59,377 bases of DNA, taken from Akkermansia muciniphila (GTDB lineage: Bacteria; Verrucomicrobiota; Verrucomicrobiia; Verrucomicrobiales; Akkermansiaceae). This document shows positions 1-59,377 of this stretch, in pieces. The stretch is taken from contig CAMDLP010000015.1 of the NCBI GenBank assembly GCA_945901795.1, positions 1-59,377 of the forward strand. Reading direction: 5' to 3'. Under the pieces are notes generated by a model, which was not told the DNA's origin, searched no databases, and worked only from the letters and a program-made list of their open reading frames with translations. The position numbers and the translations under genes are program-made. Position 1 is the stretch's first letter. Every line of letters starts with the position of its first letter.

Positions 1-52
1 GTAGGACGAGGTGGTCGACAACGAGGGCGGATTTGGTCATAAGTGTTTCCAT
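1..52 (-). CDS. 5' end of an unidentified gene, cut by window edge
   Basis: An open frame enters the window edge on the minus strand, with possible ATG starts at 52 and 40 (METLMTKSALVVDHLVL). Only 13 to 17 residues are visible, so no family can be named. It follows the decayed toxin-antitoxin pair on the same strand. It may be a real gene start or a chance frame. Confidence 0.25.
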   Translation of the reverse strand, partial: METLMTKSALVVDHLVL

Positions 53-254
53 GGCAGGCTGAAACTGCCAAAACGGAGGCCAATGTCTAGTATTTTCTTA
101 AATCGCCAATGAACATCGACCATGGCTGATTTCCGGGCAACCGCCCTGATCGTTGGTGGAGCTCTTTGATCAATCACATGCCAAAGAAGCCGCGGTCTGT
201 ATGTAAGGGATCTTTTCTCAAATTTGAGGCACCTACCAAACCACCGGCACGGCG

Positions 255-395
255 TCAGTGGATCTCCCATGCGTTGGCGTGGCTGAACACCAAGCTGTTC
301 AAGGAATCGTTGATCGCCGCCTGCGCGGCAGCACTGAGTTTTTCCGGTTCCTGGGTGAGCCAGATGAAGGCGCACGTATCGAGCAGCAGCGTCAT
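255..395 (-). pseudogene. Truncated VapC-like PIN-domain toxin
   Basis: This 46-codon frame starts MTLLLDTCAFIWLTQEPEKL and ends in a stop after AWEIH. It matches the N-terminal third of PIN-domain VapC toxins, which are Mg-dependent RNases of about 130 residues. The first catalytic Asp (D6) and the following LLLDT/FIW pattern are present, but the remaining acidic residues are missing. The ATG lies 4 nt after the stop of the upstream antitoxin relic, the usual toxin-antitoxin spacing. The frame between the stop and position 52 shows no recognisable continuation, so the gene is a broken remnant. The family call is firm for such a short piece; loss of activity is inferred from the truncation. 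Confidence 0.7.
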
Positions 396-399
396 CGCC

Positions 400-654
400 T
401 CAAATCCCCCAATCCTTGAGTTCCTCCTCCGTCAGCGGCGCGAAGCAATCGTCCGCGTAGCGGACCGGCGCCGAGGTCAGCGTGCCGAGGTCAGCGTGCC
501 GACTTTGGGGCGATTGCCCGCAACCGGCTCGCAGCGGGTGATGCGTGCCACCGGGCGCTCATGATCCACCACCATCACTTCCTCCCCCTTGCCGATCAGA
601 GTGATCCAGTGGGCGAAATTATCGGCCGCTTGGTTCAAGCGTGACTTTGATCAT
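400..654 (-). pseudogene. Phd/MazE-like antitoxin broken by a frameshift and a 14-bp duplication
   Basis: The minus strand encodes an antitoxin of the Phd/YefM or MazE type in pieces. MIKVTLE starts at 654, but an extra C near 632 shifts it into an early stop. In the next frame the body is clear (for example GKGEEVMVVDHERPVARIT). A perfect 14-bp tandem duplication around 471-498 then shifts the frame again. Removing one copy restores a normal C-terminus ending FAPLTEEELKDWGI just before the vapC start. Two separate lesions show that the pair is no longer selected. The antitoxin would have bound the adjacent PIN toxin and repressed its own promoter. Confidence 0.7.
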
Positions 655-831
655 GGCGTGACCCTAGCTTCAAATCCGCTGGCTGGCAAGGCTGCCGGTG
701 TCGGTGGATTGCACGGTCTTCGTCCCGGTGACGACGGATCAACCGCCGCTTCCGCCGAGGGTTGAGGAAAATTGCGGGATAAGTGACTCAGTGGTTCAAA
801 AACCAAAATGGAGATCGCGCCGCTAAAGGGC

Positions 832-849
832 GCGTCAAGGTGTTGACGC
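832..849. promoter_or_regulatory. Perfect 7-bp inverted repeat upstream of grpE
   Basis: GCGTCAA, a 4-nt loop GGTG and TTGACGC form a perfect hairpin or operator-like palindrome 30 nt before the grpE start. It is not the CIRCE element (TTAGCACTC-N9-GAGTGCTAA). It could be a repressor site, an RNA hairpin in the leader, or cover a TTGACG -35 box at 843-848; no good -10 box was found at standard spacing. Confidence 0.35.
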
Positions 850-878
850 TGGCGCATTCATGACTACAGGTATCGCCC

Positions 879-1433
879 ATGCAAGCCGACAACGACCCGA
901 ACCAAGAGCATGAAACGTCGGCGCCCGCCGCCGATGTGGAGGTGACTCAAGCCGATCCCGCTCCCGCCCTCGACCCTTGGGAAGAGCTCGAAGCCGAGGC
1001 CGCCAAGTGGAAGGAAATTTCCCTGCGGACCGCTGCCGAGATGGAAAACCTCCGCAAGCGCACCACCCGCGAGCGCGAGGACGCCATCCGTTACGCCAAC
1101 CAGCGCCTGCTCGAGGAGCTCATTCCCGTCATCGACAATTTCGAAATGGGCATGCAGGCCGCCGCGCAGGACACGAAGTCGATGATCTACATCGGCATGG
1201 ACATGGTCCGTCGCCAGCTCAACGAATTCCTCGCCTCGCAAGGCGTCGAGGAAATCCCGACGAGCGGCCAGTTTGACCCGAACCTCCACGATGCCGTGGC
1301 CCAGGAGGACTGTTCCGCCGGCGAGGAAGGCCGGATTCTCAAAGTCACCCGCCGCGGGTTCCGCCTGCGCGACCGCTTGCTGCGCCCCGCCAGCGTCGTC
1401 GTTTCCAAGGTTCCAACTCCGGCAGAATAAAGC
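879..1433 (+). CDS. grpE: Nucleotide exchange factor GrpE
   Basis: GrpE releases ADP from DnaK and so drives the Hsp70 folding cycle in the cytoplasm. The 183-residue product has an acidic, Ala/Pro-rich N-terminus (about 1-30), a long coiled-coil helix (about 32-100, including the family pattern [16 protein letters not shown]) and the C-terminal beta domain (about 115-178) with [13 protein letters not shown]. Length is normal. The ATG at 879 is followed by a fully family-like protein. dnaJ starts right after its stop, so the two form an operon; dnaK is not in the window. Confidence 0.95.
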
Positions 1434-1435
1434 CA

Positions 1436-2563
1436 ATGTCCGAGAAGCGCTGTTATTACGAAATCCTTGAAGTCACCCGCGAGGCCGGTGCCGACGTCAT
1501 CAAGAAATCCTACCGCAAGCTCGCGGTGAAGTTCCACCCGGACAAAAACCCCGGCGACCACACCGCCGAGGACAAGTTCAAGGAACTCGGCGAAGCCTAC
1601 GAAGCCCTCAGCGACGCCGACAAGCGCGCCGCTTACGACCGCTACGGCCACGCCGCTTTCAACGGCGGTGGCGGACGCCCGAGCGGCGGCGGATTCCATG
1701 ACGCCGCGGATATTTTCTCCCAGGTCTTCGGCGGCGGCTTCGAGGAATTTTTCGGCGGCGGCGGATCGCGTCGCGGCTCGGGAAAACAAAAAGGCAGCGA
1801 CCTCCGCTACGACTTGGAAATTTCCCTCGAAGAAGCCGCCCGTGGTGTCGAGAAGGAGCTCGAAATCGAGCGCTACGTGCCTTGTGAACCCTGCGGCGCG
1901 AAAGGCACCAAAGGTTCCGGCGGCATCAAAGCCTGCTCGACTTGCGGCGGCCGCGGCGTCGTTGCGCGCCAAGCTGGCATTTTCATCCAGCAAACGACCT
2001 GCCCGGAATGCCGCGGTGCCGGTGAAACGATTTCCGACCCCTGCACCAGTTGCAAAGGTGACGGCCGCATCCAACGCGACAGCCGCATCAAGCTCCGCAT
2101 CCCGGCGGGCGTCGATACCGGCACCCGCCTCCGTTCCTCCGGAAATGGCGACGCCGGCGTCCGCGGCGGCGCGGCGGGCGATCTCTACGTTTTTCTCCAC
2201 GTCCGCGATCACGACGTTTTCGAGCGCGACGACTCGGACCTCTTCTGCTCGGTGCCGCTGCCCTTCTCGGTCGCGGCGCTCGGCGGCGAGCTCAAGGTCC
2301 CGTCGCTCGACGGCCAATCCTCGATCAAAATCCCGGTCGGCACCCAGGGCGGCACCGTTTTCCGGCTCCGCGAAAAAGGTATGCCCTCGCTCTCCAGCGG
2401 CCGCCGCGGCGACTTGAATGTCACCGTGCAAGTCGAAGTCCCCACCAAGCTCAGCAGCGAGCAACAGGAAAAACTCCGCGCGTTCTCCGAGTCCATCGGC
2501 GAGCACAACTCGCCGATGCAGGAAGGCTTCTTCAAGAAGGCGAAGCGGTTTTTCGACCTATGA
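1436..2563 (+). CDS. dnaJ: Chaperone DnaJ (type I Hsp40)
   Basis: DnaJ delivers unfolded clients to DnaK and stimulates its ATPase. The 375-residue protein has an N-terminal J domain with HPD at residues 34-36, a Gly/Phe-rich linker (about 75-120), four zinc-binding CxxCxGxG repeats ([32 protein letters not shown]; about 135-205) and the C-terminal substrate-binding and dimerisation domains. This is the full type I layout. It lies immediately downstream of grpE and is almost certainly co-transcribed with it; rsmE follows after 31 nt. Confidence 0.96.
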
Positions 2564-2594
2564 TTCCATAGGTCGCATAGGTCCCATCAGTCTC

Positions 2595-3317
2595 ATGGCC
2601 CGCTTCTACCTACCGCCTGATTCCTGGCAGGAAAACCCCGCCCTCACCGGCGATGAAGCCCGCCATCTCGCGCAAGTCCTCCGGATGAAGCCCGGCGACC
2701 CGGTCATCGTCTTCGATGGCCACGGCCGCCGCGCTTCCGCGGAAATCCTCTCCATTTCCCGCGACCGCGTGCCGCTGAAGCTGGGAGAAATCGTACCCTC
2801 CCGCGCGCCCCTGCCCGCCATCACCTTGGCGCAGGCGATCCCGAAAGGGAAAAACATGGACCTCATCGTCCAGAAATCCGTCGAGCTCGGCGTCGCCGCC
2901 ATCCAGCCGCTCGTTACCCGCAACACCGTCGTCCAGCCCGGCGACGGCAAGTCCGAGAAATGGCGGCGCAACGCCCTTGAAGCCTGCAAACAATGCGGCC
3001 AAGACACGCTGCCCGTAATCGCCGAGCCGCTCGCCTTCGACCGCTGGATCGCGACCCAAGCCGAAGCTCCCGGCCTGAAACTCATCGCCTCGCTGGCCCC
3101 CGGAGCTCGTCCGTTGCGGACGGTTTTGCGGGGAAATCCGGCCACCACCGCCGCCACTTTGCTCGTCGGTCCGGAAGGGGATTTCTCCGCCGAGGAAACC
3201 ACCGCCGCGCTCGCCGCCGGGTTTCTGCCGGTCTCGTTAGGCTCCATCGTCCTTCGCGTCGAGACCGCTACGCTTTTTTGTCTTTCCGCCCTGCGCTACG
3301 AATTCGACGAGGCCTAG
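2595..3317 (+). CDS. rsmE: 16S rRNA (uracil-1498-N3)-methyltransferase RsmE
   Basis: RsmE methylates N3 of U1498 in 16S rRNA using S-adenosylmethionine and belongs to the SPOUT superfamily with a trefoil-knot active site. The 240-residue product starts MARFYLPPDSW, carries the N-terminal PUA-like region (ALTGDEARHLAQVLRMKPGD) and the C-terminal knot motifs LLVGPEGDFS and LGSIVLRVETA. The frame is open further upstream into dnaJ, but ATG 2595 gives the normal family start. A short direct repeat (CATAGGTC twice) lies in the gap after dnaJ. dnaJ-rsmE linkage is seen in several phyla. Confidence 0.95.
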   Translation: MARFYLPPDSWQENPALTGDEARHLAQVLRMKPGDPVIVFDGHGRRASAEILSISRDRVPLKLGEIVPSRAPLPAITLAQAIPKGKNMDLIVQKSVELGVAAIQPLVTRNTVVQPGDGKSEKWRRNALEACKQCGQDTLPVIAEPLAFDRWIATQAEAPGLKLIASLAPGARPLRTVLRGNPATTAATLLVGPEGDFSAEETTAALAAGFLPVSLGSIVLRVETATLFCLSALRYEFDEA

Positions 3318-3370
3318 CCTCCGGCGTGGGGATGCCTCTCCAATCGCATGCGCGCGGAAAAACAGAGGAA

Positions 3371-3454
3371 GACAGAATCATTTTCTGACAGAATCATGGA
3401 GATCACCGGAGATGGAGATTCTGACAAATGATCCTGTCCAAAAATGGTTCTGTC
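3371..3454. repeat. 27-bp imperfect inverted repeat between convergent genes
   Basis: Two copies of GACAGAATCAT (3371-3381 and 3387-3397) face two near-perfect reverse copies (3428-3438 and 3444-3454). Together they make a 27-bp stem with 23 matches and a 30-nt loop. It sits between the ends of rsmE (+) and mazG (-). It may act as a bidirectional terminator or be a small dispersed palindromic element; no open gene is present in 3318-3491. Confidence 0.6.
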
Positions 3455-3491
3455 GAAACCCATCGCTACCGATGTTCCGCGTGAACCGGCT

Positions 3492-4295
3492 TCAACAAGT
3501 CTTGGCGGCCTCCCACGCGGCTTCCATCTGCGCGGCGGTCGCGGCTTCCAGTGTTAGGCCGGCGGACTTGAGGTCGCGTTCCATCTCGCCGAAGCGCTTT
3601 TCAAACTTGGTGTTCGCCGCAGCCATCAGGATCTCGGGATCGATTTTCCGGAAGCGGGCGAGGTTCACTACCGAGAATAACAGATCACCCAGTTCCTCGG
3701 AGACCGCTTCGAAATCCTGCTCGTCCATGGCGGCTTGCAGTTCATCGAGTTCCTCGCGGATTTTCGCGAGCACGCCGTATTCCTCCGGCCAGTCGAAGCC
3801 GACTTTCGCGGCTTTCTTCTGCAGCTTGGCGGCGCGGATCAAGCCGGGCAGGCCTTTGCCGACGCCGTGCAGATAGGGTTTCTCCTCGTCGCCTTTTTCC
3901 GCGCGCTTGATCTCGTCCCACTGCTGGAGCACGCCGTCGGTGGTCGCCACCTCGCTCTCGCCGAAGACGTGCGGGTGGCGGCGCACCAGCTTTTCGCTGA
4001 TCCCGCGGGCCACGTCGTCGAGCGTGAATCGACCCGCTCCCTCGGCGATCTCACTGTGGAAAACGACCTGCAACAACAAATCTCCCAGCTCTTCCTTCAA
4101 ATGCTCGTGATCGCCGCGCTGGATCGTGTCCACCGTTTCGTAGGCCTCTTCGATTAGATTCGGGACGATGGATTCGTGCGTTTGCTCGGCATCCCACGGG
4201 CAGCCGCCGGGCGCGCGCAGGCGGTGCATGATGGCGCGCAGCCGGGCGAGTTGTTGCCCGGCGTCCGGGGATTCGATCATTTCCGCGTCGGTCAT
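3492..4295 (-). CDS. mazG: Nucleoside triphosphate pyrophosphohydrolase MazG
   Basis: MazG hydrolyses NTPs and dNTPs to monophosphates and pyrophosphate, cleaning nucleotide pools. The 267-residue protein has the two-domain layout of the long MazG form. The N-terminal motif CPWDAEQTHESI is followed by the metal-binding helices LIEEAYETVD and LKEELGDLLLQVVFH, and the second domain has a degenerate copy (IREELDELQAA, VSEELGDLLFSVVN). It starts 2 nt after the stop of the rhomboid gene, so both are translated from one transcript. Confidence 0.93.
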   Translation of the reverse strand: MTDAEMIESPDAGQQLARLRAIMHRLRAPGGCPWDAEQTHESIVPNLIEEAYETVDTIQRGDHEHLKEELGDLLLQVVFHSEIAEGAGRFTLDDVARGISEKLVRRHPHVFGESEVATTDGVLQQWDEIKRAEKGDEEKPYLHGVGKGLPGLIRAAKLQKKAAKVGFDWPEEYGVLAKIREELDELQAAMDEQDFEAVSEELGDLLFSVVNLARFRKIDPEILMAAANTKFEKRFGEMERDLKSAGLTLEAATAAQMEAAWEAAKTC

Positions 4296-4297
4296 TG

Positions 4298-5149
4298 TCA
4301 GGATTTTTTGGAGCTCGAAGCTTTCTGGAGAAACTCCCGCTCTTCCGCGGTGAGGCTTTGGAAACCCTCGCGGGAAATCTTGTCCAGGATCACATCCACG
4401 GCGGAATCCTGCTCCATTTCCAGCGTCGTGCGCGGCCGCAGTTTCGGCAGTGGGCGGGGGCCGGATCGTGCGGGCCGGATGATGTCATTTCCGCCGCCTA
4501 GCAGTTGCGGAAAGCGCATCAGGAAGTAGCCGAGGATCGCGCCGCCGAGATGGCCCGCCTCGCCGCCTTCGTTGCCGCCCATTTTCAACAAGATCGCCCC
4601 GCCGGAAATCGCCATCAGCGCGATCGCGAGCTGCCGCATCGACAGTTCGATGGGCGGGAAAAGCAGCGCCACCCGCAAGTTCGGGGCGAGCACCGCCACG
4701 CCGATGAGAATCCCGTAAATCCCGGCGGACGCGCCTACTAACGGCGTTTGAAAACGATCACCCAGCAATCCGACAAACACCAGCAGCGTGAAAAAAACCG
4801 CGCCCGCGACGCCGCAGAGCAGATAGTAAATCAAGAATTTTTCCGCCCCCCACCAGCGCTCCAGGAATGGACCGAAAAAGAAAATCCCCATGCAGTTGAA
4901 AAAAACGTGCCCCAGGCTGCCGTGGAGGAACTGGAACGTCACGAACTCCCAGACCCGGAACTCGAACACCGCGGACTGGATCGTGAAGGCCCCGAAGTTC
5001 CGCAGTGGATGATTCATCAGGAAAAGATCCAGGAAATAGATCCCGAGATTCACGAGCAGCAGCCACTTCACCACAGGCGTGACTTGCGAAAAAAAGCCGC
5101 CGCTCCCGCGCCTGTCGTTCCGGTGATAATCTCTGTCCGCGATGCCCAT
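4298..5149 (-). CDS. Rhomboid-family intramembrane serine protease
   Basis: Rhomboids cut transmembrane proteins within the bilayer. This 283-residue protein has about six membrane helices between residues 25 and 215. The catalytic serine motif GASAGIYG (S141) and the partner histidine in EAGHLGG (H200) are both present, as is the L1-loop region with the FLHGSLGHVFFN helix. A cytoplasmic C-terminal tail of about 65 residues is charged. It is the upstream gene of a two-gene unit with mazG. The substrate is unknown. Confidence 0.9.
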   Translation of the reverse strand: MGIADRDYHRNDRRGSGGFFSQVTPVVKWLLLVNLGIYFLDLFLMNHPLRNFGAFTIQSAVFEFRVWEFVTFQFLHGSLGHVFFNCMGIFFFGPFLERWWGAEKFLIYYLLCGVAGAVFFTLLVFVGLLGDRFQTPLVGASAGIYGILIGVAVLAPNLRVALLFPPIELSMRQLAIALMAISGGAILLKMGGNEGGEAGHLGGAILGYFLMRFPQLLGGGNDIIRPARSGPRPLPKLRPRTTLEMEQDSAVDVILDKISREGFQSLTAEEREFLQKASSSKKS

Positions 5150-5291
5150 CTGCCCGATGAGTTATCACGGCACCGGGCCGACCGCAAGGGCGGGTGGAGA
5201 TACCGGCCGTGCGCCCGCGAAAAAAATCAGATTTTTTGAAACAAACGGGGCGTCGCGCGCGTTTCTGATAATGTCGGTGCATTCGATTTAC

Positions 5292-5339
5292 GGGCGGCCG
5301 CCGCTCCGCGTCATTCGCGGCTCGGAGCGACGGCGGCCC
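5292..5339. repeat. GC-rich imperfect hairpin upstream of the rhomboid gene
   Basis: A 17-bp arm (5292-5308) is complementary to 5323-5339 at 15 of 17 positions with a 14-nt loop. It lies in the 273-bp gap between the rhomboid start and the small Tat-peptide gene, both on the minus strand. It could be a leader structure, a REP-like element or part of a terminator. No gene is seen in 5150-5422. Confidence 0.45.
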
Positions 5340-5354
5340 ATCATTCTTCAAGGG

Positions 5355-5384
5355 AAATCCCGGCCGGAAACGTCCGGGATTTTT
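5355..5384. terminator. Probable intrinsic terminator
   Basis: AAATCCCGG (5355-5363) pairs with CCGGGATTT (5374-5382) around a 10-nt loop, followed by more T residues on the plus strand. It stands about 40 nt after the stop of the minus-strand small peptide gene ending at 5423, so it can end that transcript and shield the rhomboid gene. The T tract is better on the plus strand. Confidence 0.5.
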
Positions 5385-5422
5385 CATGCCCGGGGAGGCT
5401 CCCGATTCGGGCGGGGCGGGGA

Positions 5423-5614
5423 CTATTCTTCGTGTTCCCCGCCGGAATGTAGGTGCTGGTGCTCTCCCGCCGCGCGCGTGCCCATCGCCTGATGGATAAC
5501 AGGGCTGCCGGTTTCGGCATGGATGGTTTCCGGCAAACACGCTGCGGCGGCGAGCGCTCCGGTGCAGCGCGTGACAAAGGTCCGGCGGGTGACGAAATCG
5601 GAAGGGCGTTTCAT
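5423..5614 (-). CDS. Small Tat-exported histidine-rich peptide
   Basis: A 63-residue product with a twin-arginine type signal: RRTFV at residues 10-14, then the hydrophobic CTGALAAAACLP and a likely cleavage site near IHAE. The remaining 30 residues are His- and Glu-rich (GEHQHLHSGGEHEE), as in small metal-binding peptides. I recognise no named family. A hairpin terminator follows the stop. The signal-like N-terminus makes a real gene likely, but a remnant of a longer Tat substrate cannot be excluded. Confidence 0.5.
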   Translation of the reverse strand: MKRPSDFVTRRTFVTRCTGALAAAACLPETIHAETGSPVIHQAMGTRAAGEHQHLHSGGEHEE

Positions 5615-5632
5615 GAGCGTTCTGACTAAGGC

Positions 5633-5794
5633 TCAAGCCGGGCCGATCTTAGATTTTTTCCAGCGGCTCTCCGATACGGTGGCGTCCGAATCGTTGATGG
5701 CAACTTGTATCAGTTCCGCTCGTTTGACTTCCCGTATTTTCGGGTCGACATCAAACCGCTTGCAGGCCCGAATTGCCCGGAACTCCGATTGCAT
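5633..5794 (-). CDS. Possible 53-residue hypothetical protein
   Basis: This minus-strand frame starts MQSEFRAIRACKRFDVDPKI and ends KKSKIGPA. It stands 18 nt upstream of the Tat-peptide gene and could share its transcript. Codon use includes ATA, which is rare in neighbouring genes. No family is recognised and it may be non-coding leader sequence of the divergent glycosidase gene. Confidence 0.2.
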   Translation of the reverse strand: MQSEFRAIRACKRFDVDPKIREVKRAELIQVAINDSDATVSESRWKKSKIGPA

Positions 5795-5800
5795 CAATGT

Positions 5801-8353
5801 ATGAATTTAAAAGCCGTGTTTCAGCACCTCCAAACCCATCCGTCAGGCACGAATTCCGATCCTTGCATTGATTTGCCCAGAGGCGGGCGTTCGAAAGGCT
5901 GTCTCTTTTTAGGTTTTCTATCATCCTTGGTCTTGTTCTCGACCCTGACCGGGAACATCTCCGCAGCGGAGGAAATCAGGCTTTCCTCCCTCGATCTGGG
6001 CCACGTGCTGCAGGGCAGCGGCAAACCGGGTGTGGACCGTTCGTCGAACGGCAAGCCGCTGCGCATCGCCGGGCGGGAATACAGCCATGGATTCGGCACC
6101 TGCTCGCCGAGCACGCTGCACCTCGACTTGCAGGGAGGCTGCGTTCGCTTCAACGCCCAGGTCGGCATCAATGACGACGGCCCGGCCATCAGGAAAAACG
6201 GCAGCGGCGAGTTCATCATCGAGGGCGACGGCAAAGTCCTTTGGTCCAGCCCGCTGATGCGCGGCGGGATGGCGGCACAGGCGGTCGATCTCGACCTCTC
6301 CGGCGTGAAAATGCTGGCGCTGAGGGTCACCGATGGCTTTGACGATACCAAGAATGACGAAGCGGTCTGGGCGGAAGCGACCTTCAAGGTGACAGGAAGC
6401 AAACCACAAACCATCGCCGCGCCTGTGACTCCTCCGCGCTGGGTTCTCGGCAAGGATCTAACCACCGAATGGCGGGTGCCCCAGGACAAGCGCCTGCCGC
6501 ATGCGGATTTCATCGAACAGGGCGGGCTGCACGTCGGCCAGGTGGTTCGCTACCGGGTGGATGCCCAAAAAGCCCTGTCGATGCGGCGCAGCGTGATCTG
6601 GCCCGGCTTGCGCAAAGGGAAAAACGGCATGTTTGACGGAGTCATCAAGCACTACGATTCACAGGAAGCCGAACCTGCCATCAGCATCGACGGCTCCCCG
6701 CTCGGCGCCATCACCGTGGAGCGGGTGCTGCTCGACGGCACTCTAACCATCCAAGGCCGGGCCGACCGAGACCTGGCAATCACCCGTTGCGCCTTCCCCA
6801 GCCCGACCTTGCCGACGGCCGTGGACCGCTGGACCCTGCGCAACACCGGCAAGGTGCCGCGCACGGTGGCGGTGGCCCCGCTGGCGCTCCGCTATCAGAT
6901 TGAGGGGCCTTATGGACTCAACGTCACGGAGGTCACTTGCACCGCGCCCGCCTCCACCGTGCTGGCCCCGGGCAAGGAGATGGTCTTTGCCGTGCTTTTT
7001 GGCGGCCGGCTGGACAGCGAGCCCGCGGGAAAAATCGACATCGCCACCGAGGAGGACGCGCGGCGTGACTATGTCGCGAGTCTTCAGCGCGACCTCCGCT
7101 TGGAAACACCCGAACCGGAACTGGATCTCGCCTTCGCCTTCTGCAAACTGCGCGTCGCCGAGGCGATCAACGCCACCCGCGGCGGCATGATGCTCGCTCC
7201 CGGCGGGCTGGCCTATTACGCCGCGGTCTGGTGCAACGATAACGTGGAATATGCCGGACCGTTTTTCCCCTTCCTCGGAGATCACAACGGCAATCAGGCC
7301 TCGCTCGACACCTACCGGTTATTCCAGAAGCACATGACGCCGGAATTCAAGCCGGTTCCTCCCTCGCTCTACGCCGAAGGGATCAGCATCGCCCGCACCG
7401 GCGGCGACCGCGGCGACGCGGCGATGTATGCCTACGGCTGCGCCCGCTTCTGCCTGGCCCGCGGCGACAAGGCCATCGCCAAGGAGCTCTGGCCCGCCAT
7501 CGTCTGGTGCTTGGAATACTCGCGCCGCCAGACCACCGCCGACGGCGTGATCGCATCCGACAGCGATGAACTGGAAGGCCGCCTTCCAACGGGCAAGGCC
7601 AACCTGTCAACTTCCTCGCTCTATTACGGCGGACTGCGGGCGGCAGCGGACCTCGGCCGGGCTCTGGGAATGGAGACGGAAGCAAATGCCTACGACCAGC
7701 AGGCGGACGTCATGGCCAAGGCGATCGACAAATATTTCGGCTCCACCGTCGAGGGTTTCCCCACCTATCGGTATTACGCTGGCAACGACGTGCTGCGCTC
7801 ATGGATCTGCCTGCCACTGTGCATGGGGCTGACGGACCGGCGCGACGGCACTATCGCCGCCTTGTTCTCGCCGCGGCTTTGGACATCCGACGGTCTCGCC
7901 TCCCAAGCAGGAGACCTGGCCTTCTGGGACCGCTCGACGCTCTACGGCCTGCGCGGCGTCCTGCAGGCTGGGGAAACCACCACCGGGCTGCGCTACCTTT
8001 CAGCCTACACCCACCGACGTCTGTTGGGCGATCACGTGCCCTACCCCGTCGAGGCCTGGCCTGAGGGCGACCAGCGCCACCTGTCATCGGAGAGCGGGCT
8101 GTATTGCCGGATCTTCACCGAGGGCCTGTTCGGCCTCCGTCCCACCGGGCTTGATCGCTTCAGCTGCACGCCGCGTCTGCCAGAAGGCTGGCCGCGCATG
8201 GCGCTGCGCTCGGTGAGGGCCTTCGGTCGTAACTTCGACGTGGTGGTGGAGCGCCTTGGCCAAAAACAGCACCTAACCATCATCCAGGATGGACGCACCG
8301 TCGCCGAGCACGATCTCGCAAACGGGGCGTCCGCCGAGATCCATCTGCACTGA
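5801..8353 (+). CDS. Secreted NPCBM-domain glycoside hydrolase (six-hairpin type)
   Basis: The protein (850 residues from ATG 5801) has a late hydrophobic signal segment at about 34-50 with cleavage near SAAEE. Residues about 57-198 form an NPCBM (novel putative carbohydrate-binding) domain, with the family pattern REYSHGFGTCSPS. After a beta-sandwich linker (about 200-440) comes a region typical of alpha/alpha six-hairpin glycosidases, with conserved stretches YYAAVWCNDN, EGISIARTGGDRGDAAM and a C-terminal beta domain. The exact GH family and substrate cannot be fixed by eye. The frame is open 32 codons further upstream, but the later ATG gives a more plausible signal peptide. It stands alone. 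Confidence 0.75.
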   Translation: MNLKAVFQHLQTHPSGTNSDPCIDLPRGGRSKGCLFLGFLSSLVLFSTLTGNISAAEEIRLSSLDLGHVLQGSGKPGVDRSSNGKPLRIAGREYSHGFGTCSPSTLHLDLQGGCVRFNAQVGINDDGPAIRKNGSGEFIIEGDGKVLWSSPLMRGGMAAQAVDLDLSGVKMLALRVTDGFDDTKNDEAVWAEATFKVTGSKPQTIAAPVTPPRWVLGKDLTTEWRVPQDKRLPHADFIEQGGLHVGQVVRYRVDAQKALSMRRSVIWPGLRKGKNGMFDGVIKHYDSQEAEPAISIDGSPLGAITVERVLLDGTLTIQGRADRDLAITRCAFPSPTLPTAVDRWTLRNTGKVPRTVAVAPLALRYQIEGPYGLNVTEVTCTAPASTVLAPGKEMVFAVLFGGRLDSEPAGKIDIATEEDARRDYVASLQRDLRLETPEPELDLAFAFCKLRVAEAINATRGGMMLAPGGLAYYAAVWCNDNVEYAGPFFPFLGDHNGNQASLDTYRLFQKHMTPEFKPVPPSLYAEGISIARTGGDRGDAAMYAYGCARFCLARGDKAIAKELWPAIVWCLEYSRRQTTADGVIASDSDELEGRLPTGKANLSTSSLYYGGLRAAADLGRALGMETEANAYDQQADVMAKAIDKYFGSTVEGFPTYRYYAGNDVLRSWICLPLCMGLTDRRDGTIAALFSPRLWTSDGLASQAGDLAFWDRSTLYGLRGVLQAGETTTGLRYLSAYTHRRLLGDHVPYPVEAWPEGDQRHLSSESGLYCRIFTEGLFGLRPTGLDRFSCTPRLPEGWPRMALRSVRAFGRNFDVVVERLGQKQHLTIIQDGRTVAEHDLANGASAEIHLH

Positions 8354-8462
8354 TCGTGGCGCATGAGGCGAAGAAATTTGCCCGCCGCCTTCGAGGATCT
8401 CTGCGATCTGCCCGACAGCCTGCTCGGCCTGATGCTGCTCGACGCGCTCCCCTCCGATGATG

Positions 8463-8481
8463 AAGAACAGGCAAGAATGCC
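8463..8481. repeat. REP-like dispersed repeat, copy 1
   Basis: AAGAACAGGCAAGAATGCC matches 27682-27700 at 18 of 19 positions. Its core (CAGGCA-AGA-ATGCCTG here) is palindromic. It is in the 206-bp gap between the glycosidase and the beta-CASP gene, where I see no other feature. Confidence 0.5.
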
Positions 8482-8559
8482 TGCACCACGGGGGTGGGTT
8501 GACAGATCCATTCTCCTCCCCCATGGTCCGCGCCCGGTCCGCTGGTTCCGCATTTTCCC

Positions 8560-9921
8560 ATGATATTCAAAAGTCTCTGTCGCCACGCCGGTATCGGCGC
8601 AAATTCCTATCTCCTTAAAACCAAGTCCGCCAAGGTCGTGCTGGACGCCGGGATGCACCCGAAACACGAAGGTTCCGAGGCGATCCCGCATTACGAGTTC
8701 CTCGAAGCTGGCACCGCGGACTCGATCATCATCACCCACTCCCATCTCGACCACGTCGGGACGCTGCCGGTTTTCCTCCAGGATCAGCCACAGGCAAAGG
8801 TTTTCCTCTCGCCCGAAACCGCCGAGCTCGCCTCCGCGATGCTCCACAACTCGGTCAACGTGATGCAGTCCAAGCGCATCGAGCACGGCATCGCCGAGTA
8901 TCCGCTGTTCGAACATCGCGAGCTCGACCAGATCGAAGAAGACTTCCAGACGCGCAACATCGAGCGCATGTTCGACCTCGATCCGGCCGGCACGATCCGC
9001 GCCACTTTCCATGACGCGGGCCACATCCTCGGCTCGGTCGGCGTGACGATCGAGGCGGAGGGAAAAAAGATTTTTTACACCGGCGACGTCAATTTCGAGC
9101 ACAGCACGCTGCAAAAAGGCGCGATGTTCCCGGAAACCACCGTGGACGCGCTGATCGTCGAGACGACTCGCGGCGAGCAGGCGCGCGACCCGAAATACGA
9201 CCGCCCGACCGAGGAGGATGAATTCGCCGCCGCCATCAAGGGCGTCATCGAGCGCAAGGGCTCGGTCCTCATCCCGGTCTTCGCGATGGGCAAAACCCAG
9301 GAGGTCCTCGGCATGTTGCACCGCTTCAAAAAGGAGGGACTCATCCCGAAGCACACGCCGGTTTACATCGGCGGCCTGAGCACGAAAATGACCCAGGTTT
9401 ACGACCGCTTCAGCACCACCTCGCGCCGCCATCTGCCGAATTTCCGCTTCCTCAAGGACATGGAACTCGAAGCCGGCAGCAAGAAGCGCAAAGGCCCGAT
9501 CCCCTTCCACCCCGGCTGCATTTACGCGCTTTCCAGCGGCATGATGTCCGAGAAAACCGTCTCCAACACCTTTGCCCGCCAGGGAGTTTTGGAAAACGCC
9601 AAGCACGGTTTATTCTTCGTCGGCTACGCGGACCCCGAGACGCCCGGCGGCAAAATCCGCCTCGCCAAGCACGGCGACCTCGTCGAGCTCGACCCCGCGC
9701 ACCCTGCCGTCCCGCTCAACTGCGAGATGCGGATCTTCGACTTCAGCGGCCACTCCACCCGCGACGCGATCCTTGATTACATCATCAAGGTCGCCCCGAA
9801 AAAAGCCTTCCTCGTCCACGGCGACGACGGTGCGGTCGCCTGGTTCAGCCAGGAAATCAAACGCCGCCTGCCCAACACCGAGGTCATCGTCCCCGAACCC
9901 GGCGTCGAATACGAAATCTAA
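8560..9921 (+). CDS. Metallo-beta-lactamase/beta-CASP fold RNase-like protein
   Basis: The 453-residue protein matches the CPSF73-like branch of the beta-CASP family, which are zinc-dependent RNA endo/exonucleases. The zinc motif THSHLDHVG (about 59-67), GHILGS, TGDVN, the beta-CASP motif region LIPVFAMGKTQEVL, SSGMMS and the C-terminal metal-binding FSGHSTRDAI and LVHGDDGA are all present in order. Length is standard. It may process or degrade RNA in the cytoplasm. The next gene starts 12 nt after its stop and could be co-transcribed. Confidence 0.88.
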   Translation: MIFKSLCRHAGIGANSYLLKTKSAKVVLDAGMHPKHEGSEAIPHYEFLEAGTADSIIITHSHLDHVGTLPVFLQDQPQAKVFLSPETAELASAMLHNSVNVMQSKRIEHGIAEYPLFEHRELDQIEEDFQTRNIERMFDLDPAGTIRATFHDAGHILGSVGVTIEAEGKKIFYTGDVNFEHSTLQKGAMFPETTVDALIVETTRGEQARDPKYDRPTEEDEFAAAIKGVIERKGSVLIPVFAMGKTQEVLGMLHRFKKEGLIPKHTPVYIGGLSTKMTQVYDRFSTTSRRHLPNFRFLKDMELEAGSKKRKGPIPFHPGCIYALSSGMMSEKTVSNTFARQGVLENAKHGLFFVGYADPETPGGKIRLAKHGDLVELDPAHPAVPLNCEMRIFDFSGHSTRDAILDYIIKVAPKKAFLVHGDDGAVAWFSQEIKRRLPNTEVIVPEPGVEYEI

Positions 9922-9933
9922 TTCCCAGCCATC

Positions 9934-10860
9934 ATGTCAGACACCCTCACACTCCTGTCCAAGGTCCTTCCGCAACTTGCCATCATCGCCGTCCTTTGCG
10001 GTTTCATCGGCTGGTCGCTGCGTGGCCGCCCTGCGAAAGCGGCTCCCGCCCGAATCCTGCCCACCGCCGACAAAGGCCAGCAAGACCGCGCGAAAAACCT
10101 CGAGGCCGCCCTCGAAAAATCCAAGGCCGCCCACAAGTCCCTAAAGGCCGAGCTGGAAAACCTCCAGTCCGCCTCCGTTTCCAAGGCGAACTTCGAGAAG
10201 ACCACCGCCGAGCTCGCCGCCGCGCGCAGTGCTCTCGACACCGAAACCAAGCGCGTTTCCACCCTCGAGACCGACCTCAAAAAAGCCCAGGACACCGTCA
10301 AGCTGCTCAATGCCCGTCTCAACGACGGTGAAAAAGCCCAGAAGGACCGCAGTTTCGCCCTCGAAAACGAGCTTTCGAAAACCCGCGAGCAACTCGCCGT
10401 TCTCCAAAACCGCCCCGACGACAGCGCCGAGCTTCACGCCGAGATCGAGCGACTCCGCGAGTCCGTCGCCGTTTCCAGCCGCTTCGCTGGTGAAGTGAGA
10501 AAGCGCGAGGCCGCCGCCATCGAGGCGCTTGAAAAAGCCGAGGCCAAGCTCGCCGATCTCAGCGATCCATCCCGCCCGGCCGCCGTTTCCAAGAAACTCA
10601 GCCCCGTCGTCGAGTCCGACCGCATCGCCGCCGCCAAAGCCGAGGTCATCCGCCTCGTCGAGATGAACAAGCAGAAGGAAGCCGCCACAGTCGTCGCCGC
10701 CGTGGAAGAACCCACTGTCATCGTCGAGGAAATCCTCGTCATCGAGGAAGAAGTTCTTATCGTTGAAGAAGCCCCCCTCACCCACGAAGAGGTTCCCGCC
10801 GCCGACGAAGCCTCGACGGCCAAGAAAACGCCACCTACCGAGCCCTTCCCGCTCCACTAA
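9934..10860 (+). CDS. Membrane-anchored coiled-coil protein of unknown function
   Basis: The 308-residue product has one N-terminal membrane helix (about 8-27: LPQLAIIAVLCGFIGW) followed by RGR. A long Ala/Glu/Lys-rich coiled coil covers about 45-200. The C-terminal part (about 235-295) is very acidic, with imperfect repeats around VEE, VIEEE and VEEAP. No enzymatic motif is visible. It most likely projects from the inner membrane as a rod-like scaffold. It follows the beta-CASP gene closely; a link in function is not shown. Confidence 0.7.
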   Translation: MSDTLTLLSKVLPQLAIIAVLCGFIGWSLRGRPAKAAPARILPTADKGQQDRAKNLEAALEKSKAAHKSLKAELENLQSASVSKANFEKTTAELAAARSALDTETKRVSTLETDLKKAQDTVKLLNARLNDGEKAQKDRSFALENELSKTREQLAVLQNRPDDSAELHAEIERLRESVAVSSRFAGEVRKREAAAIEALEKAEAKLADLSDPSRPAAVSKKLSPVVESDRIAAAKAEVIRLVEMNKQKEAATVVAAVEEPTVIVEEILVIEEEVLIVEEAPLTHEEVPAADEASTAKKTPPTEPFPLH

Positions 10861-10895
10861 TTCCAGCCCTTTGATCCGCCGCGTTCACGCACCGC

Positions 10896-11357
10896 TCAAA
10901 GCGTGCCGAACCGCTGCACCAGCGTTTGCTTCCGGAACTCGAAGATCATCTTCAGTTTCGCCCGGACGAAGAGCGCGTGGGTGATGGCCCCGAACGGCCC
11001 GCAGCCGAGTCCGTAATGCACGAGATCCCGCATCAGCACGCCGCCGGGGATTTCCTCGAAACTGTGGCGGTGGTGCCAGAATTTATATGGCCCGAACCGC
11101 TGCTCATCGACGAAGGATTTCCCCTCGTCCACAGCCTTGATTTCCGTGACCCACGGCACCCAGACGCCGGGCAGGATTTTCACTTTGTAGGTGATGATCT
11201 GGCCTTCATACATCTTCTCGCCGGGCAGGCTGACGATCTTGAAACCGAGGGCGTCGGGCGTGATTTCGTCGAGATTCCGCGGCGATGAGAAAAACTCCCA
11301 AGCGGCGTCGAGCGAGATGGGTAGGCGTTGTTCTTGTGCGAGCGTGTGAAGGGTCAT
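10896..11357 (-). CDS. SRPBCC-family (START-like) protein
   Basis: This 153-residue product (ATG 11357) has the helix-grip fold pattern of SRPBCC proteins. It starts LAQEQRLPISLDAAWEFFSSP, continues IVSLPGEKMYEGQIITYKV, and has the conserved VDEQRFGPYKFWHHRHSFEE and MRDLVHYGLG blocks. Close relatives are annotated as ligand-binding or cyclase/dehydrase-like proteins; substrates are unknown. The frame is open 48 codons further upstream, but that part overlaps the divergent metalloprotease gene and is not family-like. Confidence 0.8.
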   Translation of the reverse strand: MTLHTLAQEQRLPISLDAAWEFFSSPRNLDEITPDALGFKIVSLPGEKMYEGQIITYKVKILPGVWVPWVTEIKAVDEGKSFVDEQRFGPYKFWHHRHSFEEIPGGVLMRDLVHYGLGCGPFGAITHALFVRAKLKMIFEFRKQTLVQRFGTL

Positions 11358-11452
11358 GGCTGCGCCAAGTTGGCGTGGGTGGCCGGCGGCGCAAGGCAGG
11401 GATTTTCGCAAGTTCCTTGTGCCGGGCAGATGAAGCGGGTAATTCATCCGCC

Positions 11453-11818
11453 ATGGATTTTGAAACACTGAGCGCATGGGCGGACGAGGAATTGAAGGCA
11501 CTGGTGAAAATCCTGCCGCAGGACATCCAGGACGCGGCGGAAAAAGTGGCCATCGCCTTCGAGGAAAAACCCGGTCAGGGCGCGTATGACGAGGAGCTCG
11601 ACGGCGACGAACTCGGGCTGTTCGAAGGCCCGTCCGCGATGGACGAAGCGGGCCTGGAAGAACTCCCGCGCATCCGGCTGTTTCTCGTAAACCTGTGGGA
11701 ATGGACCGGCGAGGAAGAGCACGACTACCGCGACGAGGTGGGCACCACCTTCCTCCACGAGCTCGGCCATTACCTCGGCTGGGACGAGGAGGAAGTCGCG
11801 GAGCGCGGGCTGGAATGA
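11453..11818 (+). CDS. Small zincin-like metallopeptidase
   Basis: A 121-residue acidic protein carrying the zincin motif HELGHYLGWDEEEV near its C-terminus, with both zinc histidines and the catalytic glutamate. It matches the short metallopeptidase family formerly called DUF1025, found in many bacteria. No signal peptide is visible, so it is probably cytoplasmic. It is divergent from the SRPBCC gene. Substrate and role are unknown. Confidence 0.85.
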   Translation: MDFETLSAWADEELKALVKILPQDIQDAAEKVAIAFEEKPGQGAYDEELDGDELGLFEGPSAMDEAGLEELPRIRLFLVNLWEWTGEEEHDYRDEVGTTFLHELGHYLGWDEEEVAERGLE

Positions 11819-11895
11819 ATGTGTTCCGGCTGTCTCAGTCGGGTTCTCCCTGAAAACGGATCGCGTCGCATCAAGGGAGAGGAACAGGGATGCTC

Positions 11896-12984
11896 TCACG
11901 ACGTCGTCCGCGCGCGCTTCTCGGCTTTCAACATTCCGCAGCCGGCCGCCACGTCGATGCCGCGGCGCTGGCGGAAGGTGCAGGGGAAACCGCCGGCGAT
12001 CAGGATTTTCTGGAACTCGTGGCCGGACTCGCTTTGTGTTCCCTCGAAGCCGCCGGTGGGATTGAGCGGGATCAGATTGATGTGCGCGTCGATCCCACGC
12101 AGCAGTTCGACCAGGCGCAGGGCGGTCTCGGGCGAATCGTTTTTTCCGGCGATCAAGGTCCATTCGAAGAAGATCCGCTTGCCAGTGATCTCGCCGTATT
12201 TCCGGCAGGCGTCGATCAGCATCGCCAGCGACCAGCGCTTGCTGGCGGGCACCAGCGCCGCGCGCTCTTCCTCCGTCGAGCCGTGCAGACTAACAGCCAG
12301 GCGGTAGGGCCGCTGCTCCTCGGCTAACCGGAGGATGCTCGGGACCACTCCCACCGTGCTGATCGAGATTTTCGTCGGACCGATGCCGGGGCCGCGCACG
12401 TCGGAAATGGTTTCCAGCGCGAGCATCACCGAGTCGTAATTGTGCAGCGGCTCACCCATGCCCATCAGCACCATGTTGCGCAGCCGTTTTTTCGGATCGA
12501 TGGATTTCAAAACCCGTCGGGCGTGCAGCACTTGCGCCACGATTTCCCCCGGCCGCAGATGACGGACGAAGCCCATCTGTCCCGTCGCGCAGAAAACACA
12601 ACCCATCGCACAACCCGCCTGCGTGCTCACGCAAACGGTCTGGCGGCCTTCGTAGCCCATCAGCACGGTTTCGATCGTCTGGCCGTCGCGCAGGCGCAGG
12701 AGAAACTTGCGGGTCAGCCCGTCGGAGCTGTGGATTTCACCGACGACCTCGGGCGCATCGAGGAAAAACGCCATTCCCTCGCCCACGGATTTCTCCACCC
12801 AGCGCTTGAGTGGCGGCAAGAACGCCCGCTCTGCCAGATCCAGCTCGCCCTCGCCATGAATGACCCGCCACAGCACCTTGGCGTGGTGCAGGATCACGCC
12901 GTCCGCCGCCAGCACGGCCACGAGCTCGGAAAATCCGAGGTCGTGCAAAGAGCGTGTAGGTGGGGAACTCACGGCCGAATGCAA
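11896..12984 (-). CDS. rlmN: Dual-specificity RNA methyltransferase RlmN
   Basis: RlmN methylates C2 of A2503 in 23S rRNA and A37 of some tRNAs by radical SAM chemistry. The 362-residue protein has the 4Fe-4S motif CAMGCVFC (C125, C129, C132), the GEIVAQVL and MGMGEPLHNYD motifs, and C118 plus the C-terminal DVAAGCGML cysteine for the thiyl mechanism. The frame begins with TTG at 12984; a GTG at 12972 preceded by GCAGGG is an equally good start. Confidence 0.95.
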   Translation of the reverse strand: MHSAVSSPPTRSLHDLGFSELVAVLAADGVILHHAKVLWRVIHGEGELDLAERAFLPPLKRWVEKSVGEGMAFFLDAPEVVGEIHSSDGLTRKFLLRLRDGQTIETVLMGYEGRQTVCVSTQAGCAMGCVFCATGQMGFVRHLRPGEIVAQVLHARRVLKSIDPKKRLRNMVLMGMGEPLHNYDSVMLALETISDVRGPGIGPTKISISTVGVVPSILRLAEEQRPYRLAVSLHGSTEEERAALVPASKRWSLAMLIDACRKYGEITGKRIFFEWTLIAGKNDSPETALRLVELLRGIDAHINLIPLNPTGGFEGTQSESGHEFQKILIAGGFPCTFRQRRGIDVAAGCGMLKAEKRARTTS

Positions 12985-13015
12985 CCCTGCGGGCGATGGC
13001 GATCAAGCGCGATTT

Positions 13016-13200
13016 TTAGATCAGCGTTCCCAATCGGTGATCTTGGTCACGGTTCCGGTGGCAAGGCCGAGACTGTGGCTTTGGCATCGCCATAAAGCAT
13101 GCGGGTGTTCTCCCTGAAGAAGAGCGCGTTCTCAAGCCCGGAAATGCCGGCGCCCTGCGGTGCCTGCGACCGGGATTTTGTGGGGCTTGAGGGATTTGCG
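13016..13200 (-). pseudogene. Relic of NAD(P) transhydrogenase beta subunit C-terminus
   Basis: In the gap downstream of the glycyl-tRNA synthetase gene, the minus strand encodes GAGISGLENALFFRENTRML then YGDAKATV. This resembles the very end of PntB, which has [24 protein letters not shown] in E. coli. After that the frame shifts and ends GTVTKITDWER. No transhydrogenase gene surrounds it, so it would be a decayed tail left after deletion. The match is short and judged from memory of the family. Confidence 0.45.
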
Positions 13201-13283
13201 GAAGGGAGTCGCTTGAAGGGTGATTCACCAATCCCGCGATCATCATCGAGCTCCTGCGGCGAGGCCCAAATAACAGGTCGCCA

Positions 13284-14903
<1,620 letters not shown>

Positions 14904-14994
14904 AAATTGAAAGGTTCGGGCGCGAAGGGAAGCAGGCGCGGCGGCGGGCGGCAAGACGGGATTGCGTTCCCTTTCCGGATGGGGAAAATGCCGC

Positions 14995-15543
14995 ATGACC
15001 CGCTGCCCGTGGCTTCCACTCCAACATCCGCTCTACGTTGATTACCACGACACCGAGTGGGGCGTGCCCTCACGCGATCCTCGGTATTTGTTCGAGTGCA
15101 TCTGCCTTGAAGGCGCGCAGGCCGGCCTCTCGTGGTGGACGGTGCTCCAGAAACGCGAGCGCTACCGCCAAGTTTTCCACAACTTCGAGCCGGAAAAAGT
15201 CGCCTCGATGACCGATGCCGAACTCGAACATCTCGTCCTCGATCCCGGCATCATCCGCCACCGTGGGAAGATTTTCTCCGTCCGCCAGAACGCCCGCGCC
15301 TGGCTGGAACTCAGCGATCCCGTGGAATGGCTGTGGAGTTTCACCGGCGGGAAAACCATCGTGAACCACCACAAGACCCTGGCCGATTTCCCTGCCAAGA
15401 CACCCGAGTCCGACGCGCTTTCCAAGGCCCTGAGGAAGGCCGGGTTCAACTTCGTCGGCTCGACCACGATGTATGCGCTGATGCAAGCCGTCGGCATGGT
15501 GAACGACCACACCATCGACTGCTGCCGGAGAAACGTGGTTTGA
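14995..15543 (+). CDS. tag: DNA-3-methyladenine glycosylase I
   Basis: Tag excises 3-methyladenine from alkylated DNA in base-excision repair. The 182-residue product starts MTRCPWLPLQ, with the zinc ligands C4 and H18 and the C-terminal pair in NDHTIDCC. The catalytic-pocket region HDTEWGVPSRDPRYLFECICLEG and the helix-hairpin-helix GLSWWTVLQKRE are clear. The start is 92 nt from the divergent glycyl-tRNA synthetase start, so both promoters share this gap. Confidence 0.94.
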   Translation: MTRCPWLPLQHPLYVDYHDTEWGVPSRDPRYLFECICLEGAQAGLSWWTVLQKRERYRQVFHNFEPEKVASMTDAELEHLVLDPGIIRHRGKIFSVRQNARAWLELSDPVEWLWSFTGGKTIVNHHKTLADFPAKTPESDALSKALRKAGFNFVGSTTMYALMQAVGMVNDHTIDCCRRNVV

Positions 15544-15546
15544 GCG

Positions 15547-16059
15547 TCACGCGCGCTCCAGATAGATCCGCGAGCCGCGCACGTATTTTTCCGCCCAGCC
15601 TTTGATCTTCGCCTGCTCGTCGAGCGAAAGCATCCTAACCACCTTCGCCGGCGAGCCCAGAACCAGCGAGCCCGGCGGAATGATCGTCCCGCCCGTGACC
15701 AGCGCGCCCGCCCCGATGATCGAGCGCTCGCCGATCACCGCGCCGTCGAGCACGATCGAACCCATGCCGACGAGCACCTCGTCCTTCACCGTGCAGGCAT
15801 GCAGGATCGCCGAGTGGCCCACCGTCACCAGCTCGCCGACATAACAGCCGTAATCGTCCGCCAGATGGATCACCGCGTTGTCCTGCACGTTCGACCGCGG
15901 ACCGATCACGATCTCGTTGATGTCGCCGCGCAAGGTCGTGTTATACCAAACACTCGTCTCCTCGTGCAGCGTCACCCGCCCGATCACGTCCGCGCTCGCG
16001 GCGATGAACGCGCTTTCATGAATGCTTGGCGAAAACCCGGCGATTGTCTCGATGGCCAT
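15547..16059 (-). CDS. Gamma-carbonic anhydrase family protein
   Basis: A 170-residue left-handed beta-helix protein of the gamma-class carbonic anhydrase/YrdA group. Hexapeptide repeats run from about residue 20 to 140 (for example RVTLHEETSVWYNTTLRGD, MGSIVLDGAVIGERSIIGAG). Candidate zinc histidines lie in VIHLADD and VGHSAILHAC. Many such proteins bind metal without proven carbonic anhydrase activity. It is the last gene of a three-gene minus-strand unit after the DegP-like protease and folK, starting 8 nt after folK. Confidence 0.88.
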   Translation of the reverse strand: MAIETIAGFSPSIHESAFIAASADVIGRVTLHEETSVWYNTTLRGDINEIVIGPRSNVQDNAVIHLADDYGCYVGELVTVGHSAILHACTVKDEVLVGMGSIVLDGAVIGERSIIGAGALVTGGTIIPPGSLVLGSPAKVVRMLSLDEQAKIKGWAEKYVRGSRIYLERA

Positions 16060-16067
16060 GAGGAAAA

Positions 16068-16589
16068 CTAGAGCGGTGAATCCCGGATCGCAAGCGCGAC
16101 GAGCACCAGCGGCGGCTCGGTGGATTCCAAGCGGATCAGAAGCTCCGCAACGTTCGCGGCCTGTCCGGGCAGGGCCAGATCGGGACGGATTTCCGCCAGC
16201 GGTTGGAGCACGAAACGCCGCTCGCCGATCCGCGGGTGGGGCAGGACCAGCGCCTCGGTGTCGATCACCGCGTCACCGAAATACAGCAAATCGACATCGA
16301 TGACCCGCGGTGCGTTCCGCGCGGGGACGCCGATCCGGCCGAGCTTTCTTTCGATCGACTGGGTGATTTCCAACAACTCGAAAGGACCGCCCTCGAAGTC
16401 GATCTCGACGACGGAGTTATAGAAAAGCGGCGAGCCGGGCGGGCACCGCAGCGGCTCGGTTTGATAGATCGAAGCGGACAGGAACGGCTCGCCCGGCGTG
16501 GCGATTTCCAACAGGCAGTCGCGGGCCGCCTGGAGGTTCGCGAGACGGTCTCCGAGATTCGAGCCAAGGGCGATGCCGACGCGGGGCAT
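16068..16589 (-). CDS. folK: HPPK, folate pathway pyrophosphokinase
   Basis: FolK transfers pyrophosphate from ATP to 6-hydroxymethyl-7,8-dihydropterin, a step of folate synthesis. The 173-residue protein shows all family marks: GIALGSNLGDRLANLQAA at the N-terminus, the pterin/ATP loop RNAPRVIDVDLLYFGD and LVLPHPRIGERRFVL. No FolB or FolP partner domain is fused. It starts 3 nt after the stop of the upstream protease gene, so translation is probably coupled. Confidence 0.95.
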   Translation of the reverse strand: MPRVGIALGSNLGDRLANLQAARDCLLEIATPGEPFLSASIYQTEPLRCPPGSPLFYNSVVEIDFEGGPFELLEITQSIERKLGRIGVPARNAPRVIDVDLLYFGDAVIDTEALVLPHPRIGERRFVLQPLAEIRPDLALPGQAANVAELLIRLESTEPPLVLVALAIRDSPL

Positions 16590-16592
16590 GGC

Positions 16593-18053
16593 TCAGTCCA
16601 CGAGGTTTTCCAGGCGGGTGATGCCGTTTTCCCGCATCCGCTTGTCGGCATCCGCGACTTTGGCGGACGGGATCACGATGGGCCGATCGGCCCCGAAGAG
16701 CTCGATGACGAAAAACTCCGGAGTCTCCTTCGGGTGGAGAAGTTCGTGCACGTGGGCGAGGTCGCGGACTTCGGTGCCGTTGATCTTGTCCACTGCGAAG
16801 CCGGTGAAATTCGACAGCTGGCTGGTCACCGGATCACTCTCCACCCGCGTCAACACCACGATGTCCTTGTGTTTTTCAAACAGCCCTTTCGGCACGTAGT
16901 CGGTGTAGAGCCGGCGCACGGTGACGTCATCAAATTTGGAGGCGGCGAAGAGGTTGGTGTCTAATGGTTGGAAAACGAGGCCCGCGAAAACCGTGTAGCG
17001 CGGTTTTTTCTCGTAGGACACCGCGTACATCCTCGACCATTCCAGCGGCTTGAGGGTGATGTCCACATCGTTCACCGCACCGTCGCGGAGGCAGCGGACG
17101 GCGACTTTGTCGCCCGCGTATTTCCGCTCCACGATCTCGTTGAGGTTCACGTTCTCGCCGTCGATGGTGATCATGCCCGCGCTGTCCACCTGCTTGCCAT
17201 CCAGCGACATGAGGATGTCTCCGGGCTTGAGGAAGCCGTCGCTCGAGCTGGTGGGAATGACGTTGGTGATGAGCACTCCCTTGTCGTCGTTAGGCAGGCC
17301 GAGCGCCTTGCGCATCGCCGGGTTGAAGAGCGGGAACTCGCTGACTCCGAGGTCGGCGTAGGAATCATACTTGCCGTCTTCGATATCCTTGATGAAGCGC
17401 CGGACGACCGGGGTGGGAATGATGTAGCCGGTGTTGTCGGCCTGGCGGAGGCCTTGGAACGCGACGCCGACTACCTTGCCGTCCTGGACGCAGGGGCCGC
17501 CGGAGTTGCCCGGATTGATGGCGGCGTCGATCTGGATGATCAGGTGGGAATCCGCGCGAGAGTGTGAGTAGGGCTGGAAATCGATGCGGGAAACGACGCC
17601 ACGGGTGACGGACAGGCGCTCGCCGCCGACCGGGTAGCCGATCACGCGGACCTGGGATTCGAGGCTCGGGACATCGCCGAACTCGAAGGTGGGGAAGGAT
17701 TCCAAGTCCTTGAAATCGTCGATGGAGAGCAGGGCGAGATCGCAGTCGTGGGCGATGAACTCCACCTTGGCCGGATATTTCTTGGGGCTGCCGTAAACGG
17801 TGATGAGGATGCGGCGGGCGTTGGAAACGACGTGCGCGTTGGTGAGAATCTTGTTTTTTCCGATGAGGAATCCGGTGCCGATCCCGCCGCCGAAGCGTCC
17901 GGAATTCCACGGCGTCTGATAGTCCGGAACCTGGGTGGCGACCTCGATGCGGAGCACGGATTTATAGATATCCGAGGGCAGCGACGGGGTTTGCGCGACG
18001 AGTGCCGGAATTGCGAACAGCAGCAGGATGACGGAGGAGAGCAGACGGATCAT
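16593..18053 (-). CDS. DegP-like S1C serine protease with PDZ domain
   Basis: A 486-residue exported protease. A signal peptide covers residues 1-20 (LLFAIPALVAQ). The trypsin-like catalytic triad is visible as H74 (LTNAHVVSN), D105 (HDCDLALLS) and S184 (INPGNSGGP). A PDZ domain follows (about 250-345: GVLITNVIPTSSSDGFLKPGD). The last 130 residues form a further, less clear domain with a PDZ-like core. Such periplasmic proteases degrade or refold damaged envelope proteins. It is the first gene of the unit with folK and the gamma-carbonic anhydrase. Confidence 0.9.
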   Translation of the reverse strand: MIRLLSSVILLLFAIPALVAQTPSLPSDIYKSVLRIEVATQVPDYQTPWNSGRFGGGIGTGFLIGKNKILTNAHVVSNARRILITVYGSPKKYPAKVEFIAHDCDLALLSIDDFKDLESFPTFEFGDVPSLESQVRVIGYPVGGERLSVTRGVVSRIDFQPYSHSRADSHLIIQIDAAINPGNSGGPCVQDGKVVGVAFQGLRQADNTGYIIPTPVVRRFIKDIEDGKYDSYADLGVSEFPLFNPAMRKALGLPNDDKGVLITNVIPTSSSDGFLKPGDILMSLDGKQVDSAGMITIDGENVNLNEIVERKYAGDKVAVRCLRDGAVNDVDITLKPLEWSRMYAVSYEKKPRYTVFAGLVFQPLDTNLFAASKFDDVTVRRLYTDYVPKGLFEKHKDIVVLTRVESDPVTSQLSNFTGFAVDKINGTEVRDLAHVHELLHPKETPEFFVIELFGADRPIVIPSAKVADADKRMRENGITRLENLVD

Positions 18054-18170
18054 GGACTTGCGTCGGAGTTTACGGGCGCGGGAAGGAGCGGCAAATCAAA
18101 TCAGCAGCCTATTTCCCGAATGCGGTGATGAGGATTTTCATGGCAGGGCGTGGACGCGGGGGGATCTGGA

Positions 18171-19829
18171 TCAATCAAACAAGCCGGTTCTGAGCAGCGG
18201 CCGGTTGTTTTTGGAATCCCAGTAGCCGAAACCCGCTTTCCAATCCCACAGCGTCCATGGGATCTGGCGCGCTTCGGCGAGGGTTCTAACGTCATGGGTG
18301 TAGCGCATGCGACTGGCGTGGTCGCCGGTGTCGTGGCTTCCGAACTCCCCGAGATGGACCGGTCGTCCGAAGTGCGTTGACCAGGCGCAGGCGAGATCGA
18401 GCAGCTCCCTCACCGCGTTGGCCGAGCACGGGTTCCTGCCGGCGGGGAGCGTGTTATAGCCTTCGATGAAGCTGCGAACTCCGGAGTTTTCCTTGAGGGA
18501 ATCCGGGAGAGTGAGAGGAGTCGCGGGCGGTCCCGGATAGGTGATTTTCCGCAGCTCGCGGAGCCGCACCCAGTCCGCTCCCTGATGGGTGAAATAGAAA
18601 GGCTCGTAACAGTGGACGGTGACGACTAACCGGTCGTCGCCGTCTGGCAGGCGGAGTTTTGCGAGCTCGCGGATGTCGCCCCATTTTCCGGGGCTGAGGA
18701 AAAGGACGCGCTGCGGATCGATCTGGCGGATGGCGGCGATGGTTTTCGCGTAAATGGAATTGGCGGTTTCGGTGGTTAGGGCGTCGTGGGGCTCGTTGAG
18801 CAGTTCGAGGAAAAGGCCGGGCGGCCAGGATTTGAAATGGCGGGAGATGGTCTCCCACGAGCCGACGAAGCGGGCGCGGTTCGCCGCCGGGTCGGTTGTC
18901 AGATCGTTGAAGTGGTGCCAATCAAGCAGGACGTGCAGCTTTTTTTCCAGCGCCCGGCGGAGGACTGGTTCGAGGTCAGCGAGGAGAGTGGGGTTAATTT
19001 CGAGGCCGCTCGTGCCTTGTTTCATGTTGAAGTGCCATGCGACCGGGACGCGGATATGGTCGAAGCCCTCGGCGGCGATGCGGTCGACGTCATCGGCGGT
19101 ATAACGGATTCCCCACGAGTAGGGCGGAGGAGCGTCCCAACAGTTACCAAGGTTCACGCCGCGCTTGATGCCGGCGAGGGCGCGGTGGGCGGGCGTGTCC
19201 TGGCCGAGTCGCTTGGGCGGGACGAAGCCGGGGAGGGTGGCGGCTTTCGCGTGGAGCTTGAGGGTGACCTTTTGACCGGCTTTCACCTTCAAAGTCTGGG
19301 AAAGCGGGCGGCCCTGCCACGTGGCGGCGATGGATTTCGCTTGGAGCGGCGCCGCACCGGCGAGCGGCCAGGCATCGGCGGCGATGTAGTCGCGGTAATC
19401 GGAGGTCCATGCGTCCGGCTTGCCACCGGATTGGGACTCGAAGCCGCCGTTTTCGATCGTTGTCCCTTCCGCGCTCAGGTCATCCCAGAGGACTTCCTTG
19501 CGGAATGACGCTCCGTTTTTTTCCTCTTCCCACGGGCCGTTGAGTGACAAATCCACGGTGCCGTCGCCGACCGGCGTGAAGCTGACGGTGAACTCGCGCC
19601 AGTCCCACCAGCTCACGGGGAAAACAACGTCGATCCGCCGTTCGCGGATGGCGGGATCTTTTTCCCACGGCGCCGGCATGGCGCTGCCGGAGGAAACCCG
19701 GATGTCGCGCAACGGGGGCTGGCCGGCGGGAACCTGCAACCAGAGCCGGGCCTCCGTCGTCTGGCGGGGCGTCTCCTGGGCTGATAGCGAGACGCCGAGG
19801 CCGATGAGAAGTGAAAGCGTGCGGATCAT
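18171..19829 (-). CDS. Secreted glycoside hydrolase family 5 (cellulase-like)
   Basis: The 552-residue protein starts with a signal peptide (IRTLSLLIGLGVSLSAQ). A beta-sandwich N-terminal part (about 20-195) looks like a carbohydrate-binding or CBM-like module. The GH5 TIM barrel follows (about 215-552), with GVNLGNCWD, HIRVPVAWHF, LLDWHHFND, the acid/base glutamate in LLNEPHD (E346) and the nucleophile in VHLGEFGSHD (E495). It should hydrolyse beta-linked glucans or mannans outside the cytoplasm; the exact substrate is not visible. No sugar-uptake genes flank it. Confidence 0.9.
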   Translation of the reverse strand: MIRTLSLLIGLGVSLSAQETPRQTTEARLWLQVPAGQPPLRDIRVSSGSAMPAPWEKDPAIRERRIDVVFPVSWWDWREFTVSFTPVGDGTVDLSLNGPWEEEKNGASFRKEVLWDDLSAEGTTIENGGFESQSGGKPDAWTSDYRDYIAADAWPLAGAAPLQAKSIAATWQGRPLSQTLKVKAGQKVTLKLHAKAATLPGFVPPKRLGQDTPAHRALAGIKRGVNLGNCWDAPPPYSWGIRYTADDVDRIAAEGFDHIRVPVAWHFNMKQGTSGLEINPTLLADLEPVLRRALEKKLHVLLDWHHFNDLTTDPAANRARFVGSWETISRHFKSWPPGLFLELLNEPHDALTTETANSIYAKTIAAIRQIDPQRVLFLSPGKWGDIRELAKLRLPDGDDRLVVTVHCYEPFYFTHQGADWVRLRELRKITYPGPPATPLTLPDSLKENSGVRSFIEGYNTLPAGRNPCSANAVRELLDLACAWSTHFGRPVHLGEFGSHDTGDHASRMRYTHDVRTLAEARQIPWTLWDWKAGFGYWDSKNNRPLLRTGLFD

Positions 19830-19892
19830 GGAGTGCGTTTCAGCCGGATATGGGCTTGCGGTGGGTGCCGGTGAACTTTATTTCCCTACGGC

Positions 19893-20192
19893 ATGGACCA
19901 TCATGTTTATTTCTGGCTGAAGGAAGAATATCAAAACGACGTGGACCGCGCGATCTTCGAGCAAGGTCTGGCGGCGCTGTTCGACATCAACCTGGTGGCC
20001 GGCGGTCGCTGGGCGGTTCCCGCGAAAGTGGTGGTGCGCCCGGTCATCGACCAATCGTGGGACTACGCGCTGACCATGCAGTTCAACACCATCGAGGATC
20101 ACGACGCCTATCAGGTGGACCCGGACCACCACGTGTTCATCAACACCTTCAAGGAATGGTGGGCGCAGGTGCAGGTGAAAGACTTGGCTTGA
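19893..20192 (+). CDS. Dabb-family (stress-responsive alpha/beta-barrel) protein
   Basis: A 99-residue dimeric ferredoxin-like fold protein starting MDHHVYFWLKEEYQNDVDRA, with the later family pattern SWDYALTMQFNTIEDHDAYQVDPDHHVF. The Dabb domain occupies the whole length. Members have diverse or unknown roles. It is divergent from the GH5 gene and convergent with the large repeat protein, whose stop is 4 nt away. Confidence 0.85.
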   Translation: MDHHVYFWLKEEYQNDVDRAIFEQGLAALFDINLVAGGRWAVPAKVVVRPVIDQSWDYALTMQFNTIEDHDAYQVDPDHHVFINTFKEWWAQVQVKDLA

Positions 20193-20196
20193 TCCG

Positions 20197-22719
20197 TCAC
20201 TGCGAGAACTGGCCGAGGACCGCTTTGAGCTCCTCGGGCCATTCGAGCGTGTCGAGGGTGGCGGGATCGGCCCAGGCGGGATCGATCCTGAGCAGCTCGC
20301 GGAAATAGACGGCCGCGTCATCGCTCGCACCGGTCTGCGCGGCGGCGATGACGAGCAGCGCGGTGGCGTTCTCAAGTTTCTCATCCGGGAAGCCGATGCG
20401 CTGGCCCTCGCGCAGGAACCGATAGGCCCGCTCGGAGTTGCCGGTGAGCAGCGCGACCCAGCCCGCCCGCAGCGCGAAATTTCCGTCCTGCGGGAAGCGG
20501 TGCATGCCGGTAGTTAGGATTTCCATCGCCTGCCGCGGGTCGGCGTTTTCGAACGCGGTGTAGGCGGCTTCGGCGTAGTCGCCGGGCAAAGTCGTCTCGA
20601 CCGGATGCTCGGTGATGAGCTCGATCCAGCGCGGGTGGGCGTTCCGATAGTCGCCGAGGGCGGTCAGGGCGAGCGCCTCGGCCCGCAGGCAGGGCTCGGG
20701 TGGCGCGCCGAGATTGCGGGCGAGGTTGGCGAGCTGGAAGGTGGCCTCCTTTTCCTCCTTGTGGGCGGAAAACGCCAGCGCCGCCTTGAGGCAGGCATCG
20801 GCAAACCGGGCGCGGCCGACGGCGGCGATGGTGGCGGGATCGGTGAAGCGCGCGATGACGGCTTTGCGTTGCTCGGGCGTGGAGTTTGCCGGGACCTGGA
20901 TCGCGGCAAACTCGCTACTAACACATTGGCGGAGTTGGTCGAGCGCCGGCTGGAAGTCGGTCCGCTCCCAGCCGAGCCAGTCCTCGCGGAGCCGAACTTC
21001 CGCTAGATCCGGGAACACCTCGGACCAACCGGAAAGCGCGTCCGCCTTGCGGCCTTGCAGCCAGGCGATGCGCGAGAGCGAGATGCGCCGGAGCAGCGGC
21101 GGAAGGTCCACGGCGGTGGCGAGGCAGGCTTTGATCTGCTCCGCGTCCTCGGATTTCAGGGCAAGCGCGAGAGCGGCGGCGGCAGCGGGATCTGCCCGGT
21201 CGAGGCGGTCCCGCAGCGGCGCGAATGCTTCGGGAGCGGCGCTGCGAGGGTCGATGGTTTTGAATTCCGCAAGCATCGGGCCGAAGTCCAAGCGGGGGAA
21301 AACGGTGAGGAGCGCCGCGAAATTACAAGCGTTGAAGGCCGAGGTCCGCGCTCCGGATGCGATGCGCGTGAAGCTCCGCTCCTTTTCATCATAGCGGCTG
21401 CCGGCTAGGGCTTCGCAAAGATTTTCCAACGCGAGCAAGGACGCTTCGTCGATGGGACCCGGCTTTTTTCCGTTAGGATTTCCGTCGGGCAAAGGCAGCA
21501 ACCGGTGGATCGTCAGAGTGCCGCTTTGCTCGCCGATGAGCACGTTCTTCTCATCGAAGGCGACCGCGGTGATTGCCGTCGCCGTCTCGATCGGCGCGTG
21601 CGGATTTGTCAGAATTTCCACGCGCTTGCCATCGACCGCGAACGGCGCATGCTCCGGATCGCTCATCAGGCCGGTCCACAAGTTAGGATGGCGGCTCCAC
21701 GGGAACCGGCGGGCCAGTGCTTCCATGCCGAGCGAGCCGTCCTCCTCGTCGCGGTAGGAAACGACGGCCGGAACGGGCGGGTGGTGCGGTCCGGGGTCCT
21801 GGAGTGTTAGAACCGCGTTTCCATCCAGTGAGAATTGCGCCTGAAGCAGCTTCACCGGCTCCGGCATCGGGGTCTTCAGGACCAGCTCGACCGGCGAAAC
21901 GGGCATCTCCAACAGGCTTCCTTCGGCGTGCAGCACGCGCAGTTGCGCGCGGTCCAGGAAGGCGGCGAGCGGGCGCGGGGCGAGCGGCTCGGAGGAGCGG
22001 ATGATTTCCCCGGTGGAGCTGTCCCGCAGGTGCCAGACAACGGAATGGTCTTTTTCCGATAGAAATCCGGGATGCGCCATCAGCAGGCCGTCCGGGGAAA
22101 AAACGATGACGGCCGAGGGCGTGAGGAAATCCGGCAGAGCGCCGAGATCGCGGATCGGCTTCAACGTCCGCGCGTTGCAAAGCAAAGTCACCGGCCCGCG
22201 CTCGACGACCACCGACTGATGCCCCGGATCAAACACCAGGCTGCGGGTCGGGTGGCCCGCCACGGGAAACAGGACGCTTTCGATTTGCAGCGTTTCGAGA
22301 TTCCAGCGGACGGTCGTGTTAGTCTTGCCGCCGAGACTCACCCACAACGACGAGGGCCCGGCGACGGCGAGCTGCTCGATCGGGAGCGGATGGTCGAGAG
22401 TCAGCGCCGGAAAATTCCAGACCGTTTCCTTCAGGATCGTTTCCGCTAGATCGCGGGCCTCCTGGGACGCGGGCTCCGCTTTCAGGGCGGAGACCAGCAG
22501 CGCGAGCGCCTCGTCCGGACGCTTCTGTTCGAGCTGGGACTTGGCGGCGTCGATCCGCGCGCCCGCGAGCTGCGAGACGAGTTCCCCGACACTCGCGCGG
22601 GCGGGTTTCCCGCTCGGTTTGCAGTTAGGAACGAGCGCGACGAGAACCAGCAGCGAGACCACAAAACCCCAGCGGCTGCGGCCGCGCACCGTGGAGGATC
22701 GAATGGTCTGGCCGGGCAT
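20197..22719 (-). CDS. Large membrane-anchored beta-propeller/TPR-like protein
   Basis: The 840-residue product has one N-terminal hydrophobic helix (about 18-33: GFVVSLLVLVALVPNC). The Cys after it lacks a good lipobox, so a lipoprotein is not certain. Helical repeats (about 40-95: KSQLEQKRPDEALALLVSAL) are followed by WD40/propeller-like blades (about 100-400: SLVFDPGHQSVVVERG, VIVFSPDGLLMAHPG, AVAFDEKNVLIGEQSGTLTI). The last 400 residues are alpha-helical TPR-like repeats (HRFPQDGNFALRAGWVALLTG). It is probably a periplasmic or surface scaffold. No enzymatic motif is seen. Confidence 0.75.
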   Translation of the reverse strand: MPGQTIRSSTVRGRSRWGFVVSLLVLVALVPNCKPSGKPARASVGELVSQLAGARIDAAKSQLEQKRPDEALALLVSALKAEPASQEARDLAETILKETVWNFPALTLDHPLPIEQLAVAGPSSLWVSLGGKTNTTVRWNLETLQIESVLFPVAGHPTRSLVFDPGHQSVVVERGPVTLLCNARTLKPIRDLGALPDFLTPSAVIVFSPDGLLMAHPGFLSEKDHSVVWHLRDSSTGEIIRSSEPLAPRPLAAFLDRAQLRVLHAEGSLLEMPVSPVELVLKTPMPEPVKLLQAQFSLDGNAVLTLQDPGPHHPPVPAVVSYRDEEDGSLGMEALARRFPWSRHPNLWTGLMSDPEHAPFAVDGKRVEILTNPHAPIETATAITAVAFDEKNVLIGEQSGTLTIHRLLPLPDGNPNGKKPGPIDEASLLALENLCEALAGSRYDEKERSFTRIASGARTSAFNACNFAALLTVFPRLDFGPMLAEFKTIDPRSAAPEAFAPLRDRLDRADPAAAAALALALKSEDAEQIKACLATAVDLPPLLRRISLSRIAWLQGRKADALSGWSEVFPDLAEVRLREDWLGWERTDFQPALDQLRQCVSSEFAAIQVPANSTPEQRKAVIARFTDPATIAAVGRARFADACLKAALAFSAHKEEKEATFQLANLARNLGAPPEPCLRAEALALTALGDYRNAHPRWIELITEHPVETTLPGDYAEAAYTAFENADPRQAMEILTTGMHRFPQDGNFALRAGWVALLTGNSERAYRFLREGQRIGFPDEKLENATALLVIAAAQTGASDDAAVYFRELLRIDPAWADPATLDTLEWPEELKAVLGQFSQ

Positions 22720-22776
22720 AGTGCTTCCTTTTTAAGGCCGCGGGACGGGCTTCGTGTCTGTGACCCGCGGATCCGC

Positions 22777-23217
22777 TCAAAGCCCGCTTTTCTGAATCAA
22801 TTCGCGGAGCTGCTTCTGGAATTCCATGATGTCCTCCTGCGTCGGACGGTAGCCCTCGGTGTCCGGATCCAGGCCGGGGCGGCCGGTTTGATCGAGCATC
22901 CAGACGGCCGTCTCGCCATCGCTGAAGGTGGCTTTTCCGCTGACCAGCGCGCCGGGCAGGGTGAGGCTGTCCATCGTCACGGTGACGAATCCGGTCGGGA
23001 CCGGCGCGGGTTTCTCGTCCTTTTTCTCTTCCGCTTTCGGCGTTTCGATCAGCTCGATGCCGAGGTCGAGGATCAGGAAACGGGTGTCCATGTAGGTGAG
23101 GGAGTGACCGAAATCGTCCTTCAACTGGCGCTGGAGATCCGACATGGTGGCTCCCTCGGCGGCCCGTTGCTTGAGCGCGTCTTTTTGTTCCGGGGTGAGT
23201 TTATTGGCACTGAACAT
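22777..23217 (-). CDS. Hypothetical 146-residue protein, possible Verrucomicrobiota-conserved family
   Basis: The N-terminal 45 residues (MFSANKLTPEQKDALKQRAA) look helix-turn-helix-like, ending in GHSLTYMDTRFLILDLGIEL. A charged Lys/Glu/Pro linker (about 55-70) leads to a beta-rich C-terminal part (about 72-125: VTMDSLTLPGALVSGKATF) and a terminal helix. No named family is recognised. No signal peptide, so cytoplasmic. It stands 57 nt upstream of the propeller protein on the same strand. Confidence 0.7.
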   Translation of the reverse strand: MFSANKLTPEQKDALKQRAAEGATMSDLQRQLKDDFGHSLTYMDTRFLILDLGIELIETPKAEEKKDEKPAPVPTGFVTVTMDSLTLPGALVSGKATFSDGETAVWMLDQTGRPGLDPDTEGYRPTQEDIMEFQKQLRELIQKSGL

Positions 23218-23333
23218 GGCCCACTTTCAAACACCGGCCATGGATTGCCAAGCTTCAAGAGAAGGAAAGTGACGCAGGGGGCGCATCTCACCCACCCGCG
23301 TCCGTTTCTCCGTCTTGAGAACAACCCAGCTTG

Positions 23334-23807
23334 TTAGTTGGGGCTGTTACCCGAGAGGCGTGAAGCAATCGCGAGTTTCGTGCGCTTCACGGTTTCCGCC
23401 GCCTCCTCGTCCATCGATGACAGGATGCCCGCCAGATCGGTCGCAATTTCCTTTCGCATGTGGGACACAAATTCCACACCCTTCGAAGTGATGCGCACCA
23501 TGATCTTCCGCCGGTCGTCCGAGGCGTGGACGCGTTCCACGTATCCCAACCTCTCGATGCGATCCACCAAGCCGGTTGCCGCTGCGGTCGAGTGACCCAT
23601 CTTTGACGCGATGTCGGTCATCGTCAGATATTCCTCGCTGGAAAGATAGGTCAGCAGGAAAAATTGCGGATACGACAGATTACCTCGGGTCAACTCTTTC
23701 GAGAGGTTGAGGATGCAGCTGCGTTGCGTGAACAACACGAAGTCTGCGAGACGGCCGGCATCAGCCTTGACCGAAGCACTCTGTGTGCCTGATGGGATCA
23801 GTTTCAT
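23334..23807 (-). CDS. MarR-family transcriptional regulator
   Basis: A 157-residue winged-helix regulator (ATG 23807). The pattern LSYPQFFLLTYLSSEEYLTM leads into the recognition helix region TDIASKMGHSTAAATGLVDR and the wing (YVERVHASDDRRKIMVRIT) typical of MarR. Flanking helices form the dimer interface. The effector and targets are unknown; no divergent efflux or enzyme gene is next to it. The frame is open upstream to 23990, but that part overlaps a DUF3800 relic and is not family-like. Confidence 0.9.
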   Translation of the reverse strand: MKLIPSGTQSASVKADAGRLADFVLFTQRSCILNLSKELTRGNLSYPQFFLLTYLSSEEYLTMTDIASKMGHSTAAATGLVDRIERLGYVERVHASDDRRKIMVRITSKGVEFVSHMRKEIATDLAGILSSMDEEAAETVKRTKLAIASRLSGNSPN

Positions 23808-23920
23808 GGGGGGATGTTTGGGGGGTAAACCCTCCGCGGGTGTGAGGAGGGGAAAGCAAATTGCTTGCTGACGGTCAGATCCTTTCAGATTTCCGGGCTC
23901 GCCGATATTACGCAATCGCG

Positions 23921-24117
23921 TTACATTGTGGACTGCGGCAAGCTCTGCTGCCGCCTGCGGGGGATGGAGCTCACCGAGAATCTCGAACATCCGTCGTTGC
24001 CGACGATAACGCCGCTGCCGCGCTTGCTTCCGAACAAGGTCGGATCACCGGCTTCATCTACATAGCTGTGGATTTGATCGGGATTCATCATTGCCAGATA
24101 TTCAGTTTGGGAAGCCC
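23921..24117 (-). pseudogene. Truncated DUF3800-domain gene
   Basis: The minus strand encodes MNPDQIHSYVDEAGDPTLFG then SKRGSGVIVGNDGCSRF, which matches the start of DUF3800 proteins (tyrosine-aspartate nuclease-like fold, Y-V-D-E-A/S-G-D motif). The similarity ends after about 40 residues and the frame runs into unrelated sequence before a stop near 23921. Only the N-terminus is left. DUF3800 genes often lie in mobile or defence regions. Upstream its frame continues into the 21-bp repeat array. Confidence 0.5.
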
Positions 24118-24160
24118 ATTCACCACCTTCATCGTTGTAAATGACGGTGGTCTTGTCATT

Positions 24161-24370
24161 TACGCTCTTGCCACTGGCGTCCTTGTCCGGCCGACGAGCG
24201 TGCCTCGCCGCAGTCAGGGAGTCCTCGCAGACGGCGACGGCGTCTCCGCTGGCGGGCCGGGACGCCTGAAAGAGCTCGCGGGAGTCCCTAGCCACGAAAA
24301 TGGATTCGCGGGAAGAGTCGAAGGACTCACTGGGCGAGTGAAAGGAGTCCTGCGGCGCGTTCAGGGCATC
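24161..24370 (-). repeat. Degenerate 21-bp tandem repeat array (heptad coding)
   Basis: Read on the minus strand, ten consecutive 21-bp units encode seven-residue repeats that mostly begin Asp/Glu-Ser/Ala: DALNAPQ, DSFHSPS, ESFDSSR, ESIFVAR, DSRELFQ, ASRPASG, DAVAVCE, DSLTAAR, HARRPDK, DASGKSV. One more unit with a stop codon (ETLR-stop-FR) precedes them at 24371-24391. The frame continues into the DUF3800 relic. The array fills most of the gap between the marR gene and menD. Confidence 0.65.
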
Positions 24371-24466
24371 CCGAAACTACCGCAAGGTCTCGCGGCGTGC
24401 GTCAGGTGCTGATTTGGCCAATCACACGCTTGGACATTCGCGCCCGCCTGCGCTAGCAAAGCCCGC

Positions 24467-26032
24467 GTGAACTCATGGAATCCAGCGGTCGATGTGGTGA
24501 AAAGCTGTCTCAAGGCGGGCGTCGGCGAGTTCGTCGTCTGCGCCGGCGCGCGAAATGCGGCTTTGCTCGAAGCCCTCGCCCGCGCCGAGGCGGCCGGACT
24601 GGTGCGCGTCTGGCGGCATTTTGAAGAACGCAGCGCGGGGTTTTTCGCGCTGGGGCGGACGATGGAAACCGCGCAACCCTGCGCGGTCATCACCACCAGC
24701 GGCACCGCCGCGGCCGAGTTATTGCCGGCAGTCATCGAGGCGCACTATCAGGGCCGCCCGCTGGTCGCGATCACCGCGGACCGCCCGGCGGCGTTTCGCG
24801 GGACCGGTGCACCGCAGACCATCGAGCAGCCGGGGATTTTTGGAAATCACGCGTGGCAGGGGACTTTCGCCGACTGGGATGGCAACCAGCCGCTGCATCT
24901 GAACGCCGAGTTCGAGGAATTTTTCGAAGCCGGTGATGAAAATTTTTCGGAGGTATCTCTCCGCGAATTTGTTCCCGTGAAGGAAAAACTCAACGTCGCC
25001 GCGCTCGCCCGTTGGCTGCGCGAGGAACACTCCAAAGGCATCGTCGTCCTCGTCGGCGGGTTGGAACCGGACGAGCGCGAGGACGTGTTCCATTTCTGCC
25101 AGGACCTCGGCGCGCCCGTCGTCGCCGAGGCGACCAGCGGCCTGCGCGAAGCGCTCCAGTCGCTCGCCATCCACGATGCCGACCGCGTTTTGAAATCCCG
25201 CCCGCCCGGCAAAATCCTTCGCCTCGGCGAGGTCCCTAGCGGCCGCTTCTGGCGCGACCTCGAAGAACTGCCGCAGGTCTCCGTCTGGTCCGTCTGTCGC
25301 AACGGGTTGCCCGGCCTCGCCCGCGAATCCGGCGTCGTCCGCGGCTCGCTCGACCGCGTCATTCCCGCGCTCGGCCCCATCGAACTCGCCGACGACGCGC
25401 TCGACTACCTTGCCGGAGCCGGCAGCCGCGCGGTGAAGATCGACGAGCTGTTGGAAATCTATCCGGACAGCGAGCCAGCGTTGCTCCGCACGCTTTCCCA
25501 CTACGCCTCCATCGGCGGCGGGCTATTTCTTGGCAACAGCATGCCGATCCGCGAGTGGAACCATTTCGCGCAATGGGCGCGGCCCGTCCCCTCCGTCCGC
25601 GCGAACCGCGGCGCGAACGGCATCGACGGCCAAGTCAGCACCTGGCTCGGTTGGTCCGCCGATGTTAGTGAAACCTGGGCGGTCGTCGGTGATCTCACCG
25701 CGCTCTACGATCTAGCCGCGCCGTTCGTCCTCGAACAAATCAACTGCCAAGGCCGCGTGCTCGCCGTCATCAACAACGGCGGCGGGAAGATTTTCGAGCG
25801 CCTGCCGCGTCTCCAAAGCATGAGCCCGCGCGCCGTCGAGTGGATGACCAATCCGCAAAGCGCCGACCTCTCCGGGCTTGCCACGCTCTGGGGCATGAAC
25901 CATCTCCGGATCCGCACCGTCGATGATTTCGACAAGTTCGAGGCCGGAGACAAAACCCTGCTCCTCGAAATCATCCCCGACGCCGCCCAGACCACCGCCT
26001 TCTGGGCTGCCTGGGACCGCATGCACGGGTAG
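24467..26032 (+). CDS. menD: SEPHCHC synthase MenD
   Basis: MenD uses thiamine diphosphate to join 2-oxoglutarate-derived succinic semialdehyde to isochorismate, the first committed step of menaquinone synthesis. The 521-residue protein (GTG start) has VVCAGARNAALLEAL and HFEERSAGFFALG at the N-terminus, AVITTSGTAAAELLPAVIEA, LVAITADRPAAFRGTGAPQT and the ThDP motif GDLTALYD followed by VINNGGGKIFERLP. The first motif has GARNAAL where most MenD have GSRSAPL. No other men genes are in the window. Confidence 0.9.
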   Translation: MNSWNPAVDVVKSCLKAGVGEFVVCAGARNAALLEALARAEAAGLVRVWRHFEERSAGFFALGRTMETAQPCAVITTSGTAAAELLPAVIEAHYQGRPLVAITADRPAAFRGTGAPQTIEQPGIFGNHAWQGTFADWDGNQPLHLNAEFEEFFEAGDENFSEVSLREFVPVKEKLNVAALARWLREEHSKGIVVLVGGLEPDEREDVFHFCQDLGAPVVAEATSGLREALQSLAIHDADRVLKSRPPGKILRLGEVPSGRFWRDLEELPQVSVWSVCRNGLPGLARESGVVRGSLDRVIPALGPIELADDALDYLAGAGSRAVKIDELLEIYPDSEPALLRTLSHYASIGGGLFLGNSMPIREWNHFAQWARPVPSVRANRGANGIDGQVSTWLGWSADVSETWAVVGDLTALYDLAAPFVLEQINCQGRVLAVINNGGGKIFERLPRLQSMSPRAVEWMTNPQSADLSGLATLWGMNHLRIRTVDDFDKFEAGDKTLLLEIIPDAAQTTAFWAAWDRMHG

Positions 26033-26137
26033 AACGAAGAATTAGGCACCGCGAATCCAAGCTCCGGTGAATTTCATCCTTCTCCTTGCCAAGTCGCGGA
26101 AGGCCCGTTACGCATTCCGCCTCAGCGCAAACGCACT

Positions 26138-26209
26138 GGTCCCGTGGTCCAATGGATAGGACGATGGCCTCCGAAGCCGTAGGTAGTGGTTCGATTCCAC
26201 TCGGGACCA
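26138..26209 (+). tRNA. tRNA-Arg (anticodon CCG)
   Basis: The 72-nt cloverleaf folds cleanly. Acceptor GGTCCCG/CGGGACC is perfect, D stem GTCC/GGAC with an 8-nt loop, anticodon stem ATGGC/GCCGT with loop CTCCGAA giving anticodon CCG, variable region AGGT, and T stem AGTGG/CCACT with loop TTCGATT. The discriminator is A, and CCA is not encoded. It reads CGG codons. It marks the left edge of the accessory zone. Confidence 0.93.
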
Positions 26210-26287
26210 CTTGCTGAAAACAGGCTAAAAACCCCTTGTAATATAAGGATTCCAGCTTTTCTATAGCAGAAAGCCAAGGGTGCTGAG

Positions 26288-26347
26288 TGGCACGAAATGG
26301 CACGAATTGGCACCCCGCATCCAAAAAAGTTGGATACTTTTGGATAC
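26288..26347. repeat. 10-bp-phased direct repeats downstream of tRNA-Arg
   Basis: TGGCACGAA/TGGCACC-type words begin at 26288, 26298 and 26308. A second word, TTGGATAC, begins at 26330 and 26340. Both sets are spaced exactly 10 bp, one helical turn. Such phased repeats 3' of a tRNA gene resemble arm-type protein-binding sites of an integration module, but no integrase gene is present. Otherwise 26210-26417 shows no gene. Confidence 0.4.
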
Positions 26348-26417
26348 CATGACGCAACTTTATTGCGTTTGTGATTTTGGCTCACAATTTGGTTGGGTTT
26401 GGGTCTCCATCGAGCCG

Positions 26418-27341
26418 CCATTCCCGCCTTGGTGATGAACGACGCCGCCTAGGCCCTGATCCTCGATTTCCTCAAAACGCCGGAGCCCAAGGACGCCACC
26501 GCCGCCGAAAAAAGCGGTTGAAGGACCAGTTCGCAAACCTCGCGGACGAACTCGGCTACGACGGGAATTGCCAGGTCGAGGTCCGCTTCGACGCGTTCGA
26601 ATACGAATTGCTCTGGCAGCTTCAATCCGACGAGCTGGTGGACCGCGCCCTCATGCCCCAGACCACACTTGGACCCACGCCACCGCCCGCCACCTCGCTC
26701 CCGTCGACCGGGCCATCAAAGCCGAACTTCTCCAGGCCGGAGAACTTGAGATCGATGAAACCCCCATCGACTATCAGGACCCCGGTCGTGGCTCCGTCAA
26801 GGAAGGCCGACTGTGGGCTTACCTCGACCCGGTCGCCGGCACTTGTTACTTCGACTGGCACGCCGGGCGCGGAGCCGGCTGCCTGTTGGAAATGCTCGGC
26901 TACGATCAGGTCACCAACACCATCGCCTACGAAGGCACCATCCACACCGACGGCTACGGAGTTTACGACGCCGTCGCCTCCAGGTTCGGCCTGCGCCACG
27001 GCGGCTGCCTCGCCCACGCCCGACGCAAGTTCACCGACCTCGCCCCCGAAGTCACGCTGCCCGTATTGCTCTTCATCCAGCGCATCTACCAGATTGAAAA
27101 GCAAACCCGGCAGACCGCGGCGCCGCCCGCCTGCCGCGAACCTCGATCTCGAGGACTACCTCGTCGAGGTCATCAAACGCCTTCCGCACGACGCCACCCC
27201 GGAGCAAGCCGCCGCGCTGACCCCCGCCCGCATCGCCGCCGAGCGCTGGACCATGGCAGCAGCCGAAGAAGTCGCCTGACCGCCCGCGCTCCGACCGCCC
27301 CAGACGGACCAACACTGAGGGGATGAATTTAGGACGCTTAC
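26418..27341 (+). mobile_element. IS66-family element relic
   Basis: A broken IS66 transposase (TnpC) is readable in several frames. LKDQFANLADELGYDGNC and FEYELLWQLQSDEL come first. After a deletion and frame change, the DDE core follows: LEIDETPIDYQDPGRGSV, EGRLWAYLDPVAGTCYFDW, and HTDGYGVYDAVASRFGLRHG. The C-terminal piece (DYLVEVIKRLPHDATPEQAA) is in another frame. The right end is probably GGACGCTTAC at 27332-27341, the reverse complement of the IS66-type tip GTAAGCG. No left end was found. The element cannot move on its own. Confidence 0.8.
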
Positions 27342-27420
27342 CGATCAACCAGCACCAATCCATTTTAACGTTTTAACAGAAAAAAATCCTGTTCCCTTCG
27401 CGTCCTTTAACACATTAGGA

Positions 27421-27654
27421 TACTACACGCTCACCCAAGTGCAGGCGCTCAACGTGGGCACTCCCTTGCTCGCCAAGGACCCGGTGAGCGGCAAGTTCAA
27501 GCTGACCATCGGGGCGAAGAAAAGCACCGACCTCACGACTTACACGCCGCTGCCGTTTTCCTCCGGGGAGGCGACGATCAACGGGCAAGGAGCGATGGAA
27601 TTCCAGTTCACCTCGCCCGACAACGCGGCGTTCTTCCGGTTGGAGTCGAAATAG
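27421..27654 (+). pseudogene. C-terminal fragment of a secreted protein (FFRLESK tail)
   Basis: An open frame without a proper start encodes YYTLTQVQALNVGTPLLAKD and ends PDNAAFFRLESK. This is the C-terminal domain seen on large secreted or surface proteins of Luteolibacter-like Verrucomicrobiota, as far as I recall. The body of the protein is missing; the frame begins about 80 bp after the IS66 right end, so insertion or deletion probably removed it. It could also be a stand-alone cassette. Confidence 0.55.
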
Positions 27655-27681
27655 TCCCTGGCGGTCATTCGTCCCGCCCCA

Positions 27682-27700
27682 AAGAACAGGCAGGAATGCC
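27682..27700. repeat. REP-like dispersed repeat, copy 2
   Basis: AAGAACAGGCAGGAATGCC, 18 of 19 identical to 8463-8481. It sits between the secreted-protein fragment and apt. Confidence 0.5.
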
Positions 27701-27756
27701 CATATCACCCTTTTAAGATTTCCCATCTTCCAGTGGCCGCCTAGCCTCCGGCCGAC

Positions 27757-28278
27757 ATGAAAGCCGACTCCCTCCGCGCCGCCATCCGTGACGTCGTCGA
27801 TTTCCCGAAACCGGGCATCATCTTCAAGGACATCACCCCCGTCCTCGCCGATGGCAAACTCTTCCGCGAATCCATCTCCATGCTCTGCGAAACGGCGGGC
27901 GGCGTGAAAATCGACAAGGTCGTCGGCATCGACGCCCGCGGCTTCATCTTCGCCGCCGCCGTCGCCGACCGCCTCGGCGCGGGCTTCGTCCCCATCCGCA
28001 AAAAAGGCAAGCTCCCTTGGAAAACCCGCCAGACCGCCTATTCGCTCGAATACGGCGAATCCATCGTCGAGCTCCACGAAGACGCCATCCTCCCCGGCGA
28101 ATCCATCCTGCTGGTCGATGACCTGCTAGCCACCGGCGGCACCGCCGCCGCTGCGGTCAAACTGCTCGATGAACTCGGCGCTAACATCATCGGCATCTCC
28201 GTACTCATCGAGCTCGGCTTCCTCGCCGGCCGCGCCAAGCTCGCCCCCCATCCGGTCCACGCGATCATCACCTATTAG
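27757..28278 (+). CDS. apt: Adenine phosphoribosyltransferase
   Basis: Apt converts adenine and PRPP to AMP in purine salvage. The 173-residue protein begins KADSLRAAIRDVVDFPKPGI, the typical Apt N-terminus, then GIDARGFIFAAAVADRLG and RKKGKLPW, and the PRPP-binding motif ILLVDDLLATGGTAAAA. Length is normal. Its stop overlaps the stop of the convergent PEP-CTERM relic. It is an intact core gene between relics. Confidence 0.96.
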   Translation: MKADSLRAAIRDVVDFPKPGIIFKDITPVLADGKLFRESISMLCETAGGVKIDKVVGIDARGFIFAAAVADRLGAGFVPIRKKGKLPWKTRQTAYSLEYGESIVELHEDAILPGESILLVDDLLATGGTAAAAVKLLDELGANIIGISVLIELGFLAGRAKLAPHPVHAIITY

Positions 28279-28463
28279 ACTCTTTTGCGCCGCAACAGCA
28301 GCAGCGCGGAAAGCATTGGCATGACGACACCGGAGGGTTCCGGGATGCCGCTGATTTGGGAAATCCAACGATGTAGGGTTCCACCAAAGCGCCACCTCCA
28401 GTGTCTCCGAAGCGGCCTCCGTGGCCTTCGGTATACGTGTTGATGCCTATCAATTTCCATCCT
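28275..28463 (-). pseudogene. Frameshifted C-terminus of a PEP-CTERM trypsin-like protein
   Basis: One frame encodes GWKLIGINTYTEGHGGRFGD then TGGGALVEPY, as at the end of trypsin-like secreted proteases. A single shift near 28370 leads to a canonical PEP-CTERM tail: IPEPS, a hydrophobic stretch VVMPMLSALLLL and RRKRV before the stop. PEP-CTERM tails direct proteins to exosortase. The upstream protease body is missing, so this is a remnant. The stop lies inside the apt stop codon region on the other strand. Confidence 0.65.
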
Positions 28464-28478
28464 GAAGGGCACTGCCGT

Positions 28479-28663
28479 TCATGGCAACCAATCCGGCAAA
28501 TCGAGAAACGCCGCATCTTCCAGCCCGCTGCCGTTTGCCAGTTGTTTGAGATACCAGCGCCCCATCGCCGAACTCTTCTCGTTCGTGAACTCCGCCAACC
28601 ACTCCAGCCATGTCGTAATTGGGGGGCATGCCGATGCAGTCGGAGGAAGGACCGCCGGTTTTG
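28479..28663 (-). pseudogene. Unidentified coding remnant
   Basis: A frame on the minus strand encodes TWLEWLAEFTNEKSSAMGRW and YLKQLANGSGLEDAAFLDLP before a stop. Its amino acid composition is protein-like, but I recognise no family and see no start. It lies between the PIN toxin and the PEP-CTERM relic and may be the tail of a deleted gene. Confidence 0.35.
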
Positions 28664-28681
28664 CTGCTGTCGGTCTTCCCG

Positions 28682-29035
28682 CTAGAAAGCGGCAGCAGGC
28701 TCTGGAGCAGTCCATTGGGTGAGAAACTTTTCCCACTCATTCCGCCAAGTTTCCTCATCGCCATCGAGAAAGTAGAAGGCTCGCTTCGCCTCTTCAGTTC
28801 CCGTGGAGGGGATCATGAAGGTGTTCAGGAGATTTTTGATGAGGATGTGAGTTGCTTCGGTTCCAAATTTCTTCCTAGCAATGTACTCGATGATGGAGAG
28901 CGAGTGCCAGGCGCACGCAAGCCGGCAGGGGTGCGCGTCGGCGTATTCCTCAAGCGCCAAGGCGCTCTGGTGACCCGCCCTCTCGCTGATGATCAAATCG
29001 AGAATAATGTTGGTATCCAGAAACAGGCGGATCAT
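28682..29035 (-). pseudogene. PIN-domain toxin with an abnormal C-terminus
   Basis: The 117-residue frame begins MIRLFLDTNIILDLIISERA, a PIN domain with its first catalytic Asp (D7). The central helices (ALALEEYADAHPCRLACAWH) are normal. The expected second half with DFEDALQ-like and DVIVTRN-like acidic motifs is missing; residues after FYFLDGD (EETWRNEWEKFLTQW) look like the tail of another gene. This suggests fusion by deletion. The ATG overlaps the antitoxin stop (ATGA), the normal coupling for such operons. It could still be expressed, but activity is doubtful. Confidence 0.65.
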
Positions 29036-29267
29036 TTGCCGTATTTGTGATCGAGATGCGTGTGATAATCCTCTTCATCAACTTGGCCTGCGGTGGTTGC
29101 AAGCGCGGTTTTTTGCGCCACTCGCGGAGCCAACTGAGATCGGCGGGCGTGGCGGCTTCACCCAAGCCCTCCAGCATTTCCTGATAGTTCGCGTAAGAAA
29201 CCACCACGGCCACTGGACGACCTTTTTTGTCAATCTCGACGGGTTCCCGGTGCACCATCTCAAGCAC
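29032..29267 (-). pseudogene. Phd/YefM-like antitoxin, truncated and frameshifted
   Basis: The core MLEMVHREPVEIDKKGRPVA then VVVSYANYQEML is a clear Phd/YefM-type antitoxin (GTG at 29267). The N-terminal DNA-binding start is missing: upstream codons belong to another relic. Near 29100 the frame shifts; the proper C-terminus (GQVDEEDYHTHLDHKYGK) is in the next frame and its TGA overlaps the toxin ATG. The pair is therefore broken in both genes. Confidence 0.65.
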
Positions 29268-30157
29268 TTGGCACGCTCATCGCCTCATCCGCCACCACGA
29301 ATCCCAGCCATGCCCGCAGTGCCGGCGGCCTTTGATCGAGCAACTTTTCAAACGCCGCAAGCTCCGCCTCGATACCCTCCGGCGTGGGACTCGTCCCGCG
29401 GGTCACTCGCTTCAACAAGAATTCATACCAACCCTCCAGTCGGGATTGTCCAAGTGCTGCTTGGCCCAGACTTCGAAATCCTCATTCCTCGGAATGTCGA
29501 TCATGTCCATCATGCTTTGCGCAAGGGCACTCACCTTATGTTCATGCGTATCGATTTTCGCCCCCTTCATCCAGCGCTTCACGACCTCCAGATCCTTTTC
29601 TTCACCGGTGGAGAGGAGGAAAATGACCATCCCCATTTCGGTCGATCCTGTTTTACGATAAAATCTGCTAGATTTCTAACGATCTTGTCGGACTTCGGGC
29701 AGTTCACCGGCCACGTCTTGCTGTAGCTGCCCATCACCGGGATGTTCACCGTGACATCACCGGCCCCTTGGATTTTCAGGACGACTTTCCCATCCTTAGC
29801 CTCGGCCTCGGTGACGATATCTCCCAGAATGATGCGTGGATCGATTTCCTTGAGCACCTTGCCATTGATGCTTTCGATGATCTGGCCTTTCTGAAGCTTG
29901 CCGGTCGCCTCGGCGGGAGAGCCTTTCTCCACGTTGTTGATCTGCATGGTCATGCCCGGGCGGATCAGGGTGATGCCGAACGCCTCGTAAAGCCCAGGCG
30001 TGGGGCAAGCAAGCTGGGCGATCCGTGCATGGACCTTGCCTGTGATTTTGACCTCACGCCCCGGAGTGTTGCGAGGCTTGCGTGCGAGGGCAGAGATTGA
30101 GGATTGCCACCGCCGGGTTGGCAGCAACGGATGCACGCCCATGCCGTGCTCCGGCAT
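29260..30157 (-). pseudogene. Multi-frameshifted PDZ/DUF6288-like gene
   Basis: A PDZ domain is clear (MTMQINNVEKGSPAEATGKL, QKGQIIESINGKVLKEIDPR, KIQGAGDVTVNIPV), followed by SYSKTWPVNCPKSDKIVRNL, a pattern I associate with DUF6288 proteins of Verrucomicrobiota and Planctomycetota. The frame shifts near 29630, continues as WGMVIFLLSTGEEKDLEVVK, then shifts again near 29430 into LEGWYEFLLKRVTRGTSPTP and ends SVPSA at 29260. The signal peptide and N-terminus are missing. The first ATG is 13 nt after the Roco stop, but the first 50 residues look out of frame. Confidence 0.55.
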
Positions 30158-30170
30158 CGCTTCAATCGCC

Positions 30171-32369
30171 TCATTCCAGGGTTTCCTCGACGGGCTCGCA
30201 TCCGGGCAACCCGGCGTGGAGTTCACGCAACTCGGCCTGGCAGAGGTCGGCGAGTTGATGCCGGGTCTTGGTGGGACCGGTGACGGTGATGGTCAATTGG
30301 CCCTGCCGTGGTTCCATCCGGATCAAGGCCCGGGCACCCTTGCGGGACAGGATCACTCCGTGACACCACTGCAGTTTTTGTTCCCGCAATTCCTCGATGA
30401 AATCGAAACGCCGCACGATGATCCGCGCCAGCAGATCCTCCGGCACGGTCTGATAGGTATAACGCAGCCGGATGGCATTCGCCTCTTCCCGGAAATCCAC
30501 CAGACCTCCGGGTTCCTGAACCGGTTGCGTGGGGGGCAGCAGCCAGACGCCGCTGCCGGCGACGGCAAGCCCGAAACGCTCAAGCACCTTCATCAAAAAG
30601 GCGCGCCCGGCCTCGCCACTTTCCGTTAGTAGCACCCTATCCACATCGGCCTGTTTGAGGATGCCCGCCTGGTTTTCCGCGCGGTGGAGAAGCGGATAGA
30701 GATATTTTACCAGCCACCCGGACTCCATCAGTCCCGAATCATCCGGATCGTGCAGCGTGATTCCCAGATGGCGCAGGATCTCTGACAGATATTCCTGTTG
30801 TCCTGCGTCCTTCACGCCGTGTTCGAGACACCGCTCCCGGAACGCGGATTCCGTCAGGTGCTTTTCGGAAGCAAGGGCGCGGCGCACCTTGTCCCAAGCT
30901 TCGGGAAACGGCTCGCGCACCCAGGGCATGCGCTCCAACTCCCGGGAAATCGCGGCTTTCAGGGCGGGGATGCCTTTTTTCACCTTGCAGTCCATTTCCA
31001 CAAATCCGCGGACGAAGGGAAACCGTTCCCGCAGTGCGATGCGGTCCACTTCCGGGCGGCGACCGGGGACGTTCCATTGGTTCATCGCCACGATCACCGC
31101 CGGTCCTTGTCCGTGGGAATCCGTCCCGTGCGCTTCGACCATGCGCAGCCAGTATTCCGCGTCGTCGCGTTCGTGGTGGTCACGGCCGCTGAGAACCAAC
31201 AGATAGAGGTTACGCGGACTGAAGAAAAACGGATGCAGGGCGTGGGTGACCGGTTGGCCGGAAAAGTCCCAGACATGGACCGTGACCGGTTCCTCGCCGG
31301 TTCCTTCCAGCGTCCAATCGCACAACGCGACGCCCGGCGTGCTGGTTTCCCCTTCACGGTATGGTAGATCGCGCAAGGCGCGCACGATGGTGGATTTGCC
31401 CGCGCCACGGGTTCCTAGCAGGATCAACTTCACTTCGTTGAGCGGGCGGGTGGCTCCCGACTGCCTGCCGAAATAGAAGTCGAGAATCGATTTCGCCGAG
31501 GCATGTTTGGAGTCCGGGAGCCTTCGCGGGTCGGGTCCAAGGATGAGCGGGGAGAGTCGCAGCGCCGGATTGTCGTGGAGAAACAAGTGGTTGAGGTTTT
31601 CCAGATCCTTGAGGGTTTCCGGAAGCGAGGTCAGCGGATTGCCGGCCAGGTCCAGTTCGGATAGGTTTTCGAGTTGGCCGAGCTCCGCCGGCAGCGCTGC
31701 CAGATCCGTGTCGGATGCTTTGAGCACGGTCAGCTTCGCGAGTCGGCCGATCTCCGGCGGGAGGGATTCCAGCGGGTTGTGCGAGAGATCGAGCACCGTG
31801 AGCGTGGTGAGTCGGCCGATTTCAGGTGCCAGGGTTTTCAGGCGGTTGTGCGAGAGGTCGAGTCGCGTGAGTTTTGCGAGTTGGGCGAGCTCGGGTGGAA
31901 AAGTGGCCAGCGCGTTGTGGGAGAGGCCCAACCGGGTCAGGCTGGAAAGCTGGCAGATCTCCTGCGGCAGGTTTTCCAGACGGTTGTGATCGAGGTAGAG
32001 CCGGGTAAGTCCGGCGAGCCTGCCGATCTCTGCGGGGAGTTCGCGCAGCGGCGTGTGGGTGATGTCGAGGCGAGTGAGTTTGGTGAATTGGCCGATCGCC
32101 GGCGGGAGCTGGGCGAGCGGGTTGTTTGAGAGGTTGAGTCGGGCAAGATCGGTGAATAGGGAGAGTTCGGGCGGCAGGGTTTCCAGGCGGTTGTCGGCGA
32201 GATTCAACTCCGTCAATGGCGGCAGGTGGGCAATCTTTGGCGGGAGGCTTCGCAGTCGGAGACCGCTCAAGTCGAGCACGCTGCGGCGACGGCGGATGCA
32301 GTCGGTAATGCGTTCCATGGCCTCGTCGATCGACTCTTGCTCCGCTGGCTGGCTTTCAGGCTTCTGCAT
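30171..32369 (-). CDS. Bacterial Roco protein (LRR-Roc-COR GTPase)
   Basis: Roco proteins are dimeric GTPases in which a Ras-like Roc domain is fused to a COR dimerisation domain; human LRRK2 is the best known. This 732-residue protein has a helical cap (about 10-30), about ten 23-residue leucine-rich repeats (about 32-270; consensus LPPEIGRLxxLTxLDLSHNPL), a Roc domain (about 312-475) and a COR domain (about 480-732). The P-loop GTRGAGKST is at 319-327 and the switch II motif DFSGQ at 368-372. The G4 motif is NQWN (430-433) instead of N/TKxD. There is no signal peptide and no C-terminal effector domain. All neighbours for 4 kb on either side downstream and 0.8 kb upstream are relics or tiny. 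Function in bacteria is largely unknown; signalling or conflict roles are inferred. Confidence 0.9.
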   Translation of the reverse strand: MQKPESQPAEQESIDEAMERITDCIRRRRSVLDLSGLRLRSLPPKIAHLPPLTELNLADNRLETLPPELSLFTDLARLNLSNNPLAQLPPAIGQFTKLTRLDITHTPLRELPAEIGRLAGLTRLYLDHNRLENLPQEICQLSSLTRLGLSHNALATFPPELAQLAKLTRLDLSHNRLKTLAPEIGRLTTLTVLDLSHNPLESLPPEIGRLAKLTVLKASDTDLAALPAELGQLENLSELDLAGNPLTSLPETLKDLENLNHLFLHDNPALRLSPLILGPDPRRLPDSKHASAKSILDFYFGRQSGATRPLNEVKLILLGTRGAGKSTIVRALRDLPYREGETSTPGVALCDWTLEGTGEEPVTVHVWDFSGQPVTHALHPFFFSPRNLYLLVLSGRDHHERDDAEYWLRMVEAHGTDSHGQGPAVIVAMNQWNVPGRRPEVDRIALRERFPFVRGFVEMDCKVKKGIPALKAAISRELERMPWVREPFPEAWDKVRRALASEKHLTESAFRERCLEHGVKDAGQQEYLSEILRHLGITLHDPDDSGLMESGWLVKYLYPLLHRAENQAGILKQADVDRVLLTESGEAGRAFLMKVLERFGLAVAGSGVWLLPPTQPVQEPGGLVDFREEANAIRLRYTYQTVPEDLLARIIVRRFDFIEELREQKLQWCHGVILSRKGARALIRMEPRQGQLTITVTGPTKTRHQLADLCQAELRELHAGLPGCEPVEETLE

Positions 32370-32490
32370 TTCGGGAAGTATGGAAGCCCACTTGCGATTG
32401 GCAAGGGCCGGCTGATGAGGTGGTCGCCGCCGTCGTCAGATTTCGCGAGACAGCTTGCCAGAACGGGGCTGTAGCGGGCAGCATCGAAAC

Positions 32491-33029
32491 ATGAAAATCC
32501 TAATGCATTCGAGGCATGCGTCCTACCGGTTAGGCCTCACAGCAGTGTTGTGTATGATAGGCGTTCTCGTTGCCGGGATGTCCGGATGTGGAAAGAAGGA
32601 GACACCTCCGGCTCATGCTCCCTTGATCCCCGAATCCGCGCCGGCGGTTGCCACAAGCTCCTCAGCAGACTGGATGTAGATGGAAACGCTGGGGCCGGGG
32701 AGGTGGGTGGCAATCGAAGGGGCGGCGGATCTGGAATGGGACGATGAGAGTCGTGTCATGCGGATCGGAGTGGGCACGGATCTCAATGGCGTGCGCTGGC
32801 CGAGGTCATTGCCGATCGCCCTTATGTGGTTGAGTTAGAAGCGCGACGGATGAGTGGCAGCGATTTTTTCTGCCGCCTGACTTTTCCCGTATGCACCGGG
32901 ACGGAGTGTGTGTCCTTGATCGTCGGCGGCTGGGGCGGGAGTGTGGTCGTCGGTGATGGCATTCATGCGAGCCAAACAGAGACGAAACGGGGTGCTTTGT
33001 TTAGGATATCCTCAGGATCAAACCATTAA
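32491..33029 (+). pseudogene. Broken lipoprotein with DUF1080-like (3-keto-glycoside hydrolase-like) domain
   Basis: The reading frame starts MKILMHSRHASYRLGLTAVL, with a lipoprotein signal ending GMSGC. After 62 codons an in-frame TAG (32677) interrupts it; the same frame continues METLGPGRWVAIEGAADLEW and IGVGTDLNGVRW. A frameshift near 32800 leads to VVELEARRMSGSDFFCRLTF and VGGWGGSVV. These blocks together match the laminin-G-like DUF1080 domain of secreted Verrucomicrobiota/Planctomycetota proteins. Two lesions mark it as a pseudogene. Confidence 0.6.
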
Positions 33030-33169
33030 AGGAGACCTTTCGCCGAAAAGATAATGCCGTGCTTTTTCAGATTTCCGGCGGGTTGTGTCTTGACAAGACC
33101 TGGTCGATCCCGCATCTAGAGCGCCCCGAAGAAACTGCGGAACCAACCAAACCAACCAAAAATCATCGC

Positions 33170-33397
33170 ATGCGTGGAGTGACTATGAAGAAAGGCGAGC
33201 CCGTTGACCGGGCTCTCAAGCGCCTCAAGACAAAGCTGGATTCCGAGGGCATCCTCGAGGAAATGCGCCGCCGCCGCGCGTTTGAGACCCCCACCGAGCG
33301 CAAGCAACGCAAGCTGCGTTCCGCTTCCAAGCGCAACAAGATCCGCTGGCGCTACACCAGCGGTCCTGTAGCCGTCAGCGCTGATTCCGCCGAGTAA
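33170..33397 (+). CDS. rpsU: 30S ribosomal protein S21
   Basis: A 75-residue, very basic protein. The S21 pattern is clear: KKGEPVDRALKRLKTKLDSE, then GILEEMRRRRAFETPTERKQ and a Lys/Arg-rich tail. S21 binds near the anti-Shine-Dalgarno region of 16S rRNA and assists initiation. I choose ATG 33170 (MRGVTMKKGE); ATG 33185 is an alternative. The leader is rich in ACCAA words and has no good Shine-Dalgarno sequence. A strong terminator follows. Confidence 0.92.
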   Translation: MRGVTMKKGEPVDRALKRLKTKLDSEGILEEMRRRRAFETPTERKQRKLRSASKRNKIRWRYTSGPVAVSADSAE

Positions 33398-33428
33398 TTT
33401 TCCCAGGTTCCGCAAACCAGGGTCAGAA

Positions 33429-33456
33429 ACGGGTGCCAAACGGCATCCGTTTTTTT
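33429..33456 (+). terminator. Intrinsic terminator of rpsU
   Basis: ACGGGTGCC (33429-33437) pairs with GGCATCCGT (33442-33450), one G-U pair, around AAAC, followed directly by a run of seven T. It is 32 nt after the rpsU stop. Confidence 0.88.
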
Positions 33457-33490
33457 GTGCCGATTTTAATTTCCCCGGCAAAGCCGCCGC

Positions 33491-36229
33491 GTGATGCTCG
33501 CGGCGATGATGGAACGTGAATTTCTCGGATGGGACCGGCCGTTTTTGACGCAGGCGGTGGCGTGGCTGTTGGAGCGCCGCGACGAGCTGCCGGGCATGCT
33601 GGTGGTGGTGCCCACGGCGCAAAGCGGACGCCGCTTGCGCGAGGCGCTGGCCGAGTCGGCGGGCGCGCTGCTTGCACCCAAGGTGGTGACGCCGGGGTCG
33701 TTTTTACAATCGCGGGATGCTGATGCGGCGGCCGACTGGGTCGAGCGCGTCGCGTGGGTGGAGGTTTTGGAAAACGTGGCGGATTGGTCGGAATACGAGG
33801 CGCTGTTTCCCGAGCCGCCGGGCGAGGGCACGAACTGGGCGGGCGGGCTGGCGCAGGAAATGATCCGGCTGCGGCACGCGTTGCAGGAAAACGGGCTGCT
33901 TCTATCAACCGCGGCGCGGAAGCTCGGCGAAACGGTGGAGGCGGAGCGCTGGGAGGCGCTCGGCAGACTGGAGAGCGGGGTGGAGCGGAAGCTGCAATCG
34001 TGGGGGATGAAAAGCCGCAGCCGAGTGCTTGCAGAGGGTTTGCAAATGCCCGCCGGAACTTCCCGGATCGTGCTCGCCGGGGTGGCGGAAATGCCGCCGC
34101 TGGTCGAGCGGGCGTGGCTTGCCTGGGAGGGAACGGTGACGGTTCTCATCGGCGCGCCGGAACACGAGGCCGCGCAATTTTCAAAAACCGGTAGGCCGCT
34201 GCCAAGCTGGGCGCAACGCCCGCTGCCGTGGCCGGATGGCTCGGTGCAAGTGGTGGCGGACCCGCGGCAGCAGGCGGCGGAGGCGCTGCGGACGATCGGG
34301 GAATCGAAGACTCCCTCCGACGAAGTCGCGCTGGGATCAGCGGATAGCGAGGTCGGCGACGAGCTGGCGCGCGCGTTCACCCGCGAAGGTTGGCCGGCGT
34401 TTCATCCGGCGGCGGCGGTGGTGACCCGCGGGCTTGCGCGCTGGTTCAAGATTTGGTGCCAGTGGCTGGCGGACCCGACGCTGGCAACGCTGGCGGATCT
34501 TCTATCACTTCCGGAAACGGGAATTCTGGTCGCAGGCAAGCGGGCGCAAAAGGCGAAGCGCCTGGCCGAGCTGCGCGATCGCTGGATGGTCGTGCGGACG
34601 GAGGACCTGCAACGGCGGATCGTTGCAGAAAATTTCCGCAGCGAGTGGGACAAGGAATCCGCGGAGGAACTTTGCAAGGCCGCCGAGTCTCTCGAAAGCT
34701 GGCGCGCGGGATTTCTGGGAGAAAATTTCAGCGGGGCGATGGACCGGCTACTAGGAGTCATCGGCCGCACCGGCCCGGTGACGGAAGAGGCGTCTCAAGC
34801 CATGGCCGACTGGATCGCCGAAGCCGCGCCGCTGATGGGCCGGGTGAAGCGCGGGGCGGGATTCTGGATTGAGCTGATGCTTTCCGAAATGCCCTCCCCC
34901 GCCCCGTTGCCGCCGGCGGGCCGGGTGATCGACGTGCAGGGCTGGCTGGAGCTTTTTCACGAACCGGGCCGCCATCTCGTGCTGTGCGGGATGAACGACG
35001 GCAAGATCCCCGCGCGCAGCGGCGGCGAGCCGTGGCTGAGCGAGGCGAGCAGGGAAATGCTCGGCCTGATCAAGGACGCCGACCGCGCGGCGCGGGACGC
35101 TTATTTATACAAGGCGATGCTCGAAGCCCGCCGCGATGGCGGGCGGGTGGACGTGATCTGCGGGAAATCGGGAGCCGGCGGCGAGTCGCTGTTGCCGTCG
35201 CGCCTATTGTTAGCCAGCGAACGCGACGAGCTGCCGGAGCGGGTGAAGACGCTTTTCAAAGAGGTCGAGCCGCCGGAAGCCGGCCTGCGCTGGCATGCGG
35301 ATTGGCAATGGAAACCGCGCGTGGTCGAGCCATCGTTGCGGTTGAACGCCTCCTCGATCGGCGACTATCTAACTTGTCCGTTCCGTTACTACCTGAAACA
35401 CGCGGTGAAGATGCAGGGCTCGGAAGCGGGCCGCGGCGAGTGGAATGCCCGCGACTTCGGCAATGCGGCGCACGAGGTGCTCGAACGCTGGGGCCGCGAT
35501 ACCGAGGCGAGGGAGTTCGAGAAACCCGAAGCCATCCACGCCTGGCTCTCCGCCGAGCTCGACCGCGTGGTCGCCGAGTGGTTCGGCAAGCGCGTGCCGC
35601 TGGCCGTCCGCATCCAGACCGAGGCGCTGCGCAACCGCTTGCTGTGGCTGTCACGCGTCCAGGCGAACATCCGCGCGGACGGCTGGCAGGTCATCGACGT
35701 GGAGCACAAGTTCGAGCTGCCAGTCGGCGAGGCGATGATCGTCGCCAAGATCGACCGGATCGACCGCCACCGCGAGACCGGCAGGCTGCGGGTGCTCGAT
35801 TACAAGACGGGGAAAATGGACGGGGTGGACAAGGCGCACCGGAAGAAGCTCAATACTAACAGCAAGATCCCGCGCCACCTGACTCTGGAATGCCCGGCGG
35901 TATATGCCGGCGAGGACAAGGGCAAATCCGCGAATTTCCTCTGGCACAACCTACAGCTCCCGCTCTACGCGGCGGCCTTGGTGGCGCGCGGGGAGCCGAT
36001 GCCCGCGCCCTGTTATTTCATGCTGCGCTCCACCGAGGCGAACGTCGCGATCCACGAGTGGTCGGATTTCGAAACGGCCGATCTCGAAGCCGCGCAAGCT
36101 TGCGCCGAGTGGGTGGCGGGCCGGATCGCCAGCGGCGTCTTCTGGCCGCCCGCAGAAAAAGTGACTTACGACGACTATGAAATCCTCGCGGCGGGACGGG
36201 CGTTTGAAGATATGTTTCCGGTGCGCTGA
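33491..36229 (+). CDS. AddB/RexB-like nuclease with C-terminal PD-(D/E)XK domain
   Basis: The 912-residue protein resembles AddB-type helicase-nuclease subunits that process DNA double-strand breaks. The N-terminal half is an inactivated helicase-like fold without a Walker A (MLVVVPTAQSGRRLREAL at about 34-51). LCGMNDGKIP (about 497-506) is a conserved AddB block. The C-terminal PD-(D/E)XK domain starts at LNASSIGDYLTCPFRYYL, with the metal-binding residues in AKIDRIDRH and VLDYKTGK. The iron-sulphur cysteines of classic AddB are not all present. No AddA partner is next to it. GTG 33491 opens the frame; ATG 33494, 33506 or 33509 are possible. Confidence 0.82.
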   Translation: MMLAAMMEREFLGWDRPFLTQAVAWLLERRDELPGMLVVVPTAQSGRRLREALAESAGALLAPKVVTPGSFLQSRDADAAADWVERVAWVEVLENVADWSEYEALFPEPPGEGTNWAGGLAQEMIRLRHALQENGLLLSTAARKLGETVEAERWEALGRLESGVERKLQSWGMKSRSRVLAEGLQMPAGTSRIVLAGVAEMPPLVERAWLAWEGTVTVLIGAPEHEAAQFSKTGRPLPSWAQRPLPWPDGSVQVVADPRQQAAEALRTIGESKTPSDEVALGSADSEVGDELARAFTREGWPAFHPAAAVVTRGLARWFKIWCQWLADPTLATLADLLSLPETGILVAGKRAQKAKRLAELRDRWMVVRTEDLQRRIVAENFRSEWDKESAEELCKAAESLESWRAGFLGENFSGAMDRLLGVIGRTGPVTEEASQAMADWIAEAAPLMGRVKRGAGFWIELMLSEMPSPAPLPPAGRVIDVQGWLELFHEPGRHLVLCGMNDGKIPARSGGEPWLSEASREMLGLIKDADRAARDAYLYKAMLEARRDGGRVDVICGKSGAGGESLLPSRLLLASERDELPERVKTLFKEVEPPEAGLRWHADWQWKPRVVEPSLRLNASSIGDYLTCPFRYYLKHAVKMQGSEAGRGEWNARDFGNAAHEVLERWGRDTEAREFEKPEAIHAWLSAELDRVVAEWFGKRVPLAVRIQTEALRNRLLWLSRVQANIRADGWQVIDVEHKFELPVGEAMIVAKIDRIDRHRETGRLRVLDYKTGKMDGVDKAHRKKLNTNSKIPRHLTLECPAVYAGEDKGKSANFLWHNLQLPLYAAALVARGEPMPAPCYFMLRSTEANVAIHEWSDFETADLEAAQACAEWVAGRIASGVFWPPAEKVTYDDYEILAAGRAFEDMFPVR

Positions 36230-36239
36230 CCGCCGGATG

Positions 36240-37361
36240 TCACGAGAAAAACAGCCGCTCAACCACCCATGCGATCCCTGCTAGGGCGACGAATGCCGAG
36301 CCGATGATTTGCACCTGCCGCGACCATTTCCTCAGCGGCCAGAGCACGAGGAACGCGGCGCACAGCACGGTGATCTGGGCCAGCTCGACGCCGACGTTGA
36401 ATCCTAACAACAGCCCGGTGAGCTGGTCGCGGGGAATGCCGCCGAGCTTTTCGGCGAGCACGCTGGCGAAGCCGAGTCCGTGCAGCAGGCCGAAGCAGAA
36501 GACGAGGATCAGCCGCTGCCTGCCGAGCTTGCGGGTGAGCAGGTTTTCAATCCCGACCCAGGCGATGCTGACGGCGATGAGGACTTCCACCAGTTTCCCC
36601 GGGAAGTGCACGAGGCCGAAAATCGATAGAGCCAGCGTGATCGAGTGCGCGAGCGTGAACAGCAGCGACTGCCCCATCAGCGGCTTCCACTTGGGCAGCA
36701 GCAGGAAAAGCCCGAGGATGAAGAGCATGTGATCGAGCCCGAGTGGCAGGACATGGTGAAATCCCGACTGCACCCAGCCGCCGGTGACCGGCTTCTCGAC
36801 GGGCGCGAATTTCCCGGAAGCCGTCTGTTTGAGAAGCATGAGATTTCCGCCGGGCAGAGTGCTGACGATCTTCGCGTCGTCGCCTTCCTCGGTAAGAATA
36901 ATGAGTTCGGTCTCCTGCTCCCCGGCCCAATGCACTCGCAGCTCCCCGGCCCCGGGAAGCGCGTCGATGATCAGCCTGACAGAAATCAGGGCGATGTCGC
37001 CGGCTTCGGGCGGCAGGTCGAACGGCTCCTTTTCAAAATCCGGGAACTCGACCCGCCACGCCACCTCCTTGTCGGCGAAGGTGAAACGCAGGAGCTTCCC
37101 CAAGGTGTTTTGCGTCTCCTTGCGGATCCGCGCGAACTCCGCCGGCGAGGACTTCATCACCGCGGCGCGGCTGAGCGGCAGACCGCCCGGCACGCCGCGC
37201 GTTTCGGGCAGCATGTAGGCGATGTCCATCTCGCCGAGCAGCCGCCACTGGGCGGCGAGCCCTTGAAACTCCAGCTCCACGGTGGCCACTTGGTGCGCGT
37301 GAAGCGATTGCGGAAAATTCAGGAAAAACAACAGACAGGCGAATAATCGGGCGAATTTCAT
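36240..37361 (-). CDS. HupE/UreJ-family membrane protein
   Basis: The 373-residue protein has a signal peptide (1-22), an extracytoplasmic beta-rich domain (about 23-185) and a C-terminal membrane domain with six or seven helices (about 195-370). The conserved histidine signature of the HupE/UreJ family is GFHHVLPLGLDHMLFILGLF, with further LAHSITLALSIF and GLLHGLGFASVL. Family members are linked to nickel or cobalt uptake, but no urease or hydrogenase gene is nearby, so the substrate is open. It is convergent with the AddB-like gene (10 nt between stops). Confidence 0.85.
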   Translation of the reverse strand: MKFARLFACLLFFLNFPQSLHAHQVATVELEFQGLAAQWRLLGEMDIAYMLPETRGVPGGLPLSRAAVMKSSPAEFARIRKETQNTLGKLLRFTFADKEVAWRVEFPDFEKEPFDLPPEAGDIALISVRLIIDALPGAGELRVHWAGEQETELIILTEEGDDAKIVSTLPGGNLMLLKQTASGKFAPVEKPVTGGWVQSGFHHVLPLGLDHMLFILGLFLLLPKWKPLMGQSLLFTLAHSITLALSIFGLVHFPGKLVEVLIAVSIAWVGIENLLTRKLGRQRLILVFCFGLLHGLGFASVLAEKLGGIPRDQLTGLLLGFNVGVELAQITVLCAAFLVLWPLRKWSRQVQIIGSAFVALAGIAWVVERLFFS

Positions 37362-37599
37362 GCGGCAAGAAACGTGCGGCTACGCTTACGGGGAAGTCGG
37401 GATTTTGACCACCACGAAGCGCGGAAGCCTGATTTCACGAAGGCACCATTTACAAAGCCAGCAACTGGACCCCCTAGATTCAGCAAGGGCTTTGCACGCC
37501 ACAAGAGCGAATTCTACACCGACGAGAAAAAACCGAAGAAATACTGGATCTATCCGCTTCACAAAAACTCCCGGCAACTGCTTTCCAGCCCCTCGCCCC

Positions 37600-38013
37600 T
37601 GCCTGAAATATTTCAAAAGGGAACCTGCGAGGGAGTCGCCGGAGCGCGCTGCGCCCTGCCCTGCAAGCACCTCCGCAGCCTCTCGGACGCCTTTTACAAC
37701 ATTCCCGACCACCGCAGCCCGATGTCGAGACGCTATTCCAAAATCGGAATGTTCGGTCTCACCGCCCACGGCCTGTTAGTCGGTTCACCTGTTTGGCACC
37801 TCGCACGAGTATGGCCGCAAAACCGCCGCTCAAATCAGCAAGCTGATCCGCGAACACTGGAGTGTGGAAAACCTCAACCATTGGAAGCGGGACGCCAGCT
37901 ACTGGCGAGAGGACCGGGCCCCGAAAAGAAATCCAAATGGGGCCAAAAACCTGGCATTGCTAAGGAACGCCCTGGATGAAATGCGGATCGCCCTGCGCCT
38001 CCGCGATTTCTGA
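37600..38013 (+). mobile_element. ISAs1-type transposase relic
   Basis: The N-terminal domain is readable as LRSLSDAFYNIPDHRSPMSR then RYSKIGMFGLTAHGLLVG, like the DDE_Tnp_1-associated N-terminus of ISAs1 transposases. The whole catalytic middle is missing. After a frame change the C-terminus appears: LIREHWSVENLNHWKRDASY and NALDEMRIALRLRDF with a stop. The element is an internal-deletion remnant. The upstream stretch 37362-37600 holds nothing recognisable. Confidence 0.65.
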
Positions 38014-38054
38014 TGGGGGAAATCCGGCTTGGCGGTTGGAAACCGCCGCCACGT

Positions 38055-38675
38055 TCAGCGCCGGCGCGTCTGCTCTTCGATGAAGATTTCTGCCAGACGG
38101 AAACAGCGGCGGGAAAGGTCCTTCGCGTCGTTGTCGCCGATGAGCGCGACGCCTTCCTCGCTGACCTCGGCCAGATAGATTTTCCACGCCATCTTGGTCA
38201 GCAACTCAAGATCGATTTTCGGGCGCGGCGGCTGATGGGCTTGAGGACGCGGGCGCGGCTCTTGATCGGGCGCGGCGGACTTCGGCTCCGGCGCGGCGGC
38301 GGATTGGGACTCCTCGCCCGACGGCTCGCCGGCATTCTGCGGTCCGTTCGCCTGGCCCTTGCCCTTGCGCCGACGACGCTTCCGCTTGGCGGATTCCGTC
38401 ATCTGGGACGGACTGCCGCCACCGGACTCCGCTTCGTTTTCCGGCCAATCGTCGCCAGCCGGTGCGGATGCTTCGATCGCCTCCTCACGCTTTGGAGCGG
38501 ATGGAAATGGAATGCTGACCACCTCCTGCACGGAGTCTGCCGCCGCGGATTTCACGGTGCCAGCTTTCTTGGCGACCTTCTTCGGGCGGGGAGTGGAAAT
38601 CCGGCGGACACGCGGCGCGTTTCCGGCAGTGGGATCAGGAGAATTTTCAGGGGAATTGGTGATTTCTTCGCTCAT
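38055..38675 (-). CDS. Basic, mostly disordered protein of unknown function
   Basis: Of 206 residues, about 1-150 are low-complexity (Ser, Pro, Ala, Glu, Lys) with a strongly basic cluster KRKRRRRKGKGQ around 96-107. Only the last 55 residues look folded (PKIDLELLTKMAWKIYLAEV, then EGVALIGDNDAKDLSRRCFR), as a helical domain. This looks like a nucleic-acid-associated protein. I know no named family. The gap 38676-38850 to gspG shows no further gene. Confidence 0.65.
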   Translation of the reverse strand: MSEEITNSPENSPDPTAGNAPRVRRISTPRPKKVAKKAGTVKSAAADSVQEVVSIPFPSAPKREEAIEASAPAGDDWPENEAESGGGSPSQMTESAKRKRRRRKGKGQANGPQNAGEPSGEESQSAAAPEPKSAAPDQEPRPRPQAHQPPRPKIDLELLTKMAWKIYLAEVSEEGVALIGDNDAKDLSRRCFRLAEIFIEEQTRRR

Positions 38676-38850
38676 GTTGCTGGGAGAAAGAAGCCCGCCG
38701 GAACGACATGCGTCGAGAACATTCAGGCTTCAGGACCTCCAATAATGAAGCGAAACGCATCCTGCGAGATGGCGATCGTTAAAGAACCATTCCAAGACGG
38801 TCAGGGCCGATGATGGAACAACGATTGGCCACTGCCGTTCCTTCGACGAA

Positions 38851-39453
38851 TCAGAAGTTCTTGATGTCGTCGCGGTTGGTGGGGTCCGACGGCGTTGCAG
38901 GCTTGGTTTTTCCGTCCTTGCCCATCGACCAAAGATCGAAGTCAGGGTTTTGAGTGGAGGTATTTGGAGCTGCAGTTCCAGCGGTGTCATTGGAAACACC
39001 CGTGGCCGTGCGATAGCAGTATTGATTACCCCAAGGGTCTACGATCACAGTGCTTGATCCTACTGGCTTGGTTGTCCAACCCTGCTTGCTGGTCACAGGA
39101 TCAAGATCGGACAAATAGATTTTCTGATCGTCATCACTTCCAACCCCCGCGGCGTCGTTATCCGAGTCCCAGTACAGGTAATTAAACAGGATCGAGGACG
39201 TGCCCGTGCCATTCGGCGCGCTGGCAGTGGATTTGTCCGCGGTCGGCGGATAAGTTCCCATATCCAGCTTGTATTCCTCAATCGCTTTGGAGAGCAGGGC
39301 GATCTGGACACGGGCTTTTTCCTTCGCCTGCCTCTCGGTGACGAAGCCCATGCCGCCGATGACGAGGCCGGCGAGGATGACAATGATGGTGATGACCGCC
39401 ATCAACTCGATGAGCGTGAAGGCCGCCTTGCCGATGCGCTGGGTGATTTTCAT
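38851..39453 (-). CDS. Type II secretion pseudopilin GspG-like
   Basis: The 200-residue protein has the class III prepilin signal KAAFTLIELMAVITIIVILA near its N-terminus, with Glu at +5 of the mature protein. The residue before the cleavage site is Ala rather than the usual Gly. The globular part has a GspG-like C-terminal region with VDPWGNQYCYR and a Ser/Asp/Asn-rich calcium-type loop (SDPTNRDDIKNF). It is the last gene of the secretion cluster. GspG is the major pseudopilin that pushes substrates through the outer-membrane secretin. Confidence 0.88.
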   Translation of the reverse strand: MKITQRIGKAAFTLIELMAVITIIVILAGLVIGGMGFVTERQAKEKARVQIALLSKAIEEYKLDMGTYPPTADKSTASAPNGTGTSSILFNYLYWDSDNDAAGVGSDDDQKIYLSDLDPVTSKQGWTTKPVGSSTVIVDPWGNQYCYRTATGVSNDTAGTAAPNTSTQNPDFDLWSMGKDGKTKPATPSDPTNRDDIKNF

Positions 39454-39495
39454 GATCCTTGGATTTTGAGTCTGAATGCAATGGCCGCCAGCGGA

Positions 39496-40779
39496 TTACT
39501 GGTTGCCCATCGTCGAGATCATCTTAATCAGCGGCAGGAACAATGCGAATACGACCGCGCCGACGATGAGGGCGAGGATGACGATCATGATCGGCTCGAG
39601 GATCGAGGTGAGCGCGGTGACGGCGTTATCGACTTCGTCGTCATAGACGTCCGCGACCTTGAGGAGCATCTCGGGGAGTTGTCCGGTTTCCTCGCCGACG
39701 TCCACCATGGAGATGACCATGTTCGGGAACACGCCGGACGCTTGGAGCGGGGTGACAATGGTTTCACCTTCCTTGACGGCTTCGTGGACCTTTTCGATGG
39801 CCTGGGAAATGACGACATTGCCGGCGGTGTCGCGGGTGATATTGAGCGCCTGGAGGATGGGAACGCCGGAGGTGACGAGCGTGCCGAGCGTGCGGGAGAA
39901 CCGGGACACCGCGCTCTTGCGCTGGATGTCGCCGAGGACGGGCATTTTCAGCTTCAGGTTGTCGATCACCACGCGGCCGCCGGTGGTGCGGCCCCAGATA
40001 TTGAAGAGGAAGACGCCGATGCCGAACATGATGAAGACGAAAACCACGTTGGGCACGAAGAGCGGTCGGGCGAGGAAGAACTCCGACATGCCGAAGACGA
40101 TCTTGGAAATGAGCGGCAGTTCGGAATCCGTGTTGGAGAACATTTCCTTGAACTTCGGCACGATGAAAATCATCAGGAAGACTAGGATGGCGACGGCGAT
40201 GAACATGACGATCACCGGATAGACCATGGCGGAGACGATCTTGTTCTTCAGCTTCTGGGCCTTTTCCTGATACTCGGCAAGACGGTTGAGGACGATTTCA
40301 AGGACACCGCCGAGTTCGCCGGCCTTGACCATGTTGACGTAGAGCTTGTTGAAAATTTTCGGGTGCTGGGCGAGCGACTCGGAGAAGGTGGATCCGCCCT
40401 GGACGTTTTCCGCGAGCGCGCTGACGGTGGCCTTGAGCACGGGATTGGGCTCTTGTTTTTCAAGAACGGTGAGGCTGCGGAGCAGCGGCAGGCCGGAATC
40501 GATGAGCGTGGCGAGCTGGCGGGTGAAAATCATCAGGCTCTTCGGCTTGATGCTGCCGCCGACGTGGCCCTTGCCGGACGGCTTGGCTGCGGATTTTCCC
40601 TTTGCTTTGACCGGAGCGCTTTTGGCTTTACCCTTGGTCTTTCCCTCTTCGGTGATTTGAGTCGGGTAGAGTCCTTTGGCGCGAAGCTGTTGGATGGCTT
40701 CGGCCTCGGTGGCGGCAGACAAGGTGCCGGTGGTCTGTTCACCTTTTGGATCAAGCGCGGAGTATTGAAAGTTAGCCAT
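39496..40779 (-). CDS. Type II secretion/type IV pilus inner-membrane platform protein GspF/PilC
   Basis: The 427-residue protein is the polytopic platform that couples the GspE ATPase to pseudopilin assembly. An N-terminal cytoplasmic stretch (FQYSALDPKGEQTTGTLSAA) is followed by a Lys/Ala-rich linker and two repeats of the T2SSF domain (about 88-210 and 290-415). The family motifs FTRQLATLIDSGLPLLRSL and SRTLGTLVTSGVPILQAL are clear, as are three membrane helices. It is 42 nt upstream of gspG. Confidence 0.93.
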   Translation of the reverse strand: MANFQYSALDPKGEQTTGTLSAATEAEAIQQLRAKGLYPTQITEEGKTKGKAKSAPVKAKGKSAAKPSGKGHVGGSIKPKSLMIFTRQLATLIDSGLPLLRSLTVLEKQEPNPVLKATVSALAENVQGGSTFSESLAQHPKIFNKLYVNMVKAGELGGVLEIVLNRLAEYQEKAQKLKNKIVSAMVYPVIVMFIAVAILVFLMIFIVPKFKEMFSNTDSELPLISKIVFGMSEFFLARPLFVPNVVFVFIMFGIGVFLFNIWGRTTGGRVVIDNLKLKMPVLGDIQRKSAVSRFSRTLGTLVTSGVPILQALNITRDTAGNVVISQAIEKVHEAVKEGETIVTPLQASGVFPNMVISMVDVGEETGQLPEMLLKVADVYDDEVDNAVTALTSILEPIMIVILALIVGAVVFALFLPLIKMISTMGNQ

Positions 40780-40879
40780 AGGGATGGGGTTTTTTGTGGG
40801 TTAAGTGGAGCGGTGTAAAGGAAGTAAATGAGAGATGTGGAAATTGCCGGTATTAAATCACCCAAGTGATGCGGAAAAC

Positions 40880-42550
40880 TCAGGTGTATTTCAGCACTTC
40901 TTCGATGGTGGTGGTTCCGAGGTAAATGTTGCGCAAACCGTCCTCGCGAAGGGTGTTCATCCCGAGTTCGACGGCCTTCTGTTTGAGCACCACGGAGGGA
41001 GCTCGTGCGGTGATGAGCTCGCGAATGGGATCAGTGACGTTGAGCAGCTCGTAGAGACCACGGCGTCCGCGGTAGCCGGATTGGCCGCAGGCGGCGCAAC
41101 CGGCACCGGTGAAGAACTGCTTGTCGCCGAGCTCATGCGCGGAGATGCCAAGCTGGTTGAGGATGGCCTCATTAGGCTCGTAAGGGCTTTTGCATTCTTT
41201 GCAGATGGTCCGGACAAGACGCTGGGCGAGGATACCTTCGAGCGAGGCGGAGACGAGGAACGGCTCGCAGCCCATGTCCACAAGACGGGTGATCGCGCCG
41301 GGAGCGTCGTTGGTGTGAAGGGTGGAGAGCACGAGGTGACCGGTGAGCGCGGCCTGGATACCGATGGTCGCGGTTTCCTTGTCGCGCATTTCCCCGATCA
41401 TGATCCGGTCCGGGTCCTGCCGGAGGAAGGCGCGGAGCACGCGCGGGAAATCAAGGCCGATGGCTTCGTTGATGGGGATCTGGATGATGCCGTCGATGTC
41501 ATACTCGACCGGGTCCTCCGCAGTGAGGAGTTTGGCGTCGATGGTGTTGATCCGGCGGAGCGCGGCGTAGAGCGTGGTGGTCTTGCCCGCACCGGTGGGA
41601 CCGGTGACGATGAAAATACCGTTAGGCTTCTCGATCGTGTCGGTGATATAGTTGTAAATGTGGTCGGTGAGGCCGAGATTTTCGAGCGAGAGGTTGATGG
41701 ACGAGCGGTCGAGCACCCGCAGCACGATTGACTCGCCGTGGTGGGTGGGCAGCGAGGAAACCCGCATGTCCACTTGTTTTTCCCCGAACTGTTTGACGAT
41801 CCGGCCGTCCTGGGGGACCCGCCGCTCGGCGATGTTCATGTTGGACATGACCTTGACGCGCGAAATGATCGGCCCGGCGAGATGGATCGGCGGCGGGGCC
41901 ATTTCGTAAAGCGCGCCGTCCACCCGGTAGCGGATCTTGAAGTCCTTTTCGAAGGGCTCGAAATGGATGTCGGAGGCCTTCTCCTTGATCGCCTGATAGA
42001 GAACGAGATCGACGTAACGGATGATGGGCGCGGAGTTCGCCTCGGATTCCAGATCTGCGGCGCTCACGCTTGCGGCGGTGGCGTCAAGCTGGCTGAGGAT
42101 ATCCTCCATCGCCTTGCCTTCGCCGCCGTAGCAATCGTTGATCTTGGCCTCCACCAGGTAATCCGGCGCGACGACGACGTGGATTTCGCGGCCGAGGGCG
42201 AATCGCAGGTCTTCGGGCGTCTGCGGGTTCAGCGGATCGACCAGCGCGACGTAGAGTCCGGTCTCGTCGAAGCTAACGGGCAACGCGCCGTGCAGGCGGG
42301 CCGTGCCGGCGGGCACGAGCGCGAGGAGCGCCTCGGGCGGGGTCCAGTCGCGGAGATCGACCATGCTGGTGCCCAGCTCGGAGGCCACGACCGGCCAGAC
42401 ATCGTCGCGATTCTGGATGACTTGGAAATCTGCCAGAATCTCGGCGATTTCTTTGCCGCTATGGCCGACTTCCGCGAGGATATCCTGGGCGAGCGCTTGG
42501 TCGATGAGACCGCGCGATTGAAAAAGTTCGATGATCTGTTGGTTGTCCAT
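40880..42550 (-). CDS. GspE/PilB-family secretion ATPase (copy 2)
   Basis: This 556-residue cytoplasmic hexameric ATPase has the GspEII/MshEN N-terminal domain (about 1-145), then the ATPase core. Walker A GPTGAGKTT is at 317-325, the Walker B region IMIGEMRD near 383-390, and the His box is LSTLHTNDAPGAITRL. A zinc tetracysteine (C450, C453, C485, C488) is complete. The first ATPase gene lies 36 nt upstream and shares the same layout, so they are paralogs by family; they may form separate or mixed hexamers. Confidence 0.93.
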   Translation of the reverse strand: MDNQQIIELFQSRGLIDQALAQDILAEVGHSGKEIAEILADFQVIQNRDDVWPVVASELGTSMVDLRDWTPPEALLALVPAGTARLHGALPVSFDETGLYVALVDPLNPQTPEDLRFALGREIHVVVAPDYLVEAKINDCYGGEGKAMEDILSQLDATAASVSAADLESEANSAPIIRYVDLVLYQAIKEKASDIHFEPFEKDFKIRYRVDGALYEMAPPPIHLAGPIISRVKVMSNMNIAERRVPQDGRIVKQFGEKQVDMRVSSLPTHHGESIVLRVLDRSSINLSLENLGLTDHIYNYITDTIEKPNGIFIVTGPTGAGKTTTLYAALRRINTIDAKLLTAEDPVEYDIDGIIQIPINEAIGLDFPRVLRAFLRQDPDRIMIGEMRDKETATIGIQAALTGHLVLSTLHTNDAPGAITRLVDMGCEPFLVSASLEGILAQRLVRTICKECKSPYEPNEAILNQLGISAHELGDKQFFTGAGCAACGQSGYRGRRGLYELLNVTDPIRELITARAPSVVLKQKAVELGMNTLREDGLRNIYLGTTTIEEVLKYT

Positions 42551-42586
42551 GGGACTGGTATGCGAAAGGGTTTTTGAAAAGAATGA

Positions 42587-44263
42587 TCAGTCGGCGTCCG
42601 ACATGGTGGCGTGCACCACCTCGCTGCCGGAGGTGAGACCGGAGAGCACCTTGCGGATACCGTCCTCACGGAGGGTGCGCATTCCGAGCTCGCGGGCCCG
42701 GCGGCGGAGCTGGGTGGTGGTGAGGCCGGTGTTGATCATGGTGCGGACTTCGTCGTCGATGAGGAAGGTTTCGAAAATCCCCATCCGGCCCTTGTAGCCA
42801 TTGCCGCGGCATTTCTCGCAGCCGACCGGGCCGAAGATGGTGGCTTCCGTCATCCGCGACGAGTCGAGGGAAAGCGCGCGCATTTCCTTGTCGGTGAGCT
42901 GGGCCGGAGCCTTGCAAAGCGGGCAGAGTTTCCGCACCAGGCGCTGGGCGAGGACGGCGCGGACGGCCGAGGCGATGAGGAACGGCTTCACCCCGATGTC
43001 CGCGAGACGGGCGACGGCGGAGGGCGCGTCGTTAGTGTGCAGGGTGGAGAAAACCAAGTGCCCGGTGAGCGACGCGTTGATGGCGATGTTCGCCGTTTCC
43101 GCATCGCGGATTTCCCCGATCATGATGATGTTCGGCGCTTGTCGGAGCATGGCGCGCAGAGCGGCGGCGAAGGTCATGCCGATGTCGGTCTTGACCATGA
43201 CCTGGTTGATGCCGGGAAGCTCGTACTCAACCGGGTCTTCCACGGTGATGATCTTTTTGTCCGGCTTGTTGATGACGTTGAGGCAGGCGTAAAGCGTGGT
43301 GGTTTTTCCCGAACCGGTGGGTCCGGTGACCAGGAGAATTCCGTCGGGAAGGCCGAGAAGTCCCTCGAAAACCTGCTGGTCATCTGAGAAAAAGCCGAGC
43401 TCGGGGAGACCGAGCAGCAGCGCGGTTTTGTCCAGAATCCGCATGACGATGGACTCGCCGTGATTGGAAGGGACCGAGGAAACCCGGAGATCGACCTCCT
43501 TATCGCCCATTTTCAGCTGAATCCGGCCGTCCTGTGGCAGGCGCTTTTCCGCGATCGACATGGTGCCGCTCATCACTTTCAAACGGGCGATGATGGCGGG
43601 GAGAAGTTTCTTCGGATGGGTGTCGACGTGGACGAGCTTGCCATCGAGACGGTAACGAACCCGGACCGAGGTTTCTAGCGGCTCGATGTGGATATCCGAT
43701 GCCCGCAGGCGGAACGCCTCGGTCAGCAACTGCATCACCAAGCGGATGATCGGCGCATCGCCGCCGCTGGGCCCGGCCTCGGCATCGCCGCCGGTCACCG
43801 AGTATTCGGATGCGGCCGTGGCCGCGGCCTCGCCGGTATGATAGAACTGCCGGAGATGCTCCTGAATGTCCTGCGGCGTGACGCAAACCAGATTGAGCTC
43901 GCGGCCGATGACGTGCGGCAAGCTGTCGAGCGATTCGAAATCCAGCGGATCGGCAAGCGCGATGGTCAGGACCAGCCCCTCGTCCTGCACTGGGATGACC
44001 CGGTAGCGCTTAGCGATTTCGTCCGAGATGGATTCCGTGATACCCGGATCGAACGTCACATCGGAAAGGCGGATGAACGGTATGCCGGCATTGACCGCCA
44101 GAGTCTTGGCGACATCCTCCTGACTGAGCGAAGTATGCGCGAGGAGGTGCTCAACGATGGTCTCGCCCCCGGAGAGAGCGTTTCGGGCGCGAGTGACTTC
44201 ATCGGCGCTCACCATTCCCGCTTCGGCAAGCAATTCTGCGAGATAATCTTCGTTGGAAAACAC
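42587..44263 (-). CDS. GspE/PilB-family secretion ATPase (copy 1)
   Basis: The product (558 residues from GTG 44263) begins VFSNEDYLAELLAEAG, the typical N-terminus; AAGGA stands 11 nt before the GTG. The frame is open to a TTG at 44347, but that extension is not family-like. It has the MshEN N-terminal domain, GPTGSGKTTTLYACLN (Walker A), IIMIGEIRDAETANIA (Walker B) and the tetracysteine CPLCKAP and CEKCRGNGY. It starts the secretion cluster, 219 nt after ftsW. Confidence 0.93.
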   Translation of the reverse strand: MFSNEDYLAELLAEAGMVSADEVTRARNALSGGETIVEHLLAHTSLSQEDVAKTLAVNAGIPFIRLSDVTFDPGITESISDEIAKRYRVIPVQDEGLVLTIALADPLDFESLDSLPHVIGRELNLVCVTPQDIQEHLRQFYHTGEAAATAASEYSVTGGDAEAGPSGGDAPIIRLVMQLLTEAFRLRASDIHIEPLETSVRVRYRLDGKLVHVDTHPKKLLPAIIARLKVMSGTMSIAEKRLPQDGRIQLKMGDKEVDLRVSSVPSNHGESIVMRILDKTALLLGLPELGFFSDDQQVFEGLLGLPDGILLVTGPTGSGKTTTLYACLNVINKPDKKIITVEDPVEYELPGINQVMVKTDIGMTFAAALRAMLRQAPNIIMIGEIRDAETANIAINASLTGHLVFSTLHTNDAPSAVARLADIGVKPFLIASAVRAVLAQRLVRKLCPLCKAPAQLTDKEMRALSLDSSRMTEATIFGPVGCEKCRGNGYKGRMGIFETFLIDDEVRTMINTGLTTTQLRRRARELGMRTLREDGIRKVLSGLTSGSEVVHATMSDAD

Positions 44264-44481
44264 TGGGCTCTGAGTCCTTGGATTTGAATTTTTGAAATGA
44301 GCAATTCGGACCGGAGTCCCTTGCTGCGTCTTCCGCAGACTGTCCAAGCTCCCCCGCCGTTGTCAACCAGCCACATCGCAAGAAACCGCAATTTCCGGCA
44401 TCGAAAAAGTTTATCGGCAAATCATACCCACAATGTAGTCACCATGACTATTCATCCGCCCCAAGCCCACTTCCCCCGCAG

Positions 44482-45627
44482 CTACAATTTGACGGCCAGA
44501 CGCGTTTGCCGGGTCAGCGGAAACTCCTGGGAGACCCGGGCATGGGACCGGCGATGAATCCCTACCAGCATCCCGACCGCCGCCAGGCTGAAAACCAAAC
44601 TGGTGCCGCCGTAACTCACAAACGGCAACGGCAGCCCATCGTTCGGCAGCATCGCGGTGGTGACGGCGATGTTCTGCATCGCCGGAACCACGATCACGCA
44701 GGTCAGCCCCAGGGCGACGCAGCGGTTGAAAACATTGTTCGCCTGCAGCGCGATTCCGCAACCGCCGACGGCGATCAAAACGTAGCAAAGAACCACCCCA
44801 AGCGTGAACGGCAAACCCAACTCTTCGCCCACGACCGGGAAAATGAAATCGATGTGCGCAAACGTCAAAGTCCCGAATTTTTCCACCCCATTGCCGAGAC
44901 CGACGCCCCACGGACCGCCATTTCCGAGGGCAAGCAGGGCGCGCCACTGCTGCATCCCCTTGTCCAGCTGATGGACCGGATTTTCCAAATCCAGCCACGC
45001 GTCAATCCGGGCCCGCCGGACGACGTCATTCATCACGTAATAAGTCGCCCCGGAAATCGCAACCAGCGCCGTCGGCAGTGCGTATAGCAGCCGGGTCCCC
45101 ACGCAAAACATCATCGCCCCGACTGCGGCCGATAGCGACAGCGCCGTGCCCACATCCGTCTCTCCGGCGATCAAAATGATCGGGATGCCTGCGATAATTC
45201 CGGGCATGACAAACCCACGCCAAAACGTATGCACCTCCGTTTGCCAACGTGCGAACCAAGCCGCCAAGGCGATCACGATCACGATTTTCGCCGCTTCGGA
45301 CGGCTGGAACTGCCCGATCAGCGGCACCTTGATCCACCTGTTGGACCCGAGCTGCGGGTCGGCGATGCCGGGCACGAAGCAACAAACCAGCAACACGCAG
45401 GCACCGCCGAGTATCCATGGCGAGAATTTGCGGAACCATTCCAAGGGGAGCCTCGCCGCAAAAACCGCGGCCACCAGCCCGACCCCAACCATGATCGACT
45501 GGCGTTGCAGGAAATGATAGTGCCCGAATCCCCTCACCCACGCGCCCGTGCTCGTCAGCATGATCAGCCCGAGCACGACCAGCGAGGCCACCGCGGCGCA
45601 AAGGATGATAGAACAATGGCGGGTCAT
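44482..45627 (-). CDS. ftsW: Lipid II polymerase/division protein FtsW
   Basis: A SEDS-family glycosyltransferase that polymerises lipid II during septation, partner of FtsI. The 381-residue protein (ATG 45627) has about ten membrane helices and the family signatures LGSNRWIKVPLIGQFQPSE, GNGGPWGVGLGNG, FIFPVVGEELG and DGLPLPFVSYGGTSLVF. Its place after murD in the dcw cluster favours FtsW over RodA. The start lies 12 nt after the LysM gene; a TTG at 45639 is an alternative. Confidence 0.93.
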   Translation of the reverse strand: MTRHCSIILCAAVASLVVLGLIMLTSTGAWVRGFGHYHFLQRQSIMVGVGLVAAVFAARLPLEWFRKFSPWILGGACVLLVCCFVPGIADPQLGSNRWIKVPLIGQFQPSEAAKIVIVIALAAWFARWQTEVHTFWRGFVMPGIIAGIPIILIAGETDVGTALSLSAAVGAMMFCVGTRLLYALPTALVAISGATYYVMNDVVRRARIDAWLDLENPVHQLDKGMQQWRALLALGNGGPWGVGLGNGVEKFGTLTFAHIDFIFPVVGEELGLPFTLGVVLCYVLIAVGGCGIALQANNVFNRCVALGLTCVIVVPAMQNIAVTTAMLPNDGLPLPFVSYGGTSLVFSLAAVGMLVGIHRRSHARVSQEFPLTRQTRLAVKL

Positions 45628-45639
45628 CGGGAAAAACAA

Positions 45640-46446
45640 TTACTGGGGAATCACGAGGCTCATACCGCCCCGGAGTTTGCGCGCGTCGCTGAGGCCGTTC
45701 GCTTTCATCAGCGCATCCTGATTCACTTTGAAACGGTTGGCAATGCGCCAGACGCTGTCGCCGTTCTGCACGACGTAGGTCTTGCCGGAGGCCGCGGCCG
45801 GCGTGCTTGCGGACTGGGCGCCCCGCGAAATGTTAGGACGGACCAGCTGCGCGCGCGGCGCGCCGCTCACATTCACCGGCACCGCGTCCACCAACCCGTG
45901 GTCAGGGGCCACCGCGGATTGATTCCGGAGCGCGGTGACTTCCGGAGGATCCACGGCGACAATACGCTTCGGCGGAATCTTGAGAATCAAGCCCGGCCCG
46001 ATATCGACGTGGTTGTTGATCAGCCGCAGTTCGCTCTCATCCACGGCCTCCGCCGCCGCGATGCGGGCGTAGTTGTCACCCGCCCTAACGATGTATGGCT
46101 TCTCGCCCGATGACAGGCGGGGAAGATCGGCGCGACGCGGCGCAGGTGCCGCGGCGGCGATCGTGGGAGCGGCTTCAACCTTCCCGGTCTTCGCCGTTTG
46201 AGGCTCAGCAGGCGTCCGACCGTCGAGAAATTTCTGGTGCACGAAAATCAGCCCGATCGCCACGATGTGGATCAGGAAAATAATCGTCAGCGCGCGCGAA
46301 ATTTTCGAACTGCTGTCATCCGCGTCCGTGTCCGCGGTCGCTGCCGCCGCGACACGTTGTTTGCGGTTGCTGGTGACGGCGCTCAGGCGCTTAAAAATTC
46401 CTTTCGGCACGGGACGGCGTTTGACGGGGAGTGTTTGGGGTTTCAT
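45640..46446 (-). CDS. LysM-repeat membrane protein within the dcw cluster
   Basis: The 268-residue protein has a basic N-terminus, one membrane helix (about 51-70: ALTIIFLIHIVAIGLIFV), and two LysM domains (about 118-162: YIVRAGDNYARIAAAEAVDE; about 223-267: YVVQNGDSVWRIANRFKVNQ). LysM binds N-acetylglucosamine polymers, so it likely grips septal peptidoglycan from the inner membrane. It is placed between murD and ftsW with 5-nt and 12-nt gaps, an extra gene compared with the standard order. Confidence 0.88.
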   Translation of the reverse strand: MKPQTLPVKRRPVPKGIFKRLSAVTSNRKQRVAAAATADTDADDSSSKISRALTIIFLIHIVAIGLIFVHQKFLDGRTPAEPQTAKTGKVEAAPTIAAAAPAPRRADLPRLSSGEKPYIVRAGDNYARIAAAEAVDESELRLINNHVDIGPGLILKIPPKRIVAVDPPEVTALRNQSAVAPDHGLVDAVPVNVSGAPRAQLVRPNISRGAQSASTPAAASGKTYVVQNGDSVWRIANRFKVNQDALMKANGLSDARKLRGGMSLVIPQ

Positions 46447-46451
46447 GAGAT

Positions 46452-47762
46452 TTATCGGAGTTGATGGACGAGATCGCGGAAGGCGTTTCCACGTTGTTCG
46501 TAGCCGGTGAATTGATCGAACGACGAAGTTCCCGGTGAGAGTAAAACGGTCGAGCCGCGCGGCGCAAGGCTGCGTGCAGTCGCCACGGCGGCGGACAAAT
46601 CCGATACCGATTCACAAGCGACGGCCTGCGAGAAAAGGGCTGCCAGCGGGCGGGCGATCTGGCCGAACGTGACGACGGCGAGCGCCTTTTCCGTCAGCAG
46701 CGGGACCACCGAAGTGTAATCCAGCCCCTTCTCTTTTCCGCCGGCGATGAGCACCACCGGCCGGGTTTGCGAGCGCAACGCGCTCTCCAGCGCGTGCAGA
46801 TTCGTCGCCTTCGAATCGTTCAAATACTCGACTCCATCGAGCGTGCGGATGAGTTCGCAGCGGTGCGGCGGCGGTGCATAGCCATGCAGCGCCTCACGCA
46901 TGCTGAGCACGGAAATGCCGAGCGCTTGGCAAGCTGCTAGGGCGGCCATCGTGTTCTCCGCGTTGTGAAGTCCGCGCAGGCCGGAGTCGCGCTCCATGTC
47001 GAGCCAGGTTTCGCCGCCGTGCTCGATGGTGTGCCCCTCGGAATACCAGTCCGCGTCCCGGTCCGTGGTGGAAAAAGTCACCACCTTCGCCGCCAGAGCG
47101 GGAAGATTTTCGCCAGTCCGCACCACCGCGGTATCCGCCGCCGTCTGGTTTTCAAAAATCCGCAGCTTGGCCGCGCGATAGGCCTCCACCGTCGGATAAC
47201 GGTCCATGTGGTCCGGCGCGAAATTCAGCCAGATCGCGACGACCGGATGCAGCGTGCGGATCGTTTCCAACTGGAACGAACTCAGCTCCAGCGAGACCAC
47301 CGCCGGCGGATTCGACTGGAGCACCACCTCAGCGAACGGCGTGCCGTAATTCCCGCAAGCCGTCCCGCCGAGCGAAGCGTGGGAAAGAATCCGCTCGACC
47401 AGCTCGGTCGTCGTCGTCTTCCCGTTCGTCCCGGTGATGCCGATGATCCGGCCTTGATAGAAACGCGCCGCCAGTTCCACCTCGCCGATCACCTCGCCCG
47501 CGCGCTTGGAATACGCCGCGACGTAAGATCCGTAGGTATCAATGCCGGGACTCACGACCAATAGGTCCGACACCAGCTCGCGACCTTCAGCTTCCGTCGC
47601 GTTCGGGTGGATTTCAACACCGGATGGCATGCCGGAAAACTTCTCCTCACCCGCGCTGTCCCAAGCGGAAACCCGCGCGCCCTCGCGCATGGCGAGCGCC
47701 GCAGCCGCGCGACCGCTGCGTCCCACGCCAAGGATGGCGACATGTTTTCCGGTGAGATCCAT
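46452..47762 (-). CDS. murD: UDP-MurNAc-L-Ala--D-Glu ligase MurD
   Basis: MurD adds D-glutamate to UDP-MurNAc-L-alanine in the cytoplasm. The 436-residue protein (ATG 47762) has the N-terminal Rossmann motif HVAILGVGRSGRAAAALAM, the ATP motif GITGTNGKTTTTELVERILS, FAPDHMDRY and the C-terminal domain NDSKATNLHALESALRSQ. The start is 8 nt after the mraY stop; a TTG 5 codons upstream overlaps mraY and is less likely. Confidence 0.95.
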   Translation of the reverse strand: MDLTGKHVAILGVGRSGRAAAALAMREGARVSAWDSAGEEKFSGMPSGVEIHPNATEAEGRELVSDLLVVSPGIDTYGSYVAAYSKRAGEVIGEVELAARFYQGRIIGITGTNGKTTTTELVERILSHASLGGTACGNYGTPFAEVVLQSNPPAVVSLELSSFQLETIRTLHPVVAIWLNFAPDHMDRYPTVEAYRAAKLRIFENQTAADTAVVRTGENLPALAAKVVTFSTTDRDADWYSEGHTIEHGGETWLDMERDSGLRGLHNAENTMAALAACQALGISVLSMREALHGYAPPPHRCELIRTLDGVEYLNDSKATNLHALESALRSQTRPVVLIAGGKEKGLDYTSVVPLLTEKALAVVTFGQIARPLAALFSQAVACESVSDLSAAVATARSLAPRGSTVLLSPGTSSFDQFTGYEQRGNAFRDLVHQLR

Positions 47763-47769
47763 GGCTATG

Positions 47770-48969
47770 TTAGGCAATCTTGAGAAGGGCGAGACCGAAA
47801 AGAGCGAGCATGATCGAGATGATCCAGAAGCGGATGATCACCTGGTTTTCATGCCAGCCGAGAAGTTCGAAATGATGGTGGATCGGCGACATCTTGAAAA
47901 TCCGCTTTTTCCGCAGTTTGAAACTGCCGACCTGGAGAATGACCGACATCGCCTCCATCACGAACACTCCGCCGATGATGACTAGCAGGAGCTCCTGTTT
48001 GGTGCAAATCGCCGCCGTGCCGAGCGCGCCGCCGATCGCCAGCGAACCGGTGTCGCCCATGAAAACCTTGGCCGGATGGCAGTTGAACCACAGGAAGCCG
48101 AAGCTCGCGCCCACCAGCGCCATCAGGAAAACCGCCAACTCGCCGATGTAGCGGTTGTGCGGGATCACCAGATACTCGGTGGCCATGAAAAAGTGGCCCG
48201 CTAGATAAGCGAGGAACGCATACGACAGCGCCACGCTGATCGTGGTGCCCGTCGCCAGCCCGTCGAGCCCGTCCGTCAGATTCACCGCGTTCGAACAGCC
48301 GACGATGACGATCGCGAAAAACGGGATGATCCACCAATGGAGATCAACGATCGCGACCTTGAAGAGCGGGAAGCAAATCGCGCCGATGCCGATCGGATTC
48401 TGGCCAAGACGGTATCCTGCCAGACCGTCGGCGATCTGTTGGGGCGTCGCGCCGAAGCCGGAGATCTCCTTTTTGAAATACAGGAAGCAGGCCGCGATCA
48501 GTGCGATGACCAACTGCCAGCCGAGCTTCTTGCGGCTGCTGATGCCGTCGGATTTCTTCTCCTTCACCTTCTTGTAGTCGTCGCAGAATCCCAGCAAGCC
48601 GCAGGCCGCCATGGTGCAGACGCAGACGGCGATGAACGGATTCAACGGGCGGGCGCAGATGAGCGTGGAGATGAGCACCGAGCCGATGATGAGCACGCCG
48701 CCCATCGTCGGCGTGCCGATCTTGCCGCCGTGGAGTTCCGCAAGTTTGTGGACCTCCGCCGCCGTGCGGATCGGCTGTCCGACCTTGAGCGAAATCAAAC
48801 GGCGGATCACCCGCGGGCCGAAGATCACTGATAGAATGAACGCCAGCAATCCGGCGCTCGCCGCGCGGAAAGTGATGTATTGAAACAGATTGAGAAAACG
48901 GCAGGTGATCGCCCACGAGTCGCCGCGCTCGAATGCCTGATACCAGAAATCGTAGATGGCCGGGAGCAT
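47770..48969 (-). CDS. mraY: Phospho-MurNAc-pentapeptide transferase MraY
   Basis: MraY makes lipid I from UDP-MurNAc-pentapeptide and undecaprenyl phosphate. The 399-residue protein has about ten membrane helices and all catalytic motifs: GKIGTPTMGG, FCDDYKKVK, NLTDGLDGLA, WFNCHPAKVFMGDTGSLA and SPIHHHFELLGW. It is about 35 residues longer than the E. coli enzyme, mostly in a loop with GISSRKKLG and FKKEISGFGA. The start shares one base with the murF stop. Confidence 0.96.
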   Translation of the reverse strand: MLPAIYDFWYQAFERGDSWAITCRFLNLFQYITFRAASAGLLAFILSVIFGPRVIRRLISLKVGQPIRTAAEVHKLAELHGGKIGTPTMGGVLIIGSVLISTLICARPLNPFIAVCVCTMAACGLLGFCDDYKKVKEKKSDGISSRKKLGWQLVIALIAACFLYFKKEISGFGATPQQIADGLAGYRLGQNPIGIGAICFPLFKVAIVDLHWWIIPFFAIVIVGCSNAVNLTDGLDGLATGTTISVALSYAFLAYLAGHFFMATEYLVIPHNRYIGELAVFLMALVGASFGFLWFNCHPAKVFMGDTGSLAIGGALGTAAICTKQELLLVIIGGVFVMEAMSVILQVGSFKLRKKRIFKMSPIHHHFELLGWHENQVIIRFWIISIMLALFGLALLKIA

Positions 48970-50333
48970 CAGCTTCGGGGGAATGCGGCGTGCATCACGC
49001 GTTCGACGGTGGCGGTGCGACTGCCCTTGAACAGGACGACGTCACCGGGTTTCACCTCGCGGGTCAGCCACTGGGCGGCTTGGTCGAGGTCGGAAAAATG
49101 AGGCGCGTTTTCCGCCCCCTCGGCGATGCCCTCGGCGCCCTCGCCCACGGCGATCACGGTGAGGTGGCGCGCGGCGGCAAGCGCGCCGGTGCGGAAGTGG
49201 GCGGCGGAAGCGTGAGCACCGAGCTCGCCCATCCGGCCGAGGACGATGATGCGCCGCGAGCCATTGAGAACCGGCGTGTCTGCCAGGGTTTCGATGGCGG
49301 CGGCCATCGACTCCGGGTTCGCGTTGTAAGTGTCGTCGATCACCGTCGTGCCGTGATATTCATAGCGGCCTAGCCGTCCGCCCGTGAGCGAGGCGTTGGA
49401 GAGCGCGTCGGCGATTTCAGCAGGGGAAATCCCGAGCTTCCATCCGGCGGCAGCGGCTAACAACGCGTTGGTCACCATGTGGCGTCCGGGCACTTGCAGA
49501 GTGACTTCCACCGGACTCTCGCCTTCGATGACCAAGGTGAACGAAGTTCCTTCCGCTTCGAAACGGAGGTTTTCCGCCCGCACCAGGCCGCGGCCGTTGC
49601 CGACGGAGACCATGTGCGCCTTCGTCCGCTGGCGCAGATAATCGTGGAAGTCGCAGTTCGCGGGAGTGAACAATATCCCGTCCGCCGGCAGCGCGCGGGC
49701 GAGCATGCCTTTCTCCTCGGCGATCGCCTCGCAGGTTTTGAGAAACTCGATGTGCGCGGTGCCGATGTTAGTGATGATTCCGTATTTCGGGCGGGCGATC
49801 TCGCACAGCGGGGCGATCTCGCCCGGATGATTCATCCCCATTTCCCAAACGGCGGCGGTGTGCTCGGGCGTCGTCGAAAGAACCGTGAGCGGCACGCCGA
49901 TGTGGTTGTTCAAATTCCCGCGGGTGGCGGAGACATCGAAGCGTTTGGATAGAACCGCAGCGGTGAAATCCTTGGTGCTGGTCTTTCCATTAGACCCGGT
50001 GATGCCCACCACCGGGATGTCGAGCTGCTTGCGCCACCAGCAGGCGAGGCGCTGCAGCGCGAGCAGCGTGTTCGGCACGACGATGACCGCCGTATTTGCC
50101 GGAGGCTCGCCTTCCCAGTGCTGGACGATGGCGACCGACGCACCGCTCTCCAGCGCCTTCGCGGCGAAGGTGTCCCCGTTGAAATGCTCACCGCGCAGCG
50201 CGAAGAACGCCGAGCCTTGCTGCAGCGTGCGCGTGTCCGTGGAGACGCCGCCGGAAATCATCACGCCACCCTCACCCGCGGCGATGGAAACGCCGAAGAT
50301 GTCCGCTAGTTGTTGGGCGGAGATGGGTTTCAT
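48969..50333 (-). CDS. murF: UDP-MurNAc-tripeptide--D-Ala-D-Ala ligase MurF
   Basis: MurF adds the D-Ala-D-Ala dipeptide to complete the pentapeptide. The 454-residue protein shows the N-terminal substrate domain (GVMISGGVSTDTRTLQQGSA), VVGITGSNGKTSTKDFTAAV, EMGMNHPGEIAPL and the C-terminal DDTYNANPESMAAAIETL. It overlaps murE by 4 nt (ATGA) and mraY by one base, so translation is coupled along the operon. Confidence 0.95.
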   Translation of the reverse strand: MKPISAQQLADIFGVSIAAGEGGVMISGGVSTDTRTLQQGSAFFALRGEHFNGDTFAAKALESGASVAIVQHWEGEPPANTAVIVVPNTLLALQRLACWWRKQLDIPVVGITGSNGKTSTKDFTAAVLSKRFDVSATRGNLNNHIGVPLTVLSTTPEHTAAVWEMGMNHPGEIAPLCEIARPKYGIITNIGTAHIEFLKTCEAIAEEKGMLARALPADGILFTPANCDFHDYLRQRTKAHMVSVGNGRGLVRAENLRFEAEGTSFTLVIEGESPVEVTLQVPGRHMVTNALLAAAAGWKLGISPAEIADALSNASLTGGRLGRYEYHGTTVIDDTYNANPESMAAAIETLADTPVLNGSRRIIVLGRMGELGAHASAAHFRTGALAAARHLTVIAVGEGAEGIAEGAENAPHFSDLDQAAQWLTREVKPGDVVLFKGSRTATVERVMHAAFPRS

Positions 50334-51829
50334 CGCATGTCGGAAATAGCTTGGGCTCGGTCGCGAAGCGCCTTGCTCGCGTGCTTGCGGTCGTCGAAAT
50401 CAACAGTCTCGTCGGCGAACTGTTGGGTCGTTTCGTGACCCTTGCCGGCGATGAGAATGATGTCGCCGGAGAGGGAATTCTGCACCGCGAAGTCGATCGC
50501 TTCCGCGCGGTCGGGAATGCTGCGGAAGGTTTTGCCTTTGAGGCCGCTTTCGATCTCACGGATGATCGCCAGCGGATCTTCCGAGCGCGGATTGTCTGAA
50601 GTCACGACGCACGCGTCGCTGTGGCGGGCAGCGGCGGCGGCCATCAGCGGACGCTTGGTTTTATCGCGGTCGCCACCGCAACCGAAGACGGTGATGAGGC
50701 GGCGCGGGTCGAGTTCCTTGAGCGTGCGGCAGGCGTTTTCCAACGCGTCCGGCGTGTGCGCGTAGTCCACGAAAACCGTGGCTCCGCCGGCGTTGCCGAC
50801 GTTTTCCATGCGGCCCGGAACCTGCGGCGCGTCCACCAGTGCAGCGACGGCGTCACGCGGGCGGATACCGCACGCGCTGGCGGCGGCGATGGTGCCTAGC
50901 AGGTTATAAACATTGAAACGCCCGATCACCGGTGCGCGGACGAGGAAGGTTTTGCCCTTCGCCGCGAGTTCGAACTCCATGCCCTTCGCGCTCTGGCGGA
51001 AGTTGTTCGCGCGGAAATCACTGTGCACGCCGAAGCCGAAGCGGATGACCGGCATCTTGCCGTCCAACGAAGCCGCGAGCTCCGCGCCGTAGGCGTCGTC
51101 GGTGTTGATCACGGCTACCGGCTTTTTCCCCAGCGGGTTCGCCGCGAGCGCGTGAAACCATTCCGCCTTTGCCGTAAAATAGGCGTCGAGCGTGCCGTGG
51201 TAGTCGAGATGATCCTGAGTTAGATTGGTGAAAACGCAGGCGTCGAACCCGATCGCCGAGACGCGTTTCTGATGGATGCCGTGCGAGGAGACCTCCATCG
51301 CCACGCCGCGGCAGCCGTTGTCGCGCATGCGGGTGAGCAAGCCGGAAAGCTCGATCGAACCCGGCGTGGTGTGTTTCGCGGTCTCCACCGTCTCCCCGTC
51401 ATCGACGAGGATGGTGCCGAGTAACCCGGCGCGGTGCCACGCGGCTTTCATCACGTGATGCAGCAGGAACGCGGTGGTCGTCTTGCCGTTGGTGCCGGTG
51501 ACGCCGGCGATGGCGAGGTCCTTCCATGGATGACCTGCCAGAGTCGAAGCGAGCGTGGCCACGGCGGAGCGGCTGTCAGGCACATGCAGCCAGACGGCGG
51601 GCGCGGTGTAATCGGATGGCGGCGCCGTTTCTGCTAGAATGGCGGATGCCCCCGCGGCGAGCGCGTCGTTGATGAAGCGGTGGCCGTCGGCAACCGTCCC
51701 GCGGATGGCGGCGAAGACCACTCCCGGAGCGACTTCGCGCGACGACGCGGTGATGGCATGGATGTCCGCGTCAAGCGATCCGGCGACCGTAACTCTTGAT
51801 AGACTGGAAATAAGGTCGCGGAAAATCAT
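50330..51829 (-). CDS. murE: UDP-MurNAc-dipeptide--meso-DAP ligase MurE
   Basis: MurE adds the third residue of the stem peptide. The 499-residue protein has the substrate motif ADGHRFINDALAAGASAIL, AGVTGTNGKTTTAFLLHHV, TNLTQDHLDYHG and YAHTPDALENACRTL. The C-terminal TSDNPRSEDP contains DNPR, the signature for meso-diaminopimelate rather than lysine. It overlaps ftsI and murF by 4 nt each. Confidence 0.95.
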   Translation of the reverse strand: MIFRDLISSLSRVTVAGSLDADIHAITASSREVAPGVVFAAIRGTVADGHRFINDALAAGASAILAETAPPSDYTAPAVWLHVPDSRSAVATLASTLAGHPWKDLAIAGVTGTNGKTTTAFLLHHVMKAAWHRAGLLGTILVDDGETVETAKHTTPGSIELSGLLTRMRDNGCRGVAMEVSSHGIHQKRVSAIGFDACVFTNLTQDHLDYHGTLDAYFTAKAEWFHALAANPLGKKPVAVINTDDAYGAELAASLDGKMPVIRFGFGVHSDFRANNFRQSAKGMEFELAAKGKTFLVRAPVIGRFNVYNLLGTIAAASACGIRPRDAVAALVDAPQVPGRMENVGNAGGATVFVDYAHTPDALENACRTLKELDPRRLITVFGCGGDRDKTKRPLMAAAAARHSDACVVTSDNPRSEDPLAIIREIESGLKGKTFRSIPDRAEAIDFAVQNSLSGDIILIAGKGHETTQQFADETVDFDDRKHASKALRDRAQAISDMR

Positions 51830-53745
51830 CGGGCGGCGGCGGCAAGCGAGGGTGAAATGGGCTCGGTAGGTTGCAAATTCATGTGAGAGGCGACGCGGGT
51901 GGCGATTTTACTGAACGCCGGTGCCGCGATGGTTCCACCGTAGCGGGTCACCTTCTGGGTGCGCGGGTCATCAATGACGACGATACAGACGAACGCCGGA
52001 TCCTCGGCGGGCATCATTCCGGCGAACGAAACGATGTAGCTGTTAGCGAAATAGCCGCCCTTCGGATTGTGCTTCTGCACCGTCCCCGTCTTGCCCGCCA
52101 CGCGGAATCCGGGAACCGCCGCGCGGGTCGCGGTGCCACCGGGGAGAACGACTTTTTCCAGGGCCGCGCGCATCTGCGCGGCGGTCTTCGGCTTGAGTAC
52201 GTCGTTGACGACTTCCGGCGGATAGTCCTCGACGACCGTCCCGTCATTGGCGATGAGCGACCTGACGATGTGCGGCTTGCGGAGCTTGCCGTCGCCACCG
52301 ATGACCGAGTAGGCGCAGGCGAGTTGCAAGGGCGTCACGTTCGCAGCATACCCGAAGCAGGCGCGAGAGAAGTCCATCACATTGCCGGTGTCGCGGGCGA
52401 TTCCGGCGCTTTCGCCACTGAGCTGGATTCCGGTTTTTTTGCCGAATCCATAGTTGTGGAGGTATTGGTAAAAGCGCTTCGATCCAAGCTGCCGGCCGAG
52501 GCTGAAGGTGCCGATGTTGTTGGATTTCTGAAGCACTCCTTCAAAGCTCAAAGTCCCGGCGGGGTGATCGTCCTTCAGTTCGACGCCCCCGGAGTTATAG
52601 TAGCCGTTGTGGCAGAAAACCGAGGTTTGCGGAGTCACCAGACCTTCATTCAACGCGCCGGAGGTCGCCACGATTTTGATCGTCGAGCCCGGCTCGTAAA
52701 TCGCCTGGATGGCGTAGTTGTAGCCGTTAGCCGCGATGTCCTGCTTGTGGTTAAGGTCGAAATGCGGGCGGCTCGCCATGGCGAGGATTTCCCCGGTCTT
52801 CGGGTCCATCAGGACGACCGCGCCGCGGACGGATTCGAACTCGGCGAGGTTGGCGTCGAGCTCTTCCTCGACGATGGACTGGATGCCCATGTCGATGGTG
52901 AGCTTCACGTTGAGACCGGCGCGCGGCGGCTTCAAACAGCCGGAATTGCCGGGAACCACCAGCCCGCGGGCGTCACGCAGATGTTCGCGCGAGCCGTCCC
53001 GACCGGCTAGAAACGATTCCATCGAGGATTCGATGCCGAAGAGCCCGAGCACCTGCGTGTGCGGTTTTCCTTCCTCGTCTTTTTTCTCAACCTCGCCGGT
53101 GAAACCGATCAAGTGGGTCGCCAGATTTGGCGCGGTATACCAGCGCTTAATCGAGTTTTCAAATTCGAAGCCCTGAATCCAGTGCCCATCGATTTCCTCG
53201 CGCAGGTGATCGGCAACATCCTCGGGCAGATCCTTGGCGATGGGCACCCACTTGCCCTTGCTGTTCTCGATCTTGTCGCGGAGCTCCTCGCGGCGCATGC
53301 CGAGGGGCCGGGCGAGAATCCCGACGGCGTAGGCCAAATGCTTTTGCACGATGACTTCCGCGGTTTCCTTGGCGAGCAAATCGCCGCGCAGGCCGTTGAT
53401 GCGGCGGCGTTGTTTCACCGGGTCGAGCTCGTTCCAGCCGGGCTCGGCGCTGGCCTCCTGATAGGCCAGGCCGTAGCTCGCGAGCTTTGGGTCGAGCAGG
53501 TGGTTCTTGTCCACGAAAACGGTGGAAACCGGGATGCTTTTCGCCATCGGCTCTTCCCGGCGATCCACGATCATGCCGCGGGTCGCGGGCAGTTTCTCGG
53601 TGCGATGATAGGCCTTGCGCGAGCTTTCCGCGTAACGCTGGCGATCGACTAACTGGATTTGGACCAATCGGGCCGAAAGCACGCTGAGCCCGACCACAAG
53701 GATCGAGCACAGGATGATGCAGCGGGTTTGAAAGGCGGAATTCAC
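51826..53745 (-). CDS. ftsI: Division transpeptidase FtsI (PBP3)
   Basis: A class B penicillin-binding protein that crosslinks septal peptidoglycan. The 639-residue protein (GTG start) has an N-terminal membrane anchor (about 8-28), the PBP dimer domain (about 45-230) and the transpeptidase. The three catalytic motifs are present: SxxK in EPGSTIKIVA, SxN in LQKSNNIG and KTG in VAGKTGTVQK. No PASTA domain is seen at the C-terminus. It follows ftsL by 3 nt. Confidence 0.95.
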   Translation of the reverse strand: MNSAFQTRCIILCSILVVGLSVLSARLVQIQLVDRQRYAESSRKAYHRTEKLPATRGMIVDRREEPMAKSIPVSTVFVDKNHLLDPKLASYGLAYQEASAEPGWNELDPVKQRRRINGLRGDLLAKETAEVIVQKHLAYAVGILARPLGMRREELRDKIENSKGKWVPIAKDLPEDVADHLREEIDGHWIQGFEFENSIKRWYTAPNLATHLIGFTGEVEKKDEEGKPHTQVLGLFGIESSMESFLAGRDGSREHLRDARGLVVPGNSGCLKPPRAGLNVKLTIDMGIQSIVEEELDANLAEFESVRGAVVLMDPKTGEILAMASRPHFDLNHKQDIAANGYNYAIQAIYEPGSTIKIVATSGALNEGLVTPQTSVFCHNGYYNSGGVELKDDHPAGTLSFEGVLQKSNNIGTFSLGRQLGSKRFYQYLHNYGFGKKTGIQLSGESAGIARDTGNVMDFSRACFGYAANVTPLQLACAYSVIGGDGKLRKPHIVRSLIANDGTVVEDYPPEVVNDVLKPKTAAQMRAALEKVVLPGGTATRAAVPGFRVAGKTGTVQKHNPKGGYFANSYIVSFAGMMPAEDPAFVCIVVIDDPRTQKVTRYGGTIAAPAFSKIATRVASHMNLQPTEPISPSLAAAAR

Positions 53746-53748
53746 GAG

Positions 53749-54090
53749 CTAGGGAGCGGCGGAAGCAACGCTGTGACGACTGGCGGCGGTGGCGTCAATC
53801 TGTTCGATCACGCCGATCGGAATCGGGCGTAACGCGGAGCCGTTTTCTTCGATTTGCTTGCGGATGACAAAGCGGTTGAGCAGCTGGTCCATCCGCATCT
53901 CGGTGGTGCGGATGTCGAGTCGGCACTGCTCGACGCGGCGGTCGATCGCATCGATTTCGCGGCTGACCTGGACCTGGCGGTTTTTGTAAAAAGCGTGCAG
54001 CACTCCGCCGCCGGCGGCGATAGCGGCGGCGAGGAAGAGCGCGAAAAACGTGGATGCGGACGTGCGGGTTTCGGTGCGGCGGCGGTTCAT
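53749..54090 (-). CDS. FtsL-like division protein
   Basis: A 113-residue bitopic protein with a basic N-terminus, one membrane helix (about 13-30: FFALFLAAAIAAGGGVLHAF) and a coiled-coil region (about 38-75: VSREIDAIDRRVEQCRLDIR). Sequence identity to FtsL is always low. Size, topology and position between rsmH and ftsI identify it. It would join FtsB and FtsQ to activate FtsW-FtsI. It overlaps the rsmH stop by 4 nt. Confidence 0.85.
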   Translation of the reverse strand: MNRRRTETRTSASTFFALFLAAAIAAGGGVLHAFYKNRQVQVSREIDAIDRRVEQCRLDIRTTEMRMDQLLNRFVIRKQIEENGSALRPIPIGVIEQIDATAASRHSVASAAP

Positions 54091-55022
54091 GGCTTGAGGT
54101 CTAAAAGCTGGGCAACCCGCAGTTTTGCACTGCGGGCTCGCGGGTTCAGGGATGTTTCCTCGGCGGTGGGAATGATGGCCTTGCGGGCAAGGAGCCGGAA
54201 TTGGTAGTCCGGATTCGACCGGGGTTCGGGCCAGCCAGGCTCATCGAGAAATTCGGTGGAGCGGTGTTTTAAAAACCGTTTCACCATCCGGTCTTCGAGA
54301 CTGTGGAAGGTGATGATCAACAGGCGCCCCCCGGGTTTGAGAACGGCGGGAGCTGCGGCGAGCGCGGTGGCGAGCGATTCGAGCTCTTCGTTTACCGCCA
54401 TCCGGATCGCTTGAAATGTCTTGGTCGCGGGGTGCGTCCGGCCCTGGCGGCCGATAGCTTTTTCGATGCAGTTGGCGAGGTCGAGCGTGGTGACGAACGG
54501 CTTCTCGGCGCGCTGCCGAATGATGGCTCCGGCGATCCGGCGGGCTTTGGATTCCTCGCCGTATTCAAAAAGGATCCGGACGATGCCGGCTTCCGGCCAT
54601 TGGTTCACGATGTCCGCCGCGGTGCGCGGGCTGGATGGTCCCATCCGCATATCGAGCGGCCCCTCGCGCATGAACGAAAATCCGCGGGCGGCGGAGTCGA
54701 GCTGGCGGGAAGAGACCCCGAGATCCATCAGCAGGCAATCTGCCCGTTCCCCCATTTGGATCTCGGGGATTTCCGGGAGTCGTGAGAAGTTTCCTTCCCA
54801 CGTGGAAAAGCGTTGGCCGAATGCGGCGAGCCGCGCGCGGGCGTGGGCCAGCGCCTCCGGATCGCGATCGACGCCGAGCACGCGGGCGCCGGCTTTGAGA
54901 AAAATCTCGCTGTGTCCGCCACCGCCGAGCGTGCCGTCGATGATGAACTTGTCCGGTCCCGGAGCCATCCACTCGGCGACCTCCGCCGGGAAGACCGGAA
55001 GGTGGTAGTCGCCGGCGGCCAC
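54087..55022 (-). CDS. rsmH: 16S rRNA (cytosine-1402-N4)-methyltransferase RsmH
   Basis: RsmH methylates C1402 of 16S rRNA. From GTG 55022 the product is 311 residues, starting (M)AAGDYHLPVFPAEVAEWM, the family N-terminus. It has the SAM motif DGTLGGGGHSEIFL, DLGVSSRQLDSAARGFSF, HPATKTFQAIRMAVNEELES and FHSLEDRMVKRFL. The same frame is open without a stop back through the 105-bp repeats to ATG 55643 and beyond, which would give a 518-residue form with a repeat extension. I prefer the short form because the extension is repeat-derived, but the start is not proven. Confidence 0.9.
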   Translation of the reverse strand: MAAGDYHLPVFPAEVAEWMAPGPDKFIIDGTLGGGGHSEIFLKAGARVLGVDRDPEALAHARARLAAFGQRFSTWEGNFSRLPEIPEIQMGERADCLLMDLGVSSRQLDSAARGFSFMREGPLDMRMGPSSPRTAADIVNQWPEAGIVRILFEYGEESKARRIAGAIIRQRAEKPFVTTLDLANCIEKAIGRQGRTHPATKTFQAIRMAVNEELESLATALAAAPAVLKPGGRLLIITFHSLEDRMVKRFLKHRSTEFLDEPGWPEPRSNPDYQFRLLARKAIIPTAEETSLNPRARSAKLRVAQLLDLKP

Positions 55023-55053
55023 GGTTTCTGAAAAATCGACGGGAGCCTGCGCT

Positions 55054-55560
55054 GACAACCAGCCAGGAGCAGCGCAGGCATCCGTTTGATCGACAAAGCG
55101 ACGTGCTGTCCCGAGCCCGCCGTCTTGTGCTGAAAGAAAAATTTGCGATGGACGCGCGGACAACACCCCTGAAGCGGCGCGCACCATCGTTTCAAATAGC
55201 GAGTGGAGAACATTCCCGAAAAACTCCAGTCGCCAAGCCATGAAAGTCAGCGGACGCCGCCCCGACAACCAGCCAGGAGCGGTGCGGACGTCCGTTAGGA
55301 TCGACGAAGCGGCGTGCTGTCCCGAGCCAGCCAATTCGTCTGAAAGGAAAATTTGCGACGGCCGCGCTGACAACCAGCCAGGAGCAGCGCGGACCATCGA
55401 TTCAAAAAGCGCGAGAAGCTCTGTCCCGAGAGACTTCGCGCGCCCAGCCATGAAAATCAGCGGATGCCGCGCCGACAACCAGCCAGGAGCGGTGCGGACA
55501 TCCGTTTGGAAAGACGAAGCGGCGTGCTGTCCCGAGCCAGCCGATTCATCTAAAAAGAGT
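55054..55560. repeat. 105-bp tandem repeat array between mraZ and rsmH (alternating A/B units)
   Basis: The word GACAACCAGCCAGGAGC or a variant recurs at 55054, 55159 (diverged), 55264, 55369 and 55474, exactly 105 bp apart. Units alternate between an A type (55054, 55264, 55474) and a B type (55159, 55369), so the closest matches are 210 bp apart. The last A unit fades near 55560. On the minus strand each unit codes 35 residues, for example the B unit starting ARHPLIFMAGRAKSLGTELL and the A unit starting ARPSQIFLSDELAGSGQHAA, each ending APGWLS. A plus-strand frame is also open. There are no spacers, so it is not CRISPR. Confidence 0.9.
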
Positions 55561-55674
55561 CCCAATCCTGACACCCGGGCGAAAGCGGCCGGAGCCGCAG
55601 AGCGGACCGCCTCGAGTGTCAGAATTGGTGGGGTGAACAACATTGCTGCTGTTGGGTGTGTGGTGGGTGAGTGT

Positions 55675-56127
55675 TTAGAGAATTCCGAGTTCGTCCTCGT
55701 CGGCTTGGTTACGCTCGATTTCGAGCGCGCGGAGGTGGTTCTCTTTATTCCAGACTTCGAAGTGCAGGCCGCGTCCCGCGAGCACCACTTCCGATTCCGA
55801 GGAGATTCCGGCGGTTTCACTGAGATCCTTGGGGACCAGCAGCTTGCCTTGGTCATTCACGCTCGCCTCGCGGCAAAGCATCGAAAGGCTGCCGAGATAC
55901 GCGGTTTTCTTCGCAGGAGTGAGATCGCTGTTTTTCACGGTCTCCACGCGCTCGTTGAACGCTTGTTGGCTGAGCACCTTGATCACCGGCATGTCGTGCG
56001 TCTTGGAAGACAGCAGAAACAAAACCTCGCCAGCGGCTGGACGCCACGCGGTCGGGATGGAAACCCGAAACTTCGGGTCCATCTTGTAGGGCGTGTAACC
56101 CATGTAGCTTTGTTCGGCGGTGTTCAC
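55675..56127 (-). CDS. mraZ: Division/cell wall cluster regulator MraZ
   Basis: MraZ is an AbrB-like DNA-binding protein that regulates the dcw cluster. The 150-residue product carries two SpoVT/AbrB-type domains: YKMDPKFRVSIPTAWRPAAG (about 14-60) and ASVNDQGKLLVPKDLSETAG (about 88-135). The first has KFR where GKGR/PKGR is common. The frame starts at GTG 56127; ATG 56103 (MGYTPYKMD) is an alternative. It heads the division cluster but is separated from rsmH by 650 bp of repeats. Confidence 0.92.
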   Translation of the reverse strand: MNTAEQSYMGYTPYKMDPKFRVSIPTAWRPAAGEVLFLLSSKTHDMPVIKVLSQQAFNERVETVKNSDLTPAKKTAYLGSLSMLCREASVNDQGKLLVPKDLSETAGISSESEVVLAGRGLHFEVWNKENHLRALEIERNQADEDELGIL

Positions 56128-56158
56128 TGGAAGGGGCTGACTGGCGTGTCAGTGCCGG

Positions 56159-56188
56159 AAAATACACTCAGATACACCGAGCCTGCAA
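56159..56188 (-). promoter_or_regulatory. Candidate mraZ promoter
   Basis: On the minus strand TTGCAG (56183-56188) and TATTTT (56159-56164) are 18 bp apart and would start transcription about 25 nt before the mraZ GTG. They match the sigma-70 consensus at four of six positions each. The surrounding region 56128-56482 is strikingly AT-rich compared with the rest and holds no gene; it separates mraZ from the divergent TPM gene. I see no clear TGGG-type MraZ repeats. Confidence 0.35.
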
Positions 56189-56482
56189 GATAAATTTGAG
56201 ACATTTTTACTAAATTCTTAATTCGTTCATTCCCAACGATTTAAAATCAAATAAAAATCAGACTTTTCAAGATTCCACACCAAGAATGGCTGCCAACCCA
56301 TCTAATTTTGAGTAAAATCGTTTCAAATTCAGCCCGAAAATCGATAATTTTAAATTATTCCGGGTCAGGTGTACGGCGGGACGAGTTTTTTAACGAAAGT
56401 GTACCCGGGCCATTGAAAACGAGATCCCCCCACTCGGGAATCCCACTTGTCTTTGGTTCGGAAATATTAGAAGCCTTGATCC

Positions 56483-57244
56483 GTGAATCGACTGAACCAT
56501 GGCTTGGCAATCTGGCTTTGCTGGGGAGTGCTGCTCTTTCAGGGCTACGGACAATCCCTGCCCGATGGGTTGTCGCAAAACGCCGCGCGCAAAGCGCCGG
56601 TCTTTGGAATCATGGATGAGAGCGGCTTTTTTAAACCCGATTCGGCTGCCTTCAAACGGATTTCCGGCCAGATCCGGAATATGGAGCAGGACCACGGCTA
56701 CAAGATTTATCTGATGGTGGAGCCGGTGCTAATCGCCACCACGGCCCCGGAAATGGCCGCCGAGCTGCGGCAGGCTTGGTTGCCCGGCGGAAATGGGCTG
56801 GTGATCGTGTTCGAGTCCGACAGCCGCCGTCTGGGCGTCGGCCGGGATTTGACCGCACCGCTCGAAAATCCGCTGCGGATCCCCTCCCATGAATTGACCG
56901 CCCTGCTCAATCGCGCGCTCGAATCCACCGACCCAAAGCTACCCCCGCAGGCTTACATCGAAAATCTCGTAGAAAAACTAACCGGAGAACTCGAAGCCTA
57001 TTTCAAACGCCGCGCCACTCCCCCGCCGGCGGATCGGTCGGTGAAGCTCGGCCTGCTCATCGCTGGCACGCTCGCGCTGCTCGGCCTCGCGGCGATCGGC
57101 GTGGGCGGATTGGTGCGGCACTCCAGCATGGCCGGCGTCCGCAGTTTTCGTTTCCCGACGGTGGACCGACCCGAACGCCTCGGCGCTCCCTGCGGCGCCA
57201 ATGTCACTGCCCGTCGCTTCGCTCCGCCGAGACCGCGTGCTTAA
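56483..57244 (+). CDS. TPM-domain (YgcG-like) membrane protein
   Basis: The 253-residue protein (GTG start) has a signal peptide (about 1-23), a TPM domain (about 38-180: FGIMDESGFFKPDSAAFKRI, GNGLVIVFESDSRRLGVGRD) and one C-terminal membrane helix (about 188-210: LGLLIAGTLALLGLAAIGVG) followed by a basic tail. TPM domains occur in phosphatase-like and membrane-quality-control proteins; the role here is unknown. Its last 41 bp overlap the convergent DUF2062 gene. Confidence 0.8.
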   Translation: MNRLNHGLAIWLCWGVLLFQGYGQSLPDGLSQNAARKAPVFGIMDESGFFKPDSAAFKRISGQIRNMEQDHGYKIYLMVEPVLIATTAPEMAAELRQAWLPGGNGLVIVFESDSRRLGVGRDLTAPLENPLRIPSHELTALLNRALESTDPKLPPQAYIENLVEKLTGELEAYFKRRATPPPADRSVKLGLLIAGTLALLGLAAIGVGGLVRHSSMAGVRSFRFPTVDRPERLGAPCGANVTARRFAPPRPRA

Positions 57245-57770
57245 ACCCGCGCCGGCGGACCGGCAGGTGCTTTGGCAAAATGGCCGAAAACAGATGCACG
57301 AGCGGATACGCGCAGAGCGCGAGCAGCACGCCCATCGCCAGGAAACCGACGATGAAGTTGCTCACCGAGATCACGCCGATGCCCGGCATGTGCGCGGTGG
57401 CCTTCTCCAAAAAGTGAGGAACCGGCAGCGACAGGACATCGATCAACCACTGCCCCAGACGGATCTGCGCGATCCAGAACGGGACGTTGGTGAAAGGGTT
57501 GCTGATAAAGCAGGCCGCCATCGCGAACGGGACGTTCACCTTGACCCGCATCGCAATGATAGCGGCGAAAATCGACTGCGGGATCATCGGCATCATCGAG
57601 AAAAACAGGCCGATCGCGAGCCCTGCGGCCACGGTGTCCCGACAAGGCACCCACAGGCTGCGATGGAACAAGGGTTTCGAAATCCTCTGCCACCACGGAC
57701 GGTGGCGGAGTTTCGGGTGGCGCAAGGCACGAAACGCCCGCCGAACCATTCTCAGGTAGTGGACTTTCAT
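57204..57770 (-). CDS. DUF2062-domain membrane protein
   Basis: A 188-residue protein with the DUF2062 pattern: a basic N-terminus, GLAIGLFFSMMPMIPQSIFA, then FAMAACFISNPFTNVPFWIA and a final hydrophobic stretch (about 133-165). Three membrane segments are predicted by eye. Function of the family is unknown. It is convergent with the TPM gene and divergent from uppP, with 107 nt to the uppP start. Confidence 0.85.
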   Translation of the reverse strand: MKVHYLRMVRRAFRALRHPKLRHRPWWQRISKPLFHRSLWVPCRDTVAAGLAIGLFFSMMPMIPQSIFAAIIAMRVKVNVPFAMAACFISNPFTNVPFWIAQIRLGQWLIDVLSLPVPHFLEKATAHMPGIGVISVSNFIVGFLAMGVLLALCAYPLVHLFSAILPKHLPVRRRGFKHAVSAERSDGQ

Positions 57771-57877
57771 GGTGGCAACGGCATCTGGCCGGCACCATCC
57801 GCCAGTCCCCGTGGCGAATCAACTGCAAATGCCTTGCTCCACGGCAAAGCCTTACGCAGCTTCGTGGAAATTTCACC

Positions 57878-58762
57878 ATGCAACCTTGGCAAGCATTCAT
57901 CCTAGGCGTGATCGAAGGGATCACCGAGTATCTCCCTATCAGCTCCACCGGCCATTTGCTCGTCGCGCAGCACCTGATGGGCATCGGCACGGCGACGGCG
58001 ACGGAAAAAGCCGCGGCCGACACCTTCGCCATCTGCATCCAGGGCGGCGCCATCCTTGCGGTGCTCGGCATCTACATGAAGCGCGTGCTCCAAATGCTCC
58101 GCGGCGTGCTCGGCCAGGACTCCGAGGGCTTGAAACTCGCCGTCATGCTGGTGGTCGGATTTCTCCCAGCCGCCGTCATCGGCCTGGCCTTGAATGACAA
58201 GATCGAGGAGAAACTCTTCGGCATGTGGCCAGTCATCGTCGCCTGGATCGTCGGCGGCGTGATGATCCTCACCACCGCCTGGTGGCGCAAACGCAACCCC
58301 GCGGCGGGCCGCGGCAAGGAGTTGTTTGAAATGACCTGGAAGATGGCGCTCGTCATCGGCCTGCTGCAATGCGTCGCGATGTGGCCGGGCACCAGCCGCA
58401 GCCTGATGACCATCGTCGGCGGCCTGCTCGTCGGCCTCTCGATCCGCGCGGCGGTCGAGTATTCATTCTTGCTTGGCGTGCTGACGCTCACCGCCGCCAC
58501 CGCCAAGAAAGCGGTCTGGAAGGTGGACGGCCTCGACGCGTCCTATCACGTCTGGTTCGGCGGCACCCAACTGATGTGGGATTCCTACGGCCCGCTGCCG
58601 CTCGCCGTCGGCATCGTGGCGGCCGCAGTCTCCGCAGCCATCGCGGTGAAATGGCTGGTTTCCTACCTGCAAAGCCACGGCCTATCCGTCTTCGGCTGGT
58701 ATCGCATCGCGCTCGGCGTGGTCATCGGCGGGCTGGTGGCGGCCGGGGTTTTCACCGCCTAA
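57878..58762 (+). CDS. uppP: Undecaprenyl-diphosphatase UppP (BacA)
   Basis: UppP recycles the lipid carrier of cell-wall synthesis by hydrolysing undecaprenyl diphosphate. The 294-residue polytopic protein has the catalytic glutamate motif GVIEGITEYLPISSTGHLL at the N-terminus and the second motif MWPGTSRSLMTIVGGLLVG. Between them lies a charged loop. It should also confer some bacitracin tolerance. Functionally it fits the nearby dcw genes, though it is on the other strand. Confidence 0.95.
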   Translation: MQPWQAFILGVIEGITEYLPISSTGHLLVAQHLMGIGTATATEKAAADTFAICIQGGAILAVLGIYMKRVLQMLRGVLGQDSEGLKLAVMLVVGFLPAAVIGLALNDKIEEKLFGMWPVIVAWIVGGVMILTTAWWRKRNPAAGRGKELFEMTWKMALVIGLLQCVAMWPGTSRSLMTIVGGLLVGLSIRAAVEYSFLLGVLTLTAATAKKAVWKVDGLDASYHVWFGGTQLMWDSYGPLPLAVGIVAAAVSAAIAVKWLVSYLQSHGLSVFGWYRIALGVVIGGLVAAGVFTA

Positions 58763-58881
58763 CAGAGCCGGCCTATGTCCTTGCTCGGACGAATACAAAA
58801 TCCCAGACAAATCAACGAGCTGACTAACATGCTTATTTTACCCTTGCCAAATCATGGCTGTTCAGCCAAACAAGCACCACC

Positions 58882-59238
58882 ATGAAACTACAACACATGA
58901 TAATCGCCCTTGGTGCCGCCTCTGCTACTGCATTCGCTGGCACTCCTTCCGTCGCTCCAGCTCCAGCTCCCGCTCCCATCTGCGGGGGGTGGTTCATCGG
59001 TGGCTCGTTCGGCCAATTCAGTCCAGACGGCTCCAGCAGCTACGACGGCTCTGACCTGACTCTCGGAGACATCTCCGGCATCAGTCTCTCCGATGGTGCT
59101 GAGTGGCTTGGTGTCCCCGGTGAATTTAATCCTGAAGATACTTTGGGCGATTTCTTTCCTCAAGAATTCGGCCCCGGCTGGGAAGATGACAATCTGGGTG
59201 AGACTCTTGCTAGTGAAGATATCTTAGCAGGCTCTTGA
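58882..59238 (+). CDS. Small secreted acidic protein
   Basis: The 118-residue product has a signal peptide (MKLQHMIIALGAASATAFAG) followed by APAPAPAP and CGGWFIGGSFGQF. That start resembles the mature N-terminus of Verrucomicrobiota outer-membrane beta-barrel proteins. The rest is acidic and Gly/Ser-rich (SLSDGAEWLGVPGEFNPED). It may be a short surface protein or a shortened barrel gene. No named family. Confidence 0.6.
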   Translation: MKLQHMIIALGAASATAFAGTPSVAPAPAPAPICGGWFIGGSFGQFSPDGSSSYDGSDLTLGDISGISLSDGAEWLGVPGEFNPEDTLGDFFPQEFGPGWEDDNLGETLASEDILAGS

Positions 59239-59293
59239 TGGAATTCGGTGGAAATTCTTGCGGCAAGTGTCCGGGGTCGGCAAGACTTTCCTG

Positions 59294-59377
59294 GTGAAAA
59301 GCACCGATTTTTACCGTCAGATTCTTGGGATCTCCGCTCCGTGGAAGATCGTGAACGTGGAACTCGACATGGAGGCC
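59294..59377 (+). mobile_element. 5' end of an ISL3-family transposase gene
   Basis: From GTG 59294 the frame reads MKSTDFYRQILGISAPWKIV then NVELDMEA and runs off the window. The pattern DFYRQILGISAPWKIVNVEL matches the N-terminus of ISL3 transposases (LYxxLLGLxxPWxVxxVxL). The element's left inverted repeat should lie in 59239-59293; I did not identify it. Confidence 0.6.

Follow-up and report, generated by a model that had tools for sequence, protein, structure and literature searches.

A tandem array of covarying hairpins inside the rsmH reading frame of Luteolibacter-like bacteria: a candidate structured mRNA element

Introduction

What is a tandem array of 105-bp units doing at the head of a dcw cluster? 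In the window analysed here (the whole stretch of 59,377 nucleotides, deposited as Akkermansia muciniphila), the first-pass annotation described five such units, alternating as A-B-A-B-A, as separating mraZ from rsmH, and suggested that they might form an RNA structure, bind a protein or have a coding role. The product of rsmH methylates C1402 of 16S rRNA, in the decoding centre. The source genome is Luteolibacter-like and belongs to the family Akkermansiaceae; its close relatives are Luteolibacter pohnpeiensis, several Akkermansiaceae MAGs and two MAGs titled Akkermansia muciniphila. These last two (L037 and L038) carry the array and share 90% RsmH identity with it, and for those reasons look mislabelled.

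Results

The array lies within rsmH

On the minus strand the genes run in the order mraZ, rsmH, an ORF and a penicillin-binding protein. The mraZ ORF upstream of rsmH (55675..56127, minus strand; PF02381 MraZ, E=2.1e-7) is followed by an A/C-rich leader of 31 nt on the same strand (55644..55674), reaching from the mraZ stop to the rsmH start, in which no Shine-Dalgarno sequence is evident. The open frame of rsmH (54087..55643, minus strand), kept in relatives and with its likely start at ATG 55643-55641, would encode 518 aa. These comprise an N-terminal extension, without a Pfam match at E 0.001, and a methyltransferase core (54087..55019, minus strand) that is recognised by Pfam (PF01795, E=8.1e-101) and NCBIfam (TIGR00006) and forms the folded part of an AlphaFold2 model. 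The array sits between ATG 55643 and the core, which is reached at about 55019; it is inside the rsmH reading frame, and not between mraZ and rsmH as originally described. A start past the array was considered and rejected: there is a GTG near the core here, yet some relatives have, by eye, neither Met nor Val at that place. The in-frame TTG found in the loop of most M1 hairpins (described below) is a possible alternative start, though one that would leave the stop-free frame unexplained. A second RsmH-like protein, with 37% identity to the core part, is encoded elsewhere in the same genome (G000:C4:33150-33947), as it is in many relatives of the order. The window also holds a 69-bp tandem repeat (31722-31862, 2.0 copies, 79% matches), which by eye presumably resembles leucine-rich repeat coding sequence.

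The repeat unit and its confinement to one locus

That a 105-bp array of A and B units exists is borne out by three comparisons. Tandem Repeats Finder reports 55054-55555 with a period of 210, 2.4 copies and a score of 648; the intervals 55130-55339 and 55340-55549 are 210-nt direct repeats of 83% identity; and, when units are cut ungapped at 105-bp steps from 55054, unit 2 is 75% identical to unit 4 and unit 3 is 76% identical to unit 5, the remaining pairs showing 43-60% and the flanks 29-38%. These identities fit alternation for units 2-5 of this series; unit 1 shows 59% identity to unit 3 and 60% to unit 4, and its assignment to type A rests on hairpin form, not identity.

The conserved 17-bp unit start that had been singled out is indeed conserved, the 16-mer GACAACCAGCCAGGAG being the exact start of four of the five units and drifted in the copy at 55159; it is the loop of one of the two hairpins, read on the antisense strand. 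Allowing up to three mismatches, GACAACCAGCCAGGAG has five matches in the window, four of them within the array (0.52 expected), a count equalled in none of 100 shuffles; with up to two mismatches it has six in the whole genome, again four in the array. Searched against the same genome at E 0.001, a covariance model of the unit (R1) returned five matches, all in this array, and the unit is accordingly not a dispersed one.

Each 105-nt unit consists of a hairpin M2, with the loop motif CUCGGGACAG, and a hairpin M1, with the loop CUGGCUGGUUGUC. As defined by the model the units span 55034-55560, all on the minus strand. In mRNA order, unit 1 (55454..55560, R1 100.1 bits) has an M2 loop of form A at 55536-55527 and M1 at 55486-55474; unit 2 (55349..55454, 92.6 bits) has M2 of form B at 55430-55421 and M1 at 55381-55369; unit 3 (55244..55350, 100.4 bits) returns to form A at 55326-55317, with M1 at 55276-55264; unit 4 (55139..55244, 45.5 bits) has hairpins predicted by folding, with the loops of both drifted; and unit 5 (55034..55139, 101.2 bits) carries form A at 55115-55106 and M1 at 55066-55054.

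An open frame with a little-constrained peptide

Since the array lies in rsmH, it might be a repetitive N-terminal domain of the protein, in which 35-residue units with the motif A[P/S]GWLSAR help RsmH to reach the ribosome. The reading frame speaks for such a domain. From start to core, the rsmH frame is free of stops in all 67 usable loci (11,354 codons), the count beginning at the earliest ATG in frame, no more than 170 nt from the mraZ stop, and leaving out five loci without mraZ, G009 (which has stops and a frameshift, and whose record title gives a coverage of 2.3) and G264 (which has runs of N). The other two frames contain 191 and 168 stops and are stop-free in just 2 and 6 loci. The coding role suspected at first is thereby upheld, coding and RNA structure overlapping in one sequence; of the claim that a frame is open on each strand, the minus-strand half is correct, and on the plus strand no frame does better than a single stop. 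Of the 67 predicted proteins, 42 begin with MLF, a further point in favour of a protein-level role, and 25 begin otherwise.

The pattern of substitution argues the other way. Across 21 overlapping pairs of close relatives, mutually non-independent, divergence at the three codon positions is 0.051/0.028/0.237 in the core, the usual pattern, and a nearly even 0.075/0.069/0.104 in the extension, where a slight third-position excess is what the protein-level reading can claim. In the loops, synonymous sites hardly vary: the Leu codon of the GWL loop is TTG in 210 of 213 cases, against 13.5% of Leu in the cores, and in the LGT loop Thr is ACA in 187/192 and Gly is GGG in 186/192, against 10.8% and 19.2% in the cores. 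In some copies the nucleotides of the M2 motif are read in another frame: across 56 loci this holds for 14 of 146 copies, two of which belong to the present array, and across 74 loci for 19 of 218. An AlphaFold2 model, made from an alignment of 12 sequences with the first 20 residues omitted, has pLDDT under 50 at residues 1-197 of the modelled piece, mostly about 20-30 over residues 1-190, with almost no secondary structure there and a folded core. Neither the codon positions nor this 12-sequence model supports a selected peptide or a fold such as a repeat protein domain would have, and the lack of a Pfam match points the same way; we consider a protein-level role distinctly unlikely. Because divergence is nearly even across codon positions and synonymous loop sites are almost fixed, the extension appears to be translated yet conserved mainly as RNA, with a peptide that is little constrained.

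Covariation of the stems

The proposal that the unit forms an RNA structure is supported by covariation, both in the unit stems and in a further stem close to the start. The R1 model was built from 61 of 156 units, chosen for diversity, and since the unit search that fed it demanded the cores CGGGA and GGCTGG, the invariance of the loops in the resulting alignment (A1) is partly by construction. Over its 24 pairs, 82.5% of cells are paired, against 64.7 in shuffles; double-change cells number 309 against 113.5; and 23 of the 24 pairs covary. The covariation score of 0.511 (0.201 shuffled) was reached in none of 500 shuffles, and controls with a slid register scored at most 0.205. On these alignments, conservation of the unit as an RNA structure is strongly supported.

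Hairpin M2 occurs in two forms. Among unique copies with exact CGGGAC, 130 belong to form A, which has a 2x2 internal loop, and 110 to form B, which is bulged on its 5' side; these forms, which tend to alternate within arrays though not strictly, are the A/B alternation noted earlier. Their paired fractions are 80% and 85%, values biased upward because each copy was assigned to the form in which it pairs better. GGCTGG directly precedes the stem in 66 of the 110 form B copies, against 11 of the 130 of form A.

Ahead of the array, a cap stem of 13 bp begins at nucleotide 16 of rsmH (55562..55628, minus strand; 55628-55616 pairs with 55574-55562). Over 51 sequences, 76.9% of its cells are paired, against 67.5 shuffled, with 80 double changes against 33.8 and a score of 0.356 against 0.213 that none of 500 shuffles reached. 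In 38 of the 51, a set that omits by eye 13 of the more divergent sequences, the paired fraction is 85.0%, with 61 double changes against 21.7; the figures that we use are those of all 51. Several loci with starts other than MLF do not have the cap stem.

It could still be argued that the array is a neutral passenger, a GC-rich repeat that expands readily and is tolerated for its lack of stops, and the variable unit number and linkers would fit this. However, a passenger does not account for covariation and loop conservation in many species, or for a cap stem in two genera, and we hold this explanation to be very improbable indeed.

The case for structure rests on covariation and not on energy, the predicted stability of the array being modest. 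Its shuffle z-score is -2.35 on the mRNA strand and -5.64 on the opposite strand; after GC correction, 12 sense folding windows over the array average -0.92 SD and the antisense ones -0.61. The folding window with the start codon and cap stem reaches -2.71 SD, which places it in the bottom 20 of 3,388 windows after GC correction. That the structured strand is that of the mRNA is indicated by the reading frame and by a weak excess of G-U pairs (ratio 1.79 against 1.31 shuffled; one slid control gave 1.78). A count of ungapped hairpins of at least 11 bp found six in the window and none in the array, whose stems it misses because they contain bulges, mismatches and internal loops.

Occurrence among related genomes

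An RsmH query matched 96 of the 99 genomes searched (the source genome included), some of them weakly. From the source's own genus (g1) we took 56 loci, leaving out G007 and G033, with no match, and G024, G025 and G059, with weak ones; of 20 further pieces from g1 and a second genus, g22, 18 contain the rsmH core. The total of 74 loci inspected represents a part of the R1-positive genomes, and mraZ is present in the piece for 69. Between the mraZ stop and the core of these 69 lie 348 to 967 nt, with many values near 350, 453, 560-594 and 655-690, and genomes have from 1 to 8 R1 matches, the number changing in steps of about 105 bp.

Searches with R1, which at large scale ran under stricter filters and so may miss weak relatives and second loci, gave matches in at least 39 of 288 genomes of the order (2 of 50 genera among the matches listed), at least 84 of 244 of the family (2 of 16 genera among the matches listed, 14 being without one) and at least 10 of 387 of the phylum (2 of 197 genera among the matches listed). 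The positive genomes of the family number at least 67 in g1 and at least 17 in g22. Within g1, the two genomes without a match among those listed are G007 and G033, both incomplete. Four genomes (G018, G026, G034 and G167) have R1 matches on two contigs each, again among the matches listed.

An element that changes its copy number in steps near 105 bp invites a DNA-level explanation, namely that the units are relic or domesticated palindromes of the REP/RPE kind, forming single-stranded DNA hairpins, copied by recombination and lodged in frame in rsmH. The enzymes associated with such repeats are at hand: Y1_Tnp (RAYT-like) matches occur in 18 of 19 genomes searched, and the genome studied here has 11, ten of them over the cut-off. 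These 11 places (C90:592-765 in G000, for example) all lie off the contig of the window, so that a RAYT gene is present in the genome and not beside the array. In-frame REPs are known, including from the verrucomicrobium O. terrae in the available text of one study (PMC3733652), and a RAYT-like N-terminal domain occupies the same place of RsmH in genus g21 (see below). Against this stand the single array, with no dispersed copies in the genome, and the tags: of 156 units, 3 contain GTAG (47.8 in shuffles) and 82 contain CGTC (79.1 in shuffles), so that neither is enriched when counted as present anywhere in the unit rather than at its termini, though part of the GTAG depletion may be avoidance of stops. 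Moreover, the loops stay while the stems vary, and the array occupies the same place in two genera; a DNA-level origin therefore seems to us quite improbable. A phage origin was also considered and rejected, the two-loop pattern having no exact match in viral_contigs, and no plasmid homologues of the rsmH extension were found.

The same interval in sister genera

In genera other than g1 and g22, the interval from mraZ to the core is different and often structured. Fold z-scores (60 shuffles each) lie between -2.2 and -5.0 in seven of 12 sampled genera of the family (g23, g25, g26, g27, g29, g30 and g31) and above -2 in g21, g24, g28, g32 and g33. Among outgroups of the order, most of which gave no mraZ and were folded over the 200 nt preceding the core instead, one of 19 with a value fell below -2; core controls were at -2 or below in 5 of 33, g26 included. 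We treat the structured stretches of these genera as a lead only.

Individual loci show a variety of forms. In g24 (L169), which is not among the R1-positive genera in the matches listed, the rsmH extension has two hairpins, GGCTGGGCGG...AAGGGACGGC...CCGCC, which resemble form B of M2. In g29 (L174), two hairpins about 170 nt apart have a common loop, GGGATGACTTGGAGGGAGTCCC, and unlike arms; they are another hairpin family at the same place. In L173, L175 and L179 (g30, g31 and g25) a single long stem, noted by eye, is predicted shortly downstream of the rsmH start; its arms are of the CCAAC/GTTGG type, and it is perhaps the ancestor of the cap stem.

Genus g21, which is probably Akkermansia, differs again: in two loci (L180:856-1500 and L182:853-1500) the N-terminal part of RsmH is a domain of some 200 residues that contains the motif NHVHV. 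Its match to Y1_Tnp is weak (E 0.003, 18.1 bits, cut-off 23), and a profile comparison from two sequences, over 61 columns, gave RAYT-like with a probability of 94.7%; in a third locus (L183) the domain was not seen, and there is a weak resolvase-like match. Judging by these similarities, the domain is possibly a domesticated hairpin-binding transposase domain that became fused to an rRNA methyltransferase.

Discussion

We propose, with about even confidence, that the array is a structured RNA within the translated 5' portion of the rsmH message, whose hairpins gate translation in cis. The hairpins would determine how fast ribosomes initiate on rsmH or move clear of it, the loops would serve as contact sites for a putative factor, and the number of units would set the strength of the control. 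That the array tunes rsmH expression is plausible.

Another possibility is that the hairpins act on processing or stability, being cut (by RNase III, for example) or protective, and so uncouple mraZ from downstream dcw levels or release a trans-acting small RNA. Tandem stems directly after mraZ speak for this, and there is a parallel in UpsM, a small RNA that R. sphaeroides has in its extended dcw leader, going by the available part of the report (PMC5089854). The frame, however, is kept open, which is needless for an RNA that is to be cut or released. Neither RNase III cutting nor protection of an mRNA is known to require conserved loops, and the loops here are conserved; we regard a role in processing or stability as unlikely, if a more serious contender than the others.

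If the hairpins do gate translation in cis, as we prefer to think, something should recognise their loops. Hairpins that sequester CsrA through GGA were ruled out, as no CsrA (PF02599) is encoded in any of 19 genomes, the control rings having it in 3 of 14. Mimicry of tRNA by the loops was rejected as well, similarity being not above that of shuffles in a test of 30 of the genome's 39 tRNA matches (32 ARAGORN calls, two places being seen twice). Mimicry of, or antisense pairing with, 16S rRNA, taken from two relatives as no 16S was found in the source assembly, was not clearly above shuffles either; the strongest candidate, M2 in antisense, was equalled by 24 and by 26 of 300 shuffles. With CsrA absent and both kinds of mimicry unsupported, the conserved loops need a further partner.

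The ribosome itself offers a bolder version of the proposal. According to the available text of a preprint, B. subtilis ribosomes without the MraW (RsmH) mark translate mRNAs with early stem-loops poorly, and one MraW-dependent mRNA has its stem in codons 2-11 (PMC13317604). Together with the methylation of C1402 by RsmH and the early stem found here, this leads us to a possible self-sensing, in which translation of rsmH would depend on RsmH: the mRNA would register whether the ribosomes translating it are methylated, closing a feedback loop. In its full form, the rsmH mRNA would be a sensor of C1402 methylation, the units would tune the gain, the loops would add a contact to the ribosome or a protein, and the RAYT-like domain of g21 would hint at a shared origin in hairpin recognition. 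We consider this extension improbable. It draws on a preprint result from a distant phylum, and feedback explains neither the conserved loops nor the presence of up to eight units.

Whatever its mode of action, the array accounts for the over-long RsmH of this group, which could be mistaken for a repeat protein, and presents a single sequence that serves both an RNA structure and an obligatory stop-free frame in a widespread rRNA methyltransferase gene. Should it prove to gate rsmH, the array would provide a natural, copy-number-graded system for testing ribosome-methylation feedback on the translation of mRNAs with structure, an issue that work on B. subtilis brought up in 2026.

Comparison with known systems

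Judged by sequence comparison, the array would be a new family of structured mRNA element. In Rfam 15 the window has a sole match at the gathering score, a tRNA at 26138-26209, and the interval 54900-55750, scanned at E up to 5, has five matches, all far under the gathering score; the mraW RNA motif (RF01746) is in neither scan. In the open-licence literature we found no description of the element and no paper on Luteolibacter rsmH or on an N-terminal extension of verrucomicrobial RsmH (MraW). The mraW motif, a candidate structured RNA of Actinomycetales in the available part of its description (PMC2864571), shares the gene name but belongs to another phylum, whereas the array is in frame and tandem.

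Intragenic REP/RPE sequences are likewise palindromic repeats in frame within protein genes, and in the available text their clusters code for 43 to 82 residues (PMC3733652). There they are GTAG/CGTC-tagged families found mostly genome-wide, whereas the array is at one locus without an enriched tag and differs further in that two hairpins alternate, their loops conserved and their stems covarying, in the same gene of two genera. UpsM, like the array, is an RNA element at the start of a dcw cluster, but by its title it is a small RNA in the leader before the cluster (PMC5089854), while the array is inside rsmH. The B. subtilis genes cmpA, isp and yukJ have stem-loops at or just after the start and a possible dependence on C1402 methylation; their stems are single, in other genes and in no tandem array, and the available text does not list rsmH among the targets (PMC13317604). 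Structured cis elements of mRNA are thus known in themselves, and what is unusual here is that the element is tandem, translated and tied to one gene.
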